DNA from: Microbacterium sp.
Lineage (GTDB): Bacteria; Actinomycetota; Actinomycetes; Actinomycetales; Microbacteriaceae
Length of the DNA: 64,000 bases
Direction: 5' to 3'
Assembly: GCF_031178445.1 (NCBI RefSeq)
Contig: NZ_JAPSIY010000001.1
Span: 393,237 to 457,236, forward strand
Under the pieces are notes generated by a model that was not told where the DNA came from, ran no database searches, and was given only the letters and a program-made list of their open reading frames with translations. The position numbers and the translations under genes were made by a program. Of this stretch, positions 1 through 64,000 are shown piece after piece. The stretch's first letter is position 1; every line of letters begins with the position of its first letter.

Positions 1-560
1 ATCGGCATGGAAAGGCCGCTCGCCAGCTGGCGGTGGATCTGGCTCTCGGTCGTCCGTGCCCCGATGGCTCCCCAGGTGACGAGATCGGCGGTGTACTGCG
101 GGCTGATCGGCTCGAGGAACTCGGTACCGCACGGCATCCCGAGAGCGGTCACGTCCCGAAGGAAGGTGCGCGCCATCCTGAGGCCCGCACCGATGTCGTG
201 ACTGCCGTCGAGGTGGGGATCGTTGATCAGGCCCTTCCAGCCCACGGTCGTGCGGGGCTTCTCGAAGTAGGCCCGCATGACGATGAGCAGCTCGTCACGG
301 TGACGTTCGGCGGCGCGAACGAGACGGCCCGCGTACTCGAGCCCGGCAGCCGGGTCGTGGATCGAGCAGGGTCCCGTGATGACGAGCAGCCGGTCGTCCT
401 CGCCCGCCATGATCGCCCTGACCTCATCACGCGTGCGCGCGATAAGGCGGGCGCGCTCCTCACCGAGCGGGAGCTCCTCGATGACGTCGGCCGGTGAGGG
501 GATGCTGGTGAAGGCGGCGACATGAAGGTCAGCGGTCGACTCTGCGGCGGTGATGTGCAT
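1..560 (-). CDS. 3-deoxy-7-phosphoheptulonate (DAHP) synthase, class I, 5' part
   Basis: Condenses phosphoenolpyruvate with erythrose 4-phosphate, the first step of the shikimate pathway in the cytoplasm. The gene runs off the left edge, so only the first 186 or so residues of about 350 are present. The AroF/G/H-type family is recognisable from GPCSIHDP (about residues 65-72), MRAYFEKPRTTVGWKG, PCGTEFLEPISPQY and the end GARTTESQIHRQLASG. ATG at 560 is preceded by a purine-rich AGGACAGG ribosome site. The roughly 160-nt upstream leader carries a short aromatic-rich reading frame and a hairpin, which points to transcription attenuation by aromatic amino acids. Paralogue type (Phe-, Tyr- or Trp-sensitive) cannot be told from this fragment. 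Confidence 0.95.
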   Translation of the reverse strand, partial: MHITAAESTADLHVAAFTSIPSPADVIEELPLGEERARLIARTRDEVRAIMAGEDDRLLVITGPCSIHDPAAGLEYAGRLVRAAERHRDELLIVMRAYFEKPRTTVGWKGLINDPHLDGSHDIGAGLRMARTFLRDVTALGMPCGTEFLEPISPQYTADLVTWGAIGARTTESQIHRQLASGLSMP

Positions 561-612
561 GGGTCCTGTCCTGATACGGGCGGACCCCGTGCAGAGCCCG
601 CCGAAACGGCGA

Positions 613-636
613 AGGGCAGAGCGGATGCTCTGCCCT
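613..636 (-). terminator. Attenuator terminator hairpin before DAHP synthase
   Basis: On the minus strand AGGGCAGAGC, a 4-nt ATCC loop and GCTCTGCCCT form a perfect 10-bp stem followed by TTCGCCGTTT. The T tract is interrupted, which is common for terminators in high-GC actinobacteria. It lies between the leader peptide and the DAHP synthase start. Confidence 0.65.
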
Positions 637-693
637 GTCGGCTCTGAAGGTGTCGGTGCGCGCTACTCCGGCGCCGGCCCCTCCAGAGCCGAC
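637..693 (-). promoter_or_regulatory. Alternative (anti-terminator/pause) stem in the aro leader
   Basis: GTCGGCTCTG at 693-684, inside the leader peptide codons, is exactly complementary to CAGAGCCGAC at 646-637, just upstream of the terminator stem. CAGAGC occurs both here and in the terminator 5' arm, so the GCTCTG segments can swap partners. Ribosome position on the aromatic codons would decide which fold wins; that mechanism is inference. Confidence 0.6.
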
Positions 694-719
694 TCGAAAT
701 ACGCATACCAACGGGTCAT
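663..719 (-). CDS. Aromatic-rich leader peptide of the DAHP synthase gene
   Basis: An 18-codon reading frame, MTRWYAYFESALEGPAPE, ends about 100 nt before the DAHP synthase start. Codons 4-8 read Trp-Tyr-Ala-Tyr-Phe, so four of five codons specify aromatic amino acids, the end products of the pathway. Codons 9-12 also supply one arm of a perfect 10-bp alternative stem (684-693 with 637-646), and the RNA then forms a 10-bp hairpin at 613-636. This arrangement is that of a ribosome-mediated attenuator. Leader-peptide control of aromatic genes is known in other Actinobacteria; translation of this frame is inferred. The ribosome site upstream is weak. Confidence 0.75.
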   Translation of the reverse strand: MTRWYAYFESALEGPAPE

Positions 720-835
720 GCACTCGACCATAGCGCATGCTCCCCACGTCGTGCGCGGCATGACGCCCCCCGCTGCGGAATCCGGATTACGCTGGGGAGA
801 GGCGGCCGGCCGGCCCGATTCATCCGGAGGTGCGC

Positions 836-1768
836 GTGGCTGACGTCATCCGGGTGGAATCGCGCGACGCCGCCGACGTCGAGCAGATCTGGCGGAAGCA
901 CGTCCCCTCGGCTCGACTGCAGCGCATCGATCCCGAGCGCTTCGCCTTCCACTGGCTCTCGGTGGGGATCAGCGGCATGACGATCATCCGCTACACGCTC
1001 ACCGCCGCGGTGTACTCGGCGGTGCAGCCGGAGGGGCAGCTGCTCGCCTGCCGGGTCGCCACGCCGGAGGGATGGGTGCGGTGCGGGCGATCGGAGCTCG
1101 ATGTCTCCCTGCCCTGGGCCACCGACGGAGCGCAGGTGGAAGCCCACTGGGACGTGACCGCCGACGTCACGGCGCTCCTCTTCGATCGTGCGCACGCACA
1201 GGAGCTGGCGCGCACGATCACCGGGGACGAACTGCTCACACTTCGCCTCACGGGCGCGTCTCCGCGGACCCCGATCGCGGGCCGGCACTGGAACCGCTCG
1301 TTCGAGTACATGCTCAACGCGGTCGGCCACCTCGAGGACGACCCGCTGCTCGAGGCCAGCCTCATGCGCCACGCCCTGGTCACCACACTGAGCTCGTTCC
1401 ACTCGACCTTCCTCGACGCCGCGGCCAAGGACCCGCACACCGCCGGCGCGTCCACGATGCGTCGCGCAGTCTCGTACATCGACGAGAACGCGCACACGGC
1501 GATCACCGTCGACGACGTGGCGCGGGCAGTGCACATGTCGACGCGGGGGCTGCAGTACGCCTTCCGTCGTGGACTCGACACCACGCCGGCCGCGTATCTG
1601 CGCCGAGTACGACTCGATGGGGCTCACCGAGACCTGAAGAACTCGAAGTCCGACGTCACCGTCGCCGAGATCGCGCGCCGGTGGGGCTTCGGCAACACCT
1701 CGCGCTTCGGCGATCTGTATCGGCAGACCTACGGCCGCAGTCCGCGCGAGACCCTCGAACGCGACTGA
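836..1768 (+). CDS. AraC family transcriptional regulator
   Basis: A DNA-binding regulator of about 310 residues. The N-terminal 200 residues look like an AraC-binding-like effector domain. The C-terminal 100 residues hold the double helix-turn-helix, with the first around ITVDDVARAVHMSTRGLQ and the second around TVAEIARRWGFGNTSRFGDL ending in the typical YRQTYGRSPRE. GTG at 836 is preferred because the site CCGGAGG lies 5 nt upstream; an in-frame GTG at 830 overlaps that site. It stands alone, divergent from the aro leader, and a terminator follows it. Its targets are not evident. Confidence 0.9.
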   Translation: MADVIRVESRDAADVEQIWRKHVPSARLQRIDPERFAFHWLSVGISGMTIIRYTLTAAVYSAVQPEGQLLACRVATPEGWVRCGRSELDVSLPWATDGAQVEAHWDVTADVTALLFDRAHAQELARTITGDELLTLRLTGASPRTPIAGRHWNRSFEYMLNAVGHLEDDPLLEASLMRHALVTTLSSFHSTFLDAAAKDPHTAGASTMRRAVSYIDENAHTAITVDDVARAVHMSTRGLQYAFRRGLDTTPAAYLRRVRLDGAHRDLKNSKSDVTVAEIARRWGFGNTSRFGDLYRQTYGRSPRETLERD

Positions 1769-1794
1769 CCATCCGCCCGGCGAGCCCGTGCACC

Positions 1795-1820
1795 GGGCGC
1801 ACATTCGTTGCGCCCTTTGT
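1795..1820 (+). terminator. Intrinsic terminator after the AraC gene
   Basis: GGGCGCA and TGCGCCC form a 7-bp stem with a 7-nt loop, followed by TTTGT. Confidence 0.6.
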
Positions 1821-1877
1821 ATCGTCGCGAGTCCCGGGGGCGGCGGAAACGGCCGGTATGGCCTACGGTCTAGCAGT

Positions 1878-2234
1878 ATGGGATCCCTCTTCTACGGCGA
1901 CGCCACGGACGCGATCACGATCGACGACCGTACGCTCGCCCACCTCAAGGTCGTGATCGCGACCAAGCTGCGCCGCAACGAGAGCTTCACGCTGTCGTGG
2001 CGGCACCCCGAGGGTGAGGATTCCGGGCGCTCCACGCTGTGGCTGCACCCCTCGATCCCGCTCCGGTTCGTGTTCGAGGAGCCGGTGGCGCCCACGCTCA
2101 GCCAGCAGTGGCTCGCAGAACTCTCCACCTCCGCGAACACCAGCGGCGGCATCCTGCTCACGGAGGAGCACATCGATCCCTCCGAGGACGGCGAGAATGA
2201 CGACACCCCACCCGGCGGGGTCCGGGCGGCCTGA
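1878..2234 (+). CDS. DUF7882-type small conserved actinobacterial protein
   Basis: A 118-residue protein with no signal peptide or membrane segment. It starts MGSLFYGDATDAITIDD and has HLKVVIATKLRRNESFTLSW and a LWLHPSIPLRFVF segment typical of a family frequent in Microbacteriaceae and often misnamed as DNA-ligase-related. The function is unknown. ATG at 1878 has no clear ribosome site; TACGGT about 8 nt upstream could be a -10 box, so the mRNA may be leaderless (inference). Confidence 0.75.
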   Translation: MGSLFYGDATDAITIDDRTLAHLKVVIATKLRRNESFTLSWRHPEGEDSGRSTLWLHPSIPLRFVFEEPVAPTLSQQWLAELSTSANTSGGILLTEEHIDPSEDGENDDTPPGGVRAA

Positions 2235-2260
2235 GAGCCGGAGCGGTCCTCGACGAGACG

Positions 2261-2713
2261 TCAGGACGCGGCTCTGCGCACCAGCTCCGCGAGGAAGGCG
2301 AGGTCCTTCTCGCCGAGCTTCGTCACCGCGAACGACGTCGGCCAGACGTTGCCGTCATTGAGGTTCGAGATCGTCTCGAAGCCGAACGTCGCGTAGCGAA
2401 CCTTGAACTTCGACGCGGGCTGGAAGAAGCACAGGACCTTGCCGTCCTTACCCCATGCCGGCATGCCGTAGTACGTGCGCGGGATGAGGTGCGGGGCGTT
2501 CTCGGTGACCAGCTTGTGCAGCGCCTCTCCGATCTCGCGGTCGTCACCAGAGAGCTCGGCGAGCTTGCCGAGCAGTTCGGCCTCACCTTCCCGGCGCACC
2601 GTCTCGGGATCCTTCTTCGCACGCGAGCGCGCCGTGCGCTTCTCGCTCGCCGCCGCCTTCATCGCCTCACGCTCTTCAGCCGTGAAGTTCGCGGTCTCTC
2701 CTGCCTTCGCCAT
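2261..2713 (-). CDS. DUF1801/YdhG-like protein
   Basis: A 150-residue soluble protein. The first 70 residues are charged and helical (many Ala, Lys, Arg, Glu). The second half, with LIPRTYYGMPAWGKDGKVLCFF and FKVRYATFGF, resembles the YdhG/DUF1801 fold, which includes the Fra iron chaperone. ATG at 2713 follows a GAAGGAGG-like ribosome site. It is monocistronic and diverges from the NUDIX gene with about 105 nt between starts. No metal-binding role can be shown from sequence alone. Confidence 0.8.
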   Translation of the reverse strand: MAKAGETANFTAEEREAMKAAASEKRTARSRAKKDPETVRREGEAELLGKLAELSGDDREIGEALHKLVTENAPHLIPRTYYGMPAWGKDGKVLCFFQPASKFKVRYATFGFETISNLNDGNVWPTSFAVTKLGEKDLAFLAELVRRAAS

Positions 2714-2818
2714 GTCGGCCTCCTTCTTGTCTGTGATCACAGTACGAGCGGTCGCCGCCGGTGCGCTTCTCGATTCCTGACCGGATGCCGGCAAGCGGGC
2801 GCACACTACTGTGGACGC

Positions 2819-3241
2819 ATGGATCTCCGCGTCGCCGCCTACGCGGTCGTCACCGATGACGACGGCCGGGTCCTGCTGGCGCGGTGGACCGAGGGCAGGC
2901 GCGTCGCCTGGACCATGCCCGGCGGCGGTCTCGAGTCCGGAGAGGATCCTGAGCAGACGGTGCGGCGAGAGCTGCGCGAGGAGACCGGATTCCGCATCGA
3001 GACGACGGAGTTGCTCGGCATCCACTCCCGGGTCATCCCCGGCTCGCAGCGGGTGCGCAAGGCCGGCGTGCCGTTACACACGCTGCGCATCGTGTATCGC
3101 GCGCGCATCACCGGCGGCACTCTGCGCTTCGAGCAGAACGGCTCGACCGATATGGCCGGCTGGTTCAGTCTCGCCGAGATCGCCGACCTGCATCGGGTCA
3201 AGCTCGTCGACATCGCCCTGCGGATGGCAGGAATCATCTGA
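2819..3241 (+). CDS. NUDIX hydrolase
   Basis: A 140-residue pyrophosphohydrolase acting on a nucleoside diphosphate-linked substrate. The NUDIX box is intact: G-x5-E-x7-REL-x-EE-x-GF around residues 37-59, preceded by WTMPGGGLESGE. The family needs Mg2+ bound by the REUxEE glutamates. The substrate cannot be read from sequence. The start at ATG 2819 places the first beta strand (LRVAAYAVVTDDDG) at the N terminus, as usual for stand-alone NUDIX proteins. The amidohydrolase gene follows after 21 nt and may be co-transcribed. Confidence 0.92.
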   Translation: MDLRVAAYAVVTDDDGRVLLARWTEGRRVAWTMPGGGLESGEDPEQTVRRELREETGFRIETTELLGIHSRVIPGSQRVRKAGVPLHTLRIVYRARITGGTLRFEQNGSTDMAGWFSLAEIADLHRVKLVDIALRMAGII

Positions 3242-3262
3242 CGGTCGGGCCAGGATGGAGAG

Positions 3263-4450
3263 ATGGCCGAAATCCTCTCCCCCGTGACCTCCGTCCGCAA
3301 CGTCCGCCCGTGGGGCGGAGCGCTCAGCGACATCGTCATCGACGGTGACACGATCGCGCAGGTCGCTCCGGCCTCGGGCGCTCTCCTCGCGGACGGAGAG
3401 GTCGACGGCCGCGGCATGCTCGCCATTCCCGGCCTCGTCAACACACATGCGCACGTCGACAAATCGTGGTGGGGCCACCCGTGGCAGTCGTACGGCGGCG
3501 AGGGCGGCACCGAAGGGCGCATCCGACATGAGCGCGCACGCCGTGACGAGCTCGGCATCCCCGGCCTGGAGGTGACGTCTCGCGTGCTGGGGGAGTTCGT
3601 CAGACACGGCACCACAGCGGTGCGCACGCACGTCGATGTGGACCTCGGCCTGGGCCTGCGTGGCATCGAGATCGTGCGCGAGGCCGTCGCCGCTTACGGC
3701 GGAGCACTGTCGTGCGAGATCGTCGCGTTCCCGCAGGACGGCGTGCTGCGCCGGCCCGGTGTGCTCCAGCTGCTCGCGAAGGCCGCCCGGGCCGGTGCGG
3801 ACCACATCGGCGGGCTCGACCCGGCCGGCATCGACCGAGACCCCGTGGGCCAGATCGACGCGATCTTCGCGATCGCCGCCGAGCACGGATGCGGCATCGA
3901 CATCCATCTGCACGACGGTGGCTCGTTGGGCGCGTTCCAGTTCGAGCTGATCATCGATCGCACGCGCAGACTAGGACTGCAGGGCAGGGTCAACATCGCG
4001 CACGGCTTCGCGATCGTGCAGGTCGAGCCCGAGCGCCGACGGGATCTGCTGCAGCAGATGGCCGAACTCGACATCACGATGACCACGGTCGCTCCGCTGC
4101 GCATGCCGCAGCTGAACCCGCACGAGTTCGCAGAGGCGGGCGTGCGCTACGGGTTCGGCACCGACGGCATCCGCGACCTGTGGAGCCCGTACGGCACCGG
4201 CGACCTGATGGGCATCGCCTGGCAGTACGCGCGCAGTTCGGGCGTCGTGCGCGATGAGGATCTTCTTCGAGTGGTGGAGTCGGCGACGTCGCGGGCGGCC
4301 CCTTTCGCGGGCGTCGAGCGCAACGACCTGACCGTCGGCTCGCGCGCCGACATCGTTATCATCGACGCCGAGAACCCGATGGATGCGTTGGTGCGCACTC
4401 CCCCTCGCGAGGCGACGATCGGCGGTGGACGTATCCTCTTCCAGCGCTGA
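3263..4450 (+). CDS. Amidohydrolase family protein (cytosine deaminase-like)
   Basis: A metal-dependent hydrolase of 395 residues with the composite beta-sandwich and TIM-barrel layout. Metal-binding residues are visible: NTHAHVDKSWW (about residue 60), DIHLHDGG (about 213) and FGTDGIRDLWSPYG (about 293). The order and spacing match the cytosine deaminase/CodA-like branch, which deaminates nitrogenous ring substrates; the exact substrate is not certain. It lies 21 nt downstream of the NUDIX gene and converges with the YbaK gene 9 nt away. The C-terminal GSRADIVIIDAENP is the usual composite-domain closing strand. Confidence 0.85.
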   Translation: MAEILSPVTSVRNVRPWGGALSDIVIDGDTIAQVAPASGALLADGEVDGRGMLAIPGLVNTHAHVDKSWWGHPWQSYGGEGGTEGRIRHERARRDELGIPGLEVTSRVLGEFVRHGTTAVRTHVDVDLGLGLRGIEIVREAVAAYGGALSCEIVAFPQDGVLRRPGVLQLLAKAARAGADHIGGLDPAGIDRDPVGQIDAIFAIAAEHGCGIDIHLHDGGSLGAFQFELIIDRTRRLGLQGRVNIAHGFAIVQVEPERRRDLLQQMAELDITMTTVAPLRMPQLNPHEFAEAGVRYGFGTDGIRDLWSPYGTGDLMGIAWQYARSSGVVRDEDLLRVVESATSRAAPFAGVERNDLTVGSRADIVIIDAENPMDALVRTPPREATIGGGRILFQR

Positions 4451-4459
4451 GCGCGAGGG

Positions 4460-4942
4460 TCAGCCGCGCGGCTTCTCGGGCTCCGAGATGTCGGCCACCG
4501 TCGCCCCGTAGGCGCGGATCAGGTCGTCGGCCTCGACGAACAGGCTGTAGCCGTGCGAGCCCGCACCCATGGCGATGCGCCGACCGGCGATGGTTTCGTC
4601 GGCGTACACGGGCCAGTCGGTGGTGCTGCCGATGGGCACGATCGTGCCTCGCTCGTAGCCGGTCGCGGCCAGCGCCAGCTCGGGCTCCGGCAGGCGCAGC
4701 CTGTTCGCACCGACCAGCGCGCGCAGCTTGGGCCAGGAGATCGACCGGCCACCGGGCACGAGGGCGAACAGATAGGAGTCGTCGGAGCGCTTCACGACCA
4801 GCGTCTTGACGATGTCGGAGGGTTCGAGGCCGAGCAGCGCCGCAGCCTCGTGCAGGCTTCGCGCGACGGGACGCTCGCGGATCTCGATCTCGAGACCGCG
4901 AGCGGATGCCGCCGCGCGAACCCGCTCGTGCGGGTCGCTCAC
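4460..4942 (-). CDS. YbaK/EbsC-family aminoacyl-tRNA deacylase
   Basis: A 160-residue protein that hydrolyses mischarged tRNA, in the Cys-tRNA(Pro)/prolyl-tRNA editing superfamily. SLHEAAALLGLEPSDIVKTLVVKRSDD contains the conserved K for catalysis or binding, and the GxxxI segment GTIVPIGS and GAGSHGYSLFVEADDLI complete the fold. The length is as expected for the free-standing form. It overlaps nothing but ends 9 nt from the convergent amidohydrolase, and starts 2 nt after the stop of the upstream membrane protein gene, so the two leftward genes form an operon. Confidence 0.88.
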   Translation of the reverse strand: MSDPHERVRAAASARGLEIEIRERPVARSLHEAAALLGLEPSDIVKTLVVKRSDDSYLFALVPGGRSISWPKLRALVGANRLRLPEPELALAATGYERGTIVPIGSTTDWPVYADETIAGRRIAMGAGSHGYSLFVEADDLIRAYGATVADISEPEKPRG

Positions 4943-4944
4943 GT

Positions 4945-5433
4945 TCAGGCGTTCGGCGCCGACAGCGGGTCGTCCGCGACCCAGAGCTCGTCGTCGGCGC
5001 GCAGCGCCTGCCAGGCTGCGGCGATCACGCCGATCGCCGCAGCGGCGCCGAGTACGATCGCGACGACGGAGCCGAGACCCATGCTCTTCTTCTTGGGTGC
5101 TGCCTTGTGGACCAGACCGTGACGCTTCGCGTTCGCCACATCCCAGGCCGACAGCGCCGTGCCGACGACGCCGCCCACGATCGGCACGACCTTGTCGTCG
5201 ACGACGTGCTTGCCGATCTTGATGCCGCGGTCGACCGTCGGGGCCACTCGCCTGCTGTAGGCGTCCTGCACGACGGGGACCACCTGCTCACGATTGAAGT
5301 GGCCGAGCTGGCGACCGGCCTCGCGTGCGATGTCGGCGGCGTGGCCGACGATCACCTGCTGCGCCTCCCACAGCTGTCCGGCATCGTTCTGAAGCTTGCG
5401 CAGTTCCTTCTTGCGCTTGCGGCTGAGATTCAC
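4945..5433 (-). CDS. Hypothetical membrane-anchored protein
   Basis: A 162-residue protein that I do not recognise beyond its frequency in Microbacteriaceae. It begins with a very basic stretch (NLSRKRKKELRKLQ), has a long helical middle part, a Gly/Val-rich segment around residues 85-95 and one clear membrane helix near residues 118-142 (GLGSVVAIVLGAAAAIGVIA). The tail is acidic and short. It precedes ybaK by 2 nt in the same operon and diverges from the isomerase gene. Confidence 0.65.
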   Translation of the reverse strand: MNLSRKRKKELRKLQNDAGQLWEAQQVIVGHAADIAREAGRQLGHFNREQVVPVVQDAYSRRVAPTVDRGIKIGKHVVDDKVVPIVGGVVGTALSAWDVANAKRHGLVHKAAPKKKSMGLGSVVAIVLGAAAAIGVIAAAWQALRADDELWVADDPLSAPNA

Positions 5434-5570
5434 GTTGCTCTCCCGTCGGTCGGAGTCCGATCGTGATCATCTTGCCAGACGAGACTGGATGGCAGCAGTG
5501 ACCTGGCGCCGCCTTTCGTTGTGTGCGAACATACGCGTCCCGTGCAGTATCGCTCTGCGAGAATGTCAGC

Positions 5571-6128
5571 ATGCCTCACGCTTCCCACGTCGCAACTCTG
5601 CACACCAACCACGGTGACATCGTCATCAACCTGTTCGGCGACCACGCCCCGAACACTGTCGCGAACTTCGTCGGCCTCGCCGACGGCTCGAAGGACTGGA
5701 CCGATCCCGCCACCGGCAAGCCGGGCCAGGGTCCGCTCTACAAGGACGTCATCTTCCACCGCATCATCCCCAACTTCATGATCCAGGGCGGTGACCCGCT
5801 CGGACAGGGTGTCGGCGGCCCCGGCTACAACTTCAACGACGAGATCCACCCCGAACTGAACTTCAACGAGCCCTACATCCTCGCGATGGCGAATGCCGGC
5901 CTGCGCCGCAACGCCATCACGGGCCAGCTCGAGGGCACCAACGGCTCGCAGTTCTTCATCACGACCGACCCGACCCCGTGGCTGCAGGGCAAGCACACCA
6001 TCTTCGGCGAGGTGGCCGATGACGCGTCCAGGGCCGTCGTCGACGCCATCTCCGCTGTTCCGACCGCCGCGGGCGACCGTCCCGTCGAGCCGGTCGTGCT
6101 GCAGTCGGTCGATATCGTCGCCGCCTGA
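5571..6128 (+). CDS. Cyclophilin-type peptidyl-prolyl cis-trans isomerase
   Basis: Catalyses proline isomerisation during protein folding in the cytoplasm; there is no signal peptide. The 185 residues contain the cyclophilin core: FHRIIPNFMIQGGDP (catalytic Arg at about residue 65), GSQFFITTDPTPWLQGKHTIFGEV and the NAG/LRRN insert. In Actinobacteria this gene (ppiA) sits close to the replication origin, before the rhomboid and CrgA genes, exactly as here. ATG at 5571 is the only start consistent with the family's N terminus. Confidence 0.95.
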   Translation: MPHASHVATLHTNHGDIVINLFGDHAPNTVANFVGLADGSKDWTDPATGKPGQGPLYKDVIFHRIIPNFMIQGGDPLGQGVGGPGYNFNDEIHPELNFNEPYILAMANAGLRRNAITGQLEGTNGSQFFITTDPTPWLQGKHTIFGEVADDASRAVVDAISAVPTAAGDRPVEPVVLQSVDIVAA

Positions 6129-6187
6129 ACGACCCACTCCCCTGACGGGCGCCTGAGCGGCGTCCGAGAGAGCACGAGCCGATCCGG

Positions 6188-7072
6188 ATGACGACACCTG
6201 AGTTCACGAGTAATCGCGACAACTTCTGCTACCGCCATCCGGATCGGCAGAGCTTCGTGCTCTGCCAGCGCTGCATGCGCACGATCTGCCCCGAGTGCCA
6301 GACACAGGGGCCCGTCGGGGTGATCTGCCCCGAATGCATGAAGGCGCAGCGTAAGGGTGAGACCACTGCGCAACGCCGCGCCCGTCGTTCCTGGGCCGGT
6401 GGCACGATGGCCATCACCCGCGGTGGACGGCCGATCGTCACGCTCGGGATCATCCTCATCACATCGATCATCAGCCTGCTGCAGATGGTGCCGAACATCG
6501 GCGGCGGCATCGGTCTCACCCTGCGGTTCGCAGCCGCGTATCTCTACCCCGAGCTGTCGGGCGCCCCGTTCGAGCCGTGGCGTCTGCTGACGACCGCGCT
6601 GGTGCACGGCGGCTTCATCCACCTCGCACTGAACATGTTCGCGCTCTGGATGATCGGCCAGAGCCTCGAGCCCATGCTGGGACGGATCCGCTTCCTCACC
6701 CTCTACGTGGTCAGCGCCATCGGCGGATCGATCGCGGTCGCCGTGCTCAATCCGGGCGCCGCCACCGTGGGCGCCTCCGGCGCTGTGTTCGGGCTCATGG
6801 CCGCGCTCCTGATCATCGGACGCCACATCGGCGCGAACGTCACCGGCATCCTGGTCGTGCTCGGCATCAACTTCGTTTTCGGCTTCATCGTCGGCGGCAT
6901 CGCGTGGGAGGCGCACCTCGGCGGCGCGATCGTCGGCGCGGCTGTGGCGTTCATCTACACCCGCACCCGCCGCCGCGAGCAGCGCACGCTGCAGATCATG
7001 CTGCTGGTCGCGCTGGTGCTGCTGTTGACGGCGATCACGATCATCGTCCCGCCGGCGCTGATTTTGGCCTGA
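6188..7072 (+). CDS. Rhomboid-family intramembrane serine protease with N-terminal zinc finger
   Basis: A polytopic membrane protease of 294 residues. The N-terminal 55 residues carry a Cys/His-rich finger (FCYRHPDRQSFVLCQRC, then ICPECQ and ICPEC). The membrane domain follows, with the nucleophile in GASGAVFGLMAA and the partner His in EAHLGGAIVGAA; an early segment ends LVHGGFIHLALNMFALW. The substrate is unknown. It is 59 nt downstream of the isomerase gene and belongs to the conserved near-origin cluster. Confidence 0.93.
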   Translation: MTTPEFTSNRDNFCYRHPDRQSFVLCQRCMRTICPECQTQGPVGVICPECMKAQRKGETTAQRRARRSWAGGTMAITRGGRPIVTLGIILITSIISLLQMVPNIGGGIGLTLRFAAAYLYPELSGAPFEPWRLLTTALVHGGFIHLALNMFALWMIGQSLEPMLGRIRFLTLYVVSAIGGSIAVAVLNPGAATVGASGAVFGLMAALLIIGRHIGANVTGILVVLGINFVFGFIVGGIAWEAHLGGAIVGAAVAFIYTRTRRREQRTLQIMLLVALVLLLTAITIIVPPALILA

Positions 7073-7079
7073 TCGCACC

Positions 7080-7155
7080 TTGTTAACAGGGTTCTCCACC
7101 CCTGTGAATAACATCCGTGTGATTCTCCCCACCCTGTGGACAACTCTGTGGAGAA
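7080..7155. other. Cluster of DnaA-box-like 9-mers
   Basis: Between the rhomboid and crgA genes, five 9-mers resemble DnaA boxes. Two match a consensus exactly: TTATTCACA (minus strand, 7103-7111) and TTGTCCACA (minus strand, 7135-7143). TTCTCCACA (minus strand, 7147-7155), TTCTCCACC (plus, 7092-7100) and TTGTTAACA (plus, 7080-7088) are near matches. The stretch is AT-richer than its flanks. Binding is inferred; oriC itself is expected next to dnaA, outside this window. Confidence 0.55.
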
Positions 7156-7171
7156 CCCGCCCGCCACAGAA

Positions 7172-7201
7172 GAAGGCCCCCCGCAACAGCGAGAGGCCTT
7201 C
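7172..7201 (-). terminator. Terminator of crgA
   Basis: On the minus strand GAAGGCC and GGCCTTC pair around a 16-nt loop and are followed by TTCT, just beyond the crgA stop. It may also serve the rhomboid gene arriving from the other side. Confidence 0.65.
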
Positions 7202-7220
7202 AGAGAGAGGATGCCGGCGT

Positions 7221-7463
7221 TCAGCGCCAGCGCGTGGTCATGAGGAATCCGATCAGTGCGATGCCCAGCCCGATCGCCAGGTTCCATGCGTCGATGCCGG
7301 GGATCGGGTACTGCGAACCCGAGATGTAGTAGACCAGGATCCAGACCAGGCCGAGCAGCATGAAGCCGACCATGACGGGCTTGAACCACACGGCATTGGG
7401 GGCGGCGTCGTCGACGCCCTCCGGGCGGTCGACGGGCTCTTCGGGTACGCGAGATCGTGCCAT
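7221..7463 (-). CDS. crgA: Cell division protein CrgA
   Basis: An 80-residue membrane protein of the actinobacterial divisome that recruits or modulates FtsZ and PBP partners at the septum. It has a short charged cytoplasmic N terminus and two membrane helices, KPVMVGFMLLGLVWILVYYI and the NLAIGLGIALIGFLMTTRW end. Length and the closing TTRWR fit the family. It reads leftward, divergent from the sortase gene with 37 nt between starts, so the two promoters must overlap. Confidence 0.95.
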   Translation of the reverse strand: MARSRVPEEPVDRPEGVDDAAPNAVWFKPVMVGFMLLGLVWILVYYISGSQYPIPGIDAWNLAIGLGIALIGFLMTTRWR

Positions 7464-7500
7464 GAGCTTCAGTGTAGCCGGGGACAATAGACTTCCCCTC

Positions 7501-8286
7501 ATGCACGCCGACACAGCGATCCGCCGTGCGCCGCGACGGAAGAAGCCGCGGTCGCGCGCGACCGTCACCAGCGTGCTCGGCGAGCTGCTGCTCACAGCCG
7601 GGGTGGTCGTGATGCTGTTCGTGGCCTGGCAGCTGTGGATCGGCGACATCATCATCGGCGCGCAGAACAACGAGAAGGGCGCCGAGCTCTCGCAGCAGTG
7701 GGCTCAGGCACCGGCGACCGAACCGCCGCCGCTTGCGACCACCGAGGACGGCGCCACCGAGTACACCTTGCCTGTGCTCGAGCATCCCGCCGACGCCGAG
7801 ATCTTCGCGAACATGCTCATCCCCCGCTTCGGCGACGACTACAACGTCAACATCGCCGGCGGCACCAGCCGTGCGCGCACGCTCGACAAGCTCGGCATCG
7901 GCCTCTACACCCAGTCGAAGATGCCCGGTGAGATCGGCAACCTCTCACTCGCAGGGCATCGCACCACGTGGGGCAGGCCGTTCAACAAGATCGACAAGCT
8001 CAAGCTGAACGACGCGATCGTGATCGAGACCCCCGAGGGCTGGTTCACGTACCGCTTCCGCACGCTCGAGTACGTCACCCCGACCCAGGCCGACGTGCTG
8101 CTCGACGTGCCGCAGATGCCCGAGATGCAGGCCACCGAGCGATACATCACCCTCACCGCGTGCTCCCCGCTCTACTCGCTGGCCGAGCGCATTGTCGCGT
8201 ACGGCGTGTTCGAGGGGTTCCAGCCGCGGTCCGAGGGTCCCCCGGACTCCCTCGCCCCCATCGAAGTCGCACGTCCCTCACTCTAG
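7501..8286 (+). CDS. Class E sortase
   Basis: A transpeptidase that anchors or links surface proteins, held in the membrane by one N-terminal helix (about residues 24-46) after a basic stretch. The catalytic residues are visible: His in LAGHRTTWG (about residue 153), Cys in TLTACSPLYS (about 221) and Arg in ERIVAYGVF. Length 261 is typical. It is the second gene of the conserved crgA-sortase-pabA-pknB neighbourhood, and the 51-aa membrane gene follows after 9 nt. No sorted substrate with an LAXTG tail is apparent in this window. Confidence 0.92.
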   Translation: MHADTAIRRAPRRKKPRSRATVTSVLGELLLTAGVVVMLFVAWQLWIGDIIIGAQNNEKGAELSQQWAQAPATEPPPLATTEDGATEYTLPVLEHPADAEIFANMLIPRFGDDYNVNIAGGTSRARTLDKLGIGLYTQSKMPGEIGNLSLAGHRTTWGRPFNKIDKLKLNDAIVIETPEGWFTYRFRTLEYVTPTQADVLLDVPQMPEMQATERYITLTACSPLYSLAERIVAYGVFEGFQPRSEGPPDSLAPIEVARPSL

Positions 8287-8295
8287 GAGCCCCGT

Positions 8296-8451
8296 ATGTA
8301 CGCAGCCCTCTGGCGTCTGCTGCCCGGCCCGTGGTGGGTGCGGGTGATCATCCTGCTCGCTCTGGCTTCGGTCGTGCTGTACGCGCTGTTCTTCTACGTG
8401 TTCCCCTGGGTGAGCCCGCTCATCGCTCCCGGCGAGGTCGACCTGGAATGA
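8296..8451 (+). CDS. Small conserved membrane protein (51 aa)
   Basis: A 51-residue frame with a single membrane helix (VRVIILLALASVVLYALFFYV, about residues 16-35). It begins MYAALWRLLPGPWWVRV and ends SPLIAPGEVDLE. TAGGAG lies 5 nt before ATG 8296, and its stop overlaps the pabA start by 4 nt (ATGA), which supports translation coupling. A small membrane gene at this position, between sortase and pabA, recurs in Actinobacteria. The function is unknown. Confidence 0.85.
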   Translation: MYAALWRLLPGPWWVRVIILLALASVVLYALFFYVFPWVSPLIAPGEVDLE

Positions 8452-9065
8452 GCATCCGCGTGCTCGTGGTCGACAACCACGACAGCTTCGTGCACACACT
8501 GATCGCCTACCTGCACGAGCTCGGCGCCGAGGTGACGATGATCGAGGCCGACGCCATCGACGCGGTCTCGTTCGACGAGGCGGCGTCGCGCCACGACGCC
8601 GTGATGATCTCCCCCGGTCCCGGTGCCCCGGCAGATGCCGGCGCATCCGTCGCGGTGGTGAGGCTCGCGGCCGGCAAGCGGATGCCGCTGCTCGGCGTCT
8701 GCCTCGGTCACCAGGCGATCGGCGAGGCATTCGGGGCGGTGGTCACCAATGCGCCGGAGCTCATGCACGGCATGGTGTCGCAGGTCGAGCATGACGGCTC
8801 GACGCTGTTCGACTGCATTCCCTCTCCGTTCGCCGCCGGCCGCTACCACTCGCTCGCTATCGACGACGCGACGGTTCCGCCGGAGCTGATCGTCACCGCC
8901 CGGGCCGAGCACGGCACGATCATGGCCGTCTCCCACCGCGAGCTGCCGATCCTGGGCGTGCAGTTCCACCCCGAAAGCGTGCTCACCGAGGGCGGCCATC
9001 GCCTGCTGGCGAACTGGCTTGCGGGCGTGCGACAGGCGGATGCGGGTCAGCCGGCGACGCAGTAG
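8448..9065 (+). CDS. pabA: Anthranilate/aminodeoxychorismate synthase component II (glutamine amidotransferase)
   Basis: Supplies ammonia from glutamine to chorismate-converting component I in folate or tryptophan synthesis. The 205 residues carry the class I amidotransferase triad: Cys in GVCLGHQAIGEAFG (about residue 84) and His-Glu in QFHPESVLTEGG (about 175). PGAP and the HGM segment are present. At this near-origin locus the gene is called pabA or trpG and may serve both pathways. It overlaps the small membrane gene by 4 nt, and its 3' end overlaps the convergent pknB by 19 nt. Confidence 0.93.
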   Translation: MSIRVLVVDNHDSFVHTLIAYLHELGAEVTMIEADAIDAVSFDEAASRHDAVMISPGPGAPADAGASVAVVRLAAGKRMPLLGVCLGHQAIGEAFGAVVTNAPELMHGMVSQVEHDGSTLFDCIPSPFAAGRYHSLAIDDATVPPELIVTARAEHGTIMAVSHRELPILGVQFHPESVLTEGGHRLLANWLAGVRQADAGQPATQ

Positions 9066-10753
9066 CGCAGCTCGACCGCGGAGCGGATCTTCACCTCGCC
9101 GGGAGCGACTGACATCGAGATCACCGCGTTCGGCACCTGACCCTCGGTGCAGGCACCCAGTTCGGCCGGTGTCGCCGTCAGCCCGAGGCTCTCGAGCTGC
9201 TTGGTGGCGGCATCCATCGTCCATCCGGTCATGTCCTCGACCGTGACCCTGCCGTTCGCGACCACCAGATTCACGACCGTGCCAGGTGCGACCTCCGACT
9301 CCGCCTCCGCGCTGGCCTGCAGCACGGTTCCGGCCGCGGCATCCGGATCGTTCTCCTGACGCACTGTGCCGAGCTCGAGTCTGGCGTCTTCGATCGCGTT
9401 TCTCGCGGCTTCCTGCGACAGGCCTTCCAGCACAGGCACGGTGACGGTGTTGGCGCCGGTGGAGACGTAGACGATCACCGACTCGCCCTTCGATACCTTC
9501 GCACCGGTGCCGGGCGTCGAGCGGATCACGTGATCCTCCTCGAAGTCGGCACTGGTCTCCTCGCGCAGGTCTACGGAAAGACCGAGGTCCTCGAGTTCCT
9601 CCTTCGCGGCGCTCTCGGTCATGTTCACCAGGTTGGGGACGGTGATCGAGGTCGTGGGGGTGTCCGGCGGGCGCATCGCGATGGTGACCACCCAGAACAG
9701 CACCGAGATCAGCAGAACCGCGAGCAGCGCGACCCCGGCCCAGATCCAGGCGACCGGGGGCCCGGACTGCGTGCGCGTCATCGTGGTATCGGTGCTCAGC
9801 TGGCGCAGGGATCGCGCGGTCTCCTGCGCGTGCCGAGGGTTGGGTCCGTAGAGTTCGCTGGTGAGCGCACCGATCTGCTTCTTGCTGGGCGCATGTCCGG
9901 CGGTCGCTCCGGCGAGGGCGGTGCGGAAACTCGCCGAATCCGGGAAGCGCTGGTACGGGTCCTTCGCGAGAGCGCGCAGCACGATCGCATCGAGCGAACG
10001 GGGAAGCTCCTCCTCGATCTCGCTCGGCGGCACAGGCGTCTCGCTGACGTGCTGGTAGGCGACGGCCACCGGCGAATCCCCGCGGAACGGCGTGCGCCCC
10101 GTGAGCATCTCGTACAGCACCACTCCGGTGGAGTACAGGTCGGTGCGCGCGTCGACCGATTCGCCCTTCGCCTGCTCGGGCGAGAAGTATGCGGCCGTTC
10201 CGATGATCTGCGTCGTCTCGGCGACCGTAGACGACGAGTCCGACACCGCACGCGCGATGCCGAAGTCCATCACCTTCACCGCGCCCTTGTCGGTGATCAT
10301 CACGTTGCCTGGCTTGATGTCGCGGTGCACGACGCCGGCGCGGTGCGAGTAGTCCAGCGCCTCGAGGATGCCGTCGGTGTAGCGCACCGCGTCGTCCACC
10401 GGAACCGGGCCCTGTGCGATGACGTCTTTCAGCAGGGTGCCGTGCACGAGCTCCATCACGATGTACGGCTCATCGCCCTCGCCGACGCTCGATGCCGCAG
10501 TGCCGGCGGCAGGGTCGCCGGCGTCGAAGACGCGCACGATAGACGGATGCGACATGCGCGACGCCGCCTGCGCCTCGAGGCGGAACCGGGTGCGGAACGT
10601 CGTGTCGCGGGCCAGCTCGGGGTCGAGGATCTTGATCGCGACTTCGCGCCCGAGCGTCAGGTCGTAACCGCGGTGCACCTTCGCCATGCCGCCCTGGCCG
10701 ATGACCTCATCGACGCGGTAACGGCCCGCGAGAATGCGCGGCTCTGTCGACAC
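9047..10753 (-). CDS. pknB: Serine/threonine protein kinase with PASTA repeats (PknB)
   Basis: A transmembrane kinase that senses peptidoglycan fragments and controls elongation and division. The kinase domain spans about residues 11-280 with GQGGMAKV, Lys41, HRDIKPGN (Asp145), DFG (Asp163) and the activation loop VAETTQIIGTAAYFSPEQ. One membrane helix is at about 335-360. Three extracellular PASTA domains follow (about 368-435, 436-503, 504-568). GTG at 10753 is preceded by GGGAGG. It is the last gene of the fhaA operon, 61 nt after pknA. The final codons overlap the convergent pabA. Confidence 0.96.
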   Translation of the reverse strand: MSTEPRILAGRYRVDEVIGQGGMAKVHRGYDLTLGREVAIKILDPELARDTTFRTRFRLEAQAASRMSHPSIVRVFDAGDPAAGTAASSVGEGDEPYIVMELVHGTLLKDVIAQGPVPVDDAVRYTDGILEALDYSHRAGVVHRDIKPGNVMITDKGAVKVMDFGIARAVSDSSSTVAETTQIIGTAAYFSPEQAKGESVDARTDLYSTGVVLYEMLTGRTPFRGDSPVAVAYQHVSETPVPPSEIEEELPRSLDAIVLRALAKDPYQRFPDSASFRTALAGATAGHAPSKKQIGALTSELYGPNPRHAQETARSLRQLSTDTTMTRTQSGPPVAWIWAGVALLAVLLISVLFWVVTIAMRPPDTPTTSITVPNLVNMTESAAKEELEDLGLSVDLREETSADFEEDHVIRSTPGTGAKVSKGESVIVYVSTGANTVTVPVLEGLSQEAARNAIEDARLELGTVRQENDPDAAAGTVLQASAEAESEVAPGTVVNLVVANGRVTVEDMTGWTMDAATKQLESLGLTATPAELGACTEGQVPNAVISMSVAPGEVKIRSAVELRYCVAG

Positions 10754-10814
10754 GTTCCCTCCCCCTGGAAAAGCAGCTCTGTGGTGTTCTGCCAGGTTAC
10801 CCGGCCCTTCCTGA

Positions 10815-12569
10815 CTACTCGCCGTCGGCGGGAGGCGGAGTCACCCCTTCACCCGGATCGGGGACGACCGAGGCCTCCTGGATCGTGGTGGACGTGCCCG
10901 AGCCTGAGGGAGCCGATGCGCGGTCGCCGCAGAACGCACGGTAGGTCGCCGTGACCGTCTGCCCTGCGGTGCCCTCGGCGACGGTGATGACGGCCGAGTT
11001 CTGGCCGGGAGAGAAGCTCATCTTGGGCTGGCCGTTGCTGAACGTCGCGTTCGTGAGGGAGACCTCGTACGAGCTCAGCGAGTCTGCGCCGGAGGGGCAG
11101 GTGTAGCCGTTCCAGCTGACCGTCGCCTCCTGGCCCTCGGTCACGGTGCCGGGGATGCTCGGGGCCGACTGCGGGGCGGGGATGGCGACCATGTCGGCGT
11201 AGTAGATCAGCTCGATGGTGGAGCCGACCTCCTGGTTGCCGGAGTCGGTCACCTGGTAGATCTTGCCCTGCTCGGCCTCGGAGCCCGCCGGGTCGCCTGC
11301 CACGCAGTTCGCCTCGAGTCCCTCTGCGTCGAGAGCGGCGGTCGCCTGATCGCAGGTCATGCCGACGAGGTTCAGCGCGTCGACGTTGACCGTCTCCGGC
11401 TCGGCCTGGGTGGGAGTGTCCTTCGGCGTGCTCACCGTGCTCCTCGGCGCGGTCGGCGTGTCCTTCGGGTCACCGCCGGCGTCCTGATTCGCGAACAGCG
11501 CCCACAGCGTGCCGCCCAGCACTATCAGCAGCAGCACGATCAGCGCGATCAGCGGCCACGTCCACGGGCTGCGCTTCTTCTTCTGCGGCTCCTCCTCGGC
11601 CTCCGCCTCAGCGGCGGGGAGCTGCGCTGTGGTGGGCAGGATGCGGGTGCTGGCCTCGCTGCCCATTCCGGTCAGGATGCGGGTCGCGTCGTCGGCATCC
11701 GCCACCCCGAGTCCCGCGATGGCGGGCACGGCGATGGCGGCGGAGTTCAGGTCGCCGCGGCGCAGCGCCTGCGCGGCGCGGGACACGGTCGCGGCCGACG
11801 ACGGCCGATCGGCCGGCTTCTTCGCGATCATCGCCATGACGAGGTTCTGCACGGGTACCGGCACCCCGGCCGGCAGCGGCGGAGGCTGCTCGTTGATCTG
11901 AGCCATCGCGATCGCCACCTGCGACTCACCGGTGAACGGTCGCTTGCCCGCGAGCGACTCGTAGGCGACGATGCCCAGCGAGTAGATGTCGGTGGCCGGC
12001 GATGCCGGGTGACCCGAGGCCTGTTCGGGCGACAGGTACTGCACGGTGCCCATCACCTGCCCCGTCGCGGTCAGCGGCACCTGGTCGGCGATGCGGGCGA
12101 TGCCGAAGTCGGTGATCTTCACGCGCCCGTCGGGTGTGATCAGCAGGTTGCCGGGCTTGATGTCGCGGTGAACCAGCCCGGCCGCGTGCGCGGCCTGCAG
12201 GGCCGACGCGGTCTGCGCGACGATGTCGAGCGTCTTGTCGGCGCTCAGGGCGCCGTCGCGCTCGAGAATGGTCGACAGCGCCTCACCGGGGACGAGCTCC
12301 ATGACGAGGTAGGCCGAGCCGTTCTCCTCGCCGTAGTCGAACACGCTGGCGATGCCCTCGTGGTTGACGAGCGCGGCGTGGCGGGCCTCGGCGCGGAAGC
12401 GCTCCAGGAAGCCCGGATCGCCCATGTACTCGTCCTTGAGGATCTTGATCGCGACGGTACGCCCGATGACGTGATCCGTCGCCTCCCACACCTCGCCCAT
12501 GCCGCCGATCGCGATCCGCGACTGCAGCTCGTAGCGACCACCGAACGACACACCCTGCGTCGGCCTCAT
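10815..12569 (-). CDS. pknA: Serine/threonine protein kinase (PknA-like) with one PASTA and an Ig-like tail
   Basis: The second envelope kinase of the operon, 584 residues. The kinase core has Lys42, HRDIKPGN (Asp136), DFG (Asp154) and GTVQYLSPEQ. A Lys-rich stop follows a Glu-rich linker, then one membrane helix at about 338-360. The outer part starts with a single PASTA-like repeat (about 393-457, VDALNLVGMTCDQATAALD) and continues with an Ig/fibronectin-like domain (about 470-560) holding two Cys (YTCPSG, AFCGD). Mycobacterial PknA lacks such an outer region, so the extension is notable. It overlaps pbpA by 4 nt. Confidence 0.94.
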   Translation of the reverse strand: MRPTQGVSFGGRYELQSRIAIGGMGEVWEATDHVIGRTVAIKILKDEYMGDPGFLERFRAEARHAALVNHEGIASVFDYGEENGSAYLVMELVPGEALSTILERDGALSADKTLDIVAQTASALQAAHAAGLVHRDIKPGNLLITPDGRVKITDFGIARIADQVPLTATGQVMGTVQYLSPEQASGHPASPATDIYSLGIVAYESLAGKRPFTGESQVAIAMAQINEQPPPLPAGVPVPVQNLVMAMIAKKPADRPSSAATVSRAAQALRRGDLNSAAIAVPAIAGLGVADADDATRILTGMGSEASTRILPTTAQLPAAEAEAEEEPQKKKRSPWTWPLIALIVLLLIVLGGTLWALFANQDAGGDPKDTPTAPRSTVSTPKDTPTQAEPETVNVDALNLVGMTCDQATAALDAEGLEANCVAGDPAGSEAEQGKIYQVTDSGNQEVGSTIELIYYADMVAIPAPQSAPSIPGTVTEGQEATVSWNGYTCPSGADSLSSYEVSLTNATFSNGQPKMSFSPGQNSAVITVAEGTAGQTVTATYRAFCGDRASAPSGSGTSTTIQEASVVPDPGEGVTPPPADGE

Positions 12570-14020
12570 CTGCCCAGCACCGCCTCTATGACCTTCTTCG
12601 CAATCGGGGCGGCGATGCCATCGCCGGACCCTGATTGACCCTTACCACCGCCGTCTTCGACGACGACTGCCACTGCCACCTTCGGATTGTCCGCTGGTGC
12701 GAAACCTGTGAACCACAGCGTGTGCGGCCGGGACCCGTTCTGCGCGGTACCTGTCTTCCCGGCGACCTCGACGCCGTCTATTCTTGCACCCGTCGCCGCA
12801 CCCGAATCGACGCCGGCCACGAGCGCCTCCGTGAGGGCGGCCGCAGCATCCTCGTCGATCGCCTGATCGAACGCCTCGTCCTGGAACTCATGGTGCACCG
12901 CGAAGTCGTCGCCGATCACCCGATCCACCATCCGGGGCTTCATCACCGCGCCGCCGTTGGCGACACCCGCCGCCACCATCGCCATCTGCAGCGGGGTCGA
13001 GGTCACCTGCCCCTGGCCGAAGCCGGTGAGCGCGGTCTGCGCGTCGTCGAGAGAGGTGGGGTAGCTCGAGGCAGTGGACTTCAGCGGCATCTCGAACTCG
13101 CTGTTGAACCCGAACTTCTCGGCGGTCTCGCGGATCGCCTTGTCGCCGAGCTCGACCGCGAGCTCGGCCATCGGGATGTTGCAGCTGAGCTCCAGCGCCT
13201 GGCGGATCGTGGTCGTCTCGCCGTCGCCGCACGTGCCGCCCCAGGCGTTCGAGATCTGCGTGGTCGAACCGGGCAGCTTGTAGCGGGCCGGGTTGGGCAG
13301 CGTGGAGTCGATGGTCCACTCGCCCGACGCGAGCGCGGCGGCCGCGACGACGACCTTGAACGTCGAACCCGGGGGGTTGAGCCCGCCAGCGATGGCGCGG
13401 TTGTAGAGCGGGTTCGCCGGGTCCTCCACGAGACGGTCGTACTCGGCGTTCACCGCTGCGCTGTCGTGCGCGGCCAGCTTGTTCGTGTCGAAGCCGGGGG
13501 TCGAGACCATGGCGAGGATGCGGCCGGTCGACGGTTCGATCGCGACCACGGCGCCCTGCAGGCCCTGCAGCGCTTCCCAGGCGGCACGCTGCGCCTTGGC
13601 GTTCAGCGTGAGCTCGACGCTCAGTCCCTGTTGCGGCTGGCCCGACAGGATGCGCTCGATCTCACCGAAGAACGCGTTCGAGCCGGTGCCCGAGAGGTCG
13701 CCGTTCAGCGCCTTCTCGATGCCCGTCGCAGACCCGAGCGCAGGGTTGTAGTACCCCGTCACCGGCGCCCACATCGCGGCATCCGTGTAGACCCGCTGAT
13801 ACTGGTAGCGGTCGTCGGAGGGCACCGACGAGGCGATCGCGTTGTCGTCGACGATGATCGCGCCGCGCTGGATCTGGTAACTGTCCAGGCGCGTGCGGGT
13901 GTTCGCCGCGTTCTGCGACAGCTGGTCGGCGCCGAGCACCTGGATCCAGCTGGTCGCGACGAACAGCGACAGGAACATCGCGAGGATCACGAAGCTCAGG
14001 CGTCGCAGTTCCTTGGTCAT
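12566..14020 (-). CDS. pbpA: Penicillin-binding protein, D,D-transpeptidase (PbpA/FtsI type)
   Basis: Cross-links peptidoglycan together with the RodA polymerase encoded just upstream. The 484 residues have one N-terminal membrane anchor (about 8-29), a dimerisation/pedestal domain, and the transpeptidase with S219-T-F-K222 in PPGSTFKVV, SCN at 279-281 and KTGT at 422-425. It is a class B enzyme without a glycosyltransferase domain. ATG at 14020 overlaps the rodA stop by 4 nt, and its own stop overlaps pknA by 4 nt, so subunits are probably made in fixed ratio. Confidence 0.96.
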   Translation of the reverse strand: MTKELRRLSFVILAMFLSLFVATSWIQVLGADQLSQNAANTRTRLDSYQIQRGAIIVDDNAIASSVPSDDRYQYQRVYTDAAMWAPVTGYYNPALGSATGIEKALNGDLSGTGSNAFFGEIERILSGQPQQGLSVELTLNAKAQRAAWEALQGLQGAVVAIEPSTGRILAMVSTPGFDTNKLAAHDSAAVNAEYDRLVEDPANPLYNRAIAGGLNPPGSTFKVVVAAAALASGEWTIDSTLPNPARYKLPGSTTQISNAWGGTCGDGETTTIRQALELSCNIPMAELAVELGDKAIRETAEKFGFNSEFEMPLKSTASSYPTSLDDAQTALTGFGQGQVTSTPLQMAMVAAGVANGGAVMKPRMVDRVIGDDFAVHHEFQDEAFDQAIDEDAAAALTEALVAGVDSGAATGARIDGVEVAGKTGTAQNGSRPHTLWFTGFAPADNPKVAVAVVVEDGGGKGQSGSGDGIAAPIAKKVIEAVLGR

Positions 14021-15399
14021 CCGATCACCACCCTCGGCTGGCGGCGCACGCCGTCGCTGATGCGCAGCAGCAGCGCGACGATGAGCCAGTTCGCGACGAG
14101 CGACGATCCGCCCGCCGCGAGGAACGGCGTGGTCAGGCCGGTCAGCGGGATGACCCTGGTCACGCCGCCGACCATGATGAACACCTGCAGGGCGATCGTG
14201 AACGACAGGCCGGTGGCGAACAGCTTGCCGAAGTCGTCCTGCCCAGCCATGCCGATGCGAAGGCCGCGGCTGATGAAGACCATGTACAGGCAGAGGATCG
14301 CGAACAGCCCGACGATGCCGAGCTCCTCGCCGAGACTGGGGATGATGTAGTCGCTGTGCGCGAGCGGCGTGATGTACGGCCTGCCCTGGCCCCACCCGGT
14401 GCCGATCAGCCCTCCGTGCGCCAGACCGAAGATGCCCTCGACGAGCTGGTAGCTGCCGCCCTGCTTCTCGATGATCTCGGGATTGAACGCGTCGAGCCAG
14501 TTCGTGAACCGGCCGCGCACATAGGCGAGGATGCGGGTCGCGAGGAAGGCACCGGCTGCGACGCCGGTGAGGCCGATGAGCACCCAGCTGGTCTTGCCGG
14601 TGGCCACGTAGAGCATGGCGACGAACATGCCGAAGATCAGCACCCCCGTGCCGAGGTCGCGCTGCGTGACGATGATCAGCAGCGACAGCAGCCACACCAC
14701 CAGCACGGGACCGAGTTCGCGCATGCGCGGCCAGGTGAGCCCGAGGAACCTCTTGCCCACCGAGCTCAGGCTCTCGCGGGTGCGCACCAGATAGCCGGCG
14801 AAGAAGATCGCCAGGCAGATCTTCGCCAGCTCGCCCGGCTGGAACGAGACGAAACCGCCCAGCGACACCCACACGTCGGCGTTGGAGCCCCGTGCCTTGA
14901 GGAACGGGATGAACGGCAGGATCAGCAGCACCAGACCGGCGAGGCCCGAAAGGTACGTGAACCGGTAGAGGACGCGGTAGTTGCGCAGGGCGATCACGAG
15001 GGCGATGGCGCCCGCGATGGAGATCGCCGTCCAGGCGAGCTGCTTGGTGGAGAACGCGTCCCAGCCCGTCAGCTGTTTGGCGATGTCGATGCGATAGATC
15101 ATCGCGATACCGAGCCCGGTGAGCAGAGTGGCGATGGGCAGCACGAACGGGTCGGCGTCTGACGCCACGACGCGCAGCACCACGTGCAGCGCGAACACCA
15201 GCACGGCGAGCGCGCCGCCGATCACTAGGAGCATCGGATCGATCGCGTTCAGGGCGCCCAGCTGCACCAGGGTGAGCGACGCTCCCGAGATCGCGCAGGC
15301 GAACAGGAGCAGCCAGAACTCGCGGTTGCGCTGCTTCTGCGGCATCCGAATCTTCTTCAGCGCCTTCATGACGCTGGTGTCGGCGTTCACGGCGGTCAT
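14017..15399 (-). CDS. rodA: SEDS-family peptidoglycan glycosyltransferase RodA/FtsW
   Basis: Polymerises lipid II into glycan strands in the membrane during elongation. It has 460 residues and about ten membrane helices. Family signatures include FQPGELAKICLAIFFAGYL, the WLDAFNPE loop, GSYQLVEGIFGLAHGGLIGTGWGQG... with the essential loop region, and SDYIIPSLGEELGIVG. It sits between pstP and pbpA with 4-bp overlaps at both ends, the canonical arrangement for a SEDS-PBP pair. Confidence 0.96.
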   Translation of the reverse strand: MTAVNADTSVMKALKKIRMPQKQRNREFWLLLFACAISGASLTLVQLGALNAIDPMLLVIGGALAVLVFALHVVLRVVASDADPFVLPIATLLTGLGIAMIYRIDIAKQLTGWDAFSTKQLAWTAISIAGAIALVIALRNYRVLYRFTYLSGLAGLVLLILPFIPFLKARGSNADVWVSLGGFVSFQPGELAKICLAIFFAGYLVRTRESLSSVGKRFLGLTWPRMRELGPVLVVWLLSLLIIVTQRDLGTGVLIFGMFVAMLYVATGKTSWVLIGLTGVAAGAFLATRILAYVRGRFTNWLDAFNPEIIEKQGGSYQLVEGIFGLAHGGLIGTGWGQGRPYITPLAHSDYIIPSLGEELGIVGLFAILCLYMVFISRGLRIGMAGQDDFGKLFATGLSFTIALQVFIMVGGVTRVIPLTGLTTPFLAAGGSSLVANWLIVALLLRISDGVRRQPRVVIG

Positions 15400-16703
15400 G
15401 GGGTGGGCGCTTCCGTCGTGGGCGCCGGGGTGGGCGTCGCAGAGGGCTCGGGTGTGGGCTCGGGTTCGACGGGGGGCAGGACGCTGGCACGCAGCCGCTC
15501 GGTGATGGCCGTCGCGTCCGACAGCGACCGGGCATTGATCGTGCGCTCCACGGCCGAGCGCTGGTACGAGGGCAGGTCGGCGAGCAGGATGTCGGTGTCC
15601 TCCACCTCGGTGGACAGTGAGATCGGGCCGAGGCTCTGCTGCACGCCGCGGTAGATCACCACGCTGTCGTCGTCGGCCCCCACGAAGTAGCGCGTCTGCG
15701 TCCAGTTGTACGCGAGCACCCCTCCAGCCGCGAGGGCGATCAGGGCGAGCAGCAGCGCGGCGAGCCAGGCGACGCGGCGGCGCCTGGCGCGGCGGCGATC
15801 CTCTTCGATGATCTCCTCGAAGTAGTCGGCATCGGGCTCGAAATGCGTCGGCTCGTTCGCAGCCTGGCGCACGGGGTGCAGCCAGCCGGTGAGCGACGGG
15901 CGGGCGGTGGGGACGGGCAGGTCGGACGGGTTGGATGCCGCGCCGACAATCGTCGCGGTTCCGGACGAGAGCGGATGCGCGCCGCCGACGTCGACCAGCA
16001 CGACCGTGACGTTGTCGGGGGCGCCGCCGTCGAGGGCCTGCTTCAGCAGGTTGTCGGCGGTGCGGCCGGGGGCCAGACCCAGGCGCATGGCGCGGGCGAT
16101 GTGTGCCTCGTCGACCACGCCCGAGAGGCCGTCGGAGCACAGCAGCCAGCGGTCTCCGGGGAGCGTCGGCATGACGAACATGTCGAGCTCGGGGTCGATG
16201 TCCATGTCGCTGAGGACGCGCATCAGCACAGAGCGGCGCGGGTGGTACCTGGCCTCCTCGAGGGTGATGCGGCCGGAGTCGACCAGGCGCTGCACGAAGG
16301 TGTGGTCGGTGGTGATCTGGGTGAGCGCATCGTCGCGGAACAGGTAGATGCGGGAGTCGCCGATGTGGCCGATGACCGCGTACTCGTCGACCATGACGAT
16401 CGCGCTGAGGGTGGTGCCGAGACCGGCGAGCTCCGGACGCTCCTTCGATGCGCGCACGAGGTCGGATGCGGCAGTCGTGGCCGCCGCCTGCAGAGCGGCT
16501 TGCGCGTCGTCGGTGGTGGCGTACGTGTGATCGAGTGCCTGCATCCGCTCGATCGCGAGCGTCGATGCGACGTCGCCTCCGGCGTGCCCGCCCATCCCGT
16601 CGGCGACGACGAACAGGTTCGCTCCGGAGTATCCGGAGTCCTGGTTGTTGGAGCGGACCTTCCCGGTGTGGGAGATCGCGGCGCTCGAGCCCTCGAAGAC
16701 CAT
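15396..16703 (-). CDS. pstP: PP2C-family Ser/Thr phosphatase (PstP)
   Basis: Dephosphorylates targets of PknA and PknB. The catalytic PP2C domain covers about residues 1-240, with metal ligands in VADGMGGHAGGDVAS, GHIGDSRIYL, LCSDGLSGVV and GGAPDNVTVVLV. A basic stretch (RRRARRRRVAW) precedes one membrane helix at about 310-332. The outer tail has about 100 residues and ends in a Pro/Thr-rich stretch that probably spans the wall. ATG at 16703 is 16 nt from the fhaB stop. It belongs to the fhaA-pknB operon. Confidence 0.95.
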   Translation of the reverse strand: MVFEGSSAAISHTGKVRSNNQDSGYSGANLFVVADGMGGHAGGDVASTLAIERMQALDHTYATTDDAQAALQAAATTAASDLVRASKERPELAGLGTTLSAIVMVDEYAVIGHIGDSRIYLFRDDALTQITTDHTFVQRLVDSGRITLEEARYHPRRSVLMRVLSDMDIDPELDMFVMPTLPGDRWLLCSDGLSGVVDEAHIARAMRLGLAPGRTADNLLKQALDGGAPDNVTVVLVDVGGAHPLSSGTATIVGAASNPSDLPVPTARPSLTGWLHPVRQAANEPTHFEPDADYFEEIIEEDRRRARRRRVAWLAALLLALIALAAGGVLAYNWTQTRYFVGADDDSVVIYRGVQQSLGPISLSTEVEDTDILLADLPSYQRSAVERTINARSLSDATAITERLRASVLPPVEPEPTPEPSATPTPAPTTEAPTP

Positions 16704-16719
16704 CTCGCGGCGACGCCCT

Positions 16720-17211
16720 CTACGACCGCAGCTCGAAGGTCGTGGCGCCGACCTTGATCGGGGTGCCGATGTGCACCTGGGCGGGCTTGTCGCTCAGGCG
16801 CTCGCCGCCGAGGAAGGTGCCGTTCGTCGAACCGAGATCCTGGATGAGCCAGGTGTCGCCTCGCTTGCTGAGGCGAGCGTGATGACTGGAGGTGTAGTCG
16901 TCGCGGATGACGAGGCCGGATTCGCTCGATCTGCCGATGGACATGGGCTCGGAGCCGAGCGGCACTTCGAGCCCGGTCTTCGGGCCCGACGTGATGACCA
17001 GGCGCGTGGGCGACTTGCCTGAGCCTCCCGACGCGCCCGTCGCGGGGCGCGCGGCCTGCGGGGCGGGGGAGGCCGCTGCAGCTTCGGCCGGCATCTTGCG
17101 CACCCGCACGCCGAAGAGGTCCGAGCGCAGGGAGTAGACGACGCCGAACACGAAGAACCACAGCAGGATCAGGAATCCGATCCTCAGCAGCAGGAGCACC
17201 AGTTCACTCAT
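16720..17211 (-). CDS. fhaB: FHA domain protein FhaB/FipA type
   Basis: A membrane-anchored phosphothreonine reader of 163 residues. It has one N-terminal membrane helix (about 3-25, LVLLLLRIGFLILLWFF), an Ala/Pro linker, and a C-terminal FHA domain (about 75-160) with IGRSSESGLVIRDDYTSSHHARL and LGSTNGTFL, the phosphopeptide-binding residues. In mycobacteria the orthologue links kinase signalling to FtsZ and FtsQ. It overlaps fhaA by 4 nt. Confidence 0.94.
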   Translation of the reverse strand: MSELVLLLLRIGFLILLWFFVFGVVYSLRSDLFGVRVRKMPAEAAAASPAPQAARPATGASGGSGKSPTRLVITSGPKTGLEVPLGSEPMSIGRSSESGLVIRDDYTSSHHARLSKRGDTWLIQDLGSTNGTFLGGERLSDKPAQVHIGTPIKVGATTFELRS

Positions 17212-17891
17212 CGGCGGGACTCCTTGCTGCTGACCGGCATCACGCGGAACACGAGTTCTGTGCGCCCGATGGTGAAGGAGGTGTCGGGCGCGAGCGCCGC
17301 CTCGCGGATCTTCTGTCCGTCGACCTTGGTCCCGTTGGTGGAGCCCAGGTCGCGCAGCATCCCGCGCTCGCCATCCCAGAGGATCTCGGCGTGGCGGCGG
17401 CTGGAGCCGGCGTCGGAGATGGTGATGTCGGCGTCGCTGCCGCGGCCGATGACGGTGCGGGCGCTGGTCAGCGGATGCCGTCGGCCGTCGACCTCGATGA
17501 CGCCCTGCCACGAGACGCTGCTCTCCGTCGATCCCGAGCTGATGCGGACGGTGCCGGTGGCGACGCGCTCGTCGGCCTCCATGGCGATGTGCAGGGTGCC
17601 GCCGAAGCTGTAGCCCTGAGTGCGCGCATGCTTGGTCAGCAACGCGAAGAGCTCCTCGTGCAGAGCGCGGCCGAGCCCCTGCATCCGCTCGTGATCGTCG
17701 GGGCTGAGCCGAACCAGGTAATCGCTGGGGGTGATGATGCGGTCGCGGCTGACCACAGCCGCCTTGGTGTCGGCCTCGCGGCGCAGTGCGGAGGCGATCT
17801 CGACGGGCTGGATGCCGCTGCGGAAGGTCTTCGCGAACGCGCTGTTCACGGCGCGCTCAAGACCTTTCTCAAAGCTGTCAAGTAGTCCCAC
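17208..17891 (-). CDS. fhaA: DUF3662 and FHA domain protein FhaA
   Basis: A cytoplasmic adaptor of 227 residues that reads kinase phosphorylation. The N-terminal DUF3662 domain spans about 1-120 (starting GLLDSFEKGLERAVNSAF), and the FHA domain about 135-220 with IGRGSDADITISDAGSSRRHAEI and GSTNGTKVDG. The linker seen in mycobacterial FhaA is nearly absent here. GTG at 17891 is preceded by AGAGGA. It is the first gene of the seven-gene operon; ATCGTA at 17924-17929 (TACGAT on the minus strand) could be its -10 box. Confidence 0.94.
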   Translation of the reverse strand: MGLLDSFEKGLERAVNSAFAKTFRSGIQPVEIASALRREADTKAAVVSRDRIITPSDYLVRLSPDDHERMQGLGRALHEELFALLTKHARTQGYSFGGTLHIAMEADERVATGTVRISSGSTESSVSWQGVIEVDGRRHPLTSARTVIGRGSDADITISDAGSSRRHAEILWDGERGMLRDLGSTNGTKVDGQKIREAALAPDTSFTIGRTELVFRVMPVSSKESRR

Positions 17892-18029
17892 AAGGTTCCT
17901 CTGGCAAGCCGACGGGTAGGCCCATCGTAGCCAGCCCGGCTGAAAGTACGCCTCCGCGGGTCTCTGCGGGTGTCGCCGATGGCCGTCGATTCGGGGTTCT
18001 CACGGCGCGTGTGGACCCGTGGACATGCA

Positions 18030-18106
18030 TCGAGAACAGGCGATTCACCGGGCGCAGGACGATTCGCCGGGTACCGTCCTGTCCCGGGTGATCGTCCTGT
18101 TCTCGA
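18030..18106. repeat. Nested inverted repeat between fhaA and tRNA-Leu
   Basis: TCGAGAACAGG (18030-18040) and CCTGTTCTCGA (18096-18106) pair perfectly over 11 bp. Inside, CAGGACG (18055-18061) pairs with CGTCCTG (18075-18081) over 7 bp, with partly complementary sequence between. There is no T tract. It lies in the 299-nt space between the divergent fhaA and tRNA genes. The role is unknown. Confidence 0.6.
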
Positions 18107-18190
18107 CGAACGGATGCCGCTCGCCCGTGTTCAGTGCGCGCTGAATCCCGTGTTAGCCTTGGGAGGTTGAGTTCTTCGGAACGCGACACT

Positions 18191-18274
18191 GCGCGAGTGG
18201 CGGAATAGGTAGACGCGCTGGCTTCAGGTGCCAGTGCCTGCAAGGGCGTGGGGGTTCAAGTCCCCCCTCGCGCA
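18191..18274 (+). tRNA. tRNA-Leu (anticodon CAG)
   Basis: A complete 84-nt cloverleaf with a long variable arm, as in leucine tRNAs. The acceptor arms GCGCGAG and CTCGCGC pair; the anticodon stem CTGGC/GCCAG encloses TTCAGGT, giving anticodon CAG, which reads CUG. The T arm contains GGTTCAAGTCC. CCA is not encoded. A strong terminator follows directly. This tRNA is the usual neighbour of fhaA in Actinobacteria. Confidence 0.97.
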
Positions 18275-18280
18275 CAGAAT

Positions 18281-18313
18281 GCCGAAGGCCCCGGATCATC
18301 CGGGGCCTTCGGC
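18281..18313 (+). terminator. Terminator after tRNA-Leu, probably bidirectional
   Basis: GCCGAAGGCCCCGG and CCGGGGCCTTCGGC form a perfect 14-bp stem around ATCAT. GTTTCCC follows on the plus strand. The leftward cation-transporter gene ends 16 nt away and can share it. Confidence 0.85.
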
Positions 18314-18328
18314 GTTTCCCGGCACAGC

Positions 18329-19015
18329 TCAGGTGTTCGCGCAGCATCCGTCGGCGCATCCGTCGGGTTCGCGCTCCCCCGTGAGCACCGACACCGGCGC
18401 CGCGCAGCAGGCGTCGCCGCGCCATGCCTCGATGCCTTCGCGCACCGCGAAGCCCGCGATCACGAGGGCGGCGAGCGAGTCGGCCCAGGCCCAGCCGAGC
18501 AGGCTGTTCAGAACGAGCCCGACCAGCAGGGCGGCGGACAGGTAGCTGCAGATGAGCGTCTGCTTCGAGTCCGCGACCGCCGAGGCGGAACCGAGCTCGC
18601 GACCGGTGCGCTGCTCGAACCAGCTCAGGAACGGCATGACCAGCAGGCTGAGGGCGGCCAGCACGATGCCGACCGGCGAGTGCTCCGGCTCGCGCAGGCC
18701 CGCCAGCGACAGCACCGCGTCGACCGAGACGTACGCGGCCAAAGCGAAGAACGACAGCGCGATCACGCGGAGCGCGGTCCGCTCGCGGCGTTCGGGATCG
18801 GGTGCGGCGAACTGCCAGGCCACCGCCGCCGCCGAGAGCACCTCGACGATCGAGTCGAGGCCGAACCCGATCAGCGCCGCAGACGAGGCGGCGCCACCCG
18901 CCGCGAGGGCCACGACCGCTTCGATGACGTTCCAGGTGATCGTGACGCCGACGACGATGCGGATGCGGCGACGCAGGATCGTCGTCCGCTCCGGCGAGCG
19001 CAGTGCGATGGTCAT
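18329..19015 (-). CDS. Cation diffusion facilitator-like metal exporter with Cys-rich tail
   Basis: A membrane exporter of 228 residues with about six helices, beginning after a basic N terminus. Conserved Asp residues in GFGLDSIVEVL, YVSVDAVLSL and WADSLAALVIAG occupy CDF-like positions. The C-terminal 30 residues contain five Cys (DACCAAP and DGCADGCCANT), suggesting a soft-metal site. It overlaps cmtR by 4 nt, so the regulator and exporter form one operon; Cd2+ or Pb2+ export is inferred from this. It lacks the long CDF cytoplasmic domain. Confidence 0.85.
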   Translation of the reverse strand: MTIALRSPERTTILRRRIRIVVGVTITWNVIEAVVALAAGGAASSAALIGFGLDSIVEVLSAAAVAWQFAAPDPERRERTALRVIALSFFALAAYVSVDAVLSLAGLREPEHSPVGIVLAALSLLVMPFLSWFEQRTGRELGSASAVADSKQTLICSYLSAALLVGLVLNSLLGWAWADSLAALVIAGFAVREGIEAWRGDACCAAPVSVLTGEREPDGCADGCCANT

Positions 19016-19371
19016 CGGGCGGCCTCGGCGTCGCAGCATCCTTCGACCGCGCACGCGGGATCGAGGCAGGGCTCGTTCGCGTCGACGGCGAGGGTGACGT
19101 CCAGCAGTGCGGTGAGTGCGGCAGTGAGGTGCGGATCCGCGATCTCGTACCGTGTCTGCCGCCCCTCCGGCTCGGCGACGACGATGCCGCACCCGCGCAG
19201 GCAGCCGAGGTGGTTCGACACGTTCGTGCGACTGAGCCCGAGATCCTCAGCGAGACGGCCCGGGTACGCCGGGCCGTCCAGCAGCGACAGCAGGATCCGC
19301 GAGCGGGTCGCGTCCGCCATGGCGCGACCCAGGCGGTTCATCGCGTCGACGCGTGTGGCAAGAGTCAGCAT
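19012..19371 (-). CDS. cmtR: ArsR/SmtB-family Cd/Pb-sensing repressor (CmtR)
   Basis: A 119-residue winged-helix metal sensor. The helix-turn-helix is around LAEDLGLSRTNVSNHLGCLRGCG. Cys57, Cys61 and Cys102 fall at exactly the positions that bind Cd2+/Pb2+ in Mycobacterium tuberculosis CmtR, and VTLAVDANEPC matches the family C terminus. Three further Cys lie near the end (DPAC, EGCC). A TATAGT box lies 6 nt upstream of ATG 19371 on the minus strand, so the mRNA may be leaderless. It is expected to repress itself and the exporter. Confidence 0.9.
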   Translation of the reverse strand: MLTLATRVDAMNRLGRAMADATRSRILLSLLDGPAYPGRLAEDLGLSRTNVSNHLGCLRGCGIVVAEPEGRQTRYEIADPHLTAALTALLDVTLAVDANEPCLDPACAVEGCCDAEAAR

Positions 19372-19400
19372 CCACTGACTATACAGCGTTCACTGACCTA
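19372..19400 (-). promoter_or_regulatory. cmtR promoter/operator region
   Basis: TATAGT (minus strand, 19383-19378) is a good -10 box whose predicted start coincides with the cmtR ATG. Two copies of CACTGAC (19373-19379 and 19391-19397 region) are spaced 18 bp apart on one face of the helix. They are candidate repressor sites. Confidence 0.5.
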
Positions 19401-19435
19401 TTGCACAGCGGTGGTCCGGCTGACCGCCGTGCGCG

Positions 19436-19813
19436 TCATCGCCGCGACGGCGTCAGCAGCAGGATGCCGACGGCCGAGACGATGCCGAGGATCGCATCGG
19501 GAAGCCAGGTGCCCAGCGCGGCGACGTGCCAGACGAAGAACAGCGGCAGTGCCCAGAGCGCCACACGTACTGCCCTGGAGTGCATTCCGCCCCAGACGGC
19601 GGCGACGCCCAGCACCGCGGCGAGCGTGCCGAACGACGCGATCAGCACGACCGCCGATGCCTCGAAGGGGTCGTCGGCGAAGGCCGTGCTGATGGCGATG
19701 ACGCCGCACAGCGCGAACACCGCCGTCAGCAGTGCCTGCCCGGTCCTGTTGCGAACGCGGTTCAGCCGCGTACCGGTCGACGGTGGCTCTGCGTGGGTGA
19801 GGGAGATGCTCAT
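19436..19813 (-). CDS. Small polytopic membrane protein
   Basis: A 125-residue protein with four predicted membrane helices (starting at about residues 27, 52, 80 and 103) and a basic N terminus. I do not recognise a family with a known role. ATG at 19813 has GGAAGG upstream. It is divergent from a gene for a membrane-bound LuxR-type regulator, and a perfect 12-bp inverted repeat lies between them, so it is probably that regulator's target. Confidence 0.7.
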   Translation of the reverse strand: MSISLTHAEPPSTGTRLNRVRNRTGQALLTAVFALCGVIAISTAFADDPFEASAVVLIASFGTLAAVLGVAAVWGGMHSRAVRVALWALPLFFVWHVAALGTWLPDAILGIVSAVGILLLTPSRR

Positions 19814-19845
19814 GGGATGTCCTTCCGTTCGGAGCTGAGTTGCCA

Positions 19846-19897
19846 CGAACGTAGGGCCACCACGCCGTGAGCGGGGATGCGGCCAGCCCTACGTTCG
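19846..19897. promoter_or_regulatory. Inverted repeat operator candidate
   Basis: CGAACGTAGGGC (19846-19857) and GCCCTACGTTCG (19886-19897) are exact inverted copies with a 28-bp spacer. They lie between the divergent starts at 19813 and 19986. The centre-to-centre distance of 40 bp is close to four helical turns. Confidence 0.65.
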
Positions 19898-19985
19898 CAA
19901 ACCAAGGGGTGGGGTTGACCGCATTTCCGCCTCCCGGGAGCCAGACCCCTGTGCTCGCCGCCGCGGGAACCGGATACTGAGAGGC

Positions 19986-20912
19986 ATGGCCGAGGTGCTC
20001 ATTCCGCTGCTGTTCGTGCTGGCGGGCGTGCTCGGTCCGCTCTGGCAGGCGGCTCGCTTCACCACGCTGCTGCTCGCGGCCGTGGGCCTGCTTCATCTCT
20101 CCGGGCTCGCGATGTCGCTCGCGGCCCTCGAAGGCGAGAACGCGGTGCTGCACACCGGGTCACAGGTGCTCTTCGTCGCAGGATTCGCCGCGCTCCTGCC
20201 ACTGGCGTGCGGCTACCCCTCCGGGCCCGCGCCGCGCTGGTCGTGGCTCGCCGGGTCGGCGGCGGTGCTGGTGCCGGTGGCCTCCGGATTCTCGGATGCG
20301 ACGCCGACGGTGCTCTCGCGGGCGGATGCTGCCGGGCGGCCGAGCACGCTCGGACCGATCGTCGCCGCCCTGCCGCCCGAGGTGGCCGCGTCTTCGGGGG
20401 TGGTGTTCAGCCTCCCGGTCCTCGCTGCAGCGATCCTCATGATCCGTCTTCTTCGCGGCGACCGCGAGTTGCGCGGCCGGCTCACGCTGCCGCTCGCGGC
20501 GCTCGCCGCGTTCGCGGTCATCATCGCCGTCGCGGCGCTGCTGCGCCCGCAGGCGGAGCCCCTCACGACGACGCTCTTCCTCGTCGCGAGTCCCCTCGTG
20601 CCCGTCGCGCTCGTCGCGGGGAGCCGTCCGCTGGCGCGGCCCCTCGACGACCGGAGCACTCTCAGTGCGCCGAGTGTCGACGCGACGCCGGCCGATCCCC
20701 GCGTCCAGGCGCTCTCGCCACGGGAGCGCGAGGTGCTCGCGCTCATGGCCGCCGGGGCCAGTAACGCGGCCATCGCGCGGGAGCTGTTCATCTCGCTCTC
20801 CGCGGTCGAGAAGCACACGACCGCGATCTTCGCGAAGCTGGGCCTGGCATCGGAGCCGCAGACGCACCGCCGCGTGAGTGCCGTCGTGGCGTACCTGCGC
20901 GCGACGAACTGA
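19986..20912 (+). CDS. Membrane-anchored LuxR-type transcriptional regulator
   Basis: A 308-residue one-component regulator. The first 215 residues form about six or seven membrane helices with short loops and no recognised sensor domain. The last 65 residues are a LuxR/GerE helix-turn-helix (LSPREREVLALMAAGASNAAIARELFIS ... VEKHTTAIFAKLGL). The DNA-binding domain would be tethered to the inner face of the membrane. It probably acts at the inverted repeat shared with the divergent small membrane gene. The signal is unknown. Confidence 0.85.
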   Translation: MAEVLIPLLFVLAGVLGPLWQAARFTTLLLAAVGLLHLSGLAMSLAALEGENAVLHTGSQVLFVAGFAALLPLACGYPSGPAPRWSWLAGSAAVLVPVASGFSDATPTVLSRADAAGRPSTLGPIVAALPPEVAASSGVVFSLPVLAAAILMIRLLRGDRELRGRLTLPLAALAAFAVIIAVAALLRPQAEPLTTTLFLVASPLVPVALVAGSRPLARPLDDRSTLSAPSVDATPADPRVQALSPREREVLALMAAGASNAAIARELFISLSAVEKHTTAIFAKLGLASEPQTHRRVSAVVAYLRATN

Positions 20913-20944
20913 ACGCCGCGAACACGTCTGTGCACGGTCTCGGG

Positions 20945-20975
20945 TTTGCGCGCTGTACTACTGTCGTAATACAGT
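20945..20975 (+). promoter_or_regulatory. Promoter and operator of the GntR-ABC operon
   Basis: TTTGCG (20945-20950), 16 nt, then TAATAC (20967-20972) resembles a housekeeping promoter. The palindrome ACTGT-N6-ACAGT (20960-20975) overlaps the -10 box and is a likely autoregulatory GntR site. Confidence 0.6.
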
Positions 20976-21026
20976 GAGACAGCCGCGGAAGTAGGCCCAC
21001 GGACCCGATCTCAGGAAGGTGCCACG

Positions 21027-21434
21027 ATGCGGATCGACGACTCCCGCCCGATCTGGGCGCAGCTGGTCGATGAGTTCCGGCGCCGGATCGCCGCCGGCGA
21101 ATGGACGCCGGGATCGAAGGTCTCGTCCGTGCGCGAACTGGCGCTCGAGATGGGCGTCAATCCGAACACCGTGCAGAAGGCTCTCGGCGAGGTCGACCGT
21201 CTGGGACTCACCACGACCGAGCGCACCGCCGGACGCTTCGTCACCGAAGACGAGCGCGCAGTGGCTCGCGATCGCGCGGTGCTGGCCGAGTCCACCGCCG
21301 ACGGATTCGTCGTCGCCGCCGCCGGCCTCGGCATGACCCTTGCCGAGGCGCACGACCTGCTCGCCCAGCGGTGGGACGCACACGACTCCCCCGTCACCAT
21401 GAGTACTCACAGCGAAAGAGAGGATGCCCGATGA
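21027..21434 (+). CDS. GntR family transcriptional regulator (YtrA type)
   Basis: A short 135-residue GntR protein, the YtrA-like form with a winged helix and only a small helical dimerisation tail. The DNA-binding part is IWAQLVDEFRRRIAAGEW and VSSVRELALEMGVNPNTVQKAL. AGGAAGG precedes ATG 21027. It overlaps the ABC ATPase gene by 4 nt. YtrA-type repressors usually control the ABC transporter encoded with them, often in response to envelope-active compounds; that role is inferred here. Confidence 0.92.
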   Translation: MRIDDSRPIWAQLVDEFRRRIAAGEWTPGSKVSSVRELALEMGVNPNTVQKALGEVDRLGLTTTERTAGRFVTEDERAVARDRAVLAESTADGFVVAAAGLGMTLAEAHDLLAQRWDAHDSPVTMSTHSEREDAR

Positions 21435-22141
21435 GAACCCAGGCCCCGCCGGCGGTCGAGATCACCGGCCTGACCAAGGCGTATCGCGGACGCCCCGCCC
21501 TCGACGGACTCGACCTGAGTCTGGCTCCCGGTCAGATCGTCGGACTGATGGGCGACAACGGATCCGGAAAGACCACACTGCTGAAGATCCTCGCCGGCCT
21601 GCTGTCGGACTGGGAAGGGACGGTGCGGGTGGACGGACGCGAACCGGGCGCAGAGTCGAAGGCGCACGTCTCCTTCCTCCCCGACGCCTCGTTCCTCCCC
21701 GATGCGCACAGGCCCGCCGACTCGGTGGCCCTCTACGCCCGGTTCTTCGCCGACTTCGACGAGGCCAAGGCGAAGCGGATGATCGACTTCTTCGGGCTCC
21801 CCTGGGACCGCACCCTGAAGGAGATGTCGAAGGGGATGCGCGAGAAGCTGCAGATCTCGCTCGCGATGTCGCGGCGGGCTCGGGTGTATCTGCTCGACGA
21901 GCCGATCTCCGGCGTGGATCCCGCGTCACGTGACGTCATCCTGCGCGGCATCCTCTCGAACTTCGAGGAGGACGCGCTCCTGCTCATCTCCACCCATCTC
22001 ATCCAGGACGTGGAGCAGATCGTCGATTCCGTGCTGTTCCTGCGTGCGGGCAGGGTTCTGCTGCACGGGGGCGCTGACGATCTCCGCGCCGAACACGGCG
22101 TCAGCCTCGACGCTCTCTTCAGAAAGGTGTACGCAGCATGA
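21431..22141 (+). CDS. ABC transporter ATP-binding protein
   Basis: The ATPase subunit, 236 residues. Walker A is GDNGSGKTT (about 42-50), the signature position reads MSKGMREKLQ (a variant of LSGGQ), Walker B is VYLLDEPISGVDP, and the H-loop is ISTHL. Together with the permease downstream (4-nt overlap) it forms a heterodimeric transporter of the YtrB/bacitracin-export-like group. The substrate is unknown. Confidence 0.93.
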   Translation: MRTQAPPAVEITGLTKAYRGRPALDGLDLSLAPGQIVGLMGDNGSGKTTLLKILAGLLSDWEGTVRVDGREPGAESKAHVSFLPDASFLPDAHRPADSVALYARFFADFDEAKAKRMIDFFGLPWDRTLKEMSKGMREKLQISLAMSRRARVYLLDEPISGVDPASRDVILRGILSNFEEDALLLISTHLIQDVEQIVDSVLFLRAGRVLLHGGADDLRAEHGVSLDALFRKVYAA

Positions 22142-22962
22142 TCGGTACGCTGTTCGCGCAGGAGTACCGCGCGACCCGCAAGAACCTGTTCACCGGCGTC
22201 GGCATCGCACTGCTGGTCGCGGTCGGGTCGTTCGCCGTTGCCGCGCTGCGGGTGCCTGTGGTGGGCGACCTCGGCCTCGCACTGGGCTTCGTCACCACCG
22301 CCGCGATCACCCCGGCCGTTCTGGGGATGCTCGTCGAGAACTACTGGCGCACGATGTACGGCCGCGAGGGCTACTTCACGATGACGATCCCCGTGCGCGG
22401 GCGCACGCTGTTCACGGTGAAGGTGCTCTACGCGATCGTCGCGGCCTTCGTCGCTCTGGTCGTGACCGGCATCGGCCTGCTCGGCGGGATCGTCGCCTTC
22501 TCGCTCTCGCAGGGCCGCGCGCCCGGGCAGACGCTGACCGATATCGCCACGGGCGTGCAGCCCTGGATGGTGTGGTTCGTCGTCGCCGCCCTTGTTCTTC
22601 AGATCGCGTTCCTCGTGATCGTCGGGGCGGCGCTCATGTCGATCGGCGCGGAGGCGCGCTTCAACCATCTCGGCTTCGGCGCCCCGGTCCTCGGCGGGAT
22701 CCTCTTCTACGTCGTCGCGCAGATCGTCACCTTCGCGGCGATCCTGCTGATTCCCGTCGGCATCGTGTTCACAGGTCCCGAGGCGGGGCGTCTCGTACCG
22801 CAGAGCATGCTCGCGGACTTCATCGACGCGCTCGGTGCGCCTGCGGGCACGGCGACGCCACACGTGCTGGGACTCGGCTTCGTCATCACGAGCATCCTCA
22901 TCGCGGCACTGATGGCGTGGCGCGGCGGCCGATCGGTCGAGCGGCACACCTCACTGCGATGA
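22138..22962 (+). CDS. ABC transporter permease
   Basis: A membrane subunit of 274 residues with six predicted helices, no sequence-specific signature beyond the ABC-2-like layout. The loop YGREGYFTMTIPVRGRTLF after helix 2 resembles permeases of GntR-controlled exporters. It is the last gene of the GntR-ATPase-permease operon, and a strong terminator begins 3 nt after its stop. Confidence 0.85.
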   Translation: MIGTLFAQEYRATRKNLFTGVGIALLVAVGSFAVAALRVPVVGDLGLALGFVTTAAITPAVLGMLVENYWRTMYGREGYFTMTIPVRGRTLFTVKVLYAIVAAFVALVVTGIGLLGGIVAFSLSQGRAPGQTLTDIATGVQPWMVWFVVAALVLQIAFLVIVGAALMSIGAEARFNHLGFGAPVLGGILFYVVAQIVTFAAILLIPVGIVFTGPEAGRLVPQSMLADFIDALGAPAGTATPHVLGLGFVITSILIAALMAWRGGRSVERHTSLR

Positions 22963-22965
22963 GCC

Positions 22966-22996
22966 GATGGCCCGCCGGATGAACCGGCGGGCCATC
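22966..22996. terminator. Bidirectional terminator between ABC permease and shikimate dehydrogenase
   Basis: GATGGCCCGCCGG and CCGGCGGGCCATC form a perfect 13-bp stem around ATGAA. It lies where the two genes converge; its last two bases overlap the stop codon of the leftward gene. Confidence 0.75.
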
Positions 22997-23810
22997 ACCG
23001 TCCGGCGCGCATGAACGCCTCGGCCGCGCGAACCTGCTCGTCCGAGGGGCGGATGCCGGTGTAGAGCACGAACTGCTCGAGCGCCTGGAGGGTGGCGACC
23101 TCGGCGCCGGTGATCACGGTCCTGCCGGCGGCGCGACCCGCGGCGATCAGCGGTGTCTCGGCAGGCAGGGCGACGACGTCGAACACGACGGAGGCGGCAT
23201 CCACGGTCTCCGGCGGAAACGACAGTGTCCGTTCCTCCGCTCCCCCGGCCATCCCGATCGGCGTGACGTTCACGATCACGTCGGCGGTCGCATCGCCGAG
23301 CGATGCCCGCCAGCCGAAGCCGTACAGCTCCGCCAAGGCCCGCCCGTTCGCCTCGTTGCGCGCGACGATCGTCACCTCCCGGAATCCCGCGTCGCGGAAA
23401 GCGGCCGCGGTCGCCTTCGCCATGCCGCCCGATCCTCTCAGCAGCACGGTGCCCGCCGGATCGAGGGCGTGCCGATCGATCAGCTGTGCGATCGCCGCGT
23501 AGTCGGTGTTGTACGCGGTCAGCACGCCGTCGTCGTTGACGATCGTGTTGACCGAGTCGATGGCGGATGCGGTGGCGTCCATGCGGTCGACGAGGGCGAT
23601 CACGTCCTCTTTATAGGGCATCGAGATCGCGCACCCACGGATGCCGAGGCCTCGCACGCCGGCGATCGCCTGCGCCAGATCGGTCGGCGCGAACGCCTTG
23701 TAGATCCAGTTCAGACCGAGCGCCTCGTAGAGGTGGTTGTGGAACCGCGTGCCGTTGTTGCTCGGCCTCGCCGACAGCGAGATGCACAGCGTCATGTCCT
23801 TGTTCAGCAT
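22995..23810 (-). CDS. Shikimate dehydrogenase-like protein (HI0607/SDH-L type)
   Basis: An NAD(P)-dependent reductase of 271 residues in the AroE superfamily. SLSARPSNNGTRFHNHLYEALGLNW near the start, CAISMPYKEDVI, SVNTIVND, AYNTDYAAI and GSGGMAKATAAA follow the Haemophilus HI0607 protein closely, a subgroup with low shikimate activity and an uncertain physiological substrate. ATG at 23810 matches that protein's start; GTG at 23816 is the alternative. It is not clustered with other aro genes, so a role in aromatic synthesis is not assured. Confidence 0.88.
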   Translation of the reverse strand: MLNKDMTLCISLSARPSNNGTRFHNHLYEALGLNWIYKAFAPTDLAQAIAGVRGLGIRGCAISMPYKEDVIALVDRMDATASAIDSVNTIVNDDGVLTAYNTDYAAIAQLIDRHALDPAGTVLLRGSGGMAKATAAAFRDAGFREVTIVARNEANGRALAELYGFGWRASLGDATADVIVNVTPIGMAGGAEERTLSFPPETVDAASVVFDVVALPAETPLIAAGRAAGRTVITGAEVATLQALEQFVLYTGIRPSDEQVRAAEAFMRAGR

Positions 23811-23860
23811 GGTCACGGCATCAGGCTACCGAGCAGCCATGGGAAAGGGCCGCCCCGCCC

Positions 23861-24922
23861 TCACCATCGCCGATACAGCTGGGCGAGCCCTTCCGCGCCC
23901 TGTGACGCATGGGCAGCGAGCTGGCGCTCCGCTCCCGTCCCCTCGGCCCGGATGCGACCGAGGTGCTCGTCGACGAACGCGGTGTCGCCCAGCTCGTCGA
24001 GCACGGGGCGGATGCTCCCCAGCATCCTCTGCACGGCTGACCAGGCATCCTCCTCTCCGCCGTCGGGGGCGAACAGGCGAGCGCGCATTCCGTGACGTGC
24101 GGCGAGCCACAGCCCGGCGTCGAGCAGGTCGTGGCGGGTGCCTTCGACGTGCAGCTCCGTCGCGCACACGATCCCACGGATCAGGGCGGTCAGCAGCAGG
24201 GAATCGTCGACGAGCAGCTGCGCGTCGGCCACCCTCGTCTCCACGGTGGCGTAGTGCTCCGAGAGTCGCACCGGCCAGGACACCGACGCTCGAGAGGGCA
24301 GTGCGCCGGCTCGCACGTGCCGGTCGAGCGTGCGGTGATAGTCGTCAGCATCGTGGAATGCCGGGGGACACTCCGACACCGGCATCCGCCCGACCAGCGT
24401 CGTGCGCCAACTCGCCAATCCCGACGGCATCCCATGCACGAACGGTGAGTTCACGCTCAGCGCGAGAAGGGCGGGAAGCCACTCCCGCACGCGACGCAGC
24501 GCCCGCACTCGCTCCTCGTCGTCGGTGACCTCGACGTGCACGTGCAGGCCGTTGACCTCGTGGTCCGCGGTGAGCCTGCCGATGAGGTGCATCACGTCGT
24601 CGTAGTGCGGGTCGGGTGAAATCTGCTGCGCCCCGGCAAGCGCGAACGGGGCACCGGTGGCGGCGACGACCGTCCCGTCCGGCGCGTGATCCGCGAGTGA
24701 TCGGCGCAGGGTCCTCAGCTGCTCCCGGGCCTCCACGAGCGTGCTGACCGGGTCGGTCGCGGTCTCGACCTGACAGGTGAGGAACTCTCGCGAGATGCGG
24801 CCCCTTCCGTCGGCATCGCGCGCCACCCGTCCGTGCAGTGTGGCGGCAGACACGGGCACGAGTGCCGCGTCGTCGAGCAGGACGTACTCCTCCTCCACGC
24901 CGAAGCGCCGGGTGAGCGGCAT
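23861..24922 (-). CDS. YbdK-type carboxylate-amine ligase (GCS2 family)
   Basis: A 353-residue ATP-dependent ligase related to glutamate-cysteine ligase. FGVEEEYVLLD at the N terminus, CQVETATDP, and GLHVHVEV are the metal and ATP-binding motifs of the family. YbdK homologues show weak gamma-glutamylcysteine synthetase activity; in this high-GC group, the link to mycothiol-type thiols is not shown. ATG at 24922 follows GAGGAGGAT. It is monocistronic or followed by nothing; the next leftward start is in another gene 50 nt away. Confidence 0.9.
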   Translation of the reverse strand: MPLTRRFGVEEEYVLLDDAALVPVSAATLHGRVARDADGRGRISREFLTCQVETATDPVSTLVEAREQLRTLRRSLADHAPDGTVVAATGAPFALAGAQQISPDPHYDDVMHLIGRLTADHEVNGLHVHVEVTDDEERVRALRRVREWLPALLALSVNSPFVHGMPSGLASWRTTLVGRMPVSECPPAFHDADDYHRTLDRHVRAGALPSRASVSWPVRLSEHYATVETRVADAQLLVDDSLLLTALIRGIVCATELHVEGTRHDLLDAGLWLAARHGMRARLFAPDGGEEDAWSAVQRMLGSIRPVLDELGDTAFVDEHLGRIRAEGTGAERQLAAHASQGAEGLAQLYRRW

Positions 24923-25085
24923 CCGATCCTCCTCGATGTTCGACCTGCGGCTGCGGGCGGCGTCGCGCTCATGTGCGACGTCACGCCCCTGCGACGAGAG
25001 TGCGCCGCCGACCCCGAAGGGCCGGCGGCGCACCGATCTGCGACCGGATGGCCTGGTTCAGGCCGATCACGAGCCGCAACGGCTG

Positions 25086-25265
25086 TCATTTCTCGTCGTC
25101 GAAGGCGTCCTTGACGTCGTCCCCGAGCTTCTTGGCCTCGGCCTTGGCCTGATCGAGCTTGCCCTCGGCCTGGAGGCTCTCGTTGTCGGTCGCGTCTCCG
25201 ATGCCTTCCTTCGCCTTACCGACCAGCTTCTCGGTGTTGTGCTTGGCGTCGTCCATGGCTCCCAT
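25086..25265 (-). CDS. CsbD family stress protein
   Basis: A 59-residue, highly charged helical protein (MGAMDDAKHNTEKLVGKAKE, then GDATDNESLQAEGKLDQAKA). CsbD proteins are small general-stress proteins of unknown biochemical role. GGGAG lies about 6 nt upstream of ATG 25265; a second ATG at 25256 is possible. It faces away from the gene-free region that follows on the right, so any promoter for it lies at about 25270-25320. Confidence 0.88.
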   Translation of the reverse strand: MGAMDDAKHNTEKLVGKAKEGIGDATDNESLQAEGKLDQAKAEAKKLGDDVKDAFDDEK

Positions 25266-25346
25266 GTCACTCCCTTCGTCGGGGACGGTCACTGACCGTC
25301 CTGGGGAATGACAGCGTGTCACCGAGCGCGCACAGGGGCCAAGGGA

Positions 25347-25376
25347 TTGACAGGCGCGCTGGGACCGCGCTAGACG
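25347..25376 (+). promoter_or_regulatory. Strong promoter at the start of the gene-free region
   Basis: TTGACA (25347-25352), 18 nt, TAGACG (25371-25376). The -35 box is a perfect consensus, the only such one I noted in an intergenic region here. It points rightward into a stretch with no credible coding sequence, predicting a start near 25383. Confidence 0.6.
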
Positions 25377-25382
25377 AGGGAA

Positions 25383-25760
25383 GGGGTGCGGAGCGCTGCG
25401 ACCGACTGCCGGACGGGGCGGGTCTCGCGGATGCTGAGAGCACGCGGTCGGAGGGGGACCTCCGCCTCACTGTGCTTTCGTCCCCGCTCCGACCTGCAAT
25501 CCCCTGTTAACCCTTCACTCTCGGAATCGCAAGCCCCATGGGCTCGGCTCATCCCCTCCTCTAGGGGTGAAGGTGCATGCATGGGGGATCGATCGCGTCC
25601 GCTGATCCCCAGTCAGCGCAGGCCCTCCCCAGTGGCCCGACGATCCACGCATGCGCGTGGCCCTCTTGTTTAGTTCAGTCCCCGATGTGCTATACGAGGG
25701 GGCCGCTCTCATCATCGCACCGATTTGCGATTTTGTCCCCCAAACGGGGGACAAATTTTT
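25383..25760 (+). ncRNA. Putative structured ncRNA of about 380 nt (Ms1/6S-like candidate)
   Basis: The region between a consensus promoter and a canonical terminator has no convincing reading frame but many complementary segments. GTGCGGAGCG (25386-25395) can pair with CGCTC (25704-25708) and CGCAC (25716-25720), closing the two ends. GGTCGGAG plus GGGGA (25446-25458) pairs with TCCCC and CTCCGACC (25481-25494). ATCCCC and CCTTCAC (25499-25518) pair with GTGAAGG and GGGGAT (25567-25589) around an internal loop. A small 6C-like RNA follows directly. Size, end pairing and this neighbour resemble actinobacterial Ms1 (MTS2823), which binds RNA polymerase core; that identity is inference without sequence alignment. 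Confidence 0.5.
25732..25760 (+). terminator. Canonical intrinsic terminator of the ncRNA
   Basis: TTTGTCCCCC (25732-25741), AAAC loop, GGGGGACAAA (25746-25755), then TTTTT. It is a perfect 10-bp stem with a T tract only on the plus-strand side, the clearest intrinsic terminator in the window, yet no protein gene lies upstream on that strand. Confidence 0.88.
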
Positions 25761-25779
25761 GAGATTCCATGTATGCTGA

Positions 25780-25846
25780 TTCCGACGCACCCTCCGGTCG
25801 TCTTCGGCCCCCACCGCTCCCCCCGCGGTGGGGGTCATCAATTTTC
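25780..25846 (+). ncRNA. 6C-like small RNA candidate
   Basis: Two adjacent stem-loops lie between a TATGCT -10 box (25772-25777) and a T run. The first pairs CGAC with GTCG (25783-25800) around the C-rich loop GCACCCTCCG. The second pairs CCCCCACCGC (25808-25817) with GCGGTGGGGG (25825-25834) around TCCCCCC, a loop with exactly six C, and ends in AATTTT. The 6C RNA family of Actinobacteria is defined by two stem-loops with runs of six or more C and a terminator; here the first run is interrupted by a T. Family membership needs a covariance-model search. Confidence 0.55.
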
Positions 25847-25919
25847 GGGCGCGGCACGGTTCCGCCCCCACCTCCACCGACCCGTCTGCAACATTTGTGT
25901 CACCATCTGCATCGCCCTA

Positions 25920-25947
25920 TTGCCTCCCCGGCGCTCTGGGATAGCGT
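25920..25947 (+). promoter_or_regulatory. Promoter of the cold-shock gene
   Basis: TTGCCT (25920-25925), 16 nt, TAGCGT (25942-25947). It predicts a 5' leader of about 47 nt before the cspA start, shorter than the long leader of E. coli cspA. Confidence 0.55.
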
Positions 25948-26001
25948 TAGCGGCAGTCGGTGCGTCCTGCGTCGGCGTAGCAATCAGCAGAACGGCAGTA
26001 A

Positions 26002-26208
26002 ATGAGCACCCAGGGCACGGTCAAGTGGTTCAACTCGGAGAAGGGCTTCGGCTTCATCTCCCCCGATGACGGAGGCGCCGACGTGTTCGCGCATTACTCC
26101 GCGATCCAGTCTTCCGGCTACCGCTCGCTCGACGAGAACCAGCGCGTCGAGTTCGATGTGGCGCAGGGCCCCAAGGGCCTGCAGGCTGAGAACATCCGCC
26201 CTCTCTGA
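26002..26208 (+). CDS. Cold-shock protein, CspA family
   Basis: A 68-residue single OB-fold RNA/DNA chaperone. [15 protein letters not shown] holds RNP1 (KGFGFI) and VFAHYSAI holds RNP2. Length and lack of extension are typical of CspA-type proteins. The ribosome site before ATG 26002 is weak. It is monocistronic with its own promoter and terminator, and lies directly downstream of the two putative small RNA genes. Confidence 0.96.
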
Positions 26209-26219
26209 GGCGGAATGGG

Positions 26220-26260
26220 GAACCCCGTCGGAAGCTGCCAACGCAGAACCGGCGGGGTTC
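26220..26260 (+). terminator. Terminator of the cold-shock gene
   Basis: GAACCCCGTCGG and CCGGCGGGGTTC form a 12-bp stem with one G-U pair and a 17-nt loop, followed by TCTG. Confidence 0.6.
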
Positions 26261-26358
26261 TCTGCATCCCGGGCCGCGCCCGGCCTCGTGCCGTGCGCGG
26301 ATGCCGGCCTGCAGAAAGTCGGACGGCGTTCGGCCGCGCCGGGTCAGCCGCGTCCGGG

Positions 26359-27027
26359 TCAGCCGAGCAGCAGCGTCTGCAGCGCGGCGGCGTCGGGCGC
26401 CCTGAACTCGGCTCCCTCCGCTTCGCGCGGATCTCCGAAGCCCCATTCGGCGAAGATGACCGGGATGCCGTATTCGGCAGCTCCGTCGATGTCGTGGTGC
26501 CGATCGCCGACCAGCACGGGGTACGAAGTGTCTGCGCCGGCTTCCCGCAGCCGTTCCAGTGCACGGCCGATCACGTACGCCTTGTCGTCGCTCATGCCAT
26601 CCACCCCGGTGCGGGCACCCGAGATGGCGGTGAAGCCATCGATCAGGCCGTGGTGCTCCAGGATCGCGCGCACCTGATTCTCGGGCTTGGTGCTCGCGGT
26701 CGACTGCGGGATGCCGGCGCCCTGCACGGCGCGCAGCACCTCGGGCACGCCGGGGTAGATCGCGACGGATGCGGCATAGCCGTCGGCTGCCGCAAGGGCG
26801 CGGTAGCGGGAGACGGCGTCCTCCGCCTGCACGGGATCCATCCCCGCGCGCAGCTGGAACGACTCGAACATCGGCGGGCCGATCCAGAGCGCAAGCTCCT
26901 CGGCGTCAGGCTCGCCGAGTCCGTACGAGGCGAACACCCGACGCAGCCGGGGGAGGATGCCGGCCGAGGCATCGGCGATCGTGCCGTCGACGTCCCAGAG
27001 GATGCAGGAATAGGGCGACGCGGGCAT
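26359..27027 (-). CDS. HAD-superfamily phosphatase (phosphoglycolate phosphatase-like)
   Basis: A 222-residue hydrolase with a C1 cap. Motif I is WDVDGTIAD (nucleophile Asp about residue 12), motif II is around STASTKPENQ, and motif IV is VGDRHHDIDGA. This matches the PGP/beta-phosphoglucomutase-like subgroup; the substrate is not clear. It reads leftward and its start faces a region with four copies of a 19-bp repeat that separates it from nucS. Confidence 0.88.
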   Translation of the reverse strand: MPASPYSCILWDVDGTIADASAGILPRLRRVFASYGLGEPDAEELALWIGPPMFESFQLRAGMDPVQAEDAVSRYRALAAADGYAASVAIYPGVPEVLRAVQGAGIPQSTASTKPENQVRAILEHHGLIDGFTAISGARTGVDGMSDDKAYVIGRALERLREAGADTSYPVLVGDRHHDIDGAAEYGIPVIFAEWGFGDPREAEGAEFRAPDAAALQTLLLG

Positions 27028-27100
27028 GTGTCCAGCCTACGCACCGGATCGGCAGCATCCGCGCCCTGCATCCCGCGCCGCACTGACCCGCGCCACGTCC

Positions 27101-27173
27101 GAGACCACCAAGTTCACGGATGACCACCTTGTTCGCGTGAAGAACGTGGTCATCGGTGAACAACGTGGTCATC
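27101..27173. repeat. Four degenerate copies of a 19-bp motif
   Basis: Units related to GATGACCACGTTGTTCACC occur at 27101-27119 and 27119-27137 on the plus strand and at 27137-27154 and 27155-27173 on the minus strand. The two direct copies are followed head-to-head by two inverted copies, so the array can fold into a large hairpin. It lies between the leftward nucS and HAD genes. Confidence 0.65.
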
Positions 27174-27210
27174 GACGCACAGTCGCAGGGCGGGCGCGCG
27201 CCCGCCCTGC

Positions 27211-27906
27211 TCAGAAGAGCCGAGGGACGCCCGACTCGATGCCCTTCATGTCCTCGTAGTCGAGCACGAGGCACCGGATGCCGCGATCCTCCGCGAGCAC
27301 CCGTGCCTGCGGCTTGATCTCCTGTGCCGCGAACACCCCGCGCACGGGCGCGAGGTGGGGATCCCTGCCGAGGAGCTCGAGATAGCGGGTCAGCTGCTCG
27401 ACGCCGTCGATGTCACCGCGCCGCTTCACCTCCACCGCGATCGCCGCACCCGCGGCATCCCGCACCATCAGGTCGACAGGACCGATCGCCGTCGGATACT
27501 CGCGGCGCACCAGCGTCGCGCCCTCGCTGATCAGGTCGACCTGCTCGGCGAGCAGACGCTGCAGGTCCGCCTCGACGCCATCCTTCTGCAACCCCGGATC
27601 CAGGCCGAGCTCGTGATTCGAGTCGTGGATGATCTCGTAGATCTGCACGCGCAGTGCGTCGCCCGTCTTCTTGTGGGTGACACGCCACACCTCGACGACA
27701 CCGGCGCTCGATTCGTCCTCCCCCGGCTCCTCGTGCGCGAGCGAGCACGGCGGGCTCATCCAGTTCAGCGGCTTGTAGCTGCCGCCGTCGGAGTGCACCA
27801 GCAGACTGCCGTCGCCCTTGTGCACCAGCAGGCGCGTGGCCAGAGGGAGGTGGGCGTTGAGCCGACCGGAGTAGTCGACGGAGCAGCGGGCGATGACGAG
27901 ACGCAC
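27211..27906 (-). CDS. nucS: Endonuclease NucS
   Basis: A mismatch-specific endonuclease that acts in non-canonical mismatch repair of Actinobacteria, which lack MutS/MutL. It has 231 residues: an N-terminal dimerisation/DNA-binding domain and a C-terminal RecB-like nuclease with VDLMVRD and [22 protein letters not shown] carrying catalytic Asp, Glu and Lys. The C terminus ends GVPRLF, a sliding-clamp binding motif of the NucS family. It starts 9 nt after the stop of the upstream MFS gene and may be co-transcribed. Confidence 0.95.
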
Positions 27907-27915
27907 CCGACGAGC

Positions 27916-29139
27916 CTACTTCGTCACCGGCGCCTCGGCCGTCTTCAACGGGCGCGCGGCACCGGAGAACAGCCCGGACGCGATCACAAGGGCGACCAGG
28001 ATGAAGAGCGTGTTCAGCAGCCCGATGTGCGTGCTGATCATCCCGAGCACGGGAGGACCGCCGAGGAACGCGACATACCCGATGGTGGCCGCGGCACTGA
28101 CGCGGGCGGCGGCCTTCGCAGGGTCGTCCGCGGCGGCGGACATGCCGATGGGGAATCCGAGCGATGCGCCGATCCCCCACAGGGCGGCACCGACCAGTAC
28201 CAGCGGCAGGGTGGGCGCGAGGATGAACAGCAGGATGCCGCCCGCGGCGGCCACTGCCAGCACCCGCAGCACCGGCACGCGCCCGAACCGGTCGACGACC
28301 GGCCCGCCGAACAGGCGGACGACGGTCATGCCGACCGAGAAGACGGCGAGGGCCACCGCACCCATCCCGGCGGGCGCACCGTGCCCCTCTTCGGCCCCCA
28401 GAGCGATCCAGTCGTTCGCCCCGCCTTCGGCGAACGACATGCCGAGCATGACGACGCCGAGCATGTAGGTGCGCGGTTCGCGCCACGCCTCCAGCGCCAC
28501 GTGCATCCGCTCGCGCCAGTGCGGCTTCTCGTGATCCGCCGGGTCGAGCGCTGCTTCGCGCACGGGCACCTGGAAGAAGCAGACGACCGCGATGACCGCG
28601 ATCATCAGGCCCATGACCGCCGTGTGCGAGCCGACCGACAGGCCGAGGCCTGCGGCGAGAGCGCCGATGCCGGCGCCGATCACGGTGCCGAAGCTGAAGA
28701 ACGCGTGGAACACCGGCAGGATCGTCTTGCCCATCTGCTGCTCGATGGCGGTCGCCTCGACGTTCATCATCACGTCGACGCTGCCGTTGCCGAATCCGAA
28801 GAGCACCATGCCGATCAGCACCACTGGCACGGAGCCGAGGACGCTCGACCCGAGCCCGACCAGCGCGATCCCGGCGGCGAATGTCAGCATGGTGAGCAGC
28901 ATCCCGCGGCGGGCGCCCGTGCGCGCCATCACGGCAGAGCCCGTGGAGATGCCGATGATCGACGCGACGCCCATGCCGAGCAGGATCAGTCCCACCTGGG
29001 AGTTGTCGAGGCCGAGGTCGTCCTTGATGCCCGGCACCCTGGACGCCCAGGTCGAGATCGACAGGCCGCTCGACAGGAAGATGGCGAAGATCGCGGTGCG
29101 CCAGCGCACGAACTGCGAGCGAGTGAGGGCGGTATCCAT
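27916..29139 (-). CDS. MFS transporter
   Basis: A 407-residue major facilitator protein with twelve predicted helices. The loop 2-3 region GSAVMARTGARRGMLLT and the YbjJ-like layout place it in a subgroup often annotated as sugar or drug efflux; the substrate is not certain. It diverges from a LacI-type regulator, and a perfect palindromic operator lies 12 bp upstream of its start, so the regulator very probably controls it. Confidence 0.88.
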   Translation of the reverse strand: MDTALTRSQFVRWRTAIFAIFLSSGLSISTWASRVPGIKDDLGLDNSQVGLILLGMGVASIIGISTGSAVMARTGARRGMLLTMLTFAAGIALVGLGSSVLGSVPVVLIGMVLFGFGNGSVDVMMNVEATAIEQQMGKTILPVFHAFFSFGTVIGAGIGALAAGLGLSVGSHTAVMGLMIAVIAVVCFFQVPVREAALDPADHEKPHWRERMHVALEAWREPRTYMLGVVMLGMSFAEGGANDWIALGAEEGHGAPAGMGAVALAVFSVGMTVVRLFGGPVVDRFGRVPVLRVLAVAAAGGILLFILAPTLPLVLVGAALWGIGASLGFPIGMSAAADDPAKAAARVSAAATIGYVAFLGGPPVLGMISTHIGLLNTLFILVALVIASGLFSGAARPLKTAEAPVTK

Positions 29140-29150
29140 CCGACGATGAT

Positions 29151-29166
29151 ATCGAATCGTTTCGAT
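29151..29166. promoter_or_regulatory. LacI-type operator between MFS and regulator genes
   Basis: ATCGAA-TCGT-TTCGAT has perfect 6-bp half-sites. It lies between the divergent starts at 29139 and 29199 and has the size of LacI-family operators. Confidence 0.75.
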
Positions 29167-29198
29167 GATGCACAGCCGGGGCGGGTTATCCTCGGTTC

Positions 29199-30296
29199 AT
29201 GAACAGCAGCGCACGCCGGGCGACCATCGCCGACGTCGCTCGCGCGGCCGGCGTCTCGACCTCGACGGCATCGGTCGTCTTCAGCGGCAAGGTGAACGTC
29301 GCCGAGGCGACGCGCCAGCGGGTGCTGGCAGCGGCTGCCGAGCTGGGATACGCCGGGCCGGATCCGCGCGCTGCCTCCTTGCGCCTGGGTCGAAGCGGCA
29401 TCGTCGGTGTCGTTCTCGGGGGAGAGCTGCGGCACGCCTTCCTCGACCCGGTGACGACAGTCATGATGGACGGGCTCAGCGACGCGCTCGCCGAGATCAG
29501 CACCGGTCTGCTGCTGCTGCGCGACGACCCACGCCCGGGCGAGGCGCCCGCGATCGCCGAGGCGCCGGTCGACGCCGTCGTGCTCATCGGCTGCACCCCG
29601 AGCGTGCGATCCTCGCTCGAGATCGTGCGACAGCGCGGTCTGCCCGTCGTCGTGATCGAGGGGGATGCCGGAGAGGATGTTCCCCGGATCACCTTGGACA
29701 ACCGGGAGGCGAGCGCGGCGATCGCCCGGCATCTCCACCAGCTCGGGCATGTGCGGGTGGCGACGGTGACGCTGGCGCCCGACGTCGGCCGGGAGCGCGG
29801 CCCGCTGACACCGGCACGGCTGGCGGCGGCCACGGTCGATGTGACTCTCGACCGACTGGCCGGGTTCCGGGAGGTGTACCCCGACGCGCCCGCGGTCGCA
29901 GCAACGGGAAGCCTGATCGACGAGGGCATGATCGCCGGCCGAACGCTGCTGACGGATGCCGACGGCGCTCTGCGCGACGACCGTCCCACCGCGATCGTCG
30001 CGCAGAGCGACCTGCTCGCGGTCGGTGTGATCCACGCCGCGGAGGAGCTCGGCCTGCAGGTGCCCGATGACCTCTCCGTGGTCGGCTTCGACGGCATCGC
30101 GGCGGACGGTCTCGGCTCGCAGAAGCTGACGACGATCGTGCAGCCCGCCGTCGAGAAGGGCCGTGCCGCGGGGGAGCAGGTCACCCGGATGCTCGCGGGG
30201 GTGAAGGGCGAGTCGGTGCACTTCGTGTGCAGGTTCCAGGAGGGCGAGACCACGGCCCCGGCACCGGCGGGATCGACGGGTCGTCAGGACCGCTGA
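29199..30296 (+). CDS. LacI family transcriptional regulator
   Basis: A 365-residue regulator. The helix-turn-helix and hinge are at the N terminus (TIADVARAAGVSTSTASVVFSGKVNVAEATRQR), followed by a periplasmic-binding-protein-like effector domain with VGVVLGG, TLDNREAS and VVGFDGIAADG. The C-terminal 20 residues are Pro/Ala-rich. It is divergent from the MFS gene and shares the operator at 29151-29166. Its stop overlaps the convergent membrane gene by 13 bp. Confidence 0.92.
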   Translation: MNSSARRATIADVARAAGVSTSTASVVFSGKVNVAEATRQRVLAAAAELGYAGPDPRAASLRLGRSGIVGVVLGGELRHAFLDPVTTVMMDGLSDALAEISTGLLLLRDDPRPGEAPAIAEAPVDAVVLIGCTPSVRSSLEIVRQRGLPVVVIEGDAGEDVPRITLDNREASAAIARHLHQLGHVRVATVTLAPDVGRERGPLTPARLAAATVDVTLDRLAGFREVYPDAPAVAATGSLIDEGMIAGRTLLTDADGALRDDRPTAIVAQSDLLAVGVIHAAEELGLQVPDDLSVVGFDGIAADGLGSQKLTTIVQPAVEKGRAAGEQVTRMLAGVKGESVHFVCRFQEGETTAPAPAGSTGRQDR

Positions 30297-31786
30297 GGGC
30301 CGATCGGCAGCGGGTGCGACGAGTAGTCGAGGATGCGGTATCGACCGCATTCGACGATCGAGTCCGGAACGGGTTGGCCGGTGATGTCCCATGGCGCCGA
30401 CTGCAGGTCCTCGACCAGGAAGGTCACTCTCTCAGCGGCGAAGTCCGACCTGTTGACCAGCCAGGCGTAGCCGCGCAGGGTGTGGTCGACCTGTACCAGC
30501 CGCGCCGCGTCCTCGAGCATCAGCTTCGGCAATCGCACCGTCCAGAACTGCCCTCCGCCGGTGCGATCCGATGCGTCCACCCAGTCGCGCACGCAGGCGG
30601 CGTCGGCGTCCGGCGCGGTCGCAGCCGCCTGGATGCGCGGAATCGAGAGCACCGTGCCGGCCAGCAGCAGCACGGCGGCGACCGCGGTGACGAGACGCGT
30701 GAGCGCGTGCGGCAGCGGGCGACGGACTGACGGCAACGCGAGGAGCCCGAGCACAGGACCGAACGCGATCGGCTCCAGGTAGCGCGACGCATTCGTCCCC
30801 AGCGCGATCACCCCGGCGACAACCGCCAGCGGCGTGAACCAGCCGAAGGCGGCCACCAGCCGAGCGCCCCGCTCGACGGGAATGCGGATGCTGCGCAGAA
30901 CGCACAGTGCGATCAGAGCGGTCATGAGGGTCACGGCGATCAGGCCGCCAGGGGTGGCGAGCCGGGCCATGGCCAGCTGACCGTAGTACTCGGCGGCCCC
31001 GACCCACCGATCGGGCCTGGCGTAGCCGACACCGGAATTGGCGATCCATGCCGAGAACGGCATGCGAGCTGCGAGGCCGAGTAGCGCACCACCGACGAGC
31101 ACCGCCAGAGGAAGCAGTGCGGCGTGTCCGAGCAGGCGGGGGATCGCCGCCACCGCGAGCAGCACGACCAGCGGTGCGACCGCCCACACAAGGAACAGCG
31201 GGTTCGTCATCGTCGACGCGAGGCTCACGATGCCGAGTGCGGTGGGCAGCGCGACCCGCGGCCGATCGAGATGCCTGCGCACGAGCCCGACCGCCAGGAC
31301 CGTGCCGACGACGGTCGCCGAGTAGTACGTGGTCGTCAACAGCAACGACGCGGGTTCGAGTGCCTCCCTCGACGCCGAGGTCTCGGTCACAGCCAGCACG
31401 CCGAAGGTGCCGTGGGCGACCAGCGACCACGCCACCGGCGACCGGCCCTCGTCTCGCCGCCCGGCGGCGAGGCGCAGCGCCCCGTAGAGCGCCAGGAGGT
31501 TCAGCACGGCGTTGACGGCGAGCAGCCCCGCCACCGAGAGGGCGGGAAGCGCCGCGCGCAGCAGCAGGAGCAGCGCCGTCTCCGGCAGGAAGAGGACGCT
31601 CGACAACGCCCAGTCCAGACGATCGCCCTCCGCGATCGAACACGAAAGGAGCGCGACGACGAGCGAGTCCGCATCGCGGAACAGCAGCTGCGATCGCGCG
31701 GTCGACGCCACCTGTCCGACGACGACGATCGACAGCGCGAGTGCCGCCGCCCAGCCGGCCCCCTCACGCCATGCCGCGCGCGTCAT
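30284..31786 (-). CDS. Polytopic membrane protein, unknown function
   Basis: A 500-residue protein with about ten to twelve membrane helices and a C-terminal outer domain of about 110 residues. The early outer loop has FRDADSLVVALLSCS, an Asp-rich loop after helix 1 as in GT-C type glycosyltransferases, and the size fits that fold, but I see no family motif that proves it. ATG at 31786 gives a short cytoplasmic start and helix 1 at once. It is divergent from mrpA, with 99 bp between starts. Confidence 0.65.
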   Translation of the reverse strand: MTRAAWREGAGWAAALALSIVVVGQVASTARSQLLFRDADSLVVALLSCSIAEGDRLDWALSSVLFLPETALLLLLRAALPALSVAGLLAVNAVLNLLALYGALRLAAGRRDEGRSPVAWSLVAHGTFGVLAVTETSASREALEPASLLLTTTYYSATVVGTVLAVGLVRRHLDRPRVALPTALGIVSLASTMTNPLFLVWAVAPLVVLLAVAAIPRLLGHAALLPLAVLVGGALLGLAARMPFSAWIANSGVGYARPDRWVGAAEYYGQLAMARLATPGGLIAVTLMTALIALCVLRSIRIPVERGARLVAAFGWFTPLAVVAGVIALGTNASRYLEPIAFGPVLGLLALPSVRRPLPHALTRLVTAVAAVLLLAGTVLSIPRIQAAATAPDADAACVRDWVDASDRTGGGQFWTVRLPKLMLEDAARLVQVDHTLRGYAWLVNRSDFAAERVTFLVEDLQSAPWDITGQPVPDSIVECGRYRILDYSSHPLPIGPQRS

Positions 31787-31824
31787 GAAACCACTCTCGC
31801 ACGCCGGGCAGCCGTCTCGCCCGG

Positions 31825-31830
31825 TAGAAT
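31825..31830 (+). promoter_or_regulatory. Likely -10 box of the Mrp operon
   Basis: TAGAAT preceded by CGG, 55 nt before the mrpA start. No good -35 box is visible at the expected distance. Confidence 0.4.
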
Positions 31831-31885
31831 GGGCTCGAACCCGCCCGCCGCGCCGGAAGGCCCCGACGAGCCAGAGGAGCCGCTT

Positions 31886-34816
31886 ATGCTGTTGCTCCTC
31901 GCGGTGTTCCTGGCGGGATCCCTTCTCCTCCCCGTTCTGGTGCGCTGGCTGGGAGCCCAGGCATTCGCGATCGGAGCGCTGGTGCCGGCCGCGGCGTTCC
32001 TGCACGCGGTGATGCGCACCCCGGAGGTGCTCGACCCCGACACAGTCCCGTTCCAGGACTACGAGTGGATTCCCCAGCTCGGTCTGCATCTCTCCATGCG
32101 CATGGATGTGCTCGGCTGGGTCCTGACGCTGATCGTTACCGGTGTCGGCGCACTCGTGCTGCTCTACTGTCGCTGGTACTTCCACGACGAGGGCCGGGAG
32201 GTCGGCCAGTTCGCCGGCGTGCTGCTCGGCTTCGCGGGCGCCATGTACGGTCTGGTGCTCACCGACAACCTCATCATGCTCGTGATGTTCTGGGAGCTCA
32301 CGAGCATCCTGTCGTACCTGCTGATCGGCCACTACCGCCGCCGCGCGGCCAGCCGACGCGCAGCGTTGCAGGCGCTCCTGGTCACCACCCTCGGCGGTCT
32401 GGTGATGTTCGTAGGGGTCGTGCTCCTGGTGGTGGACGCGGGCACCGCCAGCATCCGGGAGCTGCTCGAGCTCGCGCCGACCGGTCCGATCGTCGAGGCC
32501 GCGATCGTCATGCTTCTCGTCGGCGCCGTGACGAAGTCGGCGCTGTTCCCGTTCCACTTCTGGCTCCCGGGTGCCATGGCCGCTCCGACGCCCGTGAGCG
32601 CGTACCTGCACGCCGCTGCGATGGTGAAGGCCGGCATATACCTCATCGCGCGATTCGCACCGATCTTCGCGTTCTCGGCCACGTGGCGTCCGATCGTCAT
32701 CGCGCTGGGCGTGTTCACGATGCTGCTGGGCGGCATCCAGGCGCTGCGGGAGACCGACCTCAAGCGCATCCTCGCCTTCGGCACGGTGAGCCAGCTCGGC
32801 TTCTTCGCGGTCGTGCTCGGATACGGAACGCAGGCCGCCGCGCTCGCAGGGCTGGCGCTCGTGATCGGGCACGCCCTGTTCAAGTCGGCGCTCTTCCTCA
32901 TCGTCGGCATCATCGACCGCCAGCTCTCCACGCGTGACATCACGGAGCTGTCGGGTGTGGGCAGGCAGGCCCCGGTGATGGCGACGACCGCCTTCATCAC
33001 CGTGGCCTCGATGGTCGGCATCGCCCCTACGATCGGCTTCGCAGCGAAGGAATCCACGCTCACCGCTCTGCTCGACGATGCGCTCGCTGGATCAGTCTGG
33101 GGGTGGGTCGCCCTGATCGGCGTCCTGCTGGGCGCAGTGCTCACCGCGGCATACGGGGCGCGCTTCCTCTGGGGCGCGTTCTGGCGGAAGAAGGACGCCG
33201 CCGGCGCATATATGCCGCGGACGGAATGGCCTGATCCCCCGGTCGGGTTCCTGTCCGCTCCGATCCTGCTCGCCGGGGCGACCATCGCGCTCGGCATCGG
33301 GGCAGGCGCTGTCGACATCCCGCTTCAGCAGTACGCCGCGGATGCGGCGCCCGGTCTGGACGGCGCGCACGCCGGGCACCTCGCCCTCTGGCACGGCCTC
33401 GAGCCGGCGCTGGGTCTTTCGGTCGCCGCCATCGTCTCCGGTTTCGGCTTCTTCCTGCTCACGACCCGCAGCGGCTGGGACAGGCGACCGCGCCTGCTGC
33501 CCGGCACCGCATCGGACGCCTACTACCTCGTGATGCGCGGCGTCGATCGCCTGTCCGTGATCACCACCAGCATCACGCAGCGCGGTTCGCTGCCGGTGTA
33601 CCTGGGCACCATCTTCGTCGTGCTGCTCGCCGCCGAGGCGACGGTGCTGTTCTCCGCGACGCCGGCGCGCATGGAGCTGTCCGGCTGGCACACGCCGACG
33701 CAGGTGGTCGTCGCCCCGGTGATGGCCGCAGCCGCGGTCGTGGCCGTGCGGGCCCGCAAGCGCTACACCGGCGTCGTGCTGGTCTCGGTCACGGGCCTCG
33801 GCATGGTCGTGCTGTTCGCTACCAGCGGGGCTCCCGACCTGGCGCTGACGCAGATCCTCGTCGAGACGGTGACCCTGGTCACCTTCGCACTGGTGCTGCG
33901 CCGGCTGCCGTCGCGCATGGGCGAGCACAACGCCTCGGTGGGGCGAGCGCCCCGCGCCGTCCTCGCCGTCGGCGTGGGCCTGGCGATGGCGCTGATCGCG
34001 ATCGTGGCCACGCAGGCGCGCATGTTCGACCCGATCTCGACCGACTTCACCGATCTCGCCTACGACCTCGGACACGGCAAGAACGTCGTCAACGTCGCGC
34101 TCGTCGATCTGCGCGGGTGGGACACCATGGGCGAGTTGAGCGTGCTGGTGCTCGCCGCCACGGGTGTGGCGTCCCTGGTGTTCGTCACGCATCGCGCGGA
34201 CCTGCTCTCGGCGACCAGGGACCTGCCGCAGACCGTGCGCCGCGCCACCGCACGACGGCCCATGGTCGAGACCATCGAAGGCGCTCGCTTCCAGACCGCC
34301 GAGAATCGCGGGGCTCCGCGCGCATGGCTCGTCGGCGGGCACCAGATGAAGGCCGAGAGCCGGTCCATCCTGCTCGAGGTGATCGTGCGGGTGCTGTTCC
34401 ACACGATCATCGTCGTCTCGATCTACCTGCTTTTCGCGGGGCACAACAACCCAGGCGGCGGCTTCGCGGGCGGGCTCGTCGCGGGCATGGCCCTCGTGAT
34501 GCGCTACATCGCCGGCGGGCGGTGGGAGCTGGGTGCCGCCGCTCCGACCGACGCCGGGCGCCTGCTCGGCTACGGTCTCGTCATCGCGGTCGGCACCGCG
34601 GTGGTGCCGCTGTTCTTCGGCATGAGCGCTCTGCAGAGCACGGTATGGGCGGCCGAGGTGCCTGTGCTCGGCCACCTCGAGCTGGTGTCGTCGACCTTCT
34701 TCGACATCGGCGTCTACCTGGTGGTGATCGGCCTTGTGCTCGATGTGCTGCGCAGCCTGGGCGCCGAAGTCGACCGCCAGGCCGCCGACATGCGAGCGAG
34801 GGGGGCGCGCACCTGA
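31886..34816 (+). CDS. mrpA: Mrp-type Na+/H+ antiporter subunit A, fused to subunit B
   Basis: The largest subunit of the multi-subunit cation/proton antiporter, 976 residues. The N-terminal 500 residues are a NuoL-like antiporter domain (MLVMFWELTSILSYLLIGHYR, KSALFPFHFWLPGAMAAPTPVSAYLH with the conserved Lys, His). A MnhB-like domain forms the last 150 residues (FAGHNNPGGGFAGGLVAGMA), so no separate mrpB exists. About 20 helices are predicted. It begins the operon mrpACDEFG, all with 1- to 4-nt overlaps, which suggests translation coupling of the complex. AGGAG precedes ATG 31886. Confidence 0.94.
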   Translation: MLLLLAVFLAGSLLLPVLVRWLGAQAFAIGALVPAAAFLHAVMRTPEVLDPDTVPFQDYEWIPQLGLHLSMRMDVLGWVLTLIVTGVGALVLLYCRWYFHDEGREVGQFAGVLLGFAGAMYGLVLTDNLIMLVMFWELTSILSYLLIGHYRRRAASRRAALQALLVTTLGGLVMFVGVVLLVVDAGTASIRELLELAPTGPIVEAAIVMLLVGAVTKSALFPFHFWLPGAMAAPTPVSAYLHAAAMVKAGIYLIARFAPIFAFSATWRPIVIALGVFTMLLGGIQALRETDLKRILAFGTVSQLGFFAVVLGYGTQAAALAGLALVIGHALFKSALFLIVGIIDRQLSTRDITELSGVGRQAPVMATTAFITVASMVGIAPTIGFAAKESTLTALLDDALAGSVWGWVALIGVLLGAVLTAAYGARFLWGAFWRKKDAAGAYMPRTEWPDPPVGFLSAPILLAGATIALGIGAGAVDIPLQQYAADAAPGLDGAHAGHLALWHGLEPALGLSVAAIVSGFGFFLLTTRSGWDRRPRLLPGTASDAYYLVMRGVDRLSVITTSITQRGSLPVYLGTIFVVLLAAEATVLFSATPARMELSGWHTPTQVVVAPVMAAAAVVAVRARKRYTGVVLVSVTGLGMVVLFATSGAPDLALTQILVETVTLVTFALVLRRLPSRMGEHNASVGRAPRAVLAVGVGLAMALIAIVATQARMFDPISTDFTDLAYDLGHGKNVVNVALVDLRGWDTMGELSVLVLAATGVASLVFVTHRADLLSATRDLPQTVRRATARRPMVETIEGARFQTAENRGAPRAWLVGGHQMKAESRSILLEVIVRVLFHTIIVVSIYLLFAGHNNPGGGFAGGLVAGMALVMRYIAGGRWELGAAAPTDAGRLLGYGLVIAVGTAVVPLFFGMSALQSTVWAAEVPVLGHLELVSSTFFDIGVYLVVIGLVLDVLRSLGAEVDRQAADMRARGART

Positions 34817-35391
34817 TGGACGTATCGCTCACCCTGATCGTGATCATGGCCGTGCTGTTCGCCTGCGGCGTCTACGCCATGATGGAGCGCAGCCTGACGC
34901 GGGTGCTGATCGGCTTCCTGCTGCTGGGAAACGCGACCAACCTGCTGCTTCTGATCGTGATGGGAGCGCCGGGTGATGCCCCCTTCTACGGCGAGGAGGG
35001 CGAGGTCAGCGATCCCCTGCCGCAGGCGCTGACTCTCACCGCCATCGTGATCACCTTCGCCGTCTCGGCGTTCCTGCTCGCGCTGATCTACCGCTCCTGG
35101 CAGCTGGGCCAGGCCGACACCGTCGAGGATGACGAGGCGGACGTCGCGCTGCGCGCCCGCACGGATGCAGAAGAGGACGTCATCGACGACGAGGCCACCG
35201 CCGACGTCACCGCCACCACCGACTTCGTGGGCCTGCAGACATCGCCGATCACCGTGCTGCACATGCGCGACCACGCCGCCATCCACGACGATGCCCCGGT
35301 CGATCGCCCTCTTGGGCGCACGAACACGCACGACGATGACGGGCACGCGCCCGAGCGCCCGCAGCCGGACGAAGGGGAGGGCCGCCCATGA
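34816..35391 (+). CDS. mrpC: Mrp-type Na+/H+ antiporter subunit C with extended acidic tail
   Basis: A NuoK-like subunit. The first 100 residues have three helices and the family motif GFLLLGNATNLLLL, with PLPQALTLTAIVITFAVSAFLLAL. The remaining 90 residues are cytoplasmic and very rich in Asp, Glu and His (VEDDEADVALRARTDAEED, ending in HDDDGHAPERPQPDEGEGRP). Typical MrpC proteins have only 110-120 residues, so the tail is unusual. The start overlaps the mrpA stop by one base (TGATG). Confidence 0.92.
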   Translation: MDVSLTLIVIMAVLFACGVYAMMERSLTRVLIGFLLLGNATNLLLLIVMGAPGDAPFYGEEGEVSDPLPQALTLTAIVITFAVSAFLLALIYRSWQLGQADTVEDDEADVALRARTDAEEDVIDDEATADVTATTDFVGLQTSPITVLHMRDHAAIHDDAPVDRPLGRTNTHDDDGHAPERPQPDEGEGRP

Positions 35392-36944
35392 GTGCCCTTG
35401 TACCCCTGATCGTCGCGCTGCCATTGCTCGGTGCGGCCGTCACGCTGGTGTTCGGCCGCAATCCTCGGCTGCAGATGCTCGTCTCGGCGGGAACCCTCAC
35501 CGTGGTGTCGATCATCGCCGCCGTATTGCTGGCCGCAGTCGACGGGAATGACAGCCCCATCGCGGTATCGGTCGGCGGCTGGCCGGTGCCGTTCGGTATC
35601 GTGCTGTACGTCGACCGCCTCGCCGCACTGCTCGTGCTCGTCTCGAGCATCGTGCTGCTCGCGGTGCTGCTGTTCTCGATCGGCCAGGGCGCGGCCGACG
35701 GCGCCCAGGAGACCCCGATCTCCATCTTCAACCCGTCGTATCTGATCCTGGCGGCCGGCATCTTCGATGCCTTCATCGCCGGCGACCTGTTCAACCTCTA
35801 CGTCGGGTTCGAGATCCTGCTGGTGGCGTCGTACGTGCTCATCACGCTGGGCAGCACCGAGTCTCGCATCCGCACCGGAGCGGTGTACATCGTCGTCTCG
35901 CTGGTGTCGTCGATCCTCTTCCTCTCCGCGATCGCCATGATCTACGGCGCGGTGGGCACGGTGAACATGGCCCAGCTCGCCGAGAGGGTGGCGCAGCTGC
36001 CGCAGGAGACGCAGCTGGTGCTGCACCTGCTGCTCGTCATCGCGTTCGGTATCAAGGCGGCCGTCTTCCCCGTGTCGTTCTGGCTGCCCGACTCCTACCC
36101 GACCGCGCCAGCGCCCGTGACCGCGGTGTTCGCCGGCCTGCTGACCAAGGTCGGCGTCTATGCGCTGATCCGCACCGAGACGCAGCTGTTCGCCGAGAAC
36201 AGCATCGACACGCTGCTCATGATCGTGGCGCTCGCGACCATGGTGATCGGCGTGCTCGGCGCCGTCGCGCAGGCCGAGCTGAAGCGGATCCTGTCGTTCA
36301 CGCTGGTCAGCCACGTCGGCTACATGATCTTCGGCCTGGCGATCGTGACCGAAGAGGCCATCGGCGCCACGGTGTACTACATCGTGCACCACATCATCGT
36401 GCAGACGACACTGTTTCTCGCGGTCGGACTCATCGAGCGCAGGGCGGGCAGCACGTCGATCCTGCGGGTGAGCGGCCTGATGAAGGCCGCGCCGCTGCTG
36501 GCGGTGCTGTACTTCGTACCGGCGATCAACCTGGGCGGTCTCCCGCCCTTCTCGGGATTCCTCGGCAAGGTCGGGCTGTTCTCCGCTGCGGCCGACGTGG
36601 GCACGCCGCTCATGATCGTGCTGATCTTCGGCGGCATCATGACCTCCCTCCTCACGCTGTACGCCCTCATGCGCGCGTGGAACCTGGCCTTCTGGCGAGA
36701 GGACGACACGGCCGACGATCCCGATGGCAGGATCTCCTACCTCGACAGCGCCCCCGCCGCCGACGAGCAGGGCCGCACCCGCCGCATCCCTGCGATCATG
36801 ACCGTCTCCACCGGTGGTATGGTCGCGGTCACGCTCGCCCTCACCGTATTCGCGGGACCGCTCTATGCGATCTGCGATCGGATCGGCGCGGGTCTGCTGC
36901 AGCCGGTGAGCCTCGTGCAGATCGGTGAGGAGGTGGACCGATGA
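35388..36944 (+). CDS. mrpD: Mrp-type Na+/H+ antiporter subunit D
   Basis: A NuoN/NuoM-like antiporter subunit of 518 residues with about 14 helices. GYEFEILLVASYVLI-like YVGFEILLVASYVLI carries the conserved Glu, and AFGIKAAVFPVSFWLPDSYPTAP carries the Lys of the proton path. AQAELKRILSFTLVSHVGYM is the second conserved segment. It overlaps mrpC and mrpE by 4 nt at each end. Confidence 0.94.
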   Translation: MSALVPLIVALPLLGAAVTLVFGRNPRLQMLVSAGTLTVVSIIAAVLLAAVDGNDSPIAVSVGGWPVPFGIVLYVDRLAALLVLVSSIVLLAVLLFSIGQGAADGAQETPISIFNPSYLILAAGIFDAFIAGDLFNLYVGFEILLVASYVLITLGSTESRIRTGAVYIVVSLVSSILFLSAIAMIYGAVGTVNMAQLAERVAQLPQETQLVLHLLLVIAFGIKAAVFPVSFWLPDSYPTAPAPVTAVFAGLLTKVGVYALIRTETQLFAENSIDTLLMIVALATMVIGVLGAVAQAELKRILSFTLVSHVGYMIFGLAIVTEEAIGATVYYIVHHIIVQTTLFLAVGLIERRAGSTSILRVSGLMKAAPLLAVLYFVPAINLGGLPPFSGFLGKVGLFSAAADVGTPLMIVLIFGGIMTSLLTLYALMRAWNLAFWREDDTADDPDGRISYLDSAPAADEQGRTRRIPAIMTVSTGGMVAVTLALTVFAGPLYAICDRIGAGLLQPVSLVQIGEEVDR

Positions 36945-37546
36945 GACCCGACTCCAAGCGCGGAATGGCGCGCGACATCGCACTGCAGCTGCCCTTCATG
37001 CTCTGGCTGGTCGTGCTGTGGATGCTGCTGTGGCACCAGTTCACCGTGCTCGCCCTGATCACGGGCCTGCTGGTCGCGATCTTCGTGACGCGGGTGTTCC
37101 GCCTGCCGACCGTCGAGCTCGTCGGCCGGGTGAACGTCTGGTACGTCCTGGTGTTCGTCGTGCAGTTCCTCGGCGCGGTGGTCGCGGGCGCAGTCAGCGT
37201 GACGATCCAGGTGTTCGATTTCCGCCGACTGCCGGGATCGGCGATCATCGAAGTCCCGCTTCGCTACGCCGACGACATCGTCATGACCCACGTCGCGGTG
37301 ACTTCCTCCCTCATCCCCGGCTCGCTGGTGGCCGAGAGCGATCGCGATCGCCGCATCCTGTACCTGCATGTGATCGGCGTGCACGATCGCGCGCAGATGG
37401 ACGCGTTCCGCCAGGGCGTGCTGGGCTGGGAGCGGCGCATCGTGCGCGCCGTCGGTACGCCTGAGCAGTATCGCGCCCTCAAGGCCGACGAGGCGCGCGG
37501 CGCGGTCGGGAGCCACGGCGGCCGCGGAGACGGAGGCGCACGGTGA
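36941..37546 (+). CDS. mrpE: Mrp-type Na+/H+ antiporter subunit E
   Basis: A subunit of 201 residues with two to three N-terminal helices and a cytoplasmic ferredoxin-like domain. VPLRYADDIVMTHVAVTSSLIPGSLVAESD and YLHVIGVHD are typical MrpE segments. It has a basic tail rich in Gly and Arg. The gene overlaps mrpD and mrpF by 4 nt each. Confidence 0.92.
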   Translation: MRPDSKRGMARDIALQLPFMLWLVVLWMLLWHQFTVLALITGLLVAIFVTRVFRLPTVELVGRVNVWYVLVFVVQFLGAVVAGAVSVTIQVFDFRRLPGSAIIEVPLRYADDIVMTHVAVTSSLIPGSLVAESDRDRRILYLHVIGVHDRAQMDAFRQGVLGWERRIVRAVGTPEQYRALKADEARGAVGSHGGRGDGGAR

Positions 37547-37812
37547 ACCCGCTGATGATCCTGATCATGATCCTGTTCGGCCTCGCCGCGCTCCTCAGCG
37601 TCGTCCGGATCGTGCGGGGCCCCTCCATCCTCGACCGTACGGTCGCCGCCGACGTTCTGCTGACCGAGGTGATGTGTGTGCTGGGCGCCGACATGGCCAT
37701 CGGCGGGCACACCCGCAACATCCCGGTGATGCTGATCATCGCGGCCGTCGGCGTGTTCGGGTCCATCTCGGTGGCCCGCTACGTCGCACGAAGGGACAAC
37801 ACGACGACATGA
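37543..37812 (+). CDS. mrpF: Mrp-type Na+/H+ antiporter subunit F
   Basis: An 89-residue protein with three membrane helices. RIVRGPSILDRTVAADVLLT is the family signature with the conserved Asp. GTG at 37543 lies in a GTGA overlap with mrpE. Its stop overlaps mrpG by 4 nt. Confidence 0.93.
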   Translation: MNPLMILIMILFGLAALLSVVRIVRGPSILDRTVAADVLLTEVMCVLGADMAIGGHTRNIPVMLIIAAVGVFGSISVARYVARRDNTTT

Positions 37813-38207
37813 ACGTGAACGACCTTCTCGCCCTGAGACTGCCCGATCCGATCGCCGATGCGATCGTCCTCGTCCTCGTCCTCGTCGGAGCGTTCCTGTG
37901 CCTGTCGGCAGCAGTCGGACTGCTGCGCTTCAGCGACGTTCCCAGCCGGCTGCACGCGGCCACGAAGCCGCAGGTGCTCGGTGTGGTCCTGATCTGCCTG
38001 GCGGTCGCGGTGGGGCAGCGCACGCTCGGCGGCATCCTGCTCGGGCTCGTGCTCGTCGCCCCTGTCGTGCTCATGCAGTTCGCCACGGCCCCGCTGTCGG
38101 CGCACATGGTGGGCAGGCAGGCCTACCGCAACGGTGCGATCCCGCGCGGCAGTCTCGTCGCCGACGAGTACGCCGAGTCGAAGCAGACGCCTCCCGCAGC
38201 AGGCTGA
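37809..38207 (+). CDS. mrpG: Mrp-type Na+/H+ antiporter subunit G
   Basis: A 132-residue protein with three helices and the typical VGLLRFSDVPSRLHAATKPQVLG segment after helix 1. Its C terminus continues about 30 hydrophilic residues past the last helix. It is the last gene of the operon. The convergent alpha/beta hydrolase gene ends one nucleotide away, and no terminator is visible. Confidence 0.93.
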   Translation: MNVNDLLALRLPDPIADAIVLVLVLVGAFLCLSAAVGLLRFSDVPSRLHAATKPQVLGVVLICLAVAVGQRTLGGILLGLVLVAPVVLMQFATAPLSAHMVGRQAYRNGAIPRGSLVADEYAESKQTPPAAG

Positions 38208-38208
38208 G

Positions 38209-38970
38209 TCACACCTCGCGGAGGAACTCCCGGATCTTCTCCGCGGCAGCCCAGGAGTCGCTGATGAGCGTGCCGTGACCGTGATCGGGGATCTCTTCGT
38301 AACGGGCGCCAGGGATGGCGTCGACGATCTCGCGGCACCAGGTCATCGGCGCCATCGGATCACGCTGCCCGCGGACCACCAGCACGGGCTTGCGCACTCG
38401 CGAGTACGCCTCCCTGGCGTCATGGACGATGGTCGCGCGCATCTTGCGGATCAGGTTCGGGCCACCGCGCAGGTACTCACGAGCGCCGCGCAAGAGCACC
38501 TTCGGGCGCTCACCGATGAGATCGACGAGCAGGTAACCGGCCTGGGCGCGGATGCTGCGCGCGGCGCTGTTCACCGTCGGGCCGGCGAGTACCAGCCCGG
38601 AGACGACATCGGGATGCCGCGCGGCGAGTTCGGCGGCGATCTGGGCCCCCATCGAGTGGCCCAGCGCCACCGCATCCGTGATGCCGCGGTCGCGCAGGAA
38701 GGCGGCGACCAGATCGGCGTGGCGCTCCATCGTGAGCGTGCGCCTCGGTTCGGGCGCCTCGCCGAAGCCCGGAAGGTCGAGGCCGACGATCCGTCCGCTC
38801 AGCCGTCGGATCAGGTCGATATACACGCTGCGCCCCATGCCGATGCCGTGCAGCAGCACGATCGGCTTCGTGCCGGAGCCGAAGTCCTCGTACACAAGCG
38901 TCGCCCCGCCGTGCACGAATTCGCCGATGTCGGCGCGGCTCCCGTCGGGTGCGAGCAGTCTCTCCGGCAT
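38209..38970 (-). CDS. Alpha/beta hydrolase
   Basis: A 253-residue cytoplasmic hydrolase. The nucleophile elbow is GHSMGAQIAAELAARHP (Ser about residue 106), the oxyanion strand HGIGMGRS, the acid likely in VVRGQRDPMAP, and the His in PDHGHGTLI. The substrate is not apparent from sequence. It converges with mrpG and follows the penicillin acylase gene by 55 nt, so the two leftward genes may be co-transcribed. Confidence 0.88.
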   Translation of the reverse strand: MPERLLAPDGSRADIGEFVHGGATLVYEDFGSGTKPIVLLHGIGMGRSVYIDLIRRLSGRIVGLDLPGFGEAPEPRRTLTMERHADLVAAFLRDRGITDAVALGHSMGAQIAAELAARHPDVVSGLVLAGPTVNSAARSIRAQAGYLLVDLIGERPKVLLRGAREYLRGGPNLIRKMRATIVHDAREAYSRVRKPVLVVRGQRDPMAPMTWCREIVDAIPGARYEEIPDHGHGTLISDSWAAAEKIREFLREV

Positions 38971-39025
38971 ACCTCAACGCTATCGGGGCTCGCGCCCGTC
39001 GCCGTGTCGTCCAGACGCGCGGGGC

Positions 39026-41722
39026 TCAGCCTCCCGGGGTCAGGCGGAGCGTGTCGACGCTCGCCTTCGTCACCGCCTTCGCGGTGAACGGCCATGGTCG
39101 CTGGACGCCGTTCGCCCAGTCGAGCGTCTGATCCGTGTAATGGGCGTGGAACGGGTGGCCGCTGGAACCGGTGAGCTGGATCCACGTCGAGTCGTCGAAA
39201 TCGGCCAGATCGACCACCATCCGCATGGAGGGCACGGTCGTCGTGGCATACGACGCGCCGATCTGCCAGCCGGTCGCGTTGACGACCGACGATCCACCGC
39301 CCACCGGGTAAGGGCCGCGGTTGAACAGCATCTCGATGGGCGCGACGCCCGAGGTGCCGAGCGTCGCGTGAGTGAGCGGCAGTGCGTGCAACGCACCCCA
39401 GTTCCACCGCGTGACGTCGCGTCCCTGCAGGTCTGCGAGCTCCTCGTACGCCTGTTCGGCTGAGAAGGCCAGCATCTCGTTCATACCGGAGACGTCGATC
39501 CTGTCGTTCGTCCACAGCGGGTCGTCGGCATCGTCGAGCATCGTGCCGATGACGGTGAACAGGCGCGCCTGGTCGTTCACCGGCAGCGGCACGTCGCGGT
39601 CGGCGAAGACGTTCTGCACCAGGTTCGCCCAGAGCACGTTCGCGAAGGCTGCGGCCGCCGAGTCGGCGCTGTTCTGCGCGTCCCAGGTGCGCAGCAGCTC
39701 GACGGCGGACGTTGGTCCCTTCCCTTCGAGCTCGATCGCGTCCAACGCCACGGCGAGCTGCTTGCCGATCCACATCTGCTCGTCCGCTTGGATGTCGCGC
39801 AGGTCCTGCGCGACGAGCGGGCCCGCGGCGGCCTTGCGCTCGATCAGGTGCGCGATGCGTGAGGCGCGGTAGCCGTGATCCCAGTCGCGCGAGAGGAAGT
39901 GGGAGTACTGCTCATCGACGATCGCGTTGTTGGCCGTGACGATGTAGCCCTCGGGTGGATTGAACGAGACGGGCAGCTCATCGAACGGGATGAACCCCTT
40001 CCAGTCATAGCTGCTGTCCCAGCCGGGCTGCGGCAGCCAGCCGTCGCCGGCACCGCGGATCGGCAGGCGCCCCGGCGCCTGATAGCCGATATTGCCGTCG
40101 GTGTCGGCGTAGACGAGGTTCTGCGCGGGCACGTCGAACAGTGAGGCCGCCGCGCGGAAGCCATCGAAGTCCTGGGCGGTGCCGAGCTCGAAGATCGCGC
40201 GGGCGGTGGTTCCGGGGTCCAGGGCCGTCCAGCGCAGGCTGACCGCGAACTCGCCGGAGGGGATCTCGGGGGCGTCCTGCAGGGGCAGCACCTCGTCGCC
40301 GCTCGCGGCCACGGGGTCTTCGGCGATCGCCGTGAAGTCGTCGGTGAGTCCCGAGATGATCGGTCCGTGCACGGTACGGCGGATCGTCAGAGGCACGTCC
40401 TCGCCGCCGGCCACCTTGATCACGTCGTGCTCGATTTCCAGGGGCTGCAGCGTGCCGTCGCGCCAGTACTCGTCGCCCTCGATCTTCTCGATGTAGAGGT
40501 CGGTGACGTCAGTGGTGAGGTTGGTGAAGCCCCACGAGATCTTCGCGTTGTGACCGATGATGATGCCGGGCAGACCCGAGAACGAGAATCCTCCGACATT
40601 GAACGGGCAGCTCTCGCTCACGACCTTGCACTTCAGCTGCATCTGGTACCACACCGACGGCAGCGACGAGCCGAGGTGCGGGTCGTTCGCGAGCAGCGGC
40701 TTGCCGCTCTCGGTGAGATCGCCCGACACGACCCACGAGTTCGAGCCGATGCCTTCGCCGACTCCGCCGACCAGCATGCCGGCCGCCTCGATCACACTCG
40801 ATGCCTCCTGCCACTCCACGGTGGCCAGGGCGGCGGCCGTGTCAGGCTCCTCGGCGGATCCCGGGACGGGGAAGGATGCTGTGGCAGCATCCGTCTCGGT
40901 CGTCGGTACGGGGTTCACGGGGGAGATCGACGGGACGATGACGGGATGGCGATCGAACGGATACCCCGGGTACAGCTTCTCGAGGAGCGATTGCGTGTCG
41001 GTCTCGGCGGGCCCAGCGCCCGCCGAGGCGCCTGCGCTCGCCGCCGCATGCGGACCCGCGGCGTCGAGTGATGCGGCGAGCCGTGCGCGATCGGTCTCGG
41101 CTCCGAGATTGGTGCGCAGGTCCCAGGCCATCGCCTTCAGCCAGGCCACCGAATCGGCAGGCTCCCACGGCTCGGGGGTGTAGTCGGGCGCGAGCACACC
41201 GAGAACCGCGTGCTCGAGCGAGAGCTCGGCTCCGGAGCGCGAGGAGAGATAGGAGTTCACGCCGTCGGCATAGGCCTCGTAATACGACCGCGTGGTCTCG
41301 TCGAGCGCTTCGACCTCCTGCTCGGCGACCTCGCGCCAGCCGAGGGTGCGCAGGAACTTGTCGGTCTCGACCTGCGATTCGCCGAACATCTCGGCGACGC
41401 GCCCCGAGGTGACGTGCCGGCGGAAGTCCATCTCGAAGAAGCGGTCCTGCGCGTGGGTGAAGCCCTGGGCGAAGAAGAGGTCGTGCGCGGAGGACGCCGT
41501 GACGGTGGGGATGCCGCGCTCGTCGCGCTGCACGGTCACCGGCTCCTCGAGTCCCGTCAGCGCGACCTCGCCCGAGGTCTGCGGGAAGGAGCGCTGGATG
41601 GTGCAGGTGAGGAAGAACGCCGCCGCGACCGCGATCACCACGACGCCGGCGAGGACGAGGAAGGCGATGCGGCCGATCCGGCCCGCGAGCGGTCGGCGGG
41701 AGGCCGGATTCTCTGACGTCAT
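39026..41722 (-). CDS. Penicillin acylase family protein (Ntn hydrolase)
   Basis: A membrane-anchored N-terminal nucleophile hydrolase of 898 residues, made as a precursor. One helix at about 19-38 anchors it outside. The alpha chain starts EVALTGLEEPVTVQRDERGIPTV. After an Ala/Thr-rich spacer (about 215-300) the beta chain is predicted to begin at Ser327 in GIGSNSWVVSG, the autocleavage nucleophile. NDPHLG and the TANNAIVDE motif fit. The substrate could be an N-acyl homoserine lactone or an acyl amide. ATG at 41722 is chosen; an in-frame TTG lies two codons earlier. Confidence 0.9.
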   Translation of the reverse strand: MTSENPASRRPLAGRIGRIAFLVLAGVVVIAVAAAFFLTCTIQRSFPQTSGEVALTGLEEPVTVQRDERGIPTVTASSAHDLFFAQGFTHAQDRFFEMDFRRHVTSGRVAEMFGESQVETDKFLRTLGWREVAEQEVEALDETTRSYYEAYADGVNSYLSSRSGAELSLEHAVLGVLAPDYTPEPWEPADSVAWLKAMAWDLRTNLGAETDRARLAASLDAAGPHAAASAGASAGAGPAETDTQSLLEKLYPGYPFDRHPVIVPSISPVNPVPTTETDAATASFPVPGSAEEPDTAAALATVEWQEASSVIEAAGMLVGGVGEGIGSNSWVVSGDLTESGKPLLANDPHLGSSLPSVWYQMQLKCKVVSESCPFNVGGFSFSGLPGIIIGHNAKISWGFTNLTTDVTDLYIEKIEGDEYWRDGTLQPLEIEHDVIKVAGGEDVPLTIRRTVHGPIISGLTDDFTAIAEDPVAASGDEVLPLQDAPEIPSGEFAVSLRWTALDPGTTARAIFELGTAQDFDGFRAAASLFDVPAQNLVYADTDGNIGYQAPGRLPIRGAGDGWLPQPGWDSSYDWKGFIPFDELPVSFNPPEGYIVTANNAIVDEQYSHFLSRDWDHGYRASRIAHLIERKAAAGPLVAQDLRDIQADEQMWIGKQLAVALDAIELEGKGPTSAVELLRTWDAQNSADSAAAAFANVLWANLVQNVFADRDVPLPVNDQARLFTVIGTMLDDADDPLWTNDRIDVSGMNEMLAFSAEQAYEELADLQGRDVTRWNWGALHALPLTHATLGTSGVAPIEMLFNRGPYPVGGGSSVVNATGWQIGASYATTTVPSMRMVVDLADFDDSTWIQLTGSSGHPFHAHYTDQTLDWANGVQRPWPFTAKAVTKASVDTLRLTPGG

Positions 41723-41812
41723 CAGCAAAGGACTTTCGATCAGGGTGCGGGACTCCGTCTCACGGAGCTCGGTACGCGTCTCGGGAGTACGCGCGCCCTG
41801 GCATCCTATCCA

Positions 41813-41832
41813 CTCGTCCGGCCCCGGACGAG
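41813..41832 (-). terminator. Hairpin after the YhgE/Pip gene
   Basis: CTCGTCCGG and CCGGACGAG pair with only two bases between (effectively a 7- to 8-bp stem) directly after the stop codon. There is no clear T tract. Confidence 0.45.
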
Positions 41833-41833
41833 G

Positions 41834-43672
41834 TCATCCGATCAGACTGGGCTGGAGGTCGCGCAGCGTGCGCCGATGCGTCATGCGCGTCACCCCGACA
41901 CCCGCGAGCAGCAGCGCGCCGACCAGCCAGAGGGAGAGCACCGCGAGATCCCAGAGCGCGCGGCTCAGATCTCCGCCGTACATCAGCTGGCGCATCGCGT
42001 CGACGACGTAGCCCATCGGCAGCACGTGGTGCAGTGCGGCGAGCGGCTCCGGCAGTGTCTGCCACGGGAAGGTGCCACCGGCCGTCACGAGCTGCAGCAC
42101 CATCAGCACCAGTCCCATGAACTGCCCGACCGAGCCCAGCCAGACGTTCAGCGCCAGGATGATCGCGGCGTAGGTCGCCGAGGCCATCACCATCACGCCG
42201 AGCGAGCCCCACGGATGCTCGAACTCGAAGCCGAGCATGAAGCCGAGCACCCCGATCAGGCCCACCATCTGCAACGCGCCCAGCGCTGCCGGGGTGACCC
42301 AGCCCGCCAGGGTGATTCGGATGGGGGAGTGCAGGGCGGTCACGGCGCGCCGGGAGACGGGTTTGACGATGAGGAACAGCGCGTAGATGCCGATCCATCC
42401 GGCCAGAGCCGCGAAGAAGGGTGCGAGCCCCTGCCCGTAGTCCTTGGCGGCCGCGACCTTGTCGCTCGACACCTGCACGGGATCGGCGATCGTGTCGGCC
42501 TGCGCTTCGCGCAGATCGGGAGTCGAGGCCGGAATCGCCTCGACCCCGCGGGAGAGCCCGTCGCGCAGGGTGCCGATGCCGTCGCCAAGCGTGCCGAGAC
42601 CGTCGTGCAGCTTCGCGGCGCCGTCACGGGCGGATGCTGCGCCCGCGGCGGCGCTGCTCGCGCCGTCGGCCAGCCTGGCGGCACCGTCGGCCACCGATCT
42701 CGCACCCGCGGCGAGCTGGTCGATGCTGTCGACGGCGCCCTGAGCCGCAGCGTTCCCCTGGCGGACCTTGTCGGCGAGCGGATCGAGCCTCGCGAGCACG
42801 GTGTCGATCTGCTCGGGGGTGAGGCCCTGCTCGGCCATCGCCTGGGCGAGGTCGGTGCGGGCCGTCGGCAGCGCCTCCGTTGCCTGCTGCATGAGGTCAG
42901 CCGCGTGATCGGCCGTTCCGGCGAGTTGTCCGTTGCCGGCGCTCACCTGCGAGGCGCCGTCGGCCAGGGAGCGGGCTCCGTCGGCGAGGGTCTTCGTACC
43001 GGTGGCGAGTGTGCTGAGCCCGTTCGCGAGGGTGGATGAGCCGCTCTCCGCCGTCCCGGCGCCATCGTGAAGCTGCGTGGCGCCGTCGGTCGCCTCTGAC
43101 AGTTTGTCGCGCACGTCGCTCAGTCCGGTCAGCAGCCGCTCCGCCGCCTCGGAGCCCACCATTTCGGCGACCGAGCGGCGGATGCGCTCGACGGTCTGCG
43201 ACCCGATGGTCGACGCCAGGTAGTTGTTGGCGTCGTTGGTCTCGAGCTCGATGCGCGCCTGACGGGGGTCATCGCCGGCGGCAGAGGCGAGAGCATCCGA
43301 GAAGTCGGCGGGGATGGTGACCGTGAAGTCGACCGTCCCCTCCTTCAGCGCCCGCTCCGCGTCCGACGCCGTCATCTCCTGCCAGGCGAACGAGCCGTCT
43401 TCGAGCAGGTTGCCCGCCACTCTGTCGCCGTAGTTCTCCGCGTGCTCGTGCGTGGTGCCGTCGGCATCCGTCGTGGTGGTCGTGACGCCGGCGTCGTCGA
43501 CGACCAGCGCGACGGGCACTTCGCTGAACTTGCCGTAGGGGTCCTGGTTCGCCCAGAGGTACAGGCCGCCGTACAGGATCGGCACGCACATCAGCGCGAT
43601 CAGGGCGATCACCGCCATCGGGCTGGCGGTCAGCCTGCGCAGCTCGGCCGCGATCATGGACGGCACCTTCAT
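41834..43672 (-). CDS. YhgE/Pip domain membrane protein
   Basis: A 612-residue protein of the ABC-2/YhgE family. One helix at the N terminus (about 17-40), a large outer domain, and five helices in the last 220 residues. The outer part has repeated LADGAxxLADGA-type segments (about 225-400) that form long coiled coils. The family includes phage-infection protein Pip; several members export or interact with secreted toxins and lipids, but the function of this one is unknown. Its start overlaps the stop of the ABC-like gene by one base. Confidence 0.88.
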   Translation of the reverse strand: MKVPSMIAAELRRLTASPMAVIALIALMCVPILYGGLYLWANQDPYGKFSEVPVALVVDDAGVTTTTTDADGTTHEHAENYGDRVAGNLLEDGSFAWQEMTASDAERALKEGTVDFTVTIPADFSDALASAAGDDPRQARIELETNDANNYLASTIGSQTVERIRRSVAEMVGSEAAERLLTGLSDVRDKLSEATDGATQLHDGAGTAESGSSTLANGLSTLATGTKTLADGARSLADGASQVSAGNGQLAGTADHAADLMQQATEALPTARTDLAQAMAEQGLTPEQIDTVLARLDPLADKVRQGNAAAQGAVDSIDQLAAGARSVADGAARLADGASSAAAGAASARDGAAKLHDGLGTLGDGIGTLRDGLSRGVEAIPASTPDLREAQADTIADPVQVSSDKVAAAKDYGQGLAPFFAALAGWIGIYALFLIVKPVSRRAVTALHSPIRITLAGWVTPAALGALQMVGLIGVLGFMLGFEFEHPWGSLGVMVMASATYAAIILALNVWLGSVGQFMGLVLMVLQLVTAGGTFPWQTLPEPLAALHHVLPMGYVVDAMRQLMYGGDLSRALWDLAVLSLWLVGALLLAGVGVTRMTHRRTLRDLQPSLIG

Positions 43673-44412
43673 CAGCTCGCCTCCTCGTCGTGCCGGCTGT
43701 CGGCGCCGAGACGGTGGGGCGGCGAAGAAGGGGCGGGAGCGGTGGCCGCTGTATCGGCGATCACCGTCTCGCTGAGGTCGACGGTCGCAGCGTCGGCGAG
43801 GTGGTCCGCGCCGAGGGTCTCCGGCATTCCGGCGATGACGGCGGCGGCCGCACCGCCGACGATCACGAGCACCGCGTATCCGCGCTCGGCGAACTCGGCC
43901 GAGATGCGCCACCAGCCGTCCGGGCGCCCGCCGTGCCGGTCGGGAGACACCAGTACGATGCCCTCCACGCCCTCACGCAGCACCGCCAGTTCGCACAGGA
44001 TCCGCACCCGCGCTGCGGGGTCGACCGTTCCGACCGGCGAGTCGGCGATGTCGGCGAAGCCGAGGCCGGCCAGCCAGCGCCTGGCATGCAGCGGAGTGGC
44101 GCCAAGGCCGGCGAACATCAGCTCCTCACCGACGACGGCGGCGACCGTGACGCCGGGGTGCGGGTCGCTCACATCCAGGGCGTCGACCAGCGCGACCCGC
44201 CGACGGAGGCCAGCGGCATCCGTCCGCGCGTCGATGGTGACGCGACCGGCATCGGGCTTCATCCGTCCGGAGGCGATCAGTCCGAGCACGGTGGGTCGCT
44301 GCTCTGTCTCGGCGCGCACGAACCGGGCATGACCAGTCTCGAAGCTCAGTGTCGTCTCGGGCAGCGTTTGCCCTCTGCGCCCCTTCGAGACGCCGTCCAG
44401 CACGACTCTCAT
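43672..44412 (-). CDS. Degenerate ABC-ATPase-like protein
   Basis: A 246-residue protein laid out like an ABC ATPase without its catalytic motifs. The start VVLDGVSKGRRGQTLPETTLSFETG aligns with the usual N-terminal strands. At the Walker A position it reads RAETEQRPTVLGLIASG instead of GxxGxGKST, and at Walker B it has EGIVLVSPDRHGG instead of LLLDEP. KPDAGRVTIDA is retained. It probably does not hydrolyse ATP. It lies between the TetR gene (4-nt overlap) and the YhgE/Pip gene (1-nt overlap). The C-terminal 30 residues are Pro/Ser-rich. Confidence 0.7.
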   Translation of the reverse strand: MRVVLDGVSKGRRGQTLPETTLSFETGHARFVRAETEQRPTVLGLIASGRMKPDAGRVTIDARTDAAGLRRRVALVDALDVSDPHPGVTVAAVVGEELMFAGLGATPLHARRWLAGLGFADIADSPVGTVDPAARVRILCELAVLREGVEGIVLVSPDRHGGRPDGWWRISAEFAERGYAVLVIVGGAAAAVIAGMPETLGADHLADAATVDLSETVIADTAATAPAPSSPPHRLGADSRHDEEAS

Positions 44413-45035
44413 TCGGACTCCTTCACGGAGGTGCGCACATCGGGGTGTGCTCGCAGCAGCTCGTCGACTTCGCGCCACGACAGCCCCGCGATGCTCAGCA
44501 GCGTCCGCACGGCCAGGTCGGCGGCAGAAGGCGATGACGCGTCGACGCGCGCCACGACGGTGCGTGAGACCTCTTCGATCAGCCGGGCGAGGGTGGGCGC
44601 CGCGAGATCGGTGCGGAAGCTGCCGTCTCGCTGACCGCGTTCGACCAGCTGCGCCACGGTGCGCCGCAGGGGCGCGAGAGCTTCGGCGGTCTGCGCGACG
44701 TGCGCCTCGTCGAGCGCGAGTGCCGCGGCGACCTGCACATGAGCGGCTTCGTGCCAGAGCCGTACGGCCAGGCGCGCCAGAGTCAGCCGGGCGTCGGCGT
44801 CGTCGACGGAGGCGGCGATGTCGTTGAACCGCTGCGCGCCAGCGACGATCAGCTCGCGGATCAGGGCATCCCGGTCGTCGAAGTGGCCGTACAGGGTGCG
44901 CCGCGAGAGCCCCGCGCTGCGGGCGATCGCGTCGACGGAGGCGTGCGGGTCGTTCGCCAGTGCGCTGCGGGCGGCGTCGAGAATGCCGGCACGATTGGCG
45001 CGGGCGTCGGAACGGGGTGCGCGGGCGGTGGTCAT
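44409..45035 (-). CDS. TetR family transcriptional repressor
   Basis: A 208-residue repressor. The helix-turn-helix is at about 20-60 (ILDAARSALANDPHASVDAIARSAGLSRRTLYGHFDDRDAL), with a helical ligand domain after it. ATG at 45035 is preferred: TATAAT on the minus strand (45047-45042) ends 7 nt upstream, so the message may start at the ATG. The 26-bp palindrome at 45044-45069 overlaps this promoter and is its likely operator, giving autoregulation of the three-gene operon. Confidence 0.9.
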   Translation of the reverse strand: MTTARAPRSDARANRAGILDAARSALANDPHASVDAIARSAGLSRRTLYGHFDDRDALIRELIVAGAQRFNDIAASVDDADARLTLARLAVRLWHEAAHVQVAAALALDEAHVAQTAEALAPLRRTVAQLVERGQRDGSFRTDLAAPTLARLIEEVSRTVVARVDASSPSAADLAVRTLLSIAGLSWREVDELLRAHPDVRTSVKESE

Positions 45036-45043
45036 GCTCCAAT

Positions 45044-45069
45044 TATATTGCACACGATTGTGCAATATA
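45044..45069. promoter_or_regulatory. Perfect TetR operator palindrome
   Basis: TATATTGCACA (45044-45054) and TGTGCAATATA (45059-45069) are exact inverted repeats around CGAT. The repeat overlaps the TATAAT box of the TetR gene. Confidence 0.85.
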
Positions 45070-45110
45070 GCTGGGTGTGCTCACAGCATCCGCGACCCGG
45101 ACACGCAGAA

Positions 45111-45140
45111 GCCCCCGGGCCGACCAAGCGGACCGGGGGC
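45111..45140 (-). terminator. Terminator of argG
   Basis: GCCCCCGG and CCGGGGGC form an 8-bp stem 13 nt after the argG stop, followed on the minus strand by TTCTG. Confidence 0.6.
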
Positions 45141-45153
45141 GTGCGGGATGTCG

Positions 45154-46683
<1,530 letters not shown>

Positions 46684-46750
46684 TCAAGGCCCCTTCGCCG
46701 ACGACGAGACTTCGATGTACTGATCGCGACCCCTGCGAAGGAGACCCATC

Positions 46751-48304
46751 GTGACCTCTCTCTGGCTCGACGCTCAGCCCGAGCGCATTCCCTGCGACAC
46801 ATTCGAGCCCGGTGCACGCTACGACGTCGTCGTCGCCGGTGCCGGGCTGACCGGACTCACCACCGCGCTCCTTCTCGCACGAGCGGGCCTCACGGTCGCC
46901 GTGCTCGAGGCGCGGTTCGTCGGGGCGGTCACCACCGGGCACACGACGGCGAAGCTCAGTCTGCTGCAGGGCGGCGTGCTCTCCCGCATCCGGTCGCGGG
47001 GGTCGGATCGTGTGCTGCAGGCATATGTCGAGGGCAACCGCGAGGGGCAGGCATGGATGCTGCGCTACCTCGAGGAGCGCGGCGTCGATGTGCAGCGCCG
47101 CGACGCCTTCACCTACGCCGGAACGGAAGACGGCGTCAGGAGTCTGGATGCCGAGTACGAGGCGTGCCGCCAGGCGGGTCTCGACGTCGAGCGAATCGAA
47201 GACGCCGACCTGCCCTTCGAGACCCACGGATCCCTGCGACTGCGGGATCAGGCGCAGTTCGACCCGATGGACGTGCTGCGTGCGCTCGCCGCGGACGTGC
47301 GCGACCGCGGCGGCACGATCGTCGAGGGTGCCAGAGTGAAGGACGTCGACACCGGCGAGCCGAGCCGCGTGATCACGTCACTGGGAGACGTCTTCGCGGG
47401 CACCGTGGTGATCGCCACCGGCATCCCGGTCCTCGACCGCGGCCTCTACTTCGCGAAGGTCAAGCCGGCGCGCTCCTACGCGCAGGCGTTCCGTGTGCCC
47501 GGTGTCGCCCTGCCGCAGGGGATGTACCTCTCCATCGACTCGCCCGCACGCTCACTGCGCACCGCCCCCGTCGGGGGCGAGCAGCGGCTGATCGTCGGCG
47601 GGAACGGCCACACCGTGGGCCGTGCGGACGACACCCAGCAGCTCGTCGACGACCTCGAGAACTGGACGAAGCGGCACTTCCCCGGCGCCGAGCGCACTCA
47701 CCAGTGGTCGGCGCAGGACTACGAGTCGATGAACCTGGTGCCCTTCGTCGGATGGATGCCGCGCACAGGCAAGCACGTCGCGCTGGCCACCGGCTACAAC
47801 AAATGGGGCATGACCAACGCGGTCGCCGCCGCGCTCAGCATCTCGGCCGATGTGCTGGGCGGCGACATCTCCTGGGCGAAGACGCTGCACCACCGCATCA
47901 CGCTGCCGCAGGACGTCGCACACAGTGTGGTCGCGAACGCCGAGGTCGCGCGCGATGTGGCGACCGGCTGGGTCTCGGCCGAGCTGCACGCCCTTCCCGA
48001 CGACCCGCCTGCAGAGGGAGACGGCATCGTCGGCAGGGACGGCATGCGGCCGACCGCGGTCTCGACGGTCGACGGCACGGTGTGCCGCCTGTCTGCGGTG
48101 TGCACGCACCTCGGCGGCATCGTGACGTGGAACGGCGCGGAGAAGTCGTGGGACTGTCCGCTGCACGGTTCCCGTTTCGACGCGCAAGGGCGTCTGCTCG
48201 AAGGCCCGGCGGTCGAGGACCTGCGTGCTGTCGACGAGCCCGAGCTTCCGGGTGACGAGCACGAGCCCGTCGATGATCGACCTTCTGGTCAGAACCCGGG
48301 GTAG
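46751..48304 (+). CDS. FAD-dependent oxidoreductase fused to a Rieske [2Fe-2S] domain
   Basis: A 517-residue flavoprotein. The N-terminal DAO-like domain (about 25-390) has VVVAGAGLTGLTTALLLARAG for FAD. The C-terminal Rieske domain (about 420-500) has CTHLGG and CPLHGS, the two Cys-His pairs of the cluster. The pairing is typical of a family with unknown electron partner. GTG at 46751 is preceded by GAAGGAG. Its 3' end overlaps the convergent membrane gene by 16 bp. Confidence 0.92.
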   Translation: MTSLWLDAQPERIPCDTFEPGARYDVVVAGAGLTGLTTALLLARAGLTVAVLEARFVGAVTTGHTTAKLSLLQGGVLSRIRSRGSDRVLQAYVEGNREGQAWMLRYLEERGVDVQRRDAFTYAGTEDGVRSLDAEYEACRQAGLDVERIEDADLPFETHGSLRLRDQAQFDPMDVLRALAADVRDRGGTIVEGARVKDVDTGEPSRVITSLGDVFAGTVVIATGIPVLDRGLYFAKVKPARSYAQAFRVPGVALPQGMYLSIDSPARSLRTAPVGGEQRLIVGGNGHTVGRADDTQQLVDDLENWTKRHFPGAERTHQWSAQDYESMNLVPFVGWMPRTGKHVALATGYNKWGMTNAVAAALSISADVLGGDISWAKTLHHRITLPQDVAHSVVANAEVARDVATGWVSAELHALPDDPPAEGDGIVGRDGMRPTAVSTVDGTVCRLSAVCTHLGGIVTWNGAEKSWDCPLHGSRFDAQGRLLEGPAVEDLRAVDEPELPGDEHEPVDDRPSGQNPG

Positions 48305-49419
48305 TCCTTCAGTCGCTCCTCGAACTCCGCGCGGTCGCTCTCACTGAGCAGCTGACGGGCGTAGATCGTGAACTGAAGCCCCTCGAGGGGTTCCCCGGTC
48401 TGATCGCTGATCGCCTGGCGCTGGGTGCGGAACTCGCCCGTGGCGTCCTTGGACAGGTCGTAGAAGTCGGCGTAGAAGCGCAACGGCTCGGGATAGTTGT
48501 CGCTGTACCACTCCCAGGTGTGCTGGCGTTCCACGTTCGCAGAGCCGTAGAGCTTGGCGAGCATGTCGTCGGAGATGCCGGACTGCGAGCCGTTCAGCTC
48601 CCACAGCGCGTACATGCCCTGCTCCGCGAGCACCTGCTCGATGATCAGGCGGATCTCGCGCTTGCGGGCGTTGTCGTGGATCGGCTGTTCGGTCGTCCAC
48701 GATGTGGACGTGTAGTTGCGCAGCATCGATTCGCCGCCGTAACCGTTGCGCTCGGGACTGATGTCGCGTTCACCGGACTCCACCCAGGTGTAGCCGTATT
48801 CGGCGGTGATGCGCTGTCGCAGGTCGCTCATGAGCTCATCACCCTGCCGCTGAACCTGTTCCAGTGAAGACTGGGCCAGCACGTCGTGATTCGCCACATC
48901 CTTCATGCCCGGGTATGCCGCCGCATGCTGTTGTTCTTCCGACTTCGTGCCGTCGTACGCGTGGGTCGCGGCCGACCGGAGCGCCCCCATCGCCCCGACG
49001 GTGGCCACGTTGAAGACCAGCGTCGTCGCGAGCGCGATCGAGCCGAGCGTCCGTCCCCGGGGTGTGAGCAATGCCCACACGATCAGGCCGAGGATGACGA
49101 GCTGCAGCACCAGCATCGAGGGGCCGTAGAGCGCATCGGTGCCGCCCGCACCCATCATCAGCAGAAGCACCAGCACGAACAGCGCGGTCACGACGATCGC
49201 GACCAGTCCGATCGCGTTCGCCGATCTCCTTCCGGCCGTCGTCCCGGGAGCGGTGTAGGTCACCGGCCCCGTAGCGGATGGGCCGGACGCCCGCCCAAGG
49301 CCCGCGGCCGCATCCAGTCCCGCAGCGATGCGGCGTGCACCGTGGTACCCGCCCGGCGGCGGCAGCGGGGGTGCCCCCTCGGAGCCGCCCACGTACTTCG
49401 AGCGCCGCTTGTCTACCAT
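48289..49419 (-). CDS. Membrane protein of unknown function, last gene of the MoxR/VWA operon
   Basis: A 376-residue protein. The first 65 residues are a Gly/Pro-rich cytoplasmic tail, three helices follow (about 68-90, 98-118, 126-146), and the remaining 230 residues form a hydrophilic domain with charged residues, probably outside. No known motif was recognised. It overlaps the upstream TPR-like gene by 7 nt, so it belongs to the MoxR operon. The outer part is rich in Trp/Tyr (HTWEWYSDNYPEPLRFYADF), perhaps a binding surface. Confidence 0.7.
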   Translation of the reverse strand: MVDKRRSKYVGGSEGAPPLPPPGGYHGARRIAAGLDAAAGLGRASGPSATGPVTYTAPGTTAGRRSANAIGLVAIVVTALFVLVLLLMMGAGGTDALYGPSMLVLQLVILGLIVWALLTPRGRTLGSIALATTLVFNVATVGAMGALRSAATHAYDGTKSEEQQHAAAYPGMKDVANHDVLAQSSLEQVQRQGDELMSDLRQRITAEYGYTWVESGERDISPERNGYGGESMLRNYTSTSWTTEQPIHDNARKREIRLIIEQVLAEQGMYALWELNGSQSGISDDMLAKLYGSANVERQHTWEWYSDNYPEPLRFYADFYDLSKDATGEFRTQRQAISDQTGEPLEGLQFTIYARQLLSESDRAEFEERLKDYPGF

Positions 49420-50192
49420 GGCCTGTCCGTCCCGCCGCCGCCCTCGTCGCCGCGTCCGTCGAGTTCGTCCTCGCGCTCCTGCTGCCCCTGATTGAGCTTG
49501 TCCTCGATCGCGTCGAGGTTATCCGGTGAGGGCTGCGGCTCCTCCGGCTGCGGGGGCTGCTCCTCTTCGTCCTGGCCTTGTTCCGGATCCTGCTGCTGCT
49601 GGCTCTGCTGCTGCTTCTCCTGCTGGCGCTGCTGGTTCTGCTCGAGCGTCTCGCTCATGTCGCGGTTCGGGTCGGGTGAGGAGTTCTGCGCCTCGTCGCT
49701 GTTGCACTCCTCGGGGGTCTCGACGGTGATCTGCAGCGCCTCGCCGTAGAGTTCCGCCGCCGAGGCGGGTTCGGCGTCGGCGAGGGCGGCGTCACCCATG
49801 CGCTCCACGACGAGCGAAAGGTTGATGCGCACGTAACAGACATCCAGCCCCTGGGCCTGCGGCAGCGCTTCCTCGAGCTCGGCCCGCGCCTCACTCAGCT
49901 GCTCGGCGCCGGCCAGCGCGGTGCCGATGTTGTACGGCGACTTGAACGGCTCGAACCAGTTCAGGAAGTCCTGTCCCCGCGCCGCCGCCTCCGCCTCGGC
50001 ATAGCCGCTCGCGACGAACGCGCTGATCGACTGATGCGCGAACGCGTACATGCTGAGCAGCTTGCCCACGAGCAGCAGTGCGGCGAGGGTGAGCGGCAGC
50101 GTGCCGACCGCGATCCAGCGACGGAGGCGCCGCCGCCTGCGGTTCACGGCGAGCAGCGCGGCTGCGGCGTCGGAGCCGGCGTGGTTCGTCAT
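49413..50192 (-). CDS. TPR-like membrane-anchored protein with Gln-rich tail
   Basis: A 259-residue protein. One helix at about 26-48, then a helical segment with TPR-like spacing (about 70-160; LNWFEPFKSPYNIGTALAGA, ARAELEEALPQA). The C-terminal 85 residues are Gln/Glu/Pro-rich and disordered. The layout resembles BatC-like partners of VWA proteins in Bat operons; the assignment rests on position and repeats. It overlaps the adjacent VWA gene by 4 nt. Confidence 0.72.
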   Translation of the reverse strand: MTNHAGSDAAAALLAVNRRRRRLRRWIAVGTLPLTLAALLLVGKLLSMYAFAHQSISAFVASGYAEAEAAARGQDFLNWFEPFKSPYNIGTALAGAEQLSEARAELEEALPQAQGLDVCYVRINLSLVVERMGDAALADAEPASAAELYGEALQITVETPEECNSDEAQNSSPDPNRDMSETLEQNQQRQQEKQQQSQQQQDPEQGQDEEEQPPQPEEPQPSPDNLDAIEDKLNQGQQEREDELDGRGDEGGGGTDRPW

Positions 50193-51220
50193 CGGTCACC
50201 TCCGTCCCGAGGCGATGGCCGAGGGGCCCGCGTTGCCGAGACGGTGAGGCCGCGCAGGCGGGTAACCTGCATGGCGGCGCGAGCGAGCTCGACGCCGACG
50301 AGCACGACGAGCAGAAGCGCTGCGATCCAGTAGAGCTCGATCACCGTGCCGACCTCGCCGGATGCCGAATAGTCGGTCGTGCTGGTGGGCGCCTCGGGCA
50401 GTTCGATCGCGGCGTCGGCCGACCGGCTCTGGTACTCGATGCCGAGCTCCTCGGAGATGACGCGCAGATTGTCCTCGTCGATCACCGACATCGCGGGTTC
50501 GCCCTGGTACTCGATGTACTCACCGGCTTCGCCGCCCCGGCCCGTCGTCTTCTTCATGGGCCCGCCCTCGGCGGTGCCGTAGCCGAGCACCGAGCCGCTG
50601 TCGACGTACCGTGCGCTCGAGGCGAACGATTCCGGGTCGTGCGATGCGGTCTGCTCGCCATCGCCCAGGTAGAACACCATCCGGCTGCGATCAGGTGCGG
50701 CCTTCGCGGCGGCCGACAGTGTGTCGGCCAGCATCCGGTTCGCGATGCCGATCGAGCTGCCCCGCGACTGGTCGGTGACTTCAGGGCGCATGACGTCGAG
50801 AGACGACATCAGTGCCGTGGCGTCGGTGGTCAGCGGCAGGCGCAGCTGTGCCGACGCGTCGAAGCTGATCAGCGCAAACCGCGCGCCGGGATACTCGTCG
50901 ACGATGGCCTGCACGTCGGCACGGACACCGTCGAGGCGAGGCCGGTCGCCTTCCCAGTCCTCGGCGACGATGCTGGCGGTGGTGTCGACGACGATCACGA
51001 CATCGGTATCGGTCGCGAGGGTCTGCGACGTGCCGCCGGGGATGCCGGGGCGCAGCAGCATGACGAAGACGACGAGAAGCATGAGCAGGCGAAGGACGAG
51101 CTGCCAGACGGGGCTCTCACCACGGGCGCTCCGCTTCACCATCGCGCGCACCAGGAGGAAGGCCACCGGCGCGCAGAGCAGCACGAGCAGCACGGGATGC
51201 AGTACGGGCTGGAGGATCAC
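50189..51220 (-). CDS. VWA domain-containing membrane protein (BatB-like)
   Basis: A 343-residue protein with two N-terminal helices, a von Willebrand A domain (about 68-260) and a C-terminal helix (about 300-322). The MIDAS-like site reads VVDTTASIV (Asp-x-Thr-x-Ser, a variant of DxSxS), with ISFDAS and GDGEQT later. GTG at 51220 overlaps the upstream stop (GTGA). Works with the paired VWA protein and the MoxR ATPase, probably as substrate or chaperone partner; this is known for the family only in outline. Confidence 0.86.
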   Translation of the reverse strand: MILQPVLHPVLLVLLCAPVAFLLVRAMVKRSARGESPVWQLVLRLLMLLVVFVMLLRPGIPGGTSQTLATDTDVVIVVDTTASIVAEDWEGDRPRLDGVRADVQAIVDEYPGARFALISFDASAQLRLPLTTDATALMSSLDVMRPEVTDQSRGSSIGIANRMLADTLSAAAKAAPDRSRMVFYLGDGEQTASHDPESFASSARYVDSGSVLGYGTAEGGPMKKTTGRGGEAGEYIEYQGEPAMSVIDEDNLRVISEELGIEYQSRSADAAIELPEAPTSTTDYSASGEVGTVIELYWIAALLLVVLVGVELARAAMQVTRLRGLTVSATRAPRPSPRDGGDR

Positions 51221-52203
51221 AGTCGCACCCTCCCGACCAGCACCAGGAACGCGAGCACGCACACCAGTGTGAGGGCGATCCAGAGGTTCGGGGTGTCGAC
51301 CTCGACGATCTGCGCCTGACCCTTCAGGGCCGTCGCCTCCCGCTTCTGGATCTCGGTGATGATGTCGGAGACCGTCGTGGTCTCCCGCAGCGCGTACGAC
51401 TGGCCGCCGGTGAGCAGTGCGGCGTTCGTCAGCTCCGCGCTCACGTCTGCGTCCTTGCCCTGCACAGGGTTGAGGGCGTACACCTGCACGCCCTTCGACT
51501 TGGCGTAGCCGGCTGCCTCCTCGAGCGTGAGGATCGATGCTCCCGCCAGCTCGTTGTCTGTCGCGAGGATCACCGAGCGGCTCCGCTCGTCATCCTGGTG
51601 GTCGAACCGCATGGTGCAGGCGGCGAGGCCGTCTCCGATGAGCGAGGCGCCAGGGCCGTTGAGCGTGCCCACCCAGTGCTCGGGCGTCTCGTCGACGTAA
51701 TCGAAGCTGCGTCGCACGTTCTGCAGCTGCTGCTCGACGAACGTGTAGTCGTCGGTGAGGGGGAACACCTGAACCGGTGAGCTGTTGAAGATGGTCAGGC
51801 CGATGCGTTCGCCCTCGAAGCCCTCGAGCAGTTCGAGGAACACCTCGAGCACCTCGACGTCGACATCGGACATCGAGCCCGACACGTCGAGACACAGCAT
51901 GATGTCGCGGCTGGTGTCTGTGGGCTGGATGGTCTTGGCCGACATGGGTCGTGCCGCCACGACCCCGCCGAGCAGCACGGCGACGGCGCCGAGGGCGAGG
52001 ATGCCGGAGAGCAGGGCCATGCGACGGTTCACCGAGGAGCGGAACGACGGGAGGGTGCGCAGTCGCTCGGCGCGCGAGACCAGCGCCGCGGGACGCGCGT
52101 CCTCCCGTCCGCGGGCGCGCAGACCCAGCAGCACGCCGATGACCACGGCGACGACGAGTACGCCGAGGGCGACCAGGACGAGCCACCAGATGTTCAACGC
52201 CAT
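51217..52203 (-). CDS. VWA domain-containing membrane protein (BatA-like)
   Basis: A 328-residue protein with two N-terminal helices, an outer VWA domain with a complete MIDAS start DVSGSMS (about residue 105) and a last helix at the C terminus (WIALTLVCVLAFLVLVG). NSSPVQVFPLT and ATDNEL follow at MIDAS-related positions. The order MoxR, DUF58, small protein, VWA, VWA, TPR matches Bat/aerotolerance-type operons. Confidence 0.88.
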   Translation of the reverse strand: MALNIWWLVLVALGVLVVAVVIGVLLGLRARGREDARPAALVSRAERLRTLPSFRSSVNRRMALLSGILALGAVAVLLGGVVAARPMSAKTIQPTDTSRDIMLCLDVSGSMSDVDVEVLEVFLELLEGFEGERIGLTIFNSSPVQVFPLTDDYTFVEQQLQNVRRSFDYVDETPEHWVGTLNGPGASLIGDGLAACTMRFDHQDDERSRSVILATDNELAGASILTLEEAAGYAKSKGVQVYALNPVQGKDADVSAELTNAALLTGGQSYALRETTTVSDIITEIQKREATALKGQAQIVEVDTPNLWIALTLVCVLAFLVLVGRVRL

Positions 52204-52215
52204 GTCATCACCCCC

Positions 52216-52704
52216 TCAGTGCCAGCTCTTCACGACCGTGCGGGCTGCCTCGGCGCCGTACACGGGATCGATCGCGGGACCGCGCTGGAAGATGCTCGGG
52301 TAGTAGTGCCGGCGGATGGCGTCGATGAGTGCGGGGTCGACGCCTCTGGCCACGAGATCGTCGAGGGCGAGGACGGGTGCCTCCAGACCGGAGTACTCGT
52401 TGACGAACTCCCGGACCAGTCGGCTGAGCTCGAGATTGGCCCTGCGAGGGTCCATATTCCTCGAACGGTATGCATCCTCGATGTGCTGGATCTGGTCGAG
52501 GTACTCGACGCGGAGCTGCGACAGCACATCGGCGGTGATCGGTGTGTGGGCGGTGGCGCCTGGCAGCGTGATGCTGCGACGAGGCCGGGTGAGTGCGAGC
52601 ACCAGCCACACCGCGGCGGCGATCAGCAGAAGGATGCCGATGGCCAGCAGGATCCAGCCCCAGCCGTACTGCACCGGAGGATAAAGCTCGTCAGAGGCGG
52701 GCAT
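52216..52704 (-). CDS. Membrane-anchored protein of the MoxR/VWA operon
   Basis: A 162-residue protein with one N-terminal helix (about 15-39) and a helical domain (LSQLRVEYLDQIQHIEDAYRS ... LSRLVREFVNEYSG). It resembles the DUF4381-like proteins that accompany DUF58 and VWA genes. The function is not known. It overlaps the DUF58 gene by 14 nt and is followed by the VWA gene after 12 nt. Confidence 0.75.
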   Translation of the reverse strand: MPASDELYPPVQYGWGWILLAIGILLLIAAAVWLVLALTRPRRSITLPGATAHTPITADVLSQLRVEYLDQIQHIEDAYRSRNMDPRRANLELSRLVREFVNEYSGLEAPVLALDDLVARGVDPALIDAIRRHYYPSIFQRGPAIDPVYGAEAARTVVKSWH

Positions 52705-53575
52705 GCGACCTCCGATTCAGCATCGTCAGCAGCGTCGGGACGGCGGCATCCTGCCCGCCGAACTCCGCGTGCGTGATCTCGAGCCGGCGCAGCACGTCAT
52801 GCCGGTGCGCGGTTTCGGCCGCCTCCTGGGCGGCGAGCTCAGCCATCACCTCCGCGTCGCCGTGCACGAAGTCGGGCACCGCCCAGCTGCTGTCGACATC
52901 ACGGCGATGCGCGCCGGAGCGGCCGACGACCGGGTCCGCGTCGCGCAGCGTCAGCCAGAGGAGGTCGTGCTGCACGCCCAGCCTGCGCAGCATCCGCTCC
53001 GTCTCGTCGGTGACGGGGGCCTCGTCGGTGACGATCACGACGATCATGCGTCGCGCGATGTTGCGCGCCACGTAACGCAGCAGGCTCTCGCGGTCGTTCG
53101 GCGCCGAGCTCTCGCCGATCGCCCGGTCCAGGGCGCGAAGGCCGTGCTCGAGCGCCCCTTCGCTGCCGCCGGGGGCGAGCCGGCGAACGCGCGCCGCGTC
53201 TCCGTAGACGATCCAGAAGTCGTCGCCGTGGCGCACGGTGAGGAAGCCGAGCGCACCGGTCACGAGCACGGCGAGCTCGCGTTTCGTCCCCTCGTCCTCG
53301 GCGAGGGCGTTCATGCTGCGGCCGGTGTCGACGACGAAGAGCACCGTGTGCATGCGGGTCGCCTTGGTGCGCTTGATCAGCGGCGAGCCGTGCTTGGCGG
53401 TGGCCTTCCAGTCGATGTCGCGCACCTGGTCGCCGTACTCGTACGGGCGCAGGTCCTCGAAGTCGAGGCTGCGGCCGCGCAGCAGCGACGCGTATGCGCC
53501 GTCGAGCGCGTGCATCGACTTCTGTGACGAGCGGATGAAGAGTCGGCTCTTCACCTGTGTGACGAGACTGGGCAT
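52691..53575 (-). CDS. DUF58 domain-containing protein
   Basis: A 294-residue soluble protein. The signature YEYGDQVRDIDWKATAKHGSPLIKR (here split: EYGDQVRDIDWKAT and KHGSPLIKR) at about 47-72 and the VWA-like core VLFVVDTGRSMNAL are typical of DUF58, the usual partner of MoxR ATPases. It is probably a client or adaptor. It starts 11 nt after the MoxR stop. Confidence 0.9.
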   Translation of the reverse strand: MPSLVTQVKSRLFIRSSQKSMHALDGAYASLLRGRSLDFEDLRPYEYGDQVRDIDWKATAKHGSPLIKRTKATRMHTVLFVVDTGRSMNALAEDEGTKRELAVLVTGALGFLTVRHGDDFWIVYGDAARVRRLAPGGSEGALEHGLRALDRAIGESSAPNDRESLLRYVARNIARRMIVVIVTDEAPVTDETERMLRRLGVQHDLLWLTLRDADPVVGRSGAHRRDVDSSWAVPDFVHGDAEVMAELAAQEAAETAHRHDVLRRLEITHAEFGGQDAAVPTLLTMLNRRSHARL

Positions 53576-53586
53576 GTTCGCGGGGG

Positions 53587-54717
<1,131 letters not shown>

Positions 54718-54823
54718 CGCTCTCCTCTTCGTCGGGGGATCGACGCCGTCCGCAGATCCCCCCGCTACAGGGTAACGGGCGCAGTGCTGGTGCAGCCGAG
54801 GGTGCTGGACGCCGTCGCACGAT

Positions 54824-55714
54824 TCAGATCGAGTCGCGGGGTGCCTCGATCGCGGCGCCGTTCGTGCCGTCGGAGTATGTCGCGCGGACCATCGGGTCGG
54901 ACAGGTCGAGGAGGTCACCGCCGATGTTGAGCGACGCGTGCCCGTCACCGCCGAACGTCACCGAGCCCGCGGAGCGGCCGCCGTAGGTGACGGATGCCGT
55001 GGCGCCGGGCTCGCCTGACAGGGAGAGCGTGTAGCTCGAGAGCAGTCTCACGCCGAGCAGGCTGAGTGCGTAGTTCGCGGTGAGGCCGGTGAAGCGGAGC
55101 GGGGCCGGAGTCGCCGTAGGCGGCGGAGGCGCCGGCGCGGGTGCGGGCGCGGAGGGGGAGGGAGCGGGGGTGTCAGGCGACGAGGGGCTGGATGGGCCGG
55201 GAACAGCAGAGCCGCGCGGGGGCGCTGCCCCATTCGTGACCGGCACAGACCCGCCCGGGTCCTGCCTCAGCGGCGGCACCGCGTCGGATGTCTCATCCGA
55301 ACGCTCCTGGCGCGGGGGAGCGAGGCCCTCCCCATCGTCGATGATCGGCGCCTCGTCGGCATCCACGCGCCGCTCGGGCACGCGAAGTCCCTCGGCTCGG
55401 CTGCCCGCTTCCCCCGTCAGGGACGCAGCGGACACCGGACCGCTCGATGCCGGCTCGGAGGTGCCGGCCGCGCTCGGAGACCGGTGATCTGCGGATGTGC
55501 CGGCCAGTAGCCCAGCGGTCACCGACACCACGCCGATCACGGCCACTGTGGTGAACCCGGCGATCAGCCGGCCGCGGTGCACGGGCGGGGCGCTCGCCGC
55601 ATGGGCGACGGGCGCCGCGGCGGGCAGGCCCCCGCTCGGCTGTGGATGCCTGCGCAGCGCGGGAGGAGGCGCATCCCACAGGCTCGAGGGCACCTTGAGC
55701 GGCTCGTGCGTCAC
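54824..55714 (-). CDS. Proline-rich membrane-anchored protein, unknown function
   Basis: A 296-residue protein with a short cytoplasmic part, one helix (about 50-70), then a Pro/Ser/Ala-rich linker of about 125 residues (rich in PAPAPAP) that could cross the wall. The last 95 residues look like a small beta domain (SVTYGGRSAGSVTFGGDGHA). I do not recognise a family. It is monocistronic, upstream of the MoxR operon. Confidence 0.65.
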   Translation of the reverse strand: MTHEPLKVPSSLWDAPPPALRRHPQPSGGLPAAAPVAHAASAPPVHRGRLIAGFTTVAVIGVVSVTAGLLAGTSADHRSPSAAGTSEPASSGPVSAASLTGEAGSRAEGLRVPERRVDADEAPIIDDGEGLAPPRQERSDETSDAVPPLRQDPGGSVPVTNGAAPPRGSAVPGPSSPSSPDTPAPSPSAPAPAPAPPPPTATPAPLRFTGLTANYALSLLGVRLLSSYTLSLSGEPGATASVTYGGRSAGSVTFGGDGHASLNIGGDLLDLSDPMVRATYSDGTNGAAIEAPRDSI

Positions 55715-55813
55715 TTCGGCTCACCCCCGGTCGGCAGCTCACCGGGCGGCGAGGCCTCTATCCAGTATGAACCGTGCACCCGAATCGCGGGAGCGCGCGG
55801 ATGCTCGCGTGCG

Positions 55814-56536
55814 TCAGGCCGTCACGACCGCCGGCTGCACGGAGTCGACGGATGCCGCGCGCTTGCGCGCGACCCACACGACGGCGGCTCCGACGACGAG
55901 GATGACGGCGGCGATGCCGATGACGTACCCGGTCACGCCGAGGTAGCCGCCCGGCGTGGTGTGCGGGTTGAGGAACGGATACGGATACCAGTACGGAGTG
56001 CCGAGGGCAGGGGAGATGATCAGGTTCGCACGGACGAGGGTGTACACCGCCCAGGCGATCGGGAACGCCGCGACGACGAGCACAGTGCTCCAGGTCAGCA
56101 TCCGCCGCTTCGGCGCGAGCAGCACGTCCGCGAGCAGGAACAGCGGGATCACGACGTGCAGCACCTCGTTCGACCATCCCACGGTCGAACCCTGCGGCAG
56201 CTCGATGCCGCGCAGCAGCACGTTGTAGACGATGCCGGTGACGATCATGTACGTCGCGACGCAGGTGAGCGTGACGGCGAGCCAGCGAGGCTCGCGAGCC
56301 GCATCCTTTCCCTTCGTCCACGCCCAGATCGCGCCGATGGCGAGCGCGACGGCCGCCCCCAGGTTCGAAAGGACGGTGAAGAAGCTGAAGAAGTTCACAC
56401 CCACCGTCGGCAGATGCGCACCCCACGGGGTCGTCGCGTGGAGCGCGACCTCGAACGTGCGAGCGAGCTGGGCAATGAGCGCGGCGAATCCGAGCACGGA
56501 TGCCGCGAGCCGGGCGTAGGGCCACCAGATGTTCAT
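55814..56536 (-). CDS. Pr6Pr family membrane protein
   Basis: A 240-residue integral membrane protein with six predicted helices. NFFSFFTVLSNLGAAVAL and NEVLHVVIPLFLLADVLL, plus WYPYPFLNPHTTPGGY in a loop, are the typical marks of the Pr6Pr (FAR-17a/AIG1-like) family. The function is unknown. ATG at 56536 has GGAGG upstream. Confidence 0.88.
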   Translation of the reverse strand: MNIWWPYARLAASVLGFAALIAQLARTFEVALHATTPWGAHLPTVGVNFFSFFTVLSNLGAAVALAIGAIWAWTKGKDAAREPRWLAVTLTCVATYMIVTGIVYNVLLRGIELPQGSTVGWSNEVLHVVIPLFLLADVLLAPKRRMLTWSTVLVVAAFPIAWAVYTLVRANLIISPALGTPYWYPYPFLNPHTTPGGYLGVTGYVIGIAAVILVVGAAVVWVARKRAASVDSVQPAVVTA

Positions 56537-56747
56537 GCTGCCTCCGGTGGTCACAATAACGGAGCGGGTGCCGATCGTGGGGAGTGGTCTGTCCGGTCGC
56601 CGGCAGCATCCCGTCGGCCACCGTGGCGGGTTTCCGACAATGCCGTTCACCCGCCGCTCCGAATCCTTGTCGCTTCGAGCACGCGACTGGTGACATATGC
56701 GAAGCGGCTCGCCGACGAGGGCGGGCCCTCATCCCCAGGAGGAATTC

Positions 56748-59432
56748 GTGACCTATTCACGCCTGCGCGTGGCTCTGGGCGCAACCGCGAGTATGGTGCT
56801 GGCCAGCTGTCTGCTGGTCGCGCCTGCCGCGATGGCCGTTCAGAGCAGCAACGCACAACCCAGCCCCATCGCCGAGAAGGTGCTCGCCGCCAAGGGCTCG
56901 AAGGCCCCCGCGATGACGCGGGATCTCGAGAACACACAACGCAAGGGCAAGCCGGCCGACGTCGTCAGAGCCCACATGTCGGCGAACGCCTCCGTCTACA
57001 ACATCGACGGCGCCGAGCTGAAGGAGCTCGACACGACCGCGTCGGCGGATGGCAGGGGACAGGCGGTCAGATTCCAGCAGGTGCACAAGGGCGTGCCGGT
57101 GTACGGGGCACAGTACGTGGCGCACACCGAGGGCGACGCGTCGGCGCGCACGGTCGAGAGCGTCACGGGTCGCGTCTTCTCCGAGCTCTCGCTCGAGACC
57201 GAGCCGGCTGTCAGCGAGGCCGATGCTCGCAACCGCCTGTGGACCGACAAGACGGTCGCCCGCATCGCCGAGCCCACGATCACCGAGCACGGCCTGACCA
57301 TCCTGCCCATGGGGAAGGGCGCGCTGGCATGGCACTTCGAGGTGACCGGCGTCGACGACGCGGGCAACCCCGTGCGCCAGACCGTGATGATGGATGCCTC
57401 CGTGGGCGCCGTGCTGCTCTCGTTCAACCAGCTGCACACGGCCGAGGGCGTGGAGGGCACGGGCGTGACGTTCGACGGCGACGAGGTACCTCTGGCGATC
57501 AGCGCGACGGACGACGGCCGCTTCGAGCTGCGCGACCGCAGCCGGTCGATGTACGCCGAGACGGGCGGTGAGATCCACACGCTCGACGCACTCGGAGGCG
57601 ACTACCGCGACTACTCCGGAGCCATGCCCGAGGGGACCGTGCTGTTCAGCTCCGACACCGAGCGCTTCGAGGGCACGGCGACGAGCCTCGGAGCGGTCGA
57701 CGCGCACCTGAACGCGGGCGTCGTCTACGAGTACTTCCTCGAGCAGTTCGACCGCGACGGCGTCGACGGCAAGGGCGGCACCATGCTGTCGGTCGTGAAC
57801 GTCACGATGAACGGCAGGGAGTACCCCAACGCCTTCTGGGACGGCACCAAGATGGTGTACGGCTCGAACAAGGGCGTGCCGTTCGCGAAGGCGCTCGATG
57901 TGGTCGGTCACGAGATGAGCCACGCGATCACCGAGCACAGCGCCAACCTGCTGTACATCAACCAGAGCGGTGCCCTCAACGAGGCGATCTCGGACTACTT
58001 CGGCAACGCCATGGAGGTCGACGCCGCCGGCATCTCGATGGACGATCCGCGCGCGGGGCTGATCGGCGAGAACCTCTGCGCTGCGGGAACGGCACCCGAG
58101 GAGTGCGCGATCCGCGACATGAACGACGGTCGCGTGGCCGGCGAGGACTACGAGCTGCTGTCGGTCGACTACGACAACGGCGGGGTGCACTACAACTCCA
58201 CCATCGTCGGGGGCGCGTTGTGGAACATCCGCGAGCACCTCGACCCCGCTGTCGCCGACCGGCTGATGTACACGGCGCTCACCGAGTACCTGACACCGCT
58301 GTCGGACTTCACCGACATGCGTGTCGCCGTCGAGCTGGCCGCCAAGCGGGCGAAGCTGTCGGACGCCGACCGCGAGGCGATCGCCGCGGCCTTCGACGAG
58401 CACGGCATCTTCGCCGACTGGGAGGCCACGGCGCACCCGGAGGACGCCGACCTGCTGCTGCAGGGATCGATCTCGGCGTACGAGGGCTATGCCGCGCACG
58501 ATGACATCGCGGCCGTGACCAGCGGTGACCGCTGGGCGACGTCGGAGCTCGACCTCGAGGGCTTCTTCGCCGGCGCACCGGCGTACTCGCTGATCGTCGG
58601 CGGCTACGGGCCCGGAAAGCCCCGCACCATTCACACGGAGGGGGCCTGGGACATCCAGCCGGCGCTCTCGGGAGACCGCCTGCTCTGGACGCGAGTCGAC
58701 GGCGAGTCGATGCAGGTCGTCGAGCAGGTCGGCAACGGAGTCGGCAAGACGCGCGTGGTGTCCACCAACCCCGGCGAGAGCTTCCAGCCGTCCGTCGACG
58801 GCGCATCCGCTGCCTGGCTGTCGAAGCTCGACGGCGAGACGGACGTGTGGGTCAGTCGCGACGGCGCAGAGCCCGTCAACCTGACTCCCGAGGAAGGTAC
58901 CGATGCGTCGCAGGTGGAGATCGACGGCGACATCGTCGCCTGGATCAGCGGTTCCGACATCGTGCGTGTCGATCTGGCGACGAACGAGCGCACCGCGACC
59001 CGCGCCCAGGCGAACATCTTCGCCTCCGTGAACGCCCTCGAACTGACGAATGACGGCCTGTTCTGGCGTTCCGCCGGCCTGTTCGGCGATTCGGTGTTCT
59101 ACACGTCGCACGAGATGGAGAAGCCGCGCAAGCTGCCGCTCGGTTCGATCTATGGGGCGCAGTACGACGTGAACGACGACTACCTGGTCTTCAACTCGAC
59201 CACGGCGTGGGCGAGCCTGTCCCGCCCGCAGGGCGAGGCGGACGCGCACAAGCTGAAGATCGCGCCGATCGCCGACGTGCTCGCCGGTACGGGCGTCTTC
59301 GAGCGGGTGTCGTGCAGTGCCGGATCGCAGATCTCGCCGTCGTTCGGCGAGGGAGAGCGGCTCGTGTACCTGAGCACCTCACAGGCCCGCACCGACCTGG
59401 TGACCCGCGAGGAGCCGGTCGGCACCTGCTGA
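56748..59432 (+). CDS. Secreted M4-family zinc metalloprotease with C-terminal propeller-like domain
   Basis: A thermolysin-like protease of 894 residues. A signal peptide with a likely cut after APAAMA (residue 30) is followed by an FTP/PepSY propeptide (about 35-235) and the catalytic domain (about 250-580): HEMSH at 388-392, third ligand Glu in NEAISDYFGN (about 412), catalytic His in GVHYNS. The last 300 residues are an extra beta domain with repeats that resemble TolB-like propeller blades (QPALSGDRLLWTR, FQPSVDGASAAWLS). LASC in the signal peptide also resembles a lipobox. GTG at 56748 has AGGAGG upstream. Confidence 0.92.
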   Translation: MTYSRLRVALGATASMVLASCLLVAPAAMAVQSSNAQPSPIAEKVLAAKGSKAPAMTRDLENTQRKGKPADVVRAHMSANASVYNIDGAELKELDTTASADGRGQAVRFQQVHKGVPVYGAQYVAHTEGDASARTVESVTGRVFSELSLETEPAVSEADARNRLWTDKTVARIAEPTITEHGLTILPMGKGALAWHFEVTGVDDAGNPVRQTVMMDASVGAVLLSFNQLHTAEGVEGTGVTFDGDEVPLAISATDDGRFELRDRSRSMYAETGGEIHTLDALGGDYRDYSGAMPEGTVLFSSDTERFEGTATSLGAVDAHLNAGVVYEYFLEQFDRDGVDGKGGTMLSVVNVTMNGREYPNAFWDGTKMVYGSNKGVPFAKALDVVGHEMSHAITEHSANLLYINQSGALNEAISDYFGNAMEVDAAGISMDDPRAGLIGENLCAAGTAPEECAIRDMNDGRVAGEDYELLSVDYDNGGVHYNSTIVGGALWNIREHLDPAVADRLMYTALTEYLTPLSDFTDMRVAVELAAKRAKLSDADREAIAAAFDEHGIFADWEATAHPEDADLLLQGSISAYEGYAAHDDIAAVTSGDRWATSELDLEGFFAGAPAYSLIVGGYGPGKPRTIHTEGAWDIQPALSGDRLLWTRVDGESMQVVEQVGNGVGKTRVVSTNPGESFQPSVDGASAAWLSKLDGETDVWVSRDGAEPVNLTPEEGTDASQVEIDGDIVAWISGSDIVRVDLATNERTATRAQANIFASVNALELTNDGLFWRSAGLFGDSVFYTSHEMEKPRKLPLGSIYGAQYDVNDDYLVFNSTTAWASLSRPQGEADAHKLKIAPIADVLAGTGVFERVSCSAGSQISPSFGEGERLVYLSTSQARTDLVTREEPVGTC

Positions 59433-59446
59433 TCGTTCTTCGACAG

Positions 59447-59480
59447 GATGCCCCCGTCGCCGTATGGCGGCGGGGGCATC
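59447..59480 (+). terminator. Terminator of the metalloprotease gene
   Basis: GATGCCCCCGTCGCC and GGCGGCGGGGGCATC pair over 15 bp with one mismatch around GTAT. It can serve the convergent regulator gene also. Confidence 0.65.
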
Positions 59481-59509
59481 CCGCGTTCCGCCGTGTAGCC
59501 ACCGGTCCG

Positions 59510-60544
59510 TCAGACCCAGCCGAGTCGCACCGCGGCGGCGCCGAGCTGGATCCGGGTCGAGACGCCGGCCCGCTCCATGAGCTCCGCGACCCGCCGCTGC
59601 ACCGTGCGTACCGAGACGCCCAACTGGTTGGACACCGCACCATCCGTCATCCCGAGCAGCAGCAGCCGGAGCAGATCGTTGTCGGCGGCGTCGTCTTCGT
59701 CGGTCGACGCATCGAGCAGGGATGTCGCCGCTCGCCAACTCTGCTCGAACGCAGAGATCACCAGGTCCAGCAGGCCACTCGGATGCACGAGCAGAGCCCC
59801 GGACACGCTGCGCTCGCCGTTGGACCGCAGAGGAAGCAGTGCCAGCTCGCGGTCGACCATGATGAGGCGGGTCGGCAGGCTCGGCAGGACGCGCACTTCC
59901 TCGCCCTGCTCGTGTGCCAGCCGTGCGGTGTCGAAGAAGCCCGGGCGCTCCATCACGCCTGTCTCCACGATCGTGCGGTAGCGCACGCCGCGGGCGAGTG
60001 CCCGCTCCTCGTGGATGTTGTGCGGCGACGCCATCAGGATCGGCTCGGTGAGCACGAACACCTCGACGCTCTCGTCCGCGGCATCCTGCAGCTGTCCGAT
60101 GCGTTGGCGCACCGCATCCCCGCCGAGCACCATGTCGAGCACGTCGGGGGCGTGGCGTGACGTCGCTCCCTCGCGATACAGGGCGCTGAGCTGGTCGAGC
60201 GCGTCGTGTGCGAGCGAGAGGCGGCGCTCCTGCTCCGCCAGGCGAGGGCGCAGCACCAGCGCCGGCGGCGATGCGACGAGGCGGGCCTGGTCGGACACGC
60301 TTCGGGCGGCGAATCCGCTGCTCTCGAGGCCGTCGAGGATGCGCTCCACGTGCGCGCCCGGCAATCCCGACATCCTCGCGAGCTCGGCGGCATCGGCCGA
60401 AGGCATCGTGAGCAGCATCCGGTAGATGCTCACATGAGGGTCATCGAGACCGACGTCCTCGAGCATCTGGATCCTTCCGCGGGCGTTCTCGGCACCGGGC
60501 GTACGCGGGCGCGGGATGGCATCGATGGGGTTCTCCGCTGTCAT
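59510..60544 (-). CDS. TrmB-like and LuxR-type regulator
   Basis: A 344-residue regulator. The N-terminal 95 residues form a TrmB/MarR-like winged helix ([37 protein letters not shown]). The middle resembles the TrmB/PLD-like effector domain. The C terminus ends in a LuxR-like helix-turn-helix ([37 protein letters not shown] split across residues 290-330). Regulators of this combination are common in Actinobacteria and often lie by secreted enzyme genes. Its promoter is in the 195-nt space before purA. Target genes are not known. Confidence 0.85.
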
Positions 60545-60659
60545 CCGCTGCGAGCGGCCTGCCCGGTGGCACCAACGCTACTCATCTACGGACGGGCCGT
60601 GCAATCGCCTGCCCGCGGCGGGCGGCGCCCGGCTCGAGGGGTCCGGAAGGGCCCTCCGA

Positions 60660-60665
60660 TAGGAT
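60660..60665 (+). promoter_or_regulatory. Possible -10 box of purA
   Basis: TAGGAT lies 75 nt before the purA start. No convincing -35 box or purine-riboswitch core is visible upstream. Confidence 0.35.
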
Positions 60666-60739
60666 GGTCTCGCCCGATCGGGCCAGCTCATCGGCCGGTG
60701 CAAACCCGGCGAACAGCGGCAGTACCAGGGGGTTCACCC

Positions 60740-62026
60740 ATGCCAGGAATCGTGATCGTCGGCGTCCAGTGGGGCGATGAGGGCAAGGGCAAGGCGACAG
60801 ACCTGCTCGGCGACCGCACCGACTGGGTCGTCAAGTTCAACGGCGGCAACAACGCCGGACACACCGTCGTCGTCGGCGACGAGAAGTACGCGCTGCACCT
60901 GCTCCCCTCCGGCATCCTGACACCGGGCGTCACGCCTGTCATCGGCAACGGCGTCGTCATCGATCTCGAGGTGCTCTTCGACGAGCTCGAAGCCCTCTCC
61001 GCCCGCGGCGTCGACGTCTCCAAGCTCAAGGTCAGCGCGAACGCGCACATCATCACCCAGTACCACCGCACGCTCGACAAGGTCACGGAGCGCTTCCTGG
61101 GCAAACGCAACATCGGCACGACCGGCCGTGGCATCGGCCCGGCGTACGCCGACAAGATCAACCGCGTCGGCATCCGGGTGCAGGATCTGTTCGACGAGAA
61201 CATCCTGCGCCAGAAGGTCGAGGGCGCGCTCGACCAGAAGAACCATCTGCTGGTGAAGGTGTTCAACCGCCGCTCCATCACCTGTGACGAGATCGTGGAG
61301 GAGCTGCTGTCGTACGCCGAGCGGCTGCGCCCGATGGTGGCGGACACCGGCCACCTTCTCGACGAGGCGCTGCAGCGCGGCGAGGTCGTCGTCTTCGAAG
61401 GCGGCCAGGCCACGATGCTCGACGTCGACCACGGCACCTACCCGTTCGTGACCTCGTCGTCGGCGACCGCCGGCGGAGCATCCACCGGTTCGGGAGTCGG
61501 CCCCGGCCGCCTCGACCGCATCGTCGGCATCGTGAAGGCGTACACCACCCGAGTCGGCTCTGGGCCCTTCCCCACCGAGCTGCTCGACGAGCAGGGAGAG
61601 TGGCTGCGCAAGACCGGCTTCGAATACGGCACCACGACCGGGCGCGTGCGCCGCACGGGCTGGTACGACGCGCCGATCACCCGCTACGCGACGCGTGTGA
61701 ACGGCATCACCGACCTGGTGCTCACCAAGCTCGACATCCTGACCGGCCTCGAGCAGATCCCGGTGTGCGTGGCGTACGACGTCGACGGGAAGCGCTTCGA
61801 CGAGGTGCCGGTGAACCAGACCGAGTTCCATCACGCCAAGCCGATCTACGAGTACTTCCCCGGGTGGTCGGATGACATCTCCACCGCCCGCACCTTCGAG
61901 GACCTCCCGCAGAACGCGCAGGACTACGTGCTGGCGCTGGAGGGGATGAGCAACACGCGCATCTCGGTGGTCGGCGTCGGTCCCGAGCGCGACGAGGTCA
62001 TCGTCCGGCACGGCCTGCTGGACTGA
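60740..62026 (+). CDS. purA: Adenylosuccinate synthetase
   Basis: Converts IMP and aspartate to adenylosuccinate with GTP, committing IMP to AMP. The 428 residues begin with [14 protein letters not shown] (GTP loop, catalytic Asp and Lys), then [11 protein letters not shown] (catalytic His), [14 protein letters not shown] and [11 protein letters not shown]. All motifs are intact. The ribosome site AGGGGG is 6-7 nt before ATG 60740. The lactonase-like gene starts 12 nt after the stop. Confidence 0.97.
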
Positions 62027-62037
62027 CCGGGGCGGTC

Positions 62038-63135
62038 GTGACGCGGTTCTGGGTCGGCGGCTACGGCGCCGACATGGAGGGGCACGCCGACGGCATCGGC
62101 TTCCTCTCGGCCGACGCCGGGCGGGGACCGTCGAGCCTGGCGCACCGCGGCCTCGCCGTCCGGGCGGCGTCGCCGTCATGGCTGGTGAACCACCCGACCC
62201 TCGACGTCGTCTACGCAGCACTGGAGGGCGAGGGCGTCGTGCAGGCTTTCGCGCGCTCGGGTGAGGAGACGCTGCGCCCCCTCGCACCGCCGGTCGCCGC
62301 CGGGGAGTCGGTGTGTCACGTGGCGGTCTCGGCCGACGGCCGGATGCTGATCGCCAGCTGCTACGGCGATGGGAAGGTGCTGCGCTTCGGCCTCGACGGT
62401 GCAGGACGCCTCATGGAGCCCGCCGCCGACAAGGCCGCCGCCCTGCGCGCTGCGCTGTTCGGCGACGCCGGCGACGCGGCTCGGGAACCTGCTTCGGCCG
62501 ACAGGCGGACAGCATCCGACCCGTACCCGACGCCCGCGGGAGAGGAGGCCAGAGCCTCGCATGCGCACTCGGCCGTCTTCCTCCCCGACGGGCGCATCGC
62601 GACGACGGATCTGGGGTTCGATCTGGTGCGCATCTGGCGCCGCGATGCGACCCTCGACCACGAGGTGGTGCTGCCCCGCGGCACGGGACCCCGGCACATG
62701 GTGCTGCATCCCAGCGGTCATCTGCATGTCGTGACCGAGTACTCCTGCGAGGTGTTCACCCTCGCAGCCGGGCCGGACGGGCACTGGGGTCTCGTCGCCG
62801 GGACCGGGGTCGGGGCGATGACGGATGCGGATGCCGCCGCCGAGCTGGCGGTCTCCCGTGACGGGCAGACGCTGTACACGGCGCTGCGCGGCAGCAACAC
62901 GATCGCGGCCCTGCGGGTGCGCGGTGCCGGCGATGTCGTCGAGCCGCTGGCGCTGGCCGATTCCGGCGTGGACTGGCCGCGTCATCACCTCGTGCATGAG
63001 GGGGTGCTGCTGGTCGCAGGGCAGAAGTCGAGCACGATCTCCGCCATCGACCTCGACGAACGGACGGGTGCGCCGCGCGGCATCCGGCACCGCGCCTCCG
63101 TGCCGAGCCCCACCGTCATCATTCCTGCGCGCTGA
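62038..63135 (+). CDS. Lactonase family (6-phosphogluconolactonase-like) beta-propeller protein
   Basis: A 365-residue seven-bladed propeller protein of the YbhE type. VGGYGADMEGHADGIGF, SPSWLVNHPTLDVVYAAL, CHVAVSADGRMLIASCYGDG, GTGPRHMVLHP and LAVSRDGQTLYTALRGSN are blade segments. Members hydrolyse 6-phosphogluconolactone or related lactones; the activity here is unproven. GTG at 62038 is likely translated with purA. The Pro/Ser loop between residues 140 and 175 is longer than usual. Confidence 0.85.
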   Translation: MTRFWVGGYGADMEGHADGIGFLSADAGRGPSSLAHRGLAVRAASPSWLVNHPTLDVVYAALEGEGVVQAFARSGEETLRPLAPPVAAGESVCHVAVSADGRMLIASCYGDGKVLRFGLDGAGRLMEPAADKAAALRAALFGDAGDAAREPASADRRTASDPYPTPAGEEARASHAHSAVFLPDGRIATTDLGFDLVRIWRRDATLDHEVVLPRGTGPRHMVLHPSGHLHVVTEYSCEVFTLAAGPDGHWGLVAGTGVGAMTDADAAAELAVSRDGQTLYTALRGSNTIAALRVRGAGDVVEPLALADSGVDWPRHHLVHEGVLLVAGQKSSTISAIDLDERTGAPRGIRHRASVPSPTVIIPAR

Positions 63136-63204
63136 GCCGCCCCGCTCGCAGGCCGCGCCGGGGGACACGACTCCCCGTCGCACGCCCGGCGTAGGCTCGG
63201 CGGC

Positions 63205-64000
63205 ATGACCGACGAATACGACCTCATCGTGCTGGGCGGCGGACCTGTGGGCGAGAACGTGGCCGACAGGGCCGTGCAGGGCGGGCTGACTGCCGTGATC
63301 GTGGAGAGCGAGCTCGTCGGCGGCGAATGCACCTACTGGGCGTGCATGCCGTCGAAGGCGCTGCTGCGCTCGCCGCAGGCGCTTCGCGCCGCACGCGCCG
63401 TGAAGGGCGTCACCGGCGGCGCGCTGGATGCCGCGGCGGTGCTCTCGCGCCGCGACTCCTTCGCCGCCGACTGGTCGGATGCCGGTCAGGTCGACTGGCT
63501 GCGCAGCGCAGGGATCGACCTGGTGCGCGGGCACGGGCGGCTCACCGCCGAGCGCGAGGTCACCGTCGCGACCGGCGGAGACGTGCGAGTGCTGCGCGCT
63601 CGCCACGCGGTCGCGATCAGCACCGGGTCGGATGCGGCGATGCCCCCCATCCCCGGCCTGGCCGACGCCGCGCCGTGGACGAGCCGCGAGGCCACGTCAG
63701 CGCAGGAAGTGCCACAGTCACTGGCGATCATCGGCGGAGGCGTCGTCGCGGTCGAGATGGCCACCGCGTACGCCGGCCTGGGCTCGAAGGTCACCGTGAT
63801 CGCGCGCAGCGGCCTGCTCGGCGGCATGGAGCCCTTCGCGGGCGAGCGTGTGGTCGACGGTCTGCGCGAGCTCGGCGTCGACGTGCAGCTGAACACCGGC
63901 ACCCGGTCAGTGCAGCGTGACGACGCCGGAGTGCATGTGACGACGGACGACGGCGAACGCATCACCGCTGCCGAGGTGCTCGTCGCGACGGGACGCCGCC
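63205..64000 (+). CDS. NAD(P)/FAD-dependent disulfide oxidoreductase (dihydrolipoyl dehydrogenase-like), 5' part
   Basis: A pyridine-nucleotide disulfide oxidoreductase that continues past the right edge; the first 265 residues are visible. FAD binds at LIVLGGGPVGENVADRA. The redox disulfide GGECTYWACMPSKALL (Cys-x4-Cys) is intact, and the NAD(P) site IIGGGVVAVEMATAYAGLG follows at about 173. The CTYWAC variant is frequent in a mycobacterial/actinobacterial subgroup not tied to a lipoyl complex, so mercuric-reductase or Lpd identity is open. No C-terminal dimer domain is seen yet. Confidence 0.88.
   Translation, partial: MTDEYDLIVLGGGPVGENVADRAVQGGLTAVIVESELVGGECTYWACMPSKALLRSPQALRAARAVKGVTGGALDAAAVLSRRDSFAADWSDAGQVDWLRSAGIDLVRGHGRLTAEREVTVATGGDVRVLRARHAVAISTGSDAAMPPIPGLADAAPWTSREATSAQEVPQSLAIIGGGVVAVEMATAYAGLGSKVTVIARSGLLGGMEPFAGERVVDGLRELGVDVQLNTGTRSVQRDDAGVHVTTDDGERITAAEVLVATGRR

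What the first reader, a model, noticed from the sequence alone, without database searches (positions are those of the whole stretch)
25347..25760. Unannotated structured RNA gene of about 380 nt, candidate Ms1/6S-like RNA
The only long gene-free stretch in the window opens with a consensus -35 box (TTGACA-N18-TAGACG) and closes with the window's best intrinsic terminator (10-bp stem, TTTTT). No protein frame lies between. The predicted 5' end (25386-25395) can pair with 25704-25708 and 25716-25720 just before the terminator, and two more long-range stems lie inside (25446-25494; 25499-25518 with 25567-25589). GGGGATC at 25584-25590 can also pair with GATCCCC at 25604-25610, an alternative fold. 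In Mycobacterium tuberculosis the Ms1 homologue MTS2823 and the 6C RNA are near neighbours; here a 6C-like RNA starts right after the terminator.
Basis: partly seen in the sequence, partly recalled or inferred. Interest (0 to 1): 0.85.

Follow-up and report, generated by a model that had tools for sequence, protein, structure and literature searches.

The report
Triple C-loop RNA family in Microbacterium
Beside a cold-shock gene, this bacterium (likely a Microbacterium, judging by its relatives) carries a conserved, predicted RNA gene whose predicted fold shows three C-rich loops; it belongs to a family found so far almost only in that genus, matches no Rfam family at its threshold, and likely controls other genes by pairing those loops with their messages.

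Summary
The conserved unit is 25569-25706: a three-way junction plus a long hairpin, with UCCCC at three loops. Of 48 pairs 18 have changes on both sides; 0 of 500 shuffles did as well. Its model matches 108 of 198 genus genomes. Paralogues sit at a second locus: of 60 stretches read, 15 lie by a cold-shock gene, 37 by another gene, none by both. The own genome has one on another contig. A model of the second-locus RNA matched none of 245 family genomes outside the genus. No Ms1- or 6S-like fold.

The 5' hairpin 25444-25500 is a separate conserved module. The 'terminator' (25733-25754) is a perfect dyad: in 46 of 46 aligned rows (window included) it precedes a 6C-like RNA, 17 nt from its -10 in 45, and it precedes promoters of other family RNAs; more likely an operator.

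Best mechanism (inferred): a C-rich-loop sRNA that pairs with G-rich mRNA sites, like mycobacterial 6C/B11. A crude test found no GGGGA enrichment at start codons. No transcript has been shown.

The parts
25347..25376 (+). TTGACA-N18-TAGACG, promoter-like, upstream of the 5' hairpin module; it could also drive the downstream RNA in this genome
   Evidence: box shared with L003, L066/L169, L181, and TTGACG in L154, L011 (by eye)
25444..25500 (+). 5' hairpin module with a conserved CUGUGC stretch and 3' CCUGC; separate structured element, in a subset of the genus
   Evidence: R3 match, E 3.6e-5 (window not in the model); R3 in 19 of 198 genus genomes at E<=0.01, own genome missed; 7 of 26 pairs with both-side change in 9 relatives, but RNAalifold's covariation term is +0.16, no net support
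25562..25567 (+). TAGGGG, degenerate remnant of the -10 (TAnnnT) found directly before the RNA in 42 of 46 aligned rows (not in the window row)
25569..25706 (+). triple C-loop RNA (core of the finding)
   Evidence: A1/R1: 18 of 48 pairs with both-side change, 0 of 500 shuffles; R1 in 108 of 198 genus genomes at E<=0.01
25574..25655 (+). junction stem P1: 25574-25594 with 25639-25655
25600..25618 (+). hairpin P2, loop with UCCCCA (25606-25611)
25622..25636 (+). hairpin P3, loop CCCCA (25627-25631)
25659..25704 (+). long hairpin P4, apical loop GUCCCCGA (25678-25685); predicted 3' end or terminator-like hairpin
   Evidence: only site with <=2 mismatches in the own genome
25772..25777 (+). TATGCT, predicted -10 of the 6C-like RNA, 17 nt after the dyad
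25783..25843 (+). 6C-like RNA: two hairpins with C-rich loops
   Evidence: RF01066 25.0 bits, E 0.9, below the gathering score of 47
26002..26208 (+). cold-shock-domain gene downstream (context)
   Evidence: PF00313 E 4.7e-31; present in 13 of the 15 loci

Best explanation
Window 25569-25706 holds a conserved, predicted RNA gene of about 140 nt whose predicted fold displays UCCCC at three hairpin loops, and it likely works as a trans-acting small RNA that would tune mRNAs by pairing these loops with G-rich stretches, as mycobacterial 6C/B11 does. Shown by sequence comparison: the covarying fold, the conserved C-loops, the paralogues at a second locus, and the dyad at fixed spacing before the 6C-like promoter. 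Inferred: transcription as a unit of its own; P4 as the 3' end; the dyad as an operator, probably an activator site, because the paralogues without it have a -35 (19 of 20 with 4 or 5 of 6 letters of TTGACA, mostly CTGACA) while promoters with it show by eye no -35 besides the dyad's own GGGACA; base-pairing as the mode of action; and joint control with the 6C-like RNA. In this genome the RNA's own -10 is degenerate (TAGGGG), so it may be read from the upstream TTGACA promoter.
For: Structure: 18 of 48 pairs with changes on both sides, 94.8% of cells paired, 0 of 500 shuffles equal on any measure, slid controls at most 44.5% paired (11 sequences). Spread: 108 of 198 genus genomes at E<=0.01, many with two hits. 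Paralogues: of 60 fetched stretches 15 carry the cold-shock gene, 37 the second-locus gene, none both, 8 neither. Twenty of the 37 aligned: 45 predicted pairs, 6 with both-side change; 20 of 20 have GGGATACCAT just before and 19 of 20 a -35 with 4-5 of 6 matches at 17-18 nt. Loops: the CCCC columns are 87-100% identical over 46 rows. Context: 46 of 46 rows followed by the dyad (<=3 mismatches) and the 6C-like motif; gap to -10 is 17 nt in 45, 16 nt in 1; 42 of these rows were taken in order of R1 score, 4 after reading their context. Mechanism by analogy: B11/6C C-rich loops pair with ribosome-binding sites (PMC10470900, passages); a C-rich loop in the B11 terminator is the seed in M. marinum (PMC12395582, passages).
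Against: No transcript is shown. GGGGA is not enriched before start codons (1.1% against 1.1%, rank 409 of 1,024 5-mers, 362 roughly called genes), so a general anti-Shine-Dalgarno role has no support. 90 of 198 genus genomes gave no R1 match at E<=0.01 (strict filters). In the wider 46-row alignment RNAalifold recovered only P1 and P4 (28 pairs, 13 with both-side change), P2 and P3 being badly aligned there. Three of 46 rows have only two CCCC tracts, and the U before CCCC in P2 and P3 is 67% conserved. The window's own -10 is degenerate. R1 was run only in the genus and the own genome (the family got no answer), so restriction to the genus rests on R2 and a P4 pattern.
Confidence: 0.6

Rival explanations
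1. Protein-binding sponge: the repeated UCCCCA loops titrate an RNA-binding protein, for example the neighbouring cold-shock-domain protein, in the manner of CsrB/RsmZ.
For: Three near-identical loop motifs in one RNA and two C-rich loops in the 6C-like neighbour; a CSD gene lies downstream; loop context beyond the Cs (AGUCCCCAAUG) is conserved in the second-locus RNAs.
Against: None of the 37 stretches with the second-locus gene holds a CSD gene like this one within the 2.4-6 kb fetched. CSD proteins are not known to me to prefer CCCC (recalled).
Confidence: 0.2
2. Cis-acting leader: the whole stretch is a long 5' UTR of cspA that senses temperature.
For: At locus 1 it lies upstream of cspA (csp start pattern found in 43 of 46 rows); cspA-type genes often have long leaders (recalled).
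Against: 37 of 60 fetched stretches have the RNA before another gene and no cspA. The 6C-like RNA with its own conserved -10 lies in between. A conserved TGCAACATTTG...TAGCGTTAGC block next to cspA looks like its own promoter.
Confidence: 0.08
3. The dyad 25733-25754 is the intrinsic terminator of this RNA, and the RNA is the single 380-nt transcript that the reader proposed.
For: Stem with T5 in this genome; TTGACA shared with some relatives; degenerate -10 before the RNA in this genome; the dyad follows gene ends closely in several loci (by eye).
Against: The T-run is absent in the other 12 aligned loci while the stem sequence is nearly invariant. The dyad is found without the RNA in L012 and L013. 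Fixed 17-nt distance to the 6C-like -10. It occurs upstream of promoters of other family RNAs.
Confidence: 0.25
4. Ms1 or 6S homologue that binds RNA polymerase.
For: Neighbourhood of a 6C-like RNA; stationary-phase sRNAs of this kind exist in actinobacteria (PMC4191392, abstract and section 15).
Against: Different length and fold; no 6S match; a paralogous family seen almost only in one genus.
Confidence: 0.03

Closest known systems
6C RNA (RF01066; B11 in mycobacteria)
   Same: C-rich apical loops (UCCCC..A); actinobacterial; here it lies beside a 6C-like RNA; probably pairs with G-rich RNA
   Different: Three loops with four C, three-way junction and long P4 of about 140 nt against two hairpins in about 75-100 nt; no RF01066 match at the RNA itself
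Ms1 / MTS2823
   Same: Non-coding RNA, 6C-type neighbour
   Different: About 304 nt, one long hairpin with bubble, RNA polymerase partner (PMC4191392); length and fold differ here, the partner was not testable
CsrB/RsmZ-type sponge RNAs
   Same: Repeated hairpins with one loop motif
   Different: Loop motif is UCCCC, not GGA; comparison recalled, no CsrA test made
scr3559 (6S-like RNA of Streptomyces)
   Same: Lies near a 6C RNA in an actinobacterium
   Different: scr3559 and 6C flank SCO3558 (PMC8539372, passages); the HAD family recalled for that gene is not matched near this window

Membership tests
6C RNA (RF01066) | Covariance-model score at or above gathering score (47 bits) | tested here: not met
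   No RF01066 match at 25569-25706 at E up to 10; the neighbour 25783-25843 scores 25.0 bits
6C RNA (RF01066) | Two stem-loops, each with typically six C (PMC4046766, passages) | tested here: not met
   Main RNA: three loops with four C. The neighbour has two C-rich hairpins, one loop with CCCUCC
C-rich-loop base-pairing sRNAs (functional class) | C tracts exposed in conserved apical loops | tested here: met
   CCCC 87-100% identical in the loop columns over 46 rows; exposure itself is predicted
C-rich-loop base-pairing sRNAs (functional class) | Complementary G tracts in ribosome-binding sites of targets | tested here: inconclusive
   No global enrichment of GGGGA (rough gene starts); specific targets not searched
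Ms1 | About 300 nt, long hairpin with central bubble and two short hairpins | tested here: not met
   Conserved unit about 140 nt, three-way junction plus hairpin; definition from PMC4191392 section 15
Ms1 | Sequence or covariance-model similarity to known Ms1 RNAs | not tested
   no Ms1 model or sequence was used
Ms1 | Binds RNA polymerase core without sigma | not testable with these tools
   needs co-immunoprecipitation
6S RNA (Rfam) | Match to a 6S covariance model | tested here: not met
   None at E up to 10 in 25000-26300 or at gathering over the window
Intrinsic terminator (25733-25754) | G+C-rich hairpin followed by a U run | tested here: inconclusive
   Met in the window, but the U run is not conserved in relatives

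The most novel reading that the evidence does not exclude
Microbacterium runs a dedicated network of C-loop RNAs (several paralogues plus a 6C-like RNA) under one regulator that binds the dyad TTGTCCCCC-N4-GGGGGACAA. The loops (GUCCCCAA) repeat the dyad's half-site (GTCCCCCAA), so the RNAs may feed back on their own regulator, or pair with transcripts that carry the dyad: an operator sequence echoed in RNA loops.
Probability: 0.12. Interest if true: 0.85.

Novelty: new variant of a known kind. Interest (0 to 1): 0.6.

Why it matters
It adds a structured RNA family, with paralogues, to a common genus; none of the papers listed by my two searches naming the genus or family with small RNAs (10 listed of 96; 12 listed of 18,664) was by its title about small RNAs of this genus. 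C-rich-loop regulation in actinobacteria is known to me mainly from one RNA, 6C/B11. Here the same loop idea appears in a different architecture, multiplied, and seemingly tied to one operator. That makes two questions testable: how such promiscuous-looking loops get specificity, and who controls them.

Tried and rejected
Ms1/6S: rejected on fold, length and Rfam; synteny via TIGR01490, a family recalled for the Rv3661 type, gave no support (an Rfam scan around that gene gave only two weak matches to unrelated families). Single 380-nt conserved unit: rejected for the genus, kept as possible in this genome. Protein coding: rejected. 6C orthology of the neighbour: doubtful, since G296 has both. 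Phage or plasmid carriage: the second-locus RNA of L109 has no match in 50,697 phage or 72,556 plasmid records; the window's own RNA was not tried. General anti-Shine-Dalgarno action: no support. Not done: R1 in the family (got no answer; R2 was run instead) and any model in other orders. A2, an alignment of 109 matches fitted to R1, was used for no count: it is fitted to the model and includes reverse-strand matches. L158 and L182, of the cspA-linked type, were left out of A4. Of 37 second-locus stretches 20 were aligned (A3); the more diverged types were not tested for covariation. Formal pair counts on the window-type 5' hairpins (A5, A6) were not made, those alignments being uncertain. Pfam and NCBIfam gave no name to the second-locus gene.

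Full report
WHAT IS IN THE WINDOW. Between a CsbD gene (minus strand; PF05532) and a cold-shock-domain gene (26002-26208; PF00313) lies a stretch without a convincing protein frame. Rfam at gathering threshold finds only a tRNA in the window. At E up to 10 in 25000-26300 it lists eight sub-threshold matches: a 6C match at 25783-25843 (25.0 bits, gathering score 47), no 6S, and on the + strand nothing inside 25569-25706 (two of 13-16 bits overlap it on the - strand).

EXTENT OF THE CONSERVED RNA. BLASTN of 25340-25850 in 58 genomes (own genome, genus and order) hit 14, the own included. In ten relatives the main match starts between query positions 196 and 233, that is window 25535-25572. Two more relatives match only from the dyad onward, and one only within the 6C-like part. 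The 5' part alone (25340-25545) gave matches at E<=0.01 in 39 of 198 genomes; beyond the own genome these are short, E 7.8e-5 or weaker, and scattered. Aligned upstream regions of 13 loci show conserved blocks: the RNA (not in L012 and L013), the dyad, and the 6C-like RNA before cspA.

STRUCTURE. Eleven homologues (A1) give one consensus fold. P1 (25574-25594 with 25639-25655) closes a junction with hairpins P2 and P3. A long hairpin P4 (25659-25677 with 25686-25704) follows. Of 48 pairs, 18 have changes on both sides; 94.8% of cells pair; none of 500 shuffles reaches any of the five measures; sliding the partners leaves at most 44.5% paired. In the window the loops of P2, P3 and P4 carry UCCCC (in P3 the U is in the closing pair). 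Over 46 rows the C columns are 87-100% identical and the U before them 67%, 67% and 98%; 3 of 46 rows have only two CCCC tracts. Against this, RNAalifold on the 46-row alignment A4 recovered only P1 and P4 (28 pairs, 13 with both-side change); P2 and P3 vary in length and are badly aligned there.

A PARALOGOUS FAMILY. Model R1 matches 108 of 198 genus genomes at E<=0.01 (strict filters, 90 without a match). 43 genomes, the own included, have a match of 72 bits or more (my count of the listing). Many have a second match of roughly 38-55 bits. In the own genome this is G000:C25:178763-178907 (43.8 bits). I took 60 stretches around R1 matches and read their contexts. Fifteen hold the cold-shock gene, 37 the gene that follows the own genome's second copy (L108:2947-3357), none both, and 8 neither. 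Twenty of the 37 were aligned (A3): they fold alike, 45 pairs, 6 with both-side change; 20 of 20 have GGGATACCAT just before the RNA, and 19 of 20 a -35 with 4 or 5 of 6 letters of TTGACA, 17-18 nt before TACCAT. Pfam and NCBIfam do not name the following gene. Rfam at E up to 1 has no match at these RNAs in the four loci tested (L108, L109, L113, L120). Model R2, built from A3, matched 2 of 249 genomes drawn from the family: both are among the 4 of the genus; none of the 245 others matched. A P4 pattern scanned over the GTDB contig collection gave 63 stretches: 61 are named Microbacterium or Microbacteriaceae; one is an Actinomycetes MAG whose contig length equals that of G261, a genus member; one is a Microthrixaceae MAG with a copy very like that of G261, perhaps misbinned. 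It is an inference.

THE 5' HAIRPIN. A model (R3) from nine relatives without the window (A7) finds it at 25444-25500 with E 3.6e-5. In A7 7 of 26 pairs have both-side change, but RNAalifold's covariation term is +0.16, that is no net support. R3 matches 19 of 198 genus genomes at E<=0.01. Thirteen of these lie 38-86 nt upstream of an R1 match; G294's lies about 190 nt before its 6C-like match; the other five (G351, 41.4 bits, and four of 26-28 bits) are near no listed R1 match. The own genome was missed there. TTGACA or TTGACG lies upstream in the window, L003, L066/L169, L181, L154 and L011 (by eye), but I did not see it in L002, L155, L157, L161 or L168. Since the second-locus paralogues stand directly behind a promoter-like box without this module, I read it as a separate element. 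Yet in this genome the C-loop RNA lacks the TAnnnT box that 42 of 46 rows have directly before it. So one transcript from about 25383 onward remains possible here.

THE DYAD. TTGTCCCCC-N4-GGGGGACAA with at most 2 mismatches is in 167 of 198 genus genomes, often in several copies; the reversed control pattern is in 3 of 198. The own genome has one exact site, and the next has 3 mismatches. In a family sample 60 of 249 genomes have it (4 of them the genus), mostly with 2 mismatches, against 10 of 249 for the control: outside the genus the signal is weaker. All 46 rows of A4 have it (at most 3 mismatches) within 80 nt downstream, followed by the 6C-like motif; the gap to a TAnnnT -10 is 17 nt in 45 and 16 nt in 1. 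42 of the rows were taken in order of R1 score; L161, L168, L169 and L181 were added after I had read their contexts; L158 and L182, of the same type, were left out. In a scan of the loci then held (at most 4 mismatches) 61 of 65 distinct sites before the 6C-like motif lie 30-31 nt from it. Fourteen sites lie before another family RNA: 12 are 19-21 nt from a -10, one 28 nt, one (L121) farther (gaps counted by eye). The same scan held 142 other sites, many of them loose matches, that I did not sort. This favours an operator, probably an activator site. Against that: in several loci it lies just after gene ends, as a terminator would, and I identified no regulator.

HOW IT LIKELY WORKS. B11/6C C-rich loops pair with ribosome-binding sites (PMC10470900, passages, one from the abstract), and a C-rich loop in the B11 terminator is the seed in M. 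marinum (PMC12395582, passages). By analogy I infer base-pairing of UCCCC loops with G-rich mRNA sites. My own test does not support a general effect at start codons: GGGGA occurs in 1.1% of 362 roughly called upstream regions (window and 62 stretches) and in 1.1% of control positions, rank 409 of 1,024 5-mers. The top 5-mers there (TAGCC, AGCCT) look like -10 boxes of leaderless genes, which would limit classical Shine-Dalgarno targets. A protein sponge is the main rival.

NOVELTY. No Rfam family reaches its threshold on it. Seven literature searches listed no paper that by its title treats such an RNA in Microbacterium; I saw capped listings (20 of 29, 10 of 96, 12 of 18,664, 6 of 6, 10 of 274, 12 of 362, 10 of 475). 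I read passages of five papers and the abstract and one section of a sixth. Subscription journals are largely not held. I rate it a new variant of a known kind: C-rich-loop sRNA with a new architecture.

Noticed in passing
window 25733-25754; loci L048-L077, L067, L062, L015: The dyad TTGTCCCCC-N4-GGGGGACAA recurs across the genus, in tandem in L067 and L062, and with one mismatch on a 15-kb contig of G022 (L015). It looks like an operator of an unidentified regulator.
   Followed up: partly
L059, L065, L069, L075, L076 around position 1500: In these five genomes the dyad sits beside a strong GC-rich hairpin; in four of them (not L069) an AAGCGTTA block lies near. The gene was not identified (by eye).
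   Followed up: no
L061, L060: Variant 6C-like RNA behind the dyad with loop UAUCCCCCCCUAG.
   Followed up: no
L278-L289: Higher-scoring 6C RNAs exist in several Microbacterium genomes; G296 has one besides the cspA-linked 6C-like RNA, so the latter may be a paralogue.
   Followed up: partly
362 roughly called genes of window and L190-L252 (without L244): TAGCC, AGCCT, GCCTG and GATAG are the 5-mers most enriched at -18 to -4, which suggests many leaderless genes with a TAGCCT-like -10.
   Followed up: no
L108:2947-3357: The gene after the second-locus RNA has no Pfam or NCBIfam match; it looks SseB-like to me (recalled, untested). It is found in 37 of 60 stretches.
   Followed up: partly
L120, L121, L123, L124, L125, L160, L162, L189, L244: Further types of the RNA with neither the cold-shock nor the second-locus gene nearby (L244 not in that test); in L244 after what looks like a DNA glycosylase gene; dyad-like sites before the promoter in L123, L124 and L244.
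   Followed up: no
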